Source: Candidatus Acutalibacter stercorigallinarum | GTDB taxonomy: Bacteria; Bacillota; Clostridia; Oscillospirales; Acutalibacteraceae | Direction: 5' to 3' | Assembly: GCA_019112625.1 (NCBI GenBank) | Contig: DXIW01000001.1 | Coordinates: 1 to 33,306, forward strand | Length of the DNA stretch: 33,306 nt | Part shown: positions 1 to 33,306 of the stretch, one piece after another | How positions within the stretch are numbered: position 1 is the stretch's first letter | Layout of the letters: each line of letters opens with the position of its first letter | Notes under the pieces: model-generated | The model's input: only the letters and a program-made list of their open reading frames with translations | The model's database searches: none | Told to the model about the DNA's origin: nothing | Translations under genes and position numbers: made by a program

Positions 1-1
1 C

Positions 2-133
2 AAAGTGATTCTCCGGGGCGATACCACCACCCGCCCCTTCCCACAATCTCTCTTGCCCAGCCGCGCCCGTCCACCCCGCGCTCCCTTCCTAAAAGTGATT
101 CTCCGAGGCGATACCACCACCCGCCCCTTCCCA
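2..133. repeat. Two direct copies of a 42-bp repeat, 90-bp period
   Basis: The 42 bases at 2-43 recur at 92-133 with a single change (ccggggcg versus ccgaggcg). The intervening 48 bases differ, so only the core is conserved. The left edge of the window cuts the array, so more copies may lie upstream. The sequence is strongly C-rich on the plus strand. The open frame across it encodes low-complexity Pro/Arg-rich peptide and is not a convincing gene. Confidence 0.8.
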
Positions 134-372
134 GTATCCCCTTCCCCCAAACAGCTTCTCTTACATCCACATAGCCATGCACCAACCGACAATCCACGAC
201 ACATAGCGCTCCCCCCTGCCCTCCTACCATCCCCATCCCGGCGGCGCCCGCCCCTCTCCCTTTTCGCAGCGGGCCCCACGGCGAACCACGCCGCCCCCCC
301 TGCCCGCCGTGTTTTCCTCCACCCATTTTTCCTATTTGGAAAAATGGCCCCACGCCCCACCCCCAAACACAG
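134..372. other. Gene-free C-rich intergenic DNA with one inverted repeat
   Basis: No credible coding frame, ribosome binding site or RNA gene is seen here. The only structure is a perfect 10-bp inverted repeat, CCATTTTTCC at 323-332 and GGAAAAATGG at 338-347, with a 5-base spacer and no T-tract. It could be a protein-binding site or a weak hairpin. Confidence 0.6.
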
Positions 373-412
373 AAAAAGGGAGCTGTCCCCGGGCGAACAG
401 CTCCCTTTTTTG
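373..412. terminator. Rho-independent terminator, probably bidirectional
   Basis: A 14-base stem with left arm 373-386 (AAAAAGGGAGCTGT) and right arm 397-411 closes over a 10-base loop and ends in six T on the plus strand. A-rich bases on the left arm make it usable in both directions. It separates the HTH-membrane gene from whatever lies left of the window. Confidence 0.85.
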
Positions 413-527
413 GGCCAAACCGGGCTTGTCAAAGGATTTTGACAGGCTTTTTCGGGCATTTCCAAGTCTTTTTGCTGGACTTTTCCCGCCCGCTCCCCTA
501 GAATAAAACCAGAGAGGAGGGAGCCCT

Positions 528-1631
528 ATGAACATCGGCGACAAGCTGCGAAAAGCCCGGCAAGCCCTGGGCCAGACCCAGGAGCAGGTGGCGGAAGCGG
601 TAGGCGTCAGCCGGCAGACCGTCTCCAACTGGGAGACCGGCCGGTCCCTGCCCGACGTGCTCAGCGTCATCCGCCTCAGCGACCTGTACGGCGTCAGCCT
701 CGACCAGCTGCTGAAAGGGGACGATACCATGCTCCACCACATCGAGGAATCCACCAATACCGTAAAAAGCCGCCAGCGCCTGGCCCGGCTGCTGGAGGTG
801 CTGTCCTTCCTGGTGGTCTGGGCGGTGTGCGTTGCCGTGTTCTGGCTGGGCGGCGGCAGCGACGCCATGGGCTACAGCATCCTGGTGATGTACCTGGTGC
901 TGCCTGTTACCACCTTCGTGTGCGGCCTGCTCATGGGCCTGGACACGTCTTGGCGGGAGCGCCAATGGCTGTTCCTTCTGTACTTCGGGGTGGGGTACGT
1001 GCTGCTGCCCTACGGGACCTTCTCCGCCGCCAATATGCTCACCACCGGCACGTTCCACCTGCCGGAGTGGCAGTACATTCTCTACGGCACGGTGTTCGCC
1101 ATGCAGGGACTTTGCCTGGGCTCCGCCATCCGCTGGGGCCGGGCCCTGCGCCGGTCACCTGGCGACAAACGCCGCCCCCTGTGGGTGTTCGGCGTTGTGT
1201 GGGGGAGCACCGCCTTCCTCCTGTTCAGCCTGCATTTCTACGAGTTTGCCGCCCTGCTGCTGTCCGCCATCTCCCCAGCCCTGGGAGAGGTGTTCGTGTC
1301 CCATCTGCGCCAGGTGCTGGGGGAGGCCCTTTTGTTCCTGCACCTGGCCGCCAGCGGGGCGGCCGCCCTGTGGGCAGGCTGGCGGCTGGAAAAGGACGCC
1401 GCCTGGGCCGGGAAAAAGTGGCTGGCCCTGCCCCTCTGCGGCCTGGCGTTCCTGCTGGGGGGCGGGCTGGGGGCCTGCCTGGTGCCCGTCGGTCCGGCCC
1501 GGGAGCCCTGGCTGTGGCCGGCCGCCTTCTGCCTGGGGGCGGCCCTCCCGGGGTTGGGCATGGCCCTGGGCCGTCTTAGGGACCGCCTGCGGCGGCAGCA
1601 AAATCCCCGCCCCAACGAAAAATCAGACTGA
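528..1631 (+). CDS. XRE-family HTH protein fused to a polytopic membrane domain
   Basis: This is a 367-residue protein. Residues about 1-60 form a Cro/C1-type HTH (GDKLRKARQALGQTQEQVAEAVGVSRQTVSNWETGRSLPD). From about residue 85 onward there are roughly eight hydrophobic segments, so it is a membrane-tethered transcription factor by architecture. The start is ATG 528 after a strong AGAGGAGGGAG site. The membrane part is clearly related to the next gene: both share an SWRERQW or SWKERQW motif, a QYGTF/PYGTF motif and an IRWGR...RRPLWxFGxVWG motif. The HTH suggests the membrane part senses an envelope signal or ligand and the N-terminus acts on DNA; this is inference. Target and ligand cannot be read from the sequence. 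Confidence 0.85.
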   Translation: MNIGDKLRKARQALGQTQEQVAEAVGVSRQTVSNWETGRSLPDVLSVIRLSDLYGVSLDQLLKGDDTMLHHIEESTNTVKSRQRLARLLEVLSFLVVWAVCVAVFWLGGGSDAMGYSILVMYLVLPVTTFVCGLLMGLDTSWRERQWLFLLYFGVGYVLLPYGTFSAANMLTTGTFHLPEWQYILYGTVFAMQGLCLGSAIRWGRALRRSPGDKRRPLWVFGVVWGSTAFLLFSLHFYEFAALLLSAISPALGEVFVSHLRQVLGEALLFLHLAASGAAALWAGWRLEKDAAWAGKKWLALPLCGLAFLLGGGLGACLVPVGPAREPWLWPAAFCLGAALPGLGMALGRLRDRLRRQQNPRPNEKSD

Positions 1632-1668
1632 TTTTTCTAAAAAATTCCTTAAAAAGCGGTAAAATTTA

Positions 1669-1696
1669 TTGCTTTTTCCTCCTTCCCTGTTATACT
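1669..1696 (+). promoter_or_regulatory. Sigma-A-type promoter of the HTH-less membrane paralog
   Basis: A TTGCTT -35 box (1669-1674) and a TATACT -10 box (1691-1696) are separated by 16 bases. They lie about 45 bases before the ATG at 1741, which has a GGGGAGGAGGAG binding site. The second paralog can therefore be transcribed independently of the first. Confidence 0.65.
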
Positions 1697-1740
1697 GAAA
1701 CCAGGAGGCAAACGCGCCTGCCAGGGGAGGAGGAGATGTT

Positions 1741-2628
1741 ATGGGACCTATGACCATTCGGAAAAAACAGGTGGTGGCCTACACCGTGGTGGACGCCGTG
1801 TGCTACGGCCTGTTCTGGGTGCTGGGCGGGGCGGCCATGTTCTACAGCATGTTGGTGCAGTTTTTTGTTTTGCCCCTGTCCCACTTTTTCCTCGCCCTCT
1901 GGCTGGGCCTGGAAAAGTCCTGGAAGGAGCGCCAGTGGTGGCTGCTGCTGTACTTCGGCTTCGGGTATTTCCTCATGCAGTACGGCACCTTCTCCCTGCT
2001 GAATATGGTCTCCGTCGGTAAATTCAACCCACCGGAACCCAGCCTGTTCCTGCTGGGCGCGGCCTGCGCCCTGCCCGGCATGGCTTTGGGCGCTGTCATC
2101 CGGTGGGGGAGGGAGCTGCCCGCCGCTCCCCAGGACCGCCGCCGCCCTCTGTGGGCCTTCGGCCTGGTGTGGGGCGGGTGCGTCACCCTGCAGCTGGGGC
2201 TCCTCTGGCTGCCCATGGTGCTGCAGTTTCCCGGCACGCTTCTGGCCCTGTTCGGGCTGCCCTATTTCCCCTCGGAGGCAGCTATGGCCGTCTTTACGGC
2301 CCTTTCCGACATAGCCTATTTCGCGGGGAGCTGCGGCCTGGCGCAGCTGGCCGGGCTGGCGGCGGGATTCCTGGTGGGCCGCTCCCCCCGGTGGACCGGG
2401 CGGGAGAAAGCCCGTCTGCTGCCCCTCTTCGGCGCGGCGGGGGCCCTGGCCCTGGGGCTGGGCGGCTCCCAGGGCGGTGTTGTAGACTATATGGGCCTGG
2501 ACCTGGAGACATCCCTGCTCCTGCTGCCCCTGGGGTACCTGGCCGGGCAGATCTTGCCCGGGGCAGGGCTGGGGGCCGGCATACTTTTGGCCCGCCGGAA
2601 AAACCCTGTTGACAAACCCCGGCCATAG
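1741..2628 (+). CDS. Polytopic membrane protein, HTH-less paralog of the upstream gene
   Basis: This 295-residue protein has about eight hydrophobic segments and no DNA-binding domain. Residues 1-130 align with the membrane half of the preceding protein, for example LGLEKSWKERQWWLLLYFGFGYFLMQYGTF against LGxxxSWRERQW...GVGYVLLPYGTF, and VIRWGRELPAAPQDRRRPLWAFGLVWG. Tandem duplication with loss or gain of the HTH is the simplest explanation. The two products may pair in the membrane, but this is inference. No catalytic motif is visible and the function is unknown. The last codons contain the -35 box of the metK promoter. Confidence 0.8.
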   Translation: MGPMTIRKKQVVAYTVVDAVCYGLFWVLGGAAMFYSMLVQFFVLPLSHFFLALWLGLEKSWKERQWWLLLYFGFGYFLMQYGTFSLLNMVSVGKFNPPEPSLFLLGAACALPGMALGAVIRWGRELPAAPQDRRRPLWAFGLVWGGCVTLQLGLLWLPMVLQFPGTLLALFGLPYFPSEAAMAVFTALSDIAYFAGSCGLAQLAGLAAGFLVGRSPRWTGREKARLLPLFGAAGALALGLGGSQGGVVDYMGLDLETSLLLLPLGYLAGQILPGAGLGAGILLARRKNPVDKPRP

Positions 2629-2637
2629 TGCTATAAT
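2609..2637 (+). promoter_or_regulatory. Consensus sigma-A promoter for the metK riboswitch transcript
   Basis: TTGACA (2609-2614) and TATAAT (2632-2637) match the consensus exactly, with a 17-base spacer. The -35 box lies inside the end of the preceding reading frame. Transcription should begin near 2644, just before the riboswitch. Confidence 0.93.
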
Positions 2638-2660
2638 TATTCACCAGACAAATGCATATC

Positions 2661-2777
2661 TCCTTATCAAGAGAGGCGGAGGGACAGGCCCTGTGATGCC
2701 CGGCAACCTGCGGAACAGTTGAGCGATCTTCTGGAAGCAAGGTGCCAATTCCTGCGGTGAGAACCGAAAGATGAGGT
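2661..2777 (+). ncRNA. SAM-I (S-box) riboswitch
   Basis: The conserved S-box elements appear in order. They are the P1 strand with AGAGxxGGxGGGA (from about 2663), the GATGCCCGGCAACC core (2695-2708), the AAGGTGCCAATTCC segment (2738-2752) and the closing GAAAGATGAG (2766-2775). The element lies between a consensus promoter and metK and is followed at once by a terminator. S-adenosylmethionine binding is expected to favour termination, which shuts off synthesis of the enzyme that makes SAM. The family is well established; the switch behaviour here is inferred from context. Confidence 0.96.
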
Positions 2778-2782
2778 TTTTG

Positions 2783-2815
2783 GGACCCTCGTTTTTCGAG
2801 CGGTCCTTTTCTTTT
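2783..2815 (+). terminator. Riboswitch expression-platform terminator
   Basis: GGACC plus CTCG pairs with CGAG plus GGTCC around a five-T loop, followed by TTTTCTTTTT. It sits directly after the SAM-I aptamer and before the metK ribosome binding site, as expected for transcription attenuation. Confidence 0.9.
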
Positions 2816-2845
2816 TAGGGAGATGGAATGAAAGGAGCTTGCCTT

Positions 2846-4021
2846 ATGAAACTGTTCACTTCCGAATCCGTGACCGAAGGCCATCCCGACAAAATCTGCG
2901 ACCAGGTGTCCGACGCGGTGCTGGACGCCATTTTGGCGAAGGACCCCCAGGCCCACGTGGCCTGCGAGACCTTCGCCACCACCGGGGTCATCCAGGTGAT
3001 GGGGGAGATCACCACCACCTGCTATGTGGACATCCCCGCCATCGTCCGGGACGTGGTGAAGTCCATCGGCTACGACGACCCCCGCTGCGGGTTCGACGGC
3101 AACACCTGCGCCGTGCTCACCGCCATCGACACCCAGTCGCCGGACATCGCCATGGGCGTCAACCAGTCCCTGGAGGCCAAAAACGGGGAGACCGACGAGA
3201 ACTCCCTCACCGGCGCCGGGGACCAGGGCATGATGTTCGGCTACGCCTGCGACGAGACCCCCGAGTACATGCCCCTGGCCATCTCCCTCTCCCACAAGCT
3301 GGCCAAGCAGCTGGCCCAGGTGCGCAAGGACGGCACCCTCAGCTACCTGCGGCCCGACGGCAAGACCCAGGTCACCGTGGAGTATGACGGGGACCAGGTC
3401 AAGCGCATCGACGCCATCGTCATCTCCGCCCAGCACGACGAGGACGTAAAGCTGGAGAAGCTGAAGAAGGACCTGATCAAATATGTGATCAAGCCCGTGG
3501 TCCCCAGCGAATTGGTGGACAAGGAGACCCGGATCTTCATCAATCCCACAGGCCGGTTCGTTATCGGCGGTCCGGTGGGGGATACGGGCCTCACCGGCCG
3601 GAAGATCATCGTGGACACCTACGGCGGCTACGGCCGCCACGGGGGCGGCTGCTTCTCCGGCAAGGACCCCACCAAGGTGGACCGCTCCGCCGCCTACGCC
3701 GCCCGCTGGGTGGCCAAGAACATCGTGGCCGCGGGCCTGGCCCGGCGCTGCGAGGTGGAGCTGGCCTACGCCATCGGCGTGGCCCGGCCCGTGTCCATCA
3801 TGGTGGACACCTTCGGCACCGGCACCGTCTCCGACGAGAAGCTGGCCCAGGCCGTGCAGCAGGTCTTTGACCTGCGGCCCACGGCCATCATCAACACCCT
3901 GGACCTGCGCCGGCCCATCTACCGCCCCCTGGCCGCCTACGGCCACATGGGCCGGGAGGACCTGGACGTGGCCTGGGAGGCGGTCAACCGCACCCAGGAG
4001 CTGCTGGACGCCGTAAAATAA
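2846..4021 (+). CDS. metK: S-adenosylmethionine synthetase
   Basis: This enzyme makes SAM from methionine and ATP in the cytoplasm. The 391-residue product has the family's usual length. The N-terminus carries [17 protein letters not shown] (ATP and methionine binding), [12 protein letters not shown] is the central signature, and [28 protein letters not shown] is the C-terminal phosphate-binding signature. ATG 2846 is preferred over ATG 2828 because AAAGGAG (2831-2837) stands nine bases before it and would lie inside the coding region of the longer form. Upstream SAM-I riboswitch control fits the function. A GC-rich hairpin follows the stop codon. Confidence 0.97.
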
Positions 4022-4030
4022 TCCCCCCCG

Positions 4031-4056
4031 ATGCCAGTGCGCCGCACTGGCATTTT
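4031..4056 (+). terminator. Hairpin after metK, possible weak terminator
   Basis: ATGCCAGTGC (4031-4040) pairs perfectly with GCACTGGCAT (4044-4053) around a three-base loop. Only a short T run follows, so termination may be partial and the next genes could be read from the metK promoter. Confidence 0.6.
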
Positions 4057-4120
4057 GGCGCTTTTGGGGGACGCACCCCCAGGCCCGCCCCCGCATAGGA
4101 TGGCCTGTGGAGGTGAGCCT

Positions 4121-4474
4121 ATGAGCGTGGCGGTGTGCGTGGTGTGCGCGGTGCTGATGGTCTTTGGCGTGACGGAGCTGGTGCGGGTGGTGTCCTTCTG
4201 GTGGCGCAAGCAGGAGACGGCCCGGCCCTTCTCCATCGTGGTGGAGCCAAAGGGCCCCCAGGACTGCGAGGCCGCGGTGCGGGCCGTGGCCGAGCGGGTG
4301 CGCTGGCTGGACCTGGCCGGGCCCTGCCGCATTTTGTGCGTGGACCGGCAGGGGGACCCGGAGCTGGAGAAGATCTGCCGGTTTTTGGCCCTGCAATATC
4401 CGTACTTACAGGTTTGCAAACGGGAAGATCTGGTGTATCATATACTGGACGAGAATTGGGCGGGGCCGCGGTGA
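4121..4474 (+). CDS. Small single-pass membrane protein of unknown function
   Basis: A 117-residue product is obtained from ATG 4121, which follows a GGAGGTGAG binding site. A longer frame from 4031 runs through the metK hairpin and lacks a binding site, so it is rejected. Residues about 3-25 are hydrophobic (VCVVCAVLMVFGVTELVRVVSF), giving one membrane anchor. The rest is a soluble domain of about 90 residues with alternating strand/helix character (RILCVDRQGDPELEKICRFLA). No family is recognised with confidence. The gene ends 25 bases before recD2 and shares its direction, so the two are probably co-transcribed. Confidence 0.7.
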   Translation: MSVAVCVVCAVLMVFGVTELVRVVSFWWRKQETARPFSIVVEPKGPQDCEAAVRAVAERVRWLDLAGPCRILCVDRQGDPELEKICRFLALQYPYLQVCKREDLVYHILDENWAGPR

Positions 4475-4499
4475 CGGCCCCCGGAAAGGGAACGGGACT

Positions 4500-6740
4500 G
4501 TGGCGGAAAACGAGAAAAGCCTGTTGGAGCTCTCCGGTTCGGTAGAGCGGGTGGTGTACCACAACGACAAAAACCAATATACCGTGCTGGAGCTGGCCGC
4601 CGCCGACGGCCTGGTGACGGTGGTGGGCAGCTTCCCCTTCGTCAGCGAGGGGGAGGAGCTGCGGGTCTACGGCGCCTGGGACGTGCACCCCTCCTTCGGG
4701 GAGCAGTTCAAGGCTACGGCCTTCGAGCGGGCCCGGCCCGCCAGCACCGCCGCCATGCTGAAGTACCTGTCCTCCGGGGCGGTGAAGGGCATCGGCCCGG
4801 CCACGGCCCGGCGCATCATCCAGACCTTCGGGGCCAAGGCCCTGGAGGTCATCGAGAACGAGCCGGAGCGCCTGGCCCAGATCAAGGGCATCACAAAAGA
4901 GAAGGCCCTGGAGATCAGCCAGGAGCTCAAGCGGGTCTACGGCATCCGGGAGCTCATGGCCTTTCTGGGGGCCTACGGCGTGCGCCCCGAGGACGCGGTG
5001 CTGGTGTGGAAGGAGTACGGCCAGGGCTCTATCAGCTGCATCCAGGAGGACCCCTACTGCCTGTGCGGCCCCGGGCTGGAGTTGAGCTTCCAGATCGCCG
5101 ACTCCATCGCCGAGAGCATGGAGATGCCCCGGGACGACTCGGGCCGGGTGCAGGCGGGCCTTCTGTACGTGCTGCGCCACAACCTGAACAACGGCCACAC
5201 CTGCCTGCCCGCCGGAAAGCTGTGCGAGGCTGCCGCCAGCCTGCTGGGAGTGGAGCTGGAGCTGGCCCAGGACGCATTGTACACCCTGTGCGAGAACTTC
5301 ACCCTCATGCGGGAGGAGTTTGACGGCAAGGCCTACATTTTCCTCCAGCGGCAGCACCTGTCGGAGGAGTACATCGCCGCCCGGATGAAGGCCCTGCTGC
5401 GCCTGCCCCCGCCCCCCATCGGCGGGGCGGACATCCAGATCGCGGCCATCGAGGAGGAGCGGGGCATCCGCTACGCGGACAAGCAGCGGGAGGCCATCCG
5501 GGCCGCCATGGAGCAGGGGGTGCTGCTCCTCACCGGCGGCCCCGGCACCGGAAAGACCACCACCTTAAACGCCATCATCCACATCTTAAAGCAGGCGGGG
5601 CAGCGGGTGTTCCTGGCCGCCCCCACCGGCCGGGCCGCCAAGCGCATGAGCGAGCTCACCGGGGAGGAGGCCAAGACTATCCACCGCATGCTCCAGGTGG
5701 ACTGGGACGAGCGGGACGAGCCGGTGTTCACCCGCAACGAGCGCAACCCCTTAGAGTGCGACTGCCTGGTCATCGACGAGCTGTCCATGGTGGACGACTA
5801 CGTGTTCGAAAGCGTGCTGCGAGCCCTGCCCCTGTCCTGCCGGCTGATTCTGGTGGGGGACAGCGACCAGCTCCCCAGCGTGGGGGCGGGCAACGTGCTG
5901 GGGGATCTGATCGCCTCCGGCCTGTTCCCCACGGTGCAGCTGAAGGAGATCTTCCGCCAGTCCATGGAGAGCCTCATCGTCACCAGCGCCCACCGCATTG
6001 TGGAGGGCAAGCTGCCGGAGCTCCGCCGCCGGGACAGCGACTTCTTCTTCCTCGCCGAGGACGACGTGGCCCGGGCGGCAAAGCTCATCGTGGATTTGTG
6101 CGCCCGGCGGCTGCCCAAAAGCTACGGCTACTCCCCGGTGGGGGACATCCAGGTGCTGTGCCCCGGCCGCAAGGGGGAGCTGGGCACCGTGGAGCTGAAC
6201 ACCCACCTGCGGGAGGCCATCAACCCCCCGGCGAAGGACAAGCCCGAGGTCAAGGTAAACGGCGCCCTGTTCCGCCTGGGGGACAAGGTGATGCAGATCA
6301 AAAACGACTACCAGCTCCCCTGGACAAAGGAGGACGACACCAGCGGCCAGGGGGTGTTCAACGGGGACATGGGGGTCATCACCCGCATCGACCGGGCCGG
6401 GGGCGCCATCGAGGTGCGCATCGACGACAAGGACGTGCTCTACGACCTGGAGCACGCCGCCAACGAGCTGGAGCCCGCCTACGCCGCCACGGTCCACAAA
6501 AGCCAGGGCAACGAGTTCACCGCCGTGGTGATGCCCGTGCTCCGGGTGCCCGGCCAGCTGTGCTACCGCAACCTCCTGTACACCGGGGTCACCCGGGCCA
6601 AGCAGCTGCTCATCCTGGTGGGGCAGCAGGGGGTCGTCTCCGCCATGATTGCCAACGACAAAAAGACCCGGCGCTATACCGGCTTGGCCCGTTTTCTAAA
6701 GCGGGAGGACAAGGGCTGGGGTGACGGCTCCGCCGTGTAA
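4500..6740 (+). CDS. recD2: RecD2-type SF1B DNA helicase
   Basis: A 746-residue ATP-dependent 5'-3' DNA helicase of the RecD-like family found in bacteria without RecBC. Residues 1-85 are the N-terminal OB-like domain. Residues about 90-140 are helix-hairpin-helix (VKGIGPATARRI, IKGITKEKALEI). Walker A GGPGTGKT is at 346-353, the Walker B region LVIDELSMVDD at about 423-433, and motif III GDSDQLPSVGAGN near 453. The C-terminal UvrD-like part has ATVHKSQGNEFTAVVMP and LLYTGVTRAKQLLILVG. The start is a GTG at 4500 behind GGAAAGGG. The family acts in DNA repair and replication-fork maintenance. Nothing in the sequence suggests damage to the gene. Confidence 0.93.
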   Translation: MAENEKSLLELSGSVERVVYHNDKNQYTVLELAAADGLVTVVGSFPFVSEGEELRVYGAWDVHPSFGEQFKATAFERARPASTAAMLKYLSSGAVKGIGPATARRIIQTFGAKALEVIENEPERLAQIKGITKEKALEISQELKRVYGIRELMAFLGAYGVRPEDAVLVWKEYGQGSISCIQEDPYCLCGPGLELSFQIADSIAESMEMPRDDSGRVQAGLLYVLRHNLNNGHTCLPAGKLCEAAASLLGVELELAQDALYTLCENFTLMREEFDGKAYIFLQRQHLSEEYIAARMKALLRLPPPPIGGADIQIAAIEEERGIRYADKQREAIRAAMEQGVLLLTGGPGTGKTTTLNAIIHILKQAGQRVFLAAPTGRAAKRMSELTGEEAKTIHRMLQVDWDERDEPVFTRNERNPLECDCLVIDELSMVDDYVFESVLRALPLSCRLILVGDSDQLPSVGAGNVLGDLIASGLFPTVQLKEIFRQSMESLIVTSAHRIVEGKLPELRRRDSDFFFLAEDDVARAAKLIVDLCARRLPKSYGYSPVGDIQVLCPGRKGELGTVELNTHLREAINPPAKDKPEVKVNGALFRLGDKVMQIKNDYQLPWTKEDDTSGQGVFNGDMGVITRIDRAGGAIEVRIDDKDVLYDLEHAANELEPAYAATVHKSQGNEFTAVVMPVLRVPGQLCYRNLLYTGVTRAKQLLILVGQQGVVSAMIANDKKTRRYTGLARFLKREDKGWGDGSAV

Positions 6741-6873
6741 CGCATAAAAAAAGCACTGGCGCCCCATATCTCCCAATGGCCTGCGGATACGGCTCCAATG
6801 CAATAGCCCACCCGGCGGCGGGCAATTATATCTTTTGTCCATTTTGCGTTCTATCCCGTTTTCAGCGGGTTCG

Positions 6874-7110
6874 TCAAGGCTTTCTGTGTTTCCTGGGATA
6901 GGGGCGCATGTCGTCTGTAAGCCCCATGAGATAGTCCATACTGGTGCCGTAAAATTGCGCTAGGACCATCAGCGTCTCTGTGGGGGGGACGCGTTCCCCC
7001 CGTTCATATTTGGAAAGCAAGGTTTGTTCAATGCCGGTTTCCATCTGGACGGCCACCTGGGTCAACCGTTTTTGTTTCCGCAGCGCTTTCAATCGGCTCT
7101 CCTGTTTCAT
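6874..7110 (-). CDS. XRE-family transcriptional repressor (small)
   Basis: The product is 78 residues from ATG 7110 (minus strand), with AGAGGTG about six bases upstream; a GTG nine bases further out would swallow that site. The protein is almost entirely a Cro/C1-type HTH: LKALRKQKRLTQVAVQMETGIEQTLLSKYERGERVPPTETLMVLAQFYGTSMDYLMGLTDD. It lies divergently from a membrane protein gene. The intervening region contains a near-perfect palindrome in the opposing promoter and a weaker copy over its own start, so it probably represses both genes. The effector is unknown because there is no sensor domain. Confidence 0.88.
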   Translation of the reverse strand: MKQESRLKALRKQKRLTQVAVQMETGIEQTLLSKYERGERVPPTETLMVLAQFYGTSMDYLMGLTDDMRPYPRKHRKP

Positions 7111-7124
7111 GGGCTTCACCTCTT

Positions 7125-7143
7125 ATAGAACATTTTGGCATAA
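7125..7143. promoter_or_regulatory. Weak second operator near the XRE gene start
   Basis: ATAGAACA (7125-7132) repeats the half-site of the stronger palindrome at 7157-7175. The 19-base window, read on the minus strand, matches 14 of 19 positions of that palindrome. Its position just upstream of the repressor's own binding site suggests autoregulation. Confidence 0.45.
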
Positions 7144-7149
7144 ATGCTC

Positions 7150-7178
7150 TTGACTGATAGAACAAATTGTCCTATTAT
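7150..7178 (+). promoter_or_regulatory. Promoter with embedded 19-bp operator palindrome
   Basis: TTGACT (-35, 7150-7155) and TATTAT (-10, 7173-7178) are 17 bases apart. Between them lies ATAGAACAA-A-TTGTCCTAT (7157-7175), whose arms match at 8 of 9 positions. A protein bound there would block RNA polymerase directly. The divergent XRE protein is the obvious candidate. Confidence 0.8.
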
Positions 7179-7218
7179 AGAGGTGAGCTCAAAAAGGATA
7201 GAGAGGGGATGTTCGCGT

Positions 7219-7629
7219 ATGCGCAACAATCGAACGGGTTGGATGAAGCTCTTGCGGGTGATGGCCTGGATCCTCTTTGGGATCATTGTCTTGTTTGGCT
7301 TGGTGTATGGATCATTTTTTGGGCTGCCCTGGATACTCCTGATAGTGCCCTTGGCGGTGCTGCTGGCCTTTTGCCTGGTGGCGGGTTTCTTTTTGAAGCT
7401 GGATCTTCTGGAGGACTACCACTCCATGCGCCTGTCCCTAGAAGCCATCGAGCGTTCCCTGCGGGGGAAGGGCGGTGGGGGTACGCCCGGTGGCCCAGTG
7501 GAGGAAGCCTTGGCCCTCATGGAAGACGATATGGAAGACGGTTGGGAAGAGGAGACGGACGGCGAAGAGCCGGTCTACTTCAACGGCCAATTGAAGAAGC
7601 GCAAAGAGATAGAGGAAAAAGACCTCTAA
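7219..7629 (+). CDS. Small membrane protein with two TM segments and acidic tail
   Basis: The product is 136 residues from ATG 7219, about ten bases after GAGAGGGG. The longer frame from 7144 begins upstream of the -10 box and is therefore ruled out. Two long hydrophobic stretches occupy about residues 8-28 and 32-56 (LLRVMAWILFGIIVLFGLVYG; WILLIVPLAVLLAFCLVAGFF). A short linker and a strongly acidic tail (EDDMEDGWEEETDGEEP) follow, ending in a basic/acidic stretch KKRKEIEEKDL. It is controlled by the divergent XRE promoter. Function is unknown; the layout resembles a stress- or mobile-element-responsive repressor-target pair. Confidence 0.75.
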   Translation: MRNNRTGWMKLLRVMAWILFGIIVLFGLVYGSFFGLPWILLIVPLAVLLAFCLVAGFFLKLDLLEDYHSMRLSLEAIERSLRGKGGGGTPGGPVEEALALMEDDMEDGWEEETDGEEPVYFNGQLKKRKEIEEKDL

Positions 7630-7638
7630 AAAAGGAAG

Positions 7639-7668
7639 AAGAGAGCCGAAAGGCTCTCTTCTTTTTAT
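7639..7668. terminator. Bidirectional terminator between convergent genes
   Basis: AAGAGAGCC (7639-7647) pairs perfectly with GGCTCTCTT (7652-7660) around GAAA, followed by CTTTTT on the plus strand. On the minus strand the stem is followed by a C/T-rich run ending in seven T. It serves the small membrane protein and the ABC operon. Confidence 0.9.
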
Positions 7669-7680
7669 CTCCAGGCTGCT

Positions 7681-9276
7681 TTACCGGCTGTTCAGCTCGG
7701 CGTACTGGAGCAGATTCCGGCACAGCCACAGCACCAGCACGGCGATGAGGACGTTCACCGCCGCTAAGGCCAGCAGGCCGCCGGAGACCTCCAGGACGGG
7801 GAGGAGGATCACCACCGCCACACAGGCCGCAATGCCGGGGACGGCCATGACCAGCAGGGCCAAAAAGTAGAACAGGAAGATCAGGGTTTTGGACTGCACC
7901 ATGCCGAACACCCGCTCCACCAGCACGTTGCCCGCGGTGAACAGCAGGGAGTAGCTGACGCGCGCCGCCACGCAGAACACCGCCGCCACCGGGGACATCT
8001 CCATGATGAGGCCCACGACCGCGAAGAGCACCACCGCCTCCAGCGCGTCGGAGATCAGGCTCTCTTTCAAGGCGTACAAGAGCTTTTTCAGGGGCGGCTC
8101 GGGGATGAGGTAGATGTAGGGCTTGATGAGCTCCCGGTTAAAGCGGCCCAGCGCCACGGAGAACAGCTGCATGTAGGTGGACATGGCCAAGATGCCCACC
8201 AGCCCGGCGTCCTTCATAAAGAAGGCGCAGGCCACCACAATGGCGTCGAAGATCAGCGCCATGTTGGACAGGAAGAACACCCCGCTGCGGCGGTTCTCCA
8301 CCCGGTGCTTGTAGTAGATGGCCGAGGCGCCCCAGCCTTTGCCCAGGCCGGTCTTGCCCACCTTCACGTTTTTGGGCACCACCTCGGTGAGCTGGCCCTC
8401 CTTCTGGGCGGTCACGGCGGACTGGGCCGTCTCCGCGGTGGAGAGCACATCCTCGTAGTAGTTGTTTTTGCAGGTGAGCACGAGCCCCAGCAGCACCCCC
8501 AGCAGCGCCGCAAGCAGCAGGGCGAAGAGCCCGGCCAGGGGCCAGTCCCCAGTAAGCAAGGCGCCGGTAAGGCCCGCCGCCCACCCGGAGGCCGGGAACA
8601 GCAGCCCCGGCAGGGTCCCGAAGAAGTTTGCCCCCGCGGCGATGAGGGGCTCGAAGCTGCCGCCCCCGGCCAGGGCCAGCAAGGGCTCCCGGCAGGCCAG
8701 CACCCCCAGCACGGCGTACAGCGCCGCCGCCCCGAACACGCAGTACCGCACGGCCTTGGCGGCCCGCTCGTTGCCGCTGGTGCGCACGTAGGAGGCCATG
8801 GAGCACAGCTGGGCGAAAAACAGGGTGAGCCCATAGCCCAGGATGATGGCCAGCAGCCCCGGGACCTCCACCCCGTAGACGCCGTGCATCCAGCTGTACT
8901 GGAACAGGATGAAGAACCCCAGCACCAGGGACAGCCCCAGCTGCCGCACCAGGCCGTAGGCCAGAATCTTGTTGGAGCTCAGCGGCGCGGGGAAGAGCAG
9001 GGTCACGTCGGACAGGGTGAACATGGGGGAGCTGGAGCTGCTGCTCCCCGAGGCGAACACCAGCAGGAACATCATGGTGTAGAACAGGGTCAGAATAGCG
9101 GTGAGCTCCTGGGGCGCCCGGAGCTCCTCCGCGCCGTAGGTGCTGCCGGAAAAGGCCGTCAGGGCGAACAGGGCCACCAGGAAGATGGCGTACACCAGCT
9201 TGGCCGGGCTTTTCAGCACGCCCAGGAGCTGGTTTTTCAGCTTGACCGCGGTGAGGTAGACCAGAGGGCTTTTCAT
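7681..9276 (-). CDS. ABC exporter permease subunit
   Basis: A 531-residue polytopic membrane protein with a basic N-terminus (MKSPLVYLTAVKLKNQLLGVLKSPAKLVY) and about 10-12 hydrophobic segments. A soluble loop lies around residues 290-330 (QKEGQLTEVVPKNVKVGKTGLGKGWGASAIYYKHRVENRR). The pattern fits the putative ABC exporter family often seen in Clostridia. It starts three bases after the ATPase gene ends, so the two form one transporter. Substrate cannot be inferred; peptides, antimicrobial compounds or lipids are typical of related exporters. Exporter direction is inferred from the absence of a substrate-binding protein. Confidence 0.88.
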   Translation of the reverse strand: MKSPLVYLTAVKLKNQLLGVLKSPAKLVYAIFLVALFALTAFSGSTYGAEELRAPQELTAILTLFYTMMFLLVFASGSSSSSSPMFTLSDVTLLFPAPLSSNKILAYGLVRQLGLSLVLGFFILFQYSWMHGVYGVEVPGLLAIILGYGLTLFFAQLCSMASYVRTSGNERAAKAVRYCVFGAAALYAVLGVLACREPLLALAGGGSFEPLIAAGANFFGTLPGLLFPASGWAAGLTGALLTGDWPLAGLFALLLAALLGVLLGLVLTCKNNYYEDVLSTAETAQSAVTAQKEGQLTEVVPKNVKVGKTGLGKGWGASAIYYKHRVENRRSGVFFLSNMALIFDAIVVACAFFMKDAGLVGILAMSTYMQLFSVALGRFNRELIKPYIYLIPEPPLKKLLYALKESLISDALEAVVLFAVVGLIMEMSPVAAVFCVAARVSYSLLFTAGNVLVERVFGMVQSKTLIFLFYFLALLVMAVPGIAACVAVVILLPVLEVSGGLLALAAVNVLIAVLVLWLCRNLLQYAELNSR

Positions 9277-9279
9277 GGC

Positions 9280-9987
9280 TTATCCCTCCGCCGGGGCCGG
9301 GGCCCCCTCCGTAATCTGGAAGAACAGCTCCTCCAGGGTCTGGCCCTCGCTGCCGTCGTTTACCTTGGTGGCGGCGAAGCGGCCGCTCATCATGATGTTG
9401 GCCACGTCCCAGTAGTCCTCCACGCTGTCGATCATGTGGGTGGAGATGAGCACCGAGCAGCCCTCCGCCTTCAGCTCCCGGAAGACCTGCTTCAGCTCCT
9501 TGATGGCGTGGGGGTCCAGCCCCACCAGGGGCTCGTCGAAGATGACCACCCGGGGCTTGTGGCACAACGCGCAGCAGATGGACAGCTTCTGCTGCATGCC
9601 CTTGGAGAGCTCTTTCCCCAGCTTATTTTTCTTGTCGTCCAGCTCCAGCCGCTCCAGCAGCTGGTTGGTATAGGCCTCGTCCTCCACCTTGTAGGCCCGG
9701 CGGATGAACTCCAGGTGTTCCTCCACGGTGAGCAGGTCGTACACCGCGGGCATCTCGGGGATATACCCCAGCTGGGCCTTGGCCTCCAGAGAGGTGTTCA
9801 CAAAGCCATTGATCTCGATGCGGCCGGTAAACCGCAAAAGCCCGGTGATGCACTTGATGATGGTGGATTTCCCCGCGCCGTTGGGCCCCAGCAGAATCCC
9901 GATCTGCCCGTCGCCCACGGCGAAGGAGATGTTGTCGTTGGCCAGGGTCTTGCCATAGCGCTTGGTCACGCCGCTGATGGATAGCAT
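9280..9987 (-). CDS. ABC transporter ATP-binding subunit
   Basis: A 235-residue ATPase that powers the adjacent permease. Walker A GPNGAGKST is at residues 34-42, the Q-loop region LGYIPEMPAVYDLLTVEEHL near 73-92, the signature LSKGMQQKLS near 132, Walker B VVIFDEPLVGLDP near 152 and a switch His in LISTHMIDSVE near 186. The signature has SKGMQ in place of SGGQ, as in many CcmA/NatA-type exporters. Start ATG 9987 has AAGGAGG eight bases upstream and a good promoter (10030-10058). Confidence 0.95.
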   Translation of the reverse strand: MLSISGVTKRYGKTLANDNISFAVGDGQIGILLGPNGAGKSTIIKCITGLLRFTGRIEINGFVNTSLEAKAQLGYIPEMPAVYDLLTVEEHLEFIRRAYKVEDEAYTNQLLERLELDDKKNKLGKELSKGMQQKLSICCALCHKPRVVIFDEPLVGLDPHAIKELKQVFRELKAEGCSVLISTHMIDSVEDYWDVANIMMSGRFAATKVNDGSEGQTLEELFFQITEGAPAPAEG

Positions 9988-10029
9988 GGTCCCATCCTCC
10001 TTATTTTCACAAAAAATAAGTACGCAGCC

Positions 10030-10058
10030 ATTGTACCGTGTCCTCCCGTTCCTTGCAA
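10030..10058 (-). promoter_or_regulatory. Promoter of the ABC exporter operon
   Basis: On the minus strand TTGCAA (10053-10058) and TACAAT (10030-10035) are spaced by 17 bases, about 45 bases before the ATPase start codon. A perfect palindrome touches the -35 box. Confidence 0.7.
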
Positions 10059-10072
10059 CACGTTAACGTGTT
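10057..10072. promoter_or_regulatory. 16-bp perfect palindrome, candidate operator
   Basis: AACACGTTAACGTGTT is a perfect inverted repeat overlapping the -35 box of the ABC operon promoter by two bases. There is no T-tract, so it looks like a protein-binding site. No regulator gene of the MarR or GntR type is adjacent. The neighbouring Crp/Fnr-family gene is a possible but unproven partner. Confidence 0.6.
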
Positions 10073-10074
10073 TC

Positions 10075-10100
10075 TTAAGAAATCCGTCAGGATTTCTTAA
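10075..10100. terminator. Hairpin between the Crp-family gene and the ABC operon
   Basis: TTAAGAAATCC (10075-10085) pairs perfectly with GGATTTCTTAA (10090-10100) around GTCA. It lies downstream of the Crp-family gene on the minus strand but has no clear T run, so it may be a weak terminator or a structural element. Confidence 0.5.
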
Positions 10101-10129
10101 CCCTCCCTAAACACAGCGCCCAGGGGACG

Positions 10130-10804
10130 TTACTTCCAGCTGGCGGCGCACAGGTCCGCCTGGCCGAAGGGCTTGTCCGAGAGGAACCGCACCTGCCGGC
10201 CGGTGACCTCAAGGTGCCCCTGGTCCTTCAGCTTTTTCAGCTCCCGCATCATGGCGCTGCGGTCGGCGCAGATGTACTCCGCCAGGGCGCTGAGGGAGAA
10301 GGGCAGGGTAAAGCACAGGCTCCCCGCCTGGTAGGCGAAAATCCGGAAGCAGCACAACAGCTTCTCCCTGGTGGTGCGGCAGGAGAGCACCTCCACCCGC
10401 TCGCTGAGGTCGAAGGCCTTTTTTGCCAGCAGGGGGAGGAGGCTCTCCAGGAACGCGGCGTGGTCCTGGCAGCTTTCCCGGCAGGGGTGGGCCAGGTGCT
10501 CCCGGGGCAGGAACAGCACCCGGCAGGGGGTCTCGCACACCAGGGTGACGCTGTCGCAGGGGAGGGTGGGGAAGGCCACGCTCTCCCCGAACACCCCGCC
10601 GGGGGAGAGGCGCTCCAGCACGGTGCGGCCGCCCCCGGCGTCGATCTTCACCAGGGCGGCGGAGCCCTCCTGCAAAATGCCGATCATCTGCCCCTCCCCA
10701 TAGGTGTAGGCAGTCTCCCCGGGGGCAAAGCTGCGGCGAATCGCCTGCAGGCAGGGCAGGTCCCAGGGGTTTTCGTGGTTTGGGGGGAACGGTACAGCTC
10801 CCAT
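10130..10804 (-). CDS. Crp/Fnr-family transcriptional regulator
   Basis: The product is 224 residues from ATG 10804, which has AAGGAGG seven bases upstream; the open frame extends further but without a binding site. Residues about 20-130 form the cyclic-nucleotide-type beta-barrel (GQMIGILQEGSAALVKIDAGGGRTVLERLSPGGVFGESVAF). The C-terminal third is a winged HTH (TTREKLLCCFRIFA...FSLSALAEYICADRSAMMRELKKLKDQGHLEVTG). No Cys cluster of the Fnr iron-sulfur type is seen at the N-terminus, so the effector is not obvious. It is transcribed divergently from the pyruvate:ferredoxin oxidoreductase gene, and control of that gene or of itself is plausible. Confidence 0.9.
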   Translation of the reverse strand: MGAVPFPPNHENPWDLPCLQAIRRSFAPGETAYTYGEGQMIGILQEGSAALVKIDAGGGRTVLERLSPGGVFGESVAFPTLPCDSVTLVCETPCRVLFLPREHLAHPCRESCQDHAAFLESLLPLLAKKAFDLSERVEVLSCRTTREKLLCCFRIFAYQAGSLCFTLPFSLSALAEYICADRSAMMRELKKLKDQGHLEVTGRQVRFLSDKPFGQADLCAASWK

Positions 10805-10837
10805 GGCGGCGCCTCCTTCTGTGTTCTGTCTGGTGTA

Positions 10838-10866
10838 ATCATAGCCCAGGCCGGGGGAAAAGGCAA
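10838..10866 (-). promoter_or_regulatory. Promoter of the Crp-family regulator
   Basis: On the minus strand TTGCCT (10861-10866) and TATGAT (10838-10843) are 17 bases apart, 34 bases before the chosen start codon. This supports ATG 10804 over upstream starts. Confidence 0.65.
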
Positions 10867-10972
10867 GCGGCGGGCCGGTTTTTTTCCGGCGGCGGGGCGG
10901 CCCTTTTCGGGGACTGGGGGGGAGAGGGGCGGGCCTCCCGTCAAAAAAATAGCAAAATCCCGGTTTTATGCC

Positions 10973-11001
10973 TTTACACTTTTCGAAATAAATGCTAAAA
11001 T
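10973..11001 (+). promoter_or_regulatory. Promoter of the pyruvate:ferredoxin oxidoreductase gene
   Basis: TTTACA (10973-10978) and TAAAAT (10996-11001) are separated by 17 bases, with the start codon about 70 bases further on. The region around it is AT-rich against a GC-rich background. Confidence 0.7.
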
Positions 11002-11073
11002 AAAACAGCACGGGTTTGCGAGTTTTCGCCTCGTCGTACGTTTCCGATCATCCTAAAAGGAGGAAATATTTCT

Positions 11074-14736
<3,663 letters not shown>

Positions 14737-14772
14737 GCTGGCTCCTTCTTAAGAAGATCTGCCATAGAAATG

Positions 14773-14803
14773 GGACCTGCCCCCTGCGGGCAGGTCCTTT
14801 TCT
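14773..14803 (+). terminator. Terminator after the oxidoreductase gene
   Basis: GGACCTGCCC (14773-14782) pairs perfectly with GGGCAGGTCC (14788-14797), loop of five, then TTTTCTG. It lies 36 bases after the stop codon. Confidence 0.9.
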
Positions 14804-14880
14804 GTTCTCTGTGCGATTTTTGCCGCTTTTTCTGTGATTTTTTCGTTTTTTGTAGGAAACGCTAAAATCAACTATAAATG

Positions 14881-14918
14881 TGAAAGAAAATAAAATAATA
14901 TTTTTTATTTCTTTAAGA
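14881..14918. promoter_or_regulatory. AT-rich inverted repeat upstream of the lipoprotein gene
   Basis: A stretch of almost pure A/T forms an imperfect inverted repeat, roughly AAAGAAAATAAAAT against TTTTTTATTTCTTT. It stands out sharply in the GC-rich surroundings. It may act as an UP-element-like or curved region for the next gene. A TATCAT box at 14961-14966 is a possible -10, but no good -35 partner is seen. Confidence 0.4.
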
Positions 14919-15030
14919 TTCTCGTAAAGGATGCGACAAATTTCTGTAACAAAGATGGGGTATCATCTAAGCGTTCCCAAAAGGGACAGGGCATTCCGCC
15001 CGCAATTTGCAAGCAAAGGAGAAAACCAAC

Positions 15031-15315
15031 ATGAAGAAAATACTTACCGGTATGCTGGCCCTGGCTATGGCCGCTACCATGGCCCTGAGCATGGCTGCCT
15101 GCAGCAACACCGAGAGCAGCAGCTCTTCCACCGCCTCCACCAGCTCCACCGTGGAGAGCAGCTCCACCGCCTCCGAGACCTCCGAGGTTTCTGAGACCTC
15201 CGAGGTTTCCGAGACTTCCGAGGTTTCCGAGACTTCCGAGGTGAGCAGCGCCGCTTCCGACGTGGACAGCACCGCTTCCTCCCAGGTGGACAGCACCTCC
15301 AGCGTGGCCGAGTAA
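15031..15315 (+). CDS. Small Ser/Thr-rich secreted lipoprotein
   Basis: A 94-residue product starts at ATG 15031 after AAAGGAG. The signal peptide MKKILTGMLALAMAATMALSMAAC ends in a lipobox-like Cys with a Met at -3. The mature part has almost no aromatic or long hydrophobic residues. It is low complexity: runs of Ser, then four SEVSET-type hexapeptides from four 18-bp tandem units (15175-15246), then DVDSTASSQVDSTSSVAE. The acidic, Ser/Thr-rich tail could be an unstructured surface spacer or a glycosylation substrate. No enzymatic function is visible. Confidence 0.82.
   Translation: MKKILTGMLALAMAATMALSMAACSNTESSSSSTASTSSTVESSSTASETSEVSETSEVSETSEVSETSEVSSAASDVDSTASSQVDSTSSVAE
15175..15246 (+). 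repeat. Four 18-bp tandem repeats inside the lipoprotein gene
   Basis: Units begin at 15175, 15193, 15211 and 15229 and share gagac(c/t)tccgaggt with few changes. They encode Glu-Thr-Ser-Glu-Val-Ser. The number of copies is likely to vary between strains by slippage and stays in frame. Confidence 0.9.
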
Positions 15316-15327
15316 AAACAGCCGCAG

Positions 15328-15363
15328 AAAAAAGGTCCTGGCAGAATTGCCAGGACCTTTTTC
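15328..15363. terminator. Bidirectional terminator between lipoprotein and rhamnosidase genes
   Basis: AAAAGGTCCTGGCA pairs with TGCCAGGACCTTTT around GAAT (15330-15361), with T runs on both strands. The two genes converge here. Confidence 0.92.
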
Positions 15364-15387
15364 TATGTCCCCTGCGGGGCGGTTTAT

Positions 15388-17943
15388 TTAGAACTGATAC
15401 CGGCCGGCGGCCAGCTGGTACTCCCGGCCGTCGGGCAGGGTGAGGGCGGCCTCGCAGTCAAAGGGCACGGCGATCTCAAACCGCGGCTGCCCGGCTTCAT
15501 AGCGCCAGGCCACCTGGTATTGTCCCGCGGCGGTGTCCATGGTCAGCTCCGCCCAGGGGATGCGCGGGTCGGGCTGGGGCCGGATGACCGCCTTTTTATA
15601 GCCCGGGGCCTCCTCGGTGGGGTTCAGGCCCAGCATGTTCCGGTACATCCAGTCCACAATGGACCCGTAGGCGTAGTGGTTCAGGCTGTTCATGCCCGTG
15701 CCGCTGATCTTCCCGTCGGGAAGGATGGAATTCCACCGCTCCCACACGGTGGTGGCGCCCATCTTCACTTCATAGAGCCAGCTGGGCATGTCGTCGTTCA
15801 AAAACAGGGTGTAGGCGATGTCGTTGGCCCCGTTGTCCGACAGGGCCCGGCACAAAAACGGCGTGCCGCAGAAGCCTGTGTCCAGGTGCCAGCTTTTCTG
15901 CTCCAGCCGGGCTTTCAGCTGGTTTAACACCACGTCCCCCTTGCCCTGGGGGTACAGCCCGAAGAACAGGCTCAGCACACAGGCTGTCTGGGTGCCGGTG
16001 ATGCGGAAGCTGCCGTCCGGGTTAAAGTACTCCTCCAAAATCGCCCCTTTGATTTTTTCCGCCAGGGCGGCGTAGTCCGCCGCGTCCTCGGCATACCCCA
16101 GGGCCTTGGCGGCCTTGGCCGTCAGGCTGGTGGAATAGTAGTAGAAGCAGGAGGCGGTGTAGGGCAGGCTGGTGGCCCCAAAGGGGTTCTGGGTGTCCCC
16201 GTCCTCCCGGTCCAGGGCCAGCCAGTCCCCCAGCTGGGAGCCCCGCAGCCACAGCCCCCGGCCGCCGTCGGCCACATCGTCCCTGCGGATGCGCTCCACC
16301 CAGGCCTTCATCACCGGGTACTCCGCCCGCAGCAGGTGCGGGTCGCCGTAATTCTCGTAGACCGCCCAGGGCATCATGGTGGCCACGTCGCTCCAGATGG
16401 CGCAGCCCTCTACGTTGTGGGGCAGCCACCCCTCGGGGCCGCTCTTGGGCTTGGGCGTGGGCACGAAGAAGGGCACCGCGCCGTCCAGCACCTGCTGCTC
16501 CTGGGCCACGTTCTGGATGAAGTGGTGGAAGAAGGCGGGCATGTACAAATTCTTGCAGGCCGTGGAGGAGATGATGGCCGCGTCGCCGGTCCAGCCCAGG
16601 CGCTCGTCCCGCTGGGGGCAGTCGGTGGGCAGGTCCAGGAAGTTATCAAACTGCCCCCACATGGCGTTGTGGAACAGCTGGTTCACCCGGGGGTCCCCGG
16701 TGCGGATGGAGCCGGTGGGGTCGATGTCCGACCGGATGTGCCAGGCCACGAAGTCCTGGGGCCGCACTTCAGTCACGCCTTCCACCTTCACATAGCGGAA
16801 GCCGTAGAAGGTGAACCGCGGCCGCACCCAGGCGGGCTGCCCGGCGGAGAGATACCGGTACTCCGCCTTGGCGGTGCGCAGGTTGTCCCGGTAGAAGCAC
16901 CCGTCCTGGAGCACCTCCCCATAGGTGAGGACAACCTCCCGCCCCGCGGGCTCATTTACGGCGAATTCCACCCAGCCGGTCATGTTCTGGCCGAAGTCCA
17001 GCACGGTCTCGCCTTTCTCAGTCTGGAGCACCGTGGGCAGGAAGCTCTGCTTTTTCACGATCTTCGGCCCCCGCCGGGCCACCAGGGGGGTGTTCTCCTG
17101 CCGGAGGACCACCCCGCCGGCCTGGGCCCCGCACCCCGGGCAGGACCAGCCCACTGTCTCCCGGTTGGCGTCGTAGTGCTCCCCGTCGTAGATGTTGCTG
17201 AAGGTGACGGGGGAGGGATAGCTCTTCCAGCTCCCGTCGGAGCAGACCACCTGCTGGGTACCGTCCGCCAGGGTGACGTGGAGCTCGCAGATGAGCTGCA
17301 TGGTGTCCCCGTACAGGTCATGGTACCGGTCGAAGATCATATCCCCCTTGTACCAGCCGGGCCCCAGGGCAAAGCCCAGGGTGTTGTCCCCCTTATGGAG
17401 CAGGGAGGTCACGTCGAAGGTCTGGTACTCCAGGGCGATGTCGTAGCAGTGGTAGCCAGGCAGCAGGTACTCCTCCCCGGCCTTCTGGCCGTTGATCTCC
17501 GCCTCGTAGAGCCCTAAGCCGCAGGCGTACAGCCGGGCGGAGACAGGCTCCTCCTTCAGGGTGAAGTCCTTCGAAAGCAGGGGCTGGGCCTCCTTGTCGG
17601 CAAAGTCCGCGGCGATCCACTTCCCCTGCCAGGGCTCGCCCTCCTTGGCGGTCTCGAACCAGGAGGAGGCGGCGGCCCAGTCCCCCTGGTCCCCCCACAC
17701 GGTGACGCTCCAGCGGTAGCGGGTGCGGGGCTTCAAGTCCAGGGGGGCCTCAAACCCCAGGGAGGAGATGTCCTCCCGCCTGCCGCTGTCGTAGAGGGTC
17801 TCCCCGCCCGCCGCCACGGTGATTTGGGCGGCGGCTTGCTTTTTGCTCTCCGTGTCCTCCGCCACCCAGGAGAACACCGGCCGCTCTATGGCCAGGCCCA
17901 GAGGCTCTGTTACATGGTTTACCCGCAGGTCTTTCAATCGCAT
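15388..17943 (-). CDS. GH78 alpha-L-rhamnosidase
   Basis: An 851-residue glycoside hydrolase predicted to remove terminal alpha-L-rhamnose from plant glycosides, flavonoids or pectin. N-terminal beta-sandwich domains (RVNHVTEPLGLAIERPVFSW; the GLGLYEAEINGQKAGEEYLLPGYHCYD segment) precede an (alpha/alpha)6 barrel. The barrel carries DCPQRDERLGWTGDA near residue 440, with the candidate acid residues, and GATTVWERWNSI near 730 with the candidate base Glu. There is no signal peptide, so the enzyme should be cytoplasmic and act on imported small glycosides. ATG 17943 follows AAAGGAG. It starts 18 bases after a deaminase gene, so the two are probably co-transcribed. Confidence 0.93.
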   Translation of the reverse strand: MRLKDLRVNHVTEPLGLAIERPVFSWVAEDTESKKQAAAQITVAAGGETLYDSGRREDISSLGFEAPLDLKPRTRYRWSVTVWGDQGDWAAASSWFETAKEGEPWQGKWIAADFADKEAQPLLSKDFTLKEEPVSARLYACGLGLYEAEINGQKAGEEYLLPGYHCYDIALEYQTFDVTSLLHKGDNTLGFALGPGWYKGDMIFDRYHDLYGDTMQLICELHVTLADGTQQVVCSDGSWKSYPSPVTFSNIYDGEHYDANRETVGWSCPGCGAQAGGVVLRQENTPLVARRGPKIVKKQSFLPTVLQTEKGETVLDFGQNMTGWVEFAVNEPAGREVVLTYGEVLQDGCFYRDNLRTAKAEYRYLSAGQPAWVRPRFTFYGFRYVKVEGVTEVRPQDFVAWHIRSDIDPTGSIRTGDPRVNQLFHNAMWGQFDNFLDLPTDCPQRDERLGWTGDAAIISSTACKNLYMPAFFHHFIQNVAQEQQVLDGAVPFFVPTPKPKSGPEGWLPHNVEGCAIWSDVATMMPWAVYENYGDPHLLRAEYPVMKAWVERIRRDDVADGGRGLWLRGSQLGDWLALDREDGDTQNPFGATSLPYTASCFYYYSTSLTAKAAKALGYAEDAADYAALAEKIKGAILEEYFNPDGSFRITGTQTACVLSLFFGLYPQGKGDVVLNQLKARLEQKSWHLDTGFCGTPFLCRALSDNGANDIAYTLFLNDDMPSWLYEVKMGATTVWERWNSILPDGKISGTGMNSLNHYAYGSIVDWMYRNMLGLNPTEEAPGYKKAVIRPQPDPRIPWAELTMDTAAGQYQVAWRYEAGQPRFEIAVPFDCEAALTLPDGREYQLAAGRYQF

Positions 17944-17961
17944 AGCTGTTTTCTCCTTTCG

Positions 17962-18360
17962 TCAGGCCTGTTCCGGCTGCTCCCGGGCCTCCTGCCAGGA
18001 CCAGGGCAGCAGCTCCTTTACCGGCACGGCGGTGTCCTTGGCCACCAGCACCTGGGCGTCGGGATTCCCCAGCTGCAGTAAAAACTCCCGGCAGCGGCCG
18101 CAGGGGGGCATAATGGACTTGTCCCAGCCCACCGCCACAATCTGTTCCACCCGGTCCTCCCCGGCGGTGAGCATGGCGGCGATGGCCGCGTGCTCCGCGC
18201 AGAAGCCCATGCTGCAGGCCGTGTCGATGCAGATGCCCCGGTACACGTGGCCCTTGTCTGTCACCAGGGCGGCGGCCACCCCGCCCACCTCAATATCTTC
18301 CGAGATCCTGCGGGGGGAGAGGGCCTCCACTGCCGCCTGATAGAGAACGTCCCATTCCAT
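17962..18360 (-). CDS. Cytidine deaminase-family protein
   Basis: The product is 132 residues from ATG 18360 with AAAGGAGGG upstream. The zinc site has both parts of the deaminase fold: CAEHAAI (Cys ligand and catalytic Glu) and PPCGRC (two Cys ligands). Length and motifs match small homotetrameric cytidine/blasticidin-type deaminases that act on free nucleosides. Substrate is not fixed by the sequence. It lies upstream of the rhamnosidase in the same direction. A TATACT box at 18395-18400 (minus strand) is a possible -10 without a convincing -35. A long N-terminal extension of the open frame lacks a binding site and is ignored. Confidence 0.88.
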   Translation of the reverse strand: MEWDVLYQAAVEALSPRRISEDIEVGGVAAALVTDKGHVYRGICIDTACSMGFCAEHAAIAAMLTAGEDRVEQIVAVGWDKSIMPPCGRCREFLLQLGNPDAQVLVAKDTAVPVKELLPWSWQEAREQPEQA

Positions 18361-18485
18361 GAAAACGTCCCTCCTTTTCTGGTTTGCTATGTCCAGTATA
18401 CCCCCAACCGGGGAAAATGGGTAGGCCATCTTTTCCCAAAAAACAGGACCTAATTTCGGGATTTTGCAAAAATTTCCGCTCCCCA

Positions 18486-18515
18486 TTGACCCGCCCCCAC
18501 CGGATGCGCTATGAT
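18486..18515 (+). promoter_or_regulatory. Promoter of the arabinofuranosidase gene
   Basis: TTGACC (18486-18491) and TATGAT (18510-18515) are 18 bases apart. They lie 54 bases before the start codon, which has AGGAGAGGAG upstream. Confidence 0.75.
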
Positions 18516-18518
18516 TAG

Positions 18519-20087
<1,569 letters not shown>

Positions 20088-20105
20088 AGAGGGAGAGCCG
20101 CCGCT

Positions 20106-20231
20106 CTGGCGGCCCTGCTCCTCTGTGTCCTCTATAAACTCTGGAGCCGTCCCCGCTGCCCCCACTGCGGCAAACATGCCCTTCCCGGCGGCGAATATTG
20201 CCCCTATTGCGGCAAAAAGCTGGGAGACTGA
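20106..20231 (+). CDS. Mini-protein: TM segment plus double CPxCG zinc ribbon, no ATG/GTG/TTG start
   Basis: Directly after the GH51 stop, in the same frame, an uninterrupted stretch (20088-20231) encodes a hydrophobic helix (ALAALLLCVLYKLW), a basic SRPR, then CPHCGKHALPGGEYCPYCGKKLGD and TGA. Two CPxCG knuckles define a zinc ribbon of the kind found in many clostridial small proteins. The frame has no ATG, GTG or TTG. The only candidate start is CTG 20106, about nine bases after AGAGGGAG (20088-20095), giving 41 residues. Alternatives are readthrough of the GH51 TAA or a decayed gene. The intact cysteines and the terminator just downstream argue against decay. Confidence 0.6.
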   Translation: MAALLLCVLYKLWSRPRCPHCGKHALPGGEYCPYCGKKLGD

Positions 20232-20243
20232 TTCAAAAAAAGA

Positions 20244-20281
20244 AAGCAGGCAAGGCCCCAACGGCCCTGCCTGCTTTTTTT
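20244..20281. terminator. Bidirectional terminator
   Basis: AAAGCAGGCAAGGCC pairs with GGCCCTGCCTGCTTT (imperfect at one position) and ends in seven T. It closes the GH51/zinc-ribbon transcript and the convergent deaminase operon. Confidence 0.88.
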
Positions 20282-20295
20282 GTGTTGCTTTCCAC

Positions 20296-20733
20296 TCAGT
20301 TTGGGGAAAAATGTTCCAGCTCCTCGGGAGGATAGGCCCCGCTCCAGTGGTAGGGCTGCAGCTCATCCAGCGTCACGAATTTTAGGCCGCCGGAGGCTGT
20401 GGTCACCCCCACTTGTACGTCCCCGCCCCAATAGCGCAGCCGTTCCTGGCAGATACCGCAGGGGGAGAGCACCTTGTAGGGGGAGGTCTCGTCGTCCCGG
20501 ACCAGGCAGAGACAATGGGTCACCTTTTCGTTGACCTTGTGGGCCTCGCACATGGCCCCTACCTCGATGCACAGGATGGCGGAGGAATTGGCGGTCTCGA
20601 TAGCCACGCTGGTGAAATAGTGGTCTTCCGCCGTGCGGATGACCGCCGCACCGCCCCAGCCCACCGGGTACCGCTTTTCGATCAGCGCCCGGGCCAGGGC
20701 CGCCATTTTTTGCTGTATGTCCTTTTCGCTCAT
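20296..20733 (-). CDS. Cytidine/blasticidin deaminase-family protein
   Basis: A 145-residue protein with the deaminase zinc motifs CIEVGAMCEAHKVN and SPCGICQERL. The catalytic motif is C-E-A instead of the more usual C-A-E order, as in blasticidin-S-deaminase-like members. ATG 20733 has AGGAGG upstream and lies 17 bases after the csaB stop, so it is the last gene of that transcript. It is distinct in sequence from the deaminase at 17962-18360. Its substrate is unknown; nucleoside salvage or drug detoxification are both possible. Confidence 0.82.
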   Translation of the reverse strand: MSEKDIQQKMAALARALIEKRYPVGWGGAAVIRTAEDHYFTSVAIETANSSAILCIEVGAMCEAHKVNEKVTHCLCLVRDDETSPYKVLSPCGICQERLRYWGGDVQVGVTTASGGLKFVTLDELQPYHWSGAYPPEELEHFSPN

Positions 20734-20750
20734 GGCTTTCCCTTGTCCTC

Positions 20751-22976
20751 CTATTTCTTCAGCAGCCGCTCCACCGCCCGGAGGTTCTCCTCCTGTACGG
20801 CCTGCAGCCGCAGGGCTTTCTGCCGCAGTTCCTCCCGGCGGGGGATCTGGGCCACCGCCTCATCCACCGCGGCGGTGAGGTTCTCCGCGGTCACGTCCTT
20901 CAGGCCGATGCACCGCCCGGCCCCCAGATAGTGCAGGAAGGACCCGATCTTGGGGTCGTAGCTGACGCCCACCATGGGTACCCCGGAGAGGGAGGAGAAG
21001 ATGAGCCCGTGCAGCCGCATGGACACCACCACGCTCATGTGGGACAGGGCTGCGATGAGCAGCTCCGGCTCGGCGCTGTCGTCCAAAATGTGGTAAGGGG
21101 CTTTCATGTGGGCCGTCACCTGCCGGGCGGCTTCCGTGTCGTGGAAGATATTGAGCGACAGGAACACCGGGGTCAGGCCGTAGGCCTGGTAGGCGTGGTC
21201 CGCGCAGGCGGCGATGGCCGCCGTCTTGTCCGAAAAGCCGTACCAGGTGCGCAGCATCAGGCACAGGTATTTGCCGTTGGGGTCCAGCCCGTGGTTCTGC
21301 AGGTAGGCGGCGGCGTCCTCCTCCGGGGCGGGGGTGAGCACCAGCGCCGGGTCGGAGCTCAATAGAATTTCCGGTTTTTTCACCCCAAACTGCTGCAGCT
21401 CCGCCATGGAGTCCTCCTCCCGCAGGGTGATGGTGTCCACCGAGCGCTCCAGCACCTTCTTCACCAGGCGGATGTTCCGCTGGCCCATCACCGGCCCGAT
21501 GCCGCAGCCGTACATGTCCACCTTGTTGCCCAAAAACTTGGCCAGCCGCAGGGTGAACAGGTAGTACCACAGGCTGCGGTGGCTGGTGGCGTTCTGGATG
21601 AGGGTGCCCCCGCCGTTGATATACAGCACCGACTTCCGCATGGCGGAGAACATCTTCGGGATGTTGAAGGTGTAGATGGAATTGACCTGGTACCGCTTTT
21701 TGATGCTCTGGGTGTTCTTGGCCAGAATGGTCACCGGCATCAGCTCGTCCAGCTTCCGCACCGACTGGAGGATGGACTTGAGGATGGCGTCGTCCCCGGC
21801 GTTGCCGTGGCCGTAGGCCCCGCAGATGATGACCCCGTCCCGCTTCTTGGCCTTGGCCCTGGCGTCCCGCTTCAAGATGCTGTCGTAAATCTGCAGCTGG
21901 TGCTCCACCATCCGCTCGATGGAGAACTCCCGGCTGGCCTTCTGGTAAATGCGCTCCCCAAAGGTGTCCCGCAACGCCTTGTCCCCCGCCAGGGTGAGGA
22001 GCTGCTGGGCCAGCTGCCTGTAGTCCCCGGGCTCGAAGATGAACCCGTTGACCCCGTGGTCGATGAGCACCGGCACGCCCCCCACGTTGGAGGCGATGGT
22101 GGCCCGGTGCATCCGGGTGCCCTCAGTCAGGGAGTAGGGGAAGGTCTCGGAGATGGAGGTCAGCAGGTTGATGTCGATGGCGTGGTAAAAGGAGTTGATG
22201 TCGTTGATCCACCCGGCGAAGTGGACTTTGCCGGCAAGCCCCAGGTCACGTGTCATGGCCTCCAGCTTCTGCCGGTCCTCCCCGTCCCCGCCGATGAGCA
22301 GCTTCAGCCGGGGGTTTTCCCGGCAGGCGATCTGCATGGCCTTCAACAGGGTGGGCACGTCCTTCACCGGGGAGAGCCGCACCGCGATGCCGGCGATCAC
22401 GTCCCCCTCCTCCCACTCCATGCCCACGCTTTTCAGGAATTCCTCCTTGGGTGCGGGGTGGATGGGGGTGGTAAAGTCGATACCGTTATACAGGGTGTAG
22501 ATCCGGTCCGCCGGAAACCCCCGCTGGATGAGGATGTCTGTCATGGGGTCCGCCACGCCGATGTAGTAGTTGACCCGCCGCAGGGCCACCATGTTGGTGG
22601 TGCCGTAGGAGAGCCGGGCCACCGGGCGGCCCAGGTAGTCCAGGCGGTAGTCGCTGTGCACCGTGGTGACCACCGGCGCCCCCAGGTGCTTTTTGATGAG
22701 GTTCCCCATCAGGTTGCCCCGGGCCCCGTGGCAGTGGATGATGTCCACGTGCTCCCCGGCCAGCAGGCGCTTTAATTCCCGCAGGCCCACCACCGGGTTG
22801 CCGGGCTCGATGACATCGATGGGGATGCCCATCTTCTCCGCGTCCTCCGAGAAATCCCCCTTGCGGAAGCAGAACAGCCTGGCGTCGATGGAGTTGTTCA
22901 GCTCCCGCAGCAGGTTGAGCACGTGGGTCTTTGCGCCGCCGGTGTCGCCGCCGCCAATGAGATGGATGACTTTCAT
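20751..22976 (-). CDS. csaB: GT4 glycosyltransferase fused to CsaB-type polysaccharide pyruvyl transferase
   Basis: The product is 741 residues from ATG 22976 (AAGGAGG upstream). Residues 1-370 are a GT-B glycosyltransferase: HLIGGGDTGGAKTHVLNLLREL at the start, then GIAVRLSPVKDVPTLLKAM, LLIGGDGEDRQKLE and EGTRMHRATIASNVGGVPVLIDHGVNGFI. From about 382, GVIICGAYGHGNAGDDAIL, YINGGGTLIQN, YGCGIGPV and MRLHGLIFSS mark the CsaB family, which adds pyruvate ketals to secondary cell-wall polymers that anchor S-layer proteins. In most Gram-positives CsaB is a stand-alone protein of about 360 residues. The fusion suggests that one polypeptide adds a sugar and then pyruvylates it. Confidence 0.88.
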   Translation of the reverse strand: MKVIHLIGGGDTGGAKTHVLNLLRELNNSIDARLFCFRKGDFSEDAEKMGIPIDVIEPGNPVVGLRELKRLLAGEHVDIIHCHGARGNLMGNLIKKHLGAPVVTTVHSDYRLDYLGRPVARLSYGTTNMVALRRVNYYIGVADPMTDILIQRGFPADRIYTLYNGIDFTTPIHPAPKEEFLKSVGMEWEEGDVIAGIAVRLSPVKDVPTLLKAMQIACRENPRLKLLIGGDGEDRQKLEAMTRDLGLAGKVHFAGWINDINSFYHAIDINLLTSISETFPYSLTEGTRMHRATIASNVGGVPVLIDHGVNGFIFEPGDYRQLAQQLLTLAGDKALRDTFGERIYQKASREFSIERMVEHQLQIYDSILKRDARAKAKKRDGVIICGAYGHGNAGDDAILKSILQSVRKLDELMPVTILAKNTQSIKKRYQVNSIYTFNIPKMFSAMRKSVLYINGGGTLIQNATSHRSLWYYLFTLRLAKFLGNKVDMYGCGIGPVMGQRNIRLVKKVLERSVDTITLREEDSMAELQQFGVKKPEILLSSDPALVLTPAPEEDAAAYLQNHGLDPNGKYLCLMLRTWYGFSDKTAAIAACADHAYQAYGLTPVFLSLNIFHDTEAARQVTAHMKAPYHILDDSAEPELLIAALSHMSVVVSMRLHGLIFSSLSGVPMVGVSYDPKIGSFLHYLGAGRCIGLKDVTAENLTAAVDEAVAQIPRREELRQKALRLQAVQEENLRAVERLLKK

Positions 22977-23003
22977 AACAGTCCTCCTTGTTTGCTTTGT
23001 GTT

Positions 23004-23032
23004 AGTATAGCATGGGGCCATGGGCCCGTCAA
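23004..23032 (-). promoter_or_regulatory. Promoter of the csaB-deaminase transcript
   Basis: On the minus strand TTGACG (23027-23032) and TATACT (23004-23009) have a 17-base spacer. The -35 box overlaps the stop codon of the pseudouridine synthase gene, so csaB can be expressed apart from the upstream operon. Confidence 0.78.
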
Positions 23033-24000
23033 GGACGGGGGAAGGCCCGGAACTCCGGCAGGAACCACACGTCCTGCACCGCGAATTCCCGGCCGTGTAA
23101 GTACGCCAGGATGCCGGCCTCCGTGGTAAAATCAAACCCCAGCTTGTAGGAGTACAGCGCCTGGTAGGGGAATCCCGTCCGCTTGTTCACCGCGTTTTTG
23201 CCGTATTTCCCGTCCCCGGCCAGAGGGTGGCCGATGGAGGCGAAGTGGGCCCGGATCTGGTGGGTCCGCCCGGTGAGGAGCTCCACCTCCAACAGGGAGA
23301 AGTCCCGCCGCTCCTCCAGCACCCGGTACTTGGTGCGGATGGTCCTGGCCCCCTCCTTGGGCTTTTTCGAGATATACACCCGGTTCTGGGCTTCGTTCTT
23401 CTCCAGGTACCCGGTGAGCAGCCCCTCCTTTTGCTCCAGCCGGCCGCACACCACGCACAGGTACAGCTTGCGTAGCTCTCGGCCCTTCACCTTCTGGTTC
23501 AGGACGCGCAGGGCCTCGGCGTTTTTCGCCGCCATGACAATGCCCCCGGTGTTCCGGTCGATGCGGTTGACCAGGGCCGGGGCGAAGGACTGCTCTCCGT
23601 CGGGGTCGTACTCCCCCTTGTCGTAGAGGTAGTGCTGCACCCGGGCGATGAGGGAGTCAAAGTGGTAGTGCTCGTCCGGGTGGACGATGAGCCCGGGCTG
23701 CTTGTCCAGCAGCAGCAGGTTCTCGTCCTCATAGACGATGGACAGCTTGCTGGGGGCTTTTAAGAAGTCATATTCCTTTGGCTTCGTCTGGAAGAACTCC
23801 TCCTGCCAGTACAGGGAGAGCACATCCCCCTCGGCCAGGCGGTCGTCCCGCTGGCAGCGCTTGCCGTTGCGCTTCACGTCCTTGGTGCGGATGCACTTGT
23901 ACAGCACCGCCTGGGGCAGGTTGGGGTAGGCCTTGGTGAGGAACTTGTCCAGCCGCTGGCCGGCGTCGTTTTTCTCGATGACCACAGTGCGCCTAGGCAT
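23029..24000 (-). CDS. RluA-family pseudouridine synthase
   Basis: The 323-residue protein isomerises uridine in 23S rRNA or tRNA. An S4-like RNA-binding domain occupies about residues 10-70 (GQRLDKFLTKAYPNLPQAVLYKCIRTKDVKRNGKRC). The catalytic domain carries LLLLDKQPGLIVHPD and NRIDRNTGGIVMAAKN with the catalytic Asp. GRTHQIRAHFASIGHPLAGDGKYG is the C-terminal signature. The target site (RluC- or RluD-like) cannot be told from sequence alone. The start overlaps the previous gene's stop by eight bases, so it is the third cistron of an operon. Confidence 0.93.
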   Translation of the reverse strand: MPRRTVVIEKNDAGQRLDKFLTKAYPNLPQAVLYKCIRTKDVKRNGKRCQRDDRLAEGDVLSLYWQEEFFQTKPKEYDFLKAPSKLSIVYEDENLLLLDKQPGLIVHPDEHYHFDSLIARVQHYLYDKGEYDPDGEQSFAPALVNRIDRNTGGIVMAAKNAEALRVLNQKVKGRELRKLYLCVVCGRLEQKEGLLTGYLEKNEAQNRVYISKKPKEGARTIRTKYRVLEERRDFSLLEVELLTGRTHQIRAHFASIGHPLAGDGKYGKNAVNKRTGFPYQALYSYKLGFDFTTEAGILAYLHGREFAVQDVWFLPEFRAFPRP

Positions 24001-24481
24001 GGTGCTCCTCCTTCCCGCAGGCCTTGGCCTTGCGCTTTAAGGTGAAGAAGAACTGGGGCAGGCTCAGCACGATGCCGATGCCCAGCGCGATGGCCACAGC
24101 GATTTTGATGGTCTCCAGGCCCTTGTCCAGGGCCAGGGCGTTGTCGCTCATAAAAAAGTGGTAGCCGGTGTAGTAGATGCCCGCCCCGGGCACGATGGGG
24201 AAGATGCCGCAGATGAGGAACACCGTCACCGGCGCCTTGCGCACAAAAGAGAAGAACCGGGAGAACCAGGTCAGCGCCACCGTGGCGAAAAAGGAGGCCG
24301 CCACCACCCCGGAGCCCAGCCCGGTGCACACCAGGTACACCAGCCAGCCCACCGCCCCGGTGACCCCGCAGCACAGGTACTCCCTGGGCGGGGTGTGGAA
24401 GATAATGGCAAAGGCGATGGTGGCCACAAAGGCCACCCCGGTCTGCAGCGCCCAATTCAGCAGGGTGAACAGGTCGATCAC
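23993..24481 (-). CDS. Threonine/serine exporter-like, small subunit (ThrE C-terminal half)
   Basis: The product is 162 residues from a GTG at 24481 that overlaps the preceding stop (GTGA), with GGGAGGTGG upstream. There are about five membrane segments (LLNWALQTGVAFVATIAFAIIFH; VFLICGIFPIVPGAGIYYTGYHFF; IAVAIALGIGIVLSLPQFFF). The FPIVPGAGIYYT motif is typical of the ThrE_2 domain. In Corynebacterium ThrE the two halves form one protein; here they are split in adjacent genes. Amino-acid export is predicted from the family; the true substrate is untested. Confidence 0.88.
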   Translation of the reverse strand: MIDLFTLLNWALQTGVAFVATIAFAIIFHTPPREYLCCGVTGAVGWLVYLVCTGLGSGVVAASFFATVALTWFSRFFSFVRKAPVTVFLICGIFPIVPGAGIYYTGYHFFMSDNALALDKGLETIKIAVAIALGIGIVLSLPQFFFTLKRKAKACGKEEHHA

Positions 24482-25254
24482 AGCAGGCCACCTCCCGTCA
24501 CCAGGGCGAGGCAGCGCACCACCACGCCCACCCCTACGGCGATGCACCCGCCCACCAGAAAGGCGTCCAGCATGCGGATGGCCCCGCTGAGATAGTCCCC
24601 GTTAAAAAAGTCCCGGATGGAGGTGGTCAGGGCCACCCCCGGCACCAGGCGGATGATAGAGCCGATGATGATCTTGTCCATGTTGTGGCCGAAGCCCAAA
24701 AACAGGAACAACGCCCCGCACAGCGTCACCAGGGCGCTGGCGGAGAGGTTCGTCAAAAATTTGGAGAGGCCGTGCTTTCCCACCCAGTACAGGTACAGCT
24801 CCAGCACCAGGCCGCACACAAAAGCGGTGCAGGCGTCGAACAGGTCCCCGCCGAACAGGTAGCTGAAGGCGGCGCTGCCCACCCCGCAGGCCAGGGTGGC
24901 CAGGGGCAGGGAGGAAAAGGGCAGCGCCTGGATGCGCCGCAAAATCCGAAAGGCCTCCTCCACGGTGTGCTGCCCCTGGGCGATCTCCCGGGAGAGCTGG
25001 TTCACCGCGGAGATGCGCCCCAGGTGGGTGCTGGTGCTGGGAATGTGCTTCAATTCCACCGAGCGCTCCACCCCCTGCTCCACCCCGGTGGCGAAGATGG
25101 CGTTGGTGAGCACATACACGTTGAACTCCTCGGCGTGGTAGGCCCGGGCCACCCGTTCCATGGTCTCCTGCACCCGGGAGATCTCCGCCCCGTTTTTCAG
25201 CAAAGTCTCCCCCATCTGGAAGGAGAGCTCTAAAATACTGGTATCGTCCTCCAC
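24478..25254 (-). CDS. Threonine/serine exporter-like, large subunit (ThrE N-terminal half)
   Basis: A 258-residue protein. A cytoplasmic N-terminal region with MGETLLKNGAEISRVQETMERVARAY is the hallmark of the ThrE_1 (DUF1212) family. Five hydrophobic segments follow, including GSIIRLVPGVALTTSIRDFFNGDYLSGAIRMLDAF. The start is GTG 25254 after AGAGAGGGG. It is translationally coupled to the small subunit, so the two probably form one exporter. It heads the operon behind a good promoter. Confidence 0.9.
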   Translation of the reverse strand: MEDDTSILELSFQMGETLLKNGAEISRVQETMERVARAYHAEEFNVYVLTNAIFATGVEQGVERSVELKHIPSTSTHLGRISAVNQLSREIAQGQHTVEEAFRILRRIQALPFSSLPLATLACGVGSAAFSYLFGGDLFDACTAFVCGLVLELYLYWVGKHGLSKFLTNLSASALVTLCGALFLFLGFGHNMDKIIIGSIIRLVPGVALTTSIRDFFNGDYLSGAIRMLDAFLVGGCIAVGVGVVVRCLALVTGGGLL

Positions 25255-25287
25255 AGTCCGGCCCCTCTCTGTAGTTTCTCTCTGCTT

Positions 25288-25316
25288 ATGGTAATCGAAG
25301 CCGGGGGAGATGTCAA
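25288..25316 (-). promoter_or_regulatory. Promoter of the exporter-pseudouridine synthase operon
   Basis: On the minus strand TTGACA (25311-25316) and TACCAT (25288-25293) are 17 bases apart, about 35 bases before the GTG start codon. Confidence 0.75.
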
Positions 25317-25397
25317 GTTTCCCGGCGGGAAAAGGGCTTCCCCCCAGGAGTATTTTGTGATAGAATTGGATAAAATTGGAAAGAAGGGGGGAGAGGC

Positions 25398-26696
25398 ATG
25401 AAATTCCTGGCGAAACGCTGCACCGCCCTGGCGCTGGCCCTGTGCCTGCTGGTCCTGCCGGCCCCGGCTTACGCCCGGGAGGAACCGGCCTTCCACCCGT
25501 CCCTCACCGCCAGCGAGGGCAAGGACGGGGACGTGGTGGACCTGATCCTCACCTACGACGGCAGCCTGGGGGAGGTGGGCGCCTTTCTGGCCTGGGTGGA
25601 GTACGACGCCGCCCGCTTCGAGTACCTGCGGGTGCGGGAGTCCGCCACCCTCCAGTCCGGGGTGACCACCACCGTGGCCTTTTCCGGCCGGGTGGGCACG
25701 GCCTACACCGCCTATCCCCACGAGGACGCCCTCTCCCAGCCGGAGGAATCTTTGACCTACCGCTTCCGCCTGCGGGAGGGCGCGGACCCGGGGGAGGCGG
25801 AATTCTTCGTCTCCGTGTACCAGATCGTGGACCTGCAGCCCCAGTACCTGGGCCACGACACCGACCAGTCCCTCTCCTACCAGGTGCTGGAGCCTCCCAG
25901 CAGCGACGCCAGCCTGTTGGACCTGGTGCCGGAGACCGGGGAGCTGGTACCCAGCTTCGACCCCGGCCGCCTGGACTACCACCTCACCGTGCCCTATGAG
26001 GTCAAGCAGCTCACCTTCCTGGCGGAACCGGCGGCCGGGGCCAGCTGCCGGGTGAACCGGAAGAACCTGGGCGCCGGCGGCAGCGAGACGGAATTCCGCT
26101 TTACCGTCACCGCCGAGGACGGCAAGACCAAGCGGGAGTACCGGGTGCAGGTCTACCGGGAGGAGGAGCCGGAGCCCACCCCCAGCCCCAGCCCTACGCC
26201 GAAGCCCACCGCCACCCCAAAACCCACCAAGACGCCCAAACCTACCGCCACTCCCAAGCCCACCGCTACCCCCAAGCCCGAGGCCACCCCCAAGCCCACC
26301 AGGACCCCAAAGCCCACGGCCACGCCCAAACCTGCGGCGGCGGGGACGGCCTCCACCCCAAAGCCCCAGAGGAGCACCGCCCCGGCAGCATCCGCCCCGG
26401 CGGCCAGCCCCACGGTAGAGCCCTCTTCCGGCAGCGGGGCCAGCCCGCCGGAGAGCACCTCCTCCAGCCCCGGGGCGGCGGCCCTCCCAGTGGGGGAGCC
26501 TAGCCCCAGCCCGTCCCCCTCTCCCGGGGGAGGCCTCACCATCCTCAACGGGGAGCGCTCCCTGCTGCCCTTCACCCTGGCCATGGTGTTCCTGATCCTG
26601 GCGGTGCTGTTCTCCGGCCCCCTGGCCAAGTGGCTGGCCGAAAAGTGGCGCAGCCCCAAGCCCCCGGAGCAAAAGGACAAGGACGACTCCCAATAG
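25398..26696 (+). CDS. Secreted, membrane-anchored protein with cohesin-like and cadherin-like domains
   Basis: A 432-residue surface protein starting at ATG 25398 after GGGGGAGAGG. The signal peptide is residues 1-26 (LALALCLLVLPAPAYA). Residues about 30-165 resemble a cohesin-type beta sandwich (VVDLILTYDGSLGEVGAFLAWVEYDAARFEYL). About 172-252 match the cadherin-like beta-sandwich repeat (DASLLDLVPETGELVPSFDPGRLDYHLTVPYEVKQLTF...TVTAEDGKTKREYRVQVYRE). A wall-spanning stretch of (T/S)P(K/S)P repeats (about 255-315) follows, then a low-complexity Ser/Pro/Ala region and a C-terminal membrane helix (about 395-412) with a charged tail. There is no LPxTG. The role is probably adhesion or scaffold; the ligand is unknown. 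Confidence 0.83.
   Translation: MKFLAKRCTALALALCLLVLPAPAYAREEPAFHPSLTASEGKDGDVVDLILTYDGSLGEVGAFLAWVEYDAARFEYLRVRESATLQSGVTTTVAFSGRVGTAYTAYPHEDALSQPEESLTYRFRLREGADPGEAEFFVSVYQIVDLQPQYLGHDTDQSLSYQVLEPPSSDASLLDLVPETGELVPSFDPGRLDYHLTVPYEVKQLTFLAEPAAGASCRVNRKNLGAGGSETEFRFTVTAEDGKTKREYRVQVYREEEPEPTPSPSPTPKPTATPKPTKTPKPTATPKPTATPKPEATPKPTRTPKPTATPKPAAAGTASTPKPQRSTAPAASAPAASPTVEPSSGSGASPPESTSSSPGAAALPVGEPSPSPSPSPGGGLTILNGERSLLPFTLAMVFLILAVLFSGPLAKWLAEKWRSPKPPEQKDKDDSQ
26175..26336 (+). repeat. Degenerate repeats encoding the TPKP wall-spanning region
   Basis: About nine copies of a TPKPTA-like hexapeptide or tetrapeptide unit are encoded in a row (TPKPTATPKPTKTPKP...). The third codon positions vary, so the DNA repeat is imperfect while the peptide repeat is kept. 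This suggests selection for the protein spacer rather than recent slippage. Confidence 0.8.
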
Positions 26697-26704
26697 CCCA
26701 TAAA

Positions 26705-26737
26705 AAAGGAGGCCTTCCCGGCCTCCTTTCCTTTTCT
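26705..26737. terminator. Bidirectional terminator
   Basis: AAAGGAGGCC (26705-26714) pairs perfectly with GGCCTCCTTT (26720-26729), loop TTCCC, followed by CCTTTTCTTT on the plus strand. On the minus strand the stem is followed by a run of T complementary to 26702-26707. It lies between convergent genes. Confidence 0.92.
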
Positions 26738-27724
26738 TTAGTTGTGGTCCCGGCGCTTTTTCAGCAGCTGCACCCGCACGTCGCTGCCCAAAAATTCCAC
26801 CGTGCCGTAGTACCCCATGATCCGGGAGGCGAACCGCTGGCTGTACCGGTCCTCCAGCTCCTTCATGGACAGGTTGGTGCTGATGATGGTGGGCCTCTCC
26901 GCCAGCATCCTGGTGTTCACGATGTTGTACAGCGCCGCGTTCACGTACTGGGAGGGGAACTCCGTGCCCAGGTCGTCCAAAATCAGCAGGTCGCAGCCCA
27001 TCAGCTGGGCGTTGGTGTCCCCGGGGCCGTCGGGGTCGGCCCGGTCGAAGCGCTCCTTCTCCAAGGCCACGGCAAAGCTCTGGGCCGAGCCGTACACCAC
27101 CCCCATGCCCTTCTCAATGGCCTTGTTGGCGATGGCCAGGGACAGGTGGGTCTTGCCCAGGCCCGTCTTGCCCTTGAACAGCAGGCTGGGGGAGTTGGGC
27201 CGCAGCCGGTCGGCGTAGCGCTGGCACAGCTTCAGCACCGCCTCCATCTGCCGGCAGGCCCGGGGGTCGTCCTGGTAAAACTCCAGGGAGAAGGTGTCGA
27301 AGGTGCTCTTTTCCAGGGGCAGGTCCGCCGAGAGGGCCTGGTAGGCCAGGGACCGCTGTAGCTGCTTTAAGCACTGGCACATGCGGCCGTCCACAAAGCC
27401 GGTGTCCCGGCAGCGGGGGCAGGCATACCGGGGCTCCAGGTCCTGGGGGGCAAGCCCCTCTTTGGCCAGCAGGCCTTTATACTCCTCCTGCAGGGCCAGG
27501 TCCCGGTCCCGCAGCTGGGCCATGGCGGACTTGGCGTCCCCGCCCCCCAGCACTGCCCGGGCGATCTGCGAGGCGTTCTGGGCCATCTCCCATTTGATCT
27601 CCCCCGCCCGGGGGCACCGGGCGGCAAAGTCCCGCTGCCGCTGCCAGGCGGCTTCCTCGGCAGCCCGCTTGCGGGCCTCCAGCTGGTCCATGGCATCCTG
27701 AAAGATCTTCTTCCCGTATCCCAT
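26738..27724 (-). CDS. DnaI/DnaC-like helicase loader ATPase
   Basis: A 328-residue AAA+ protein of the DnaC/IstB type. The N-terminal region is helical (residues 1-100) and is followed by a Cys cluster, CPRCRDTGFVDGRMCQC, like the zinc site of Bacillus DnaI. The ATPase core has Walker A KGKTGLGKTHLS, Walker B DLLILDDLGTE and a sensor region IISTNLSMKELEDRYSQRFASRIMG. It is predicted to load the replicative helicase. The gene follows the DnaD-like gene with the stop and start codons abutting (TAAATG) and GGAGG overlapping the end of the upstream frame. No transposase is adjacent, so an IstB role is unlikely. Confidence 0.9.
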   Translation of the reverse strand: MGYGKKIFQDAMDQLEARKRAAEEAAWQRQRDFAARCPRAGEIKWEMAQNASQIARAVLGGGDAKSAMAQLRDRDLALQEEYKGLLAKEGLAPQDLEPRYACPRCRDTGFVDGRMCQCLKQLQRSLAYQALSADLPLEKSTFDTFSLEFYQDDPRACRQMEAVLKLCQRYADRLRPNSPSLLFKGKTGLGKTHLSLAIANKAIEKGMGVVYGSAQSFAVALEKERFDRADPDGPGDTNAQLMGCDLLILDDLGTEFPSQYVNAALYNIVNTRMLAERPTIISTNLSMKELEDRYSQRFASRIMGYYGTVEFLGSDVRVQLLKKRRDHN

Positions 27725-28765
27725 TTACAATTCCTCCGGCAGGTTAAAAAAGCTGAGCCGTTCCAGCTCGTCGATGTCGTAGCTCTTGCCGTCCTTGGCG
27801 GCCTCCTCTTTTTTGCGATGCTCCGCCTCCTCCAGCTGGTCCACGCTGCGGATGCCCGCGCTGTGCCAGCCCTCCAGCACCTTGTTCATGTAGGCGGCGC
27901 TGAATTTCCCCGTGTTGTCCGCGCAGCGGTCGTAGGCGGCGGAGAGCATTTCCCGGGAAAAGCCCCACTGGTACACCCAGCGGAAGGCCGCCTCCTCCTC
28001 CTTTTTGGAGGGGGAGCGCTTCGGCAGCCCCGCGGCGGCCTCCACCATGCCCCAGGCCAGCCTCCGCTGGCTCAGGTCCTGGAGCTTCTGCTCCGCCGCC
28101 TCCAGGGTGAAGATGTTGCTCTCCGCCCAGTCCCGGGCCACCGAGTCGATGTAGGCGGTGCCGGTCTTGCCCACCTCTTTGGCGTAGTGGAGGAGCATCA
28201 CCGTCACCTCCACCGGCAGGCCGTAGTCGTCGGTGATGGTCAGCAGCAGGGAGGTCATGGCGGGGGAGAGGGTCTTGCCCAAAGTGGTCTCCGCCTCCTG
28301 CATCAGAAAGCGCACGTTCTCCGACTCCGCCAGCCGTGCCGCCAAATGCACCCCGTCCGGCCGGAGCAGCCGCTTTTTCGGGGGCAGCTGCCTCTCCGCC
28401 GGGGCACTTTCCGACGCAGCGCGCTGCGCTGCTGCGCCCTCCACCGCCGGCTGGGGGGCCGGGGCCGCCTGCGGGGCGGGCCGGACCGGGGGTTCCTGGG
28501 GCTGGGGCACAGGCCGCAACTCCTCCCCCTGCAGGGCCAAAAGCCCCCGGTCGGTCCAGTAGTCCAAGGCGTCCAGCGCGCTGTCCTCGGTCATGCCCAG
28601 GGCGGCGGCCAGGTCCCCGGGGCCAAAGCTCTCCCCGGCGTGGCGCAGCGCGAACAAGATCACCTGCAATTGTTCTTTTCCAGCTAATTTCAAGTGGCGG
28701 TCCACCAGCGCGCAGGGCACGGCGAACACCTGGTTCCACATTCCCAAATCTAAACGATAGGCCAT
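27725..28765 (-). CDS. DnaD-domain replication initiation protein
   Basis: The product is 346 residues from ATG 28765 (GGGGAG upstream). The longer frame would run into the 88-bp repeats and is rejected. Residues about 10-95 form a winged-helix-like N-terminal domain (FAVPCALVDRHLKLAGKEQLQVILFALRHAGESFGPGDLAAALGMTEDSALDALDYWTDRGLL). A Pro/Ala-rich linker (about 100-150) precedes two DnaB_2/DnaD C-terminal modules (LTITDDYGLPVEVTVMLLHYAKEVGKTGTAYIDSVARDWAESNI; FRWVYQWGFSREMLSAAYDRCADNTGKFSAAYMNKVLEGWHSAGI). Pairing with the downstream loader fits a DnaD-DnaI primosome operon. Confidence 0.9.
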   Translation of the reverse strand: MAYRLDLGMWNQVFAVPCALVDRHLKLAGKEQLQVILFALRHAGESFGPGDLAAALGMTEDSALDALDYWTDRGLLALQGEELRPVPQPQEPPVRPAPQAAPAPQPAVEGAAAQRAASESAPAERQLPPKKRLLRPDGVHLAARLAESENVRFLMQEAETTLGKTLSPAMTSLLLTITDDYGLPVEVTVMLLHYAKEVGKTGTAYIDSVARDWAESNIFTLEAAEQKLQDLSQRRLAWGMVEAAAGLPKRSPSKKEEEAAFRWVYQWGFSREMLSAAYDRCADNTGKFSAAYMNKVLEGWHSAGIRSVDQLEEAEHRKKEEAAKDGKSYDIDELERLSFFNLPEEL

Positions 28766-28786
28766 TTTCGCTCCCCATCCTCTGTT

Positions 28787-29062
28787 GATGTCACACCTGC
28801 GGTGGGCAGTCCGCGTATTTTGCCACCCGCGGCGCCCCACCCCGCTCCTCGCGGCCGGGCTTTCCTTTTGCTATGATGTCACACCTGCGGTGGGCAGTCC
28901 GCGTATTTTACCGCCCGCAGCGCCCCGCCTAACTCCTCGCGGCCGGGCCTTGCTTTTGCTATGATACCACACCTGCGGTGGGCAGTCCGCGTATTTTACC
29001 ACCCGCAGCGCCCCGCCCCGTCCCTCGCGGCCGGGCCTCGCTTTTGCTATTATACCATACCT
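28787..29062. repeat. Three 88-bp tandem repeats plus a partial fourth copy
   Basis: Units begin at 28787, 28875 and 28963 with an exact 88-base period; a fourth start is seen at 29051-29062. Each holds cacacctgcggtgggcagt, ccgcgtatttt, a GC-rich centre and ctcgcggccgggc...ttttgctat. Copies differ at only a few positions, mainly in the centre. CTGCGG and CCGCG inside a unit can pair. They lie between the DnaD gene start and the tRNA-region promoter. No protein is convincingly encoded; the open frame across them on the minus strand (28871-29155) is a by-product of the repeats. Confidence 0.92.
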
Positions 29063-29090
29063 GCGCGCCAGAAAAAAGGGAAACTTTCCC

Positions 29091-29119
29091 TTGACTATCC
29101 CAGGTTTTTCGGGTATAAT
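29091..29119 (+). promoter_or_regulatory. Near-consensus sigma-A promoter of the tRNA-repeat transcript
   Basis: TTGACT (29091-29096) and TATAAT (29114-29119) have a 17-base spacer. The next features downstream are the tRNA-derived hairpin repeats and tRNA-Thr, with no open reading frame of note, so this promoter should drive a structured RNA. Confidence 0.88.
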
Positions 29120-29150
29120 AGCTAGGCTGGAAACAGCCCCTTGGGGCCGG

Positions 29151-29446
29151 TGCACACAGTCGTGTAGAGTTGCTCTACCGACTTTCCCCTCAGCCTCTCC
29201 CCAAACGGGAGATAATCGTCAGTTTATGCTTCTTTTGAAATATGCTGGTGTGGCTCAGTCGAGTAGAGTTGCTCTACCGACTTTTCCCCCAGCCTCTCCC
29301 CAAGCGGGAGATAATCGTTAACTCTTAGTCCCTTAGTTAGATATGCTGGTGTGGCTCAGTCGTGTAGAGTTGCTCTACCGACTTTCCCCCCCAGCCTTTC
29401 CCCAAGCGAGAGATAATCGTTAACTCTTAGTCCCTTAGTTAGATAT
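29151..29446 (+). repeat. Three ~100-bp tRNA-derived hairpin repeats
   Basis: The repeated hairpin begins at 29158, 29257 and 29358 (periods 99 and 101; the corresponding tRNA D-arm of the truncated tRNA is 102 further on). Units 2 and 3 start with the exact 5' end of the tRNA-Thr that follows (GCTGGTGTGGCTCAGTCG). In all three units the D-loop/D-stem sequence is followed by its own inverted copy: AGTCG-x-GTAGAG, loop TTG, CTCTACCGACT, an 11-bp stem with a one-base bulge. A second hairpin (CTCTC/GGGAG, CTTTC/GAGAG in unit 3) keeps pairing despite base changes. A third weak stem, TAACT/AGTTA, is found in units 2 and 3. Unit 1 lacks the tRNA 5' end. Confidence 0.85.
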
Positions 29447-29500
29447 GCTGGTGTGGCTCAGTCGGTAGAGCAGCTGATTCGTAATCAGCAGGTCGCTGGT
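29447..29500 (+). pseudogene. Truncated tRNA-Thr(CGT) copy
   Basis: From GCTGGTG (29447) the sequence follows a complete D arm, anticodon arm (GCTGA-TTCGTAA-TCAGC, anticodon CGT), variable loop and the 5' strand of the T stem (GCTGG). It then breaks off at about 29500 into unrelated sequence. No CACCAGC acceptor partner is found nearby. It is almost identical to the intact tRNA downstream up to the variable loop. Confidence 0.85.
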
Positions 29501-29587
29501 TGTCGCTAAGGGTGAACAACCGGGAAGAAACACATTGGGCCTCCAGTTGCAGTCTCAACAGGCAAACAGAATGAAAAAAGTGAATAT

Positions 29588-29663
29588 GCTGGAATAGCTC
29601 AGTCGGTAGAGCAGCTGATTCGTAATCAGCAGGTCGCGTGTTCAAGTCACGTTTCCAGCTCCA
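29588..29663 (+). tRNA. tRNA-Thr (anticodon CGT)
   Basis: A complete cloverleaf is seen. Acceptor GCTGGAA pairs with TTCCAGC, the D arm is GCTC...GAGC, the anticodon stem GCTGA/TCAGC has loop TTCGTAA (anticodon CGT), and the T arm is GCGTG-TTCAAGT-CACGT. The discriminator is T and CCA is encoded. It is the last element of the repeat transcript and is followed by a terminator. Confidence 0.96.
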
Positions 29664-29668
29664 TGAAA

Positions 29669-29703
29669 AAGTCCAGGAATCATGCGGGTTCCCGGGCTTT
29701 TTT
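29669..29703 (+). terminator. Terminator after tRNA-Thr
   Basis: AAGTCCAGGAA (29669-29679) pairs with TTCCCGGGCTT (29689-29699) with one mismatch and one G-T pair, then TTTT. It starts six bases after the tRNA CCA. Confidence 0.85.
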
Positions 29704-30110
29704 GCGTTCCCGGATTATTCTTCTTTCTGCCCGAAAAGCAGGGAAAGAAGGGGACAAAAGGTGTCCCCCCGTGCAGAAAAAAGCTCCGCAAAAGGCCCCT
29801 CCGGGCCCTGTGCGGCCCAGGAAGGCGGGTGGGGACGCCAGCTGGGGCTCGGACCCGCAGACGAGAAGAAAGTCCCAAAAACCAAAATTTCTCGGCTTGT
29901 TCAAAGCGTGTTTCTAATTTCGACATATCTTGCGTGGCACTGGATGATACAATAAAAATGGCGAAAGCCAATACCATAGCATTCCGGTGAGGTTCACACT
30001 CTGTGTGACCTCAGGCATTCATGAGCCCCCCGAATCAACAATCATTCCACTGCGGGTGGATTCCATGAACGTCCACAGTATTTGGCGCTGTGCCGGCAGC
30101 GTGGTGTGGC
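29704..30110. other. Gene-free stretch between the tRNA and the island genes
   Basis: No convincing coding frame is seen; the short open frames lack binding sites and recognisable motifs. There is one good hairpin, GAGGTT/GACCTC extended by CACA/TGTG (29989-30012), and a second possible one with CCAC/GTGG (about 30047-30060). A TACAAT box at 29947-29952 is a possible -10 but no -35 fits. If an element is inserted in the tRNA, its left end should be in this stretch. Confidence 0.5.
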
Positions 30111-30130
30111 CCTTCCGCGATGCGGAAAGG
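30111..30130 (+). promoter_or_regulatory. Hairpin covering the ribosome binding site of the sigma-like gene
   Basis: CCTTCCGC pairs with GCGGAAAGG (one bulged A) around GAT. The right arm contains most of the AAAGGA binding site used by the TTG start at 30138, so the fold could restrict translation. Confidence 0.5.
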
Positions 30131-30137
30131 AAAAAAC

Positions 30138-30521
30138 TTGAACCAAGTAGAAATCTTCTACAACGGTGAGGTAGTATCAGTGCCAAAGGAGGTTGCAGAC
30201 TTCCTGGAGCAGGATCGGAAACGGGCGGCAGCCCAGGACAAACGGGACGAGAGGCATCTTAGTAAAAGTGAGTTTGAAACGGTGCTGTCCTGTGTGACCA
30301 GCTGTGTGTCTGTGGAGGAGACCGTGCTCCGGAGCCTCCAGCTTGAAAATCTGCGGGACGCTGTCAAGGCCCTGCAGGAGGAGGACCAAAAGCTCATCTC
30401 CCTCCGCTACGACAGCGAGCTGACCATGGAGGAGATGGGGAAACTCCTCGGTGTCTCCAAAATGGCAGTCTCAAAGCGACTGAAAAAACTTCACCAAACC
30501 CTGAAAAGCTCTGTCGTGTGA
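30138..30521 (+). CDS. Sigma-70 region 4-like HTH protein of mobile-element type
   Basis: The product is 127 residues from TTG 30138, six bases after AAAGGA; an ATG at 30120 would add six residues but has no binding site. The opening VEIFYNGEVVSVPKEVADFLEQDRKRAAAQDKRDERHLSKSEFETVL matches a small protein family common on clostridial conjugative elements. The C-terminus (about 85-122: DQKLISLRYDSELTMEEMGKLLGVSKMAVSKRLKKLHQTLK) is a sigma region 4-like HTH. No region 2 is present, so it is probably not a complete sigma factor. It lies about 475 bases after tRNA-Thr and before the restriction cluster, consistent with an integrated element. The stop lies inside the terminator stem. Confidence 0.82.
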   Translation: MNQVEIFYNGEVVSVPKEVADFLEQDRKRAAAQDKRDERHLSKSEFETVLSCVTSCVSVEETVLRSLQLENLRDAVKALQEEDQKLISLRYDSELTMEEMGKLLGVSKMAVSKRLKKLHQTLKSSVV

Positions 30522-30532
30522 CAGGGCTTTTC
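30504..30532 (+). terminator. Terminator overlapping the end of the sigma-like gene
   Basis: AAAAGCTCTGTC (30504-30515) pairs with GACAGGGCTTTT (30520-30531) around GTGT, with one G-T pair. The TGA stop (30519-30521) is within the loop/right arm. Confidence 0.85.
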
Positions 30533-30581
30533 GCCCTTTTATGGGGCTGCTAAGTCATTTTCTGAACATGACAGAAAAAGA

Positions 30582-30610
30582 TTGACAAACTCTGCACTGA
30601 ACGTTATACT
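30582..30610 (+). promoter_or_regulatory. Promoter of the restriction-modification operon
   Basis: TTGACA (30582-30587) and TATACT (30605-30610) are 17 bases apart. Related sequences AACATGACAGAAA (30565-30577) and GACATGACGAAAG (30634-30646) flank it on both sides and could be operator half-sites. Confidence 0.85.
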
Positions 30611-30655
30611 ATACCTATAAAGTTATTTTTTAGACATGACGAAAGAGGTTGGAAG

Positions 30656-31243
30656 ATGAAACTTGGAGAAGTCGCATTAGTTCGGAGCGGTTTGGTTTTG
30701 TCCAGAAAGGCGGCAAAAAGTCCTTCGCCATTCCGATATTCCTTGCTTTCATTGCGGGCCATGAGTGGTGAGGGAGAAATACTTGAAGAAGAGTTGGACG
30801 TGTTTCATGCGGCAGAGCTGTTGAAAGAAGAGTATTTGACTCGTCTAGGAGACATTATTGTCCGGCTGAGCGCTCCTTACACAGCTGTGTTGATTGAAAG
30901 CAAATGGGAAAACATTGTGGTGTCCTCCAATTTTGTAATCATTCGAGTGGATGCCCAAAGGGTTGTGCCAGAGTACTTAGCTTGGTATTTGAACAGATCC
31001 TGGATTAAGCGGAAAATCTACAAGGATAGTTCCAGTAATATGTTAGGGGCTGCAAAATCCACATTGTTCAGAAAAATGCCGCTCTCTCTGCCTTCTTTGG
31101 AAGATCAGTATCGAATTGGCCAGGTGTTTTTATTAGCACGGAAAGAAAGCGCTTTGCTATTCTCCTTGGCAGAGCAGAAGAAAAAGTATTATGAGGACAT
31201 TTTAGAGCAGATGAACGATAGAACCAGGAGGAATTTGTCATGA
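30656..31243 (+). CDS. hsdS: Type I restriction specificity subunit, half-size (single TRD)
   Basis: A 195-residue protein with one target-recognition domain. MKLGEVALVRSGLVLSRK is the usual start of such a domain. GDIIVRLSAPYTAVLI, VSSNFVIIRVD, EYLAWYLNR and LPLSLPSLEDQYRIGQVFLLARKE are its typical motifs, ending in the helical spacer (LAEQKKKYYEDILEQM). Complete HsdS proteins carry two such halves in about 400 residues. Half-size subunits are known to dimerise and recognise symmetrical sites. It overlaps hsdM by ATGA, so the order is S then M. Base composition is clearly more AT-rich than in the rest of the window. Confidence 0.85.
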   Translation: MKLGEVALVRSGLVLSRKAAKSPSPFRYSLLSLRAMSGEGEILEEELDVFHAAELLKEEYLTRLGDIIVRLSAPYTAVLIESKWENIVVSSNFVIIRVDAQRVVPEYLAWYLNRSWIKRKIYKDSSSNMLGAAKSTLFRKMPLSLPSLEDQYRIGQVFLLARKESALLFSLAEQKKKYYEDILEQMNDRTRRNLS

Positions 31244-32769
31244 CCACAAAAAGAGATATTGAGCAGGTGCTTTGGAAAGCTTGTGACAGCTTCCGCGGAA
31301 AAATTGACAGCTCTCGCTATAAAGACTATATTTTATCCATGTTGTTTGTAAAATATCTCAGTGATGTGGCTCAGGAGAGGAAAGGGAATTATATCAAACA
31401 ATACGAGGGAGATATGCGCCGTGTGGAGCGAGCTATGAACCGGGAGCGGTTTGCTATGGATGAGGACTCCACGTTCGACTACCTTTATCAGAACCGGAAT
31501 GATCCGGAAATCGGTCAAAAAATCAATGTGGCGCTTAGTCACATCGAGGAGAGAAACAGTAGTAAGCTGCGCAATGTGTTTCGCGCAATCGACTTCAATT
31601 CTCAGGTGGATTTTGGAGAGGTGCGGGAGAAAAATGCCACTCTCCGCAATTTGCTTGAGGACTTTCATGGCCTAAATCTTCGTCCCAGTCAGCTAGATGC
31701 CAATGACATCATTGGTGATGCCTATGAATACATGATCGCCATGTTTGCCTCGGATGCAGGAAAGAAAGGCGGGGAATTCTTCACGCCCAGCCAGGTATCG
31801 GAGCTGATTGCCCGACTGGTGGATCCCCAGGAAAACGACCGCATCTACGACCCTACCTGTGGAAGCGGCGGTCTGCTGCTGAAAGCGTATAAGAAAGTTC
31901 CCAGCGGAAAGGTAGCCATCTACGGTCAAGAGCTTAACGCCCAGACGTGGGCTCTTTGCACCATGAATATGTTTCTCCACGGGGTAGACGATGCCCGTAT
32001 CTGGCAAGGTGATACTTTATCCCACCCCCAAAATCTGGAGGGCGACCAGCTGATGAAATTTCAGAAGGTGGTGGCGAATCCGCCGTTTAGCTTGGACAAG
32101 TGGGACAGCGGTTTCCTTTCGGAAGCGGAGGCCGACAGCAAAGGGAAAAAGAAGATGACTGCCGATCTAGATCCCTATCACCGGTTTGATTTGGGAATCC
32201 CTCCGGCCTCTAAGGGAGATTATGCTTTTGTCCTCCACATGCTTTCCAGTCTGGATGGGGAGAATGGGCGCATGGCCATTGTGCTGCCTCACGGTGTTCT
32301 GTTCCGGGGTGCTAGCGAAGGGAAGATCCGCCGCCAGTTGGTAGAGCTCAATTACCTGGATGCTGTCATTGGATTGCCCGCCAACCTGTTTTACGGAACG
32401 GGCATCCCGGCTTGTATTCTTGTCTTTCAGAAAAATCGCACTCGCCGTGACGTGCTCTTTATCGACGCTTCCGCTGAGGGCAACTACGAAAAGGGGAAAA
32501 ACCAGAATCTCCTTCGGGATTGCGACATCGAAAAGATTGTCCAGGTTTACCGCGCCCGGGAAAATGTGGACAAGTATGCCTACGATGCCAGCTTCGATGA
32601 GATTAAAGAAAACGACTTTAACCTAAATATCCCCCGGTACGTGGACACCTTCGAGGAAGAGGAGCTGGTGGATATCGACCAGGTAAAGCAGAATATCGCT
32701 GACATCGAGACGGAGTTGGCTCAGGTCCAGGCGCAGATGCAAAAGTATTTGGAAGAGTTGGGATTGTGA
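31240..32769 (+). CDS. hsdM: Type I restriction-modification N6-adenine methyltransferase subunit
   Basis: A 509-residue methylase. The N-terminal helical domain (WKACDSFRGKIDSSRYKDYILSMLFVKYLSD) is followed by the SAM-binding motif YDPTCGSGGLLLKA (motif I at 204-216) and the catalytic NPPF (280-283, VVANPPFSLDKWD). GVLFRGASEGKIRRQLVELNYLDAVIGLPANLFYGTGIPACILVF is also typical. The C-terminal coiled-coil (DIDQVKQNIADIETELAQVQAQMQKYLEELGL) should contact the specificity subunit. It is translationally coupled to hsdS. An hsdR gene is not in the window and should lie to the right if the system is complete. Confidence 0.95.
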   Translation: MTTKRDIEQVLWKACDSFRGKIDSSRYKDYILSMLFVKYLSDVAQERKGNYIKQYEGDMRRVERAMNRERFAMDEDSTFDYLYQNRNDPEIGQKINVALSHIEERNSSKLRNVFRAIDFNSQVDFGEVREKNATLRNLLEDFHGLNLRPSQLDANDIIGDAYEYMIAMFASDAGKKGGEFFTPSQVSELIARLVDPQENDRIYDPTCGSGGLLLKAYKKVPSGKVAIYGQELNAQTWALCTMNMFLHGVDDARIWQGDTLSHPQNLEGDQLMKFQKVVANPPFSLDKWDSGFLSEAEADSKGKKKMTADLDPYHRFDLGIPPASKGDYAFVLHMLSSLDGENGRMAIVLPHGVLFRGASEGKIRRQLVELNYLDAVIGLPANLFYGTGIPACILVFQKNRTRRDVLFIDASAEGNYEKGKNQNLLRDCDIEKIVQVYRARENVDKYAYDASFDEIKENDFNLNIPRYVDTFEEEELVDIDQVKQNIADIETELAQVQAQMQKYLEELGL

Positions 32770-32783
32770 GGGGGTCTTAGAAG

Positions 32784-33306
32784 ATGCAGGAAATTATCTT
32801 GGTTGTCGTTACTGCTCTAATTTCCGGATTATTGGCTACTCTGTTAACAATTTGGTGGCAAAGAAGGAATAACATCTATAACAGGAAAATGCGTATCTTT
32901 GAGACGATAATGGCAACGCGTTTTATGGTTTCCTCTGAGGAAAGCGTTCGTGCCTTAAATTCGATTGATGTTGTGTTTTACAAGAATAAAGATGTGCGTG
33001 TAGCATACCAGAATTTTCTCAATGAAACAGATAAAAAACCACCGGTTCCGCAGAGCATTGAAGATAAGCACCTAAAACTGCTAGAGGTGATGTCTAAGGC
33101 CTTAAAGCTTAAAGACATCCAATGGGATCAAATTAAGCACACATATTATCCAGAGGGACTGGCGCAGAAAATAGAAGAAGAAAATGTATTAAGGAAAATG
33201 CAAATTCAAAATGTTGCAGCCGGATTACATGATAACGAATCACAGAAGAATGTTCCTTCAAGTGAGCAATTTAATCAACAGTTGATGGCATCTGTCTTGC
33301 CCGAAC
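32784..33306 (+). CDS. DUF6680-like membrane-anchored protein (cut by window edge)
   Basis: The frame is open from ATG 32784 to the right edge, giving 174 residues so far, and begins 14 bases after hsdM with GAGGGGG upstream. Residues about 4-25 form one membrane helix (IILVVVTALISGLLATLLTIWW), followed by QRRNNIYNRKMRIFETIMATRFMVSSEESVRALNSIDVVFYKNKDVRVAYQNFLNE. This pattern resembles the DUF6680 family of small membrane proteins found in defence islands. The assignment is from memory of the family pattern, so moderately certain. Its position between hsdM and a presumed hsdR suggests a passenger or accessory defence gene. Confidence 0.7.
   Translation, partial: MQEIILVVVTALISGLLATLLTIWWQRRNNIYNRKMRIFETIMATRFMVSSEESVRALNSIDVVFYKNKDVRVAYQNFLNETDKKPPVPQSIEDKHLKLLEVMSKALKLKDIQWDQIKHTYYPEGLAQKIEEENVLRKMQIQNVAAGLHDNESQKNVPSSEQFNQQLMASVLPE

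Follow-up and report, generated by a model that had tools for sequence, protein, structure and literature searches.

Upstream of a tRNA-Thr gene of Candidatus Acutalibacter stercorigallinarum, three repeated units were found in which a copy of the start of the tRNA is followed by a strand complementary to it. They lie on the + strand of a 33,306-nt stretch of DNA, referred to as the window, to which all positions given below refer. Searches in other genomes raised the total to 13 units in seven genomes of three genera, arranged in tandem and located directly before tRNA-Thr genes with the anticodon CGT or TGT. The units are real and recurrent, and they look like a structured cis-acting leader. 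A sequence-only reading of the window had considered the array to be a structured RNA and not random debris, and this is supported by homologous units before tRNA-Thr in six more genomes and by an outer strand that tracks the local tRNA. It is quite possible, and is proposed here tentatively, that the array serves tRNA-Thr as a conserved and structured 5' leader, acting as a folding competitor and tuning maturation of the tRNA.

The array in front of tRNA-Thr in the window

The array is preceded by a sigma-70-type promoter-like site, TTGACT-17-TATAAT, at positions 29091 to 29119, which matches 11 of 12 consensus bases, as expected from the near-consensus promoter described earlier; similar promoter-like sites are located upstream of the units in all six homologous loci. 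The three units, of about 100 bp each, extend from 29145 to 29243 (unit 1), 29244 to 29344 (unit 2), and 29345 to 29446 (unit 3), with spacings of 99 and 101-102 bp. They are followed by a truncated host-type tRNA-Thr(CGT) at 29447-29501, an intact tRNA-Thr(CGT) at 29588-29663, and a terminator-like hairpin with a T run at 29676-29702. Both this order and the downstream terminator had been read correctly from the sequence. On the minus strand, another terminator-like hairpin, AAGGGAAAGTTTCCCTT at 29076-29092, extends into the first bases of the -35 element of the promoter-like site.

The D-arm and its exact inverted copy, forming 11 pairs with a one-base bulge, were confirmed in all three units. 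This foldback core is 26 nt long, AGTCGNGTAGAGTTGCTCTACCGACT, and is located at 29158-29183, 29257-29282, and 29358-29383. It can be written as AGTCG-N-GTAGAG-TTG-CTCTACCGACT and is identical in the three units except for N, an inserted T at 29163, A at 29262, and T at 29363, respectively. The 3' arm or anti-D-arm strand, GCTCTACCGACT (29172-29183, 29271-29282, and 29372-29383), is the exact reverse complement of the 12 residues 14 to 25 of the tRNA, and the 5' arm corresponds to the same stretch of the tRNA with one extra base between G18 and G19. Taken as 16 nt, the 3' arm is 94% complementary to the truncated as well as to the intact tRNA. Units 2 and 3 carry a copy of tRNA-Thr nt 1-18; the copy in unit 1 is degenerate, and the flanks of this unit have diverged. 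The remainder of each unit contains a second hairpin, TCTCCC/GGGAGA at 29196-29212 in unit 1, its counterpart at 29295-29311 in unit 2, and possibly CTTTC/GAGAG at 29396-29412 in unit 3, and then a spacer. The second stem had been over-read: the differences between the units are indeed compatible with G-U pairing, but they are one-sided only, and the stem is missing from the minimum-energy fold of unit 3.

Compared to dinucleotide shuffles, z-scores for folding were -4.0 and -3.6 for units 2 and 3, but only -1.6 for unit 1. A covariance model of the core, R1, assigned 44.3, 42.7, and 44.3 bits to units 1 to 3, the very units from which it was built. Judged from the three units of the window alone, selection on the core is weakly indicated. 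No Rfam family other than tRNA was detected in the array by cmscan, applied to the window at the gathering score and to 29080-29600 at E<=1. The units neither fold nor score as tRNA and no tRNA was called in them, in contrast to 29447-29501, which reached 34.7 bits with the Rfam tRNA model.

The truncated tRNA consists of the acceptor 5' strand GCTGGTG, the D-arm, and the anticodon arm and is devoid of a normal 3' half, whereas the intact one has the acceptor stem GCTGGAA/TTCCAGC. The acceptor strand GCTGGTG is also present in intact tRNAs of G004, G009, G017, and G028. Together with the junction between them (29502-29587), both tRNAs are part of a 256-bp cassette that is 87% identical to a sequence on contig C100 of G013, and the same downstream sequence continues there. 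The simplest reading of these sequences would be that the host tRNA-Thr was interrupted by an island bringing its own tRNA-Thr. The intact tRNA is the sole tRNA-Thr(CGT) among 30 typed of 32 tRNA matches in the assembly, which is 86% complete.

Several other observations were made at this and related loci. The apparent island junction, covering 29443-29663 in the window and also represented by loci L034/L434, is shared with G013, in which two truncated tRNA copies in series precede an intact one. Downstream of the tRNA, at 30090-32769, ORFs resembling by eye a sigma factor and a type I restriction-modification system are possibly cargo of the island. In G027 (contig C12, 21063-53024), tRNA-Thr(TGT) is followed by four 45-nt copies of its nt 32-76 at steps of 6-9 kb, as if islands were stacked, and in G028 (locus L276) a second, truncated tRNA-Thr 5' copy (nt 1-45) is found 13 nt past the intact tRNA-Thr(TGT). 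The leader of tRNA-Thr(TGT) in G024 (locus L282) is different, GC-rich, and contains two copies of CTGCGCTGGCCG; further long leaders occur in G003, G022, and G028. On the other side of the array, three 88-bp tandem repeats, 87-88% alike, are located at 28800-29065 just upstream of a minus-strand gene whose product we take to be DnaD-like. They may be a multiplied promoter: read on the minus strand, the repeat beside 29050 includes TATAAT, and the other two contain TATCAT or CATCAT. A SAM riboswitch (81.7 bits) at 2661-2777, before an ORF at 2828 named by eye as S-adenosylmethionine synthetase-like, is ordinary.

Homologous units and their conserved features

A scan of genome contigs with a pattern for the D-arm foldback detected at least two loci in which a tRNA-like copy, the foldback, and tRNA-Thr coincide. 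Both belong to the genus of the window. Acutalibacter sp. HAN004 (G009, locus L114) has a single unit before tRNA-Thr(CGT), and Bacillota bacterium S21_Bin8 (G014, locus L128) has three units of 56-57 bp followed by tRNA-Thr(TGT) and tRNA-Tyr. Including the genome of the window (G000), with three units before the truncated host-type tRNA, at least three of 29 genomes of the genus carry units; G009 and G014 were recognized by a pattern allowing three mismatches, which misses G000, whose loop is one base longer. Applied to 398 genomes of the family, model R1 identified one unit before tRNA-Thr(TGT) in G394, a member of another genus. A second model, R2, to which G394 had been added, was run over 256 relatives of G394 and returned this genome again plus three more: G1149 with one unit, G1151 with two units 64 bp apart, and G101, representing a third genus (genome 99% complete), with two units 62 bp apart, all at tRNA-Thr(TGT). 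The search for homologous arrays in relatives with covariance models had been set beforehand as a check, and such arrays were thus found. In the six genomes other than that of the window, the units precede an intact tRNA. The copy numbers refer to draft assemblies composed of many contigs.

The distribution is patchy. When R1 was applied to 36 sources, most of them tRNA-Thr loci from the genus, the window, L114, and L128 were the only ones in which it recognized units, and blastn searches of the genome of the window with units 2 and 3 yielded no match beyond this array. Single patterns detected, apart from the genome of the window, G219 among 398 genomes of the family, no other among 394 of the order, and G949 among 391 of the class; the matches in G219 and G949 are without a tRNA copy. 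These are weak negatives, as the family and order patterns cannot match the units of G394, G1149, and G101 and those of G1151 at most partly, and the class pattern cannot match the G101 units. G101 belonged to the 398-genome family sample of the pattern search. Since it was probably also part of the family sample of R1 and was not reported by this model, the frequency of units in the family is probably underestimated. Weak model matches in G432, G075, G236, G414, G360, G068, and G142 were dropped, no tRNA being present within the surrounding 2.9-3.0 kb. The possibility that the units are mobile elements was rejected as well: blastn searches with units 2 and 3 against plasmids and phages gave nothing, and among the IMG/VR pattern matches listed (56 stretches, and at least 120 with another pattern) none had a tRNA-like copy and a nearby tRNA. 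G009 and G014 group together (95/94), apart from G000, in a tree of the neighbouring DnaD-like protein from 10 genomes; despite this sister relationship, their units are located at different tRNA-Thr genes.

Comparison of the 13 units revealed features common to all of them. A base is inserted between G18 and G19 in every unit (10 T, 2 C, 1 A), and GTAG is followed, at a distance of 3-4 nt, by GCTC[T/A]ACC. In 12 units, the copied nt 1-18 are identical to the tRNA of the same genome, the exception being unit 1 of G000, a genome for which the truncated host-type tRNA served as reference. All ten units outside the window contain [C/T]TTCGC after the anti-D-arm, and the outer strand, beginning with GC of this motif, pairs with nt 5-11 of the tRNA. 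A similar spacer (ATTTCATTC, ATTCCATTC or GTTTCACTC) is found immediately before the tRNA in G009, G394, G1149, G1151, and G101. Such letters do not complement the tRNA yet are shared across genera, which speaks for a single ancestral element rather than for several independent origins.

At the level of sequence, the outer complementary strand follows the variants of the local tRNA. It reads GCTAAAC or GCTAGAC in G394, G1149, and G1151, where the tRNA has GTTTAGC, GCTACAC in G101 (tRNA GTGTAGC), and GCCAC in G009 (tRNA GTGGC). All seven positions pair in six of the ten units, one G-U among them; in G014, five of seven outer pairs are formed in two units, and two plus one G-U in the first. When Watson-Crick pairs were counted, the own tRNA variant was strictly best for six of the ten units and tied best for unit 1 of G1151 and the three G014 units. 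If G-U pairs were also counted, unit 1 of G1151 became strictly best and both G101 units became tied. With one unit taken from each of the six genomes (unit 2 for G1151 and G014), own pairing amounts to 39 of 42 Watson-Crick pairs. None of the 720 reassignments exceeds this number, and 12 of them equal it; for four lineages, the maximum is reached by 2 of 24. The reassignment test is modest because three of the six genomes have identical strands.

Base-pair conservation, whose absence would have spoken against the sequence-only reading, was also seen, in that the outer strand follows the tRNA variants. Covariation in the core, a single C-G to U-A change, was not beyond shuffles (53 of 500). 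RNAalifold applied to the 13 units recovered one pair with a two-sided change and not the outer helix, the rows of G009, G014, and G000 being out of register. Only G000, G009, and G014 have preserved the inner AGUYG/CRACU helix, which is not maintained in G394, G1149, G1151, and G101. The view that a unit in its entirety represents tRNA nt 1-25 in inverted form had to be reduced. Beyond the D-arm, shuffles clearly back it only in G009 (5 of 2000; the six remaining units examined gave 387-1272 of 2000); in G394, G1149, G1151, and G101 it is backed by register.

The leader as a putative folding competitor

A unit comprises a copy of about the first 24 nt of the adjacent tRNA-Thr with one extra base between G18 and G19, and then a complementary strand composed of the anti-D-arm, [C/T]TTC, and a stretch complementary to nt 5-11, the last two being altered in the window. 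It probably originated by inverted duplication of the tRNA start. As each unit begins with an 18-nt direct repeat of this start, precise gain or loss of units by recombination would be expected. How the leader might act is more conjectural. With the anti-D-arm on the bulged leader copy, the tRNA would be free to fold and RNase P could cut; with the anti-D-arm on the D-arm of the real tRNA, the tRNA would be sequestered. In this way, the leader would set the share of precursor that matures to tRNA-Thr. It speaks against this mechanism that the separated G18 and G19 in the leader copy should favour the real tRNA. Among the roles listed in the sequence-only reading, such an attenuator-like competitor would fit best.

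Interference of leaders with tRNA folding was calculated as the difference between the free fold and the best fold with an enforced cloverleaf, from which the corresponding gap of the isolated tRNA was subtracted. The G009 precursor comprises 172 nt, including its single unit and the tRNA. In total, 36 precursors were scored, duplicates once; L280, L296, L034, L434, and L439 (no promoter by pattern), L300 (contig end), and L298 and L299 (no such tRNA) were left out. Predicted interference was 12.3 kcal/mol in G009, 6.5 in G101, 6.4 in G1149, 6.3 in G014, 6.1 in G394, and 0.4 in G1151. Thirty tRNA-Thr loci without units ranged from -0.2 to 2.9 kcal/mol, so that five of the six unit loci are above all of them. 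Short leaders of 13-34 nt prevail among these comparison loci (26 of 30); the values for the other four, with leaders of 70-102 nt, were 0.0, 2.0, 0.0, and 0.1. The gap was also reached by shuffled sequences, namely by 14 (G394), 4 (G1149), 50 (G1151), 7 (G101), 1 (G009), and 3 (G014) of 60 shuffles of the whole leader and by 2, 11, 60, 0, 0, and 4 of 60 shuffles of the 3' strand only, in the same order. Long leaders therefore interfere by chance. The near absence of interference in G1151 goes along with pairing of its two units with each other.

Deletion of the inserted base lowered the raw gap by 2.9-4.2 kcal/mol in four of the six loci (G394 from 7.6 to 4.7, G1149 from 7.9 to 5.0, G009 from 12.3 to 8.6, and G014 from 8.8 to 4.6), left it unchanged in G101 (9.0), and hardly affected G1151 (1.9 to 1.5). 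The gap of the window was 5.2 with and 5.3 without the insert, and 8 of 60 shuffled leaders reached 5.2. This result is ambiguous because the island has apparently replaced the tRNA of the window. The device of the window is probably partly disabled, the host tRNA apparently having been split by the island, which brought in another one.

Where interference is predicted, the anti-D-arm strand gives up the leader copy in favour of the tRNA D-arm, and in most of these folds the leader copy is base-paired to the 3' acceptor strand of the tRNA. Minimum-energy folds of the growing transcript, computed every 6 nt for G009 and G014, suggest that the anti-arm shifts from the leader to the tRNA D-arm when 16-23 nt of the tRNA have been made. 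The direct-path barriers out of the native state in these two precursors are, however, 17 and 25 kcal/mol, so that a folded tRNA would not readily be opened. The energy model is devoid of tertiary contacts and modifications, and several tRNA-Thr(TGT) give no cloverleaf even alone. A near-zero probability of the native acceptor stem was dropped as proof of switching, as ordinary leaders also have low values. Taken together, the calculations lend the competitor hypothesis partial support.

Alternative explanations and comparison with known systems

A functionless palindrome is a serious rival and only slightly less probable. Template switching at the tRNA start would have produced the inverted duplication, later switching and gene conversion with the tRNA would have kept the arms complementary, unequal crossing-over between the 18-nt copies would have changed the copy number, and the leader would be trimmed without any role. 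Such an event would leave an exact reverse complement of the D-arm, as observed in the window, and hairpins with compensatory changes can arise by template switching in a single step (PMC8794818). The 5' copy stays identical to the tRNA as it would under conversion, the distribution is patchy with leaders of this tRNA varying freely among species, and shuffled leaders often interfere as strongly as natural ones. Correction by the tRNA should, however, delete the extra base between G18 and G19, which is kept in all units, and [C/T]TTC and the ATTTCATTC-like spacer recur across genera though they are not complementary to the tRNA. Although the units resemble template-switch products, this origin alone does not readily account for the fixed extra base and for the non-complementary letters common to the genera. 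The hairpins described in PMC8794818 are likewise inverted copies of neighbouring sequence with arms kept complementary, and they differ from the units, which copy a tRNA gene start, are tandem, occur in three genera, and have a fixed extra base.

Other roles of the leader appear improbable. As a decoy, leader copies would mimic the acceptor and D-arm of tRNA-Thr and occupy a tRNA-binding enzyme, a tRNA-targeting toxin, or a phage nuclease; exact copies of nt 1-18 of the own tRNA, up to three per leader, would suit this, but they are linked in cis to the gene, can pair into a hairpin, have G18 and G19 separated, and are without anticodon and T arms. Improbable to a similar degree is a processing or protection element, in which the hairpins would only keep the precursor 5' end at a distance and shield it from a 5' exonuclease, or would offer a ribonuclease an entry site, with the tRNA-like sequence being incidental. 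The location between the promoter-like site and the tRNA, the similar spacer just before the tRNA in five genomes, and the stable folds of units 2 and 3 of the window are in line with such an element, but incidental tRNA-like sequence would not track the local tRNA variant, and most comparison loci manage with the very short leaders mentioned above. That the units are scars of island integrations into tRNA-Thr is very unlikely. This tRNA looks like an island target, and a truncated tRNA next to a different intact one fits a junction, in G013 as well, so that 29447-29663 may well be explained by an attachment site. In the genus, however, the att-like fragments that occur repeatedly span nt 32-76, while the units copy nt 1-24 and lie upstream, and in G009, G014, G394, G1149, G1151, and G101 they stand before an intact tRNA. 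Integron attC sites and IS200/REP hairpins were considered as well but not adopted.

The units are neither T-box riboswitches nor tRNA pseudogenes, and most likely they are not attachment-site scars. T-box leaders, which carry a codon-like specifier, are also 5' leader RNAs with a fold set by contact to tRNA. The 13 units, in contrast, precede tRNA-Thr and not a gene for an aminoacyl-tRNA synthetase or for amino acid metabolism, and they hold a copy of the D-arm region and its complement in place of a specifier; with the T-box covariance model, cmscan found no match in the array of the window. Transcription attenuators use mutually exclusive hairpins and share with the units one strand with two alternative partners. 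In the units, the second partner is the tRNA itself, and no terminator-like site was detected on the + strand between units and tRNA in the window. The 3'ETS-leuZ and rtT of E. coli tyrT are non-tRNA parts of tRNA precursors as well, some of them repeated and tRNA-derived, but they are located downstream of or between tRNAs and are not known to contain a foldback of the tRNA start. To our knowledge, no bacterial tRNA gene has a dedicated leader imitating and complementing its own tRNA. One step of binding by bacterial RNase P is inhibited when a pre-tRNA leader base-pairs with the 3' RCCA (PMC9433436). Leader-tRNA pairing alters processing in that system too; there, pairing with RCCA extends the acceptor stem, whereas the units constitute a dedicated, repeated module complementary to nt 5-25. 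In the open-licence literature searched, including tRNA passages of RNA-discovery papers, no earlier description of such units was found.

It is doubtful, but conceivable, that the units represent an undescribed class of cis-acting RNA, a marked tRNA copy combined with an anti-tRNA strand, in which strand exchange would decide on folding and processing of tRNA-Thr and possibly sense tRNA-Thr supply, chaperones, or temperature. Control of maturation by the leader would mean that tRNA supply is set by the folding of the precursor, which could easily be tested in vitro. If the units are only template-switch palindromes, they would offer a clear example from nature of how complementarity between a hairpin and a tRNA can persist across genera.
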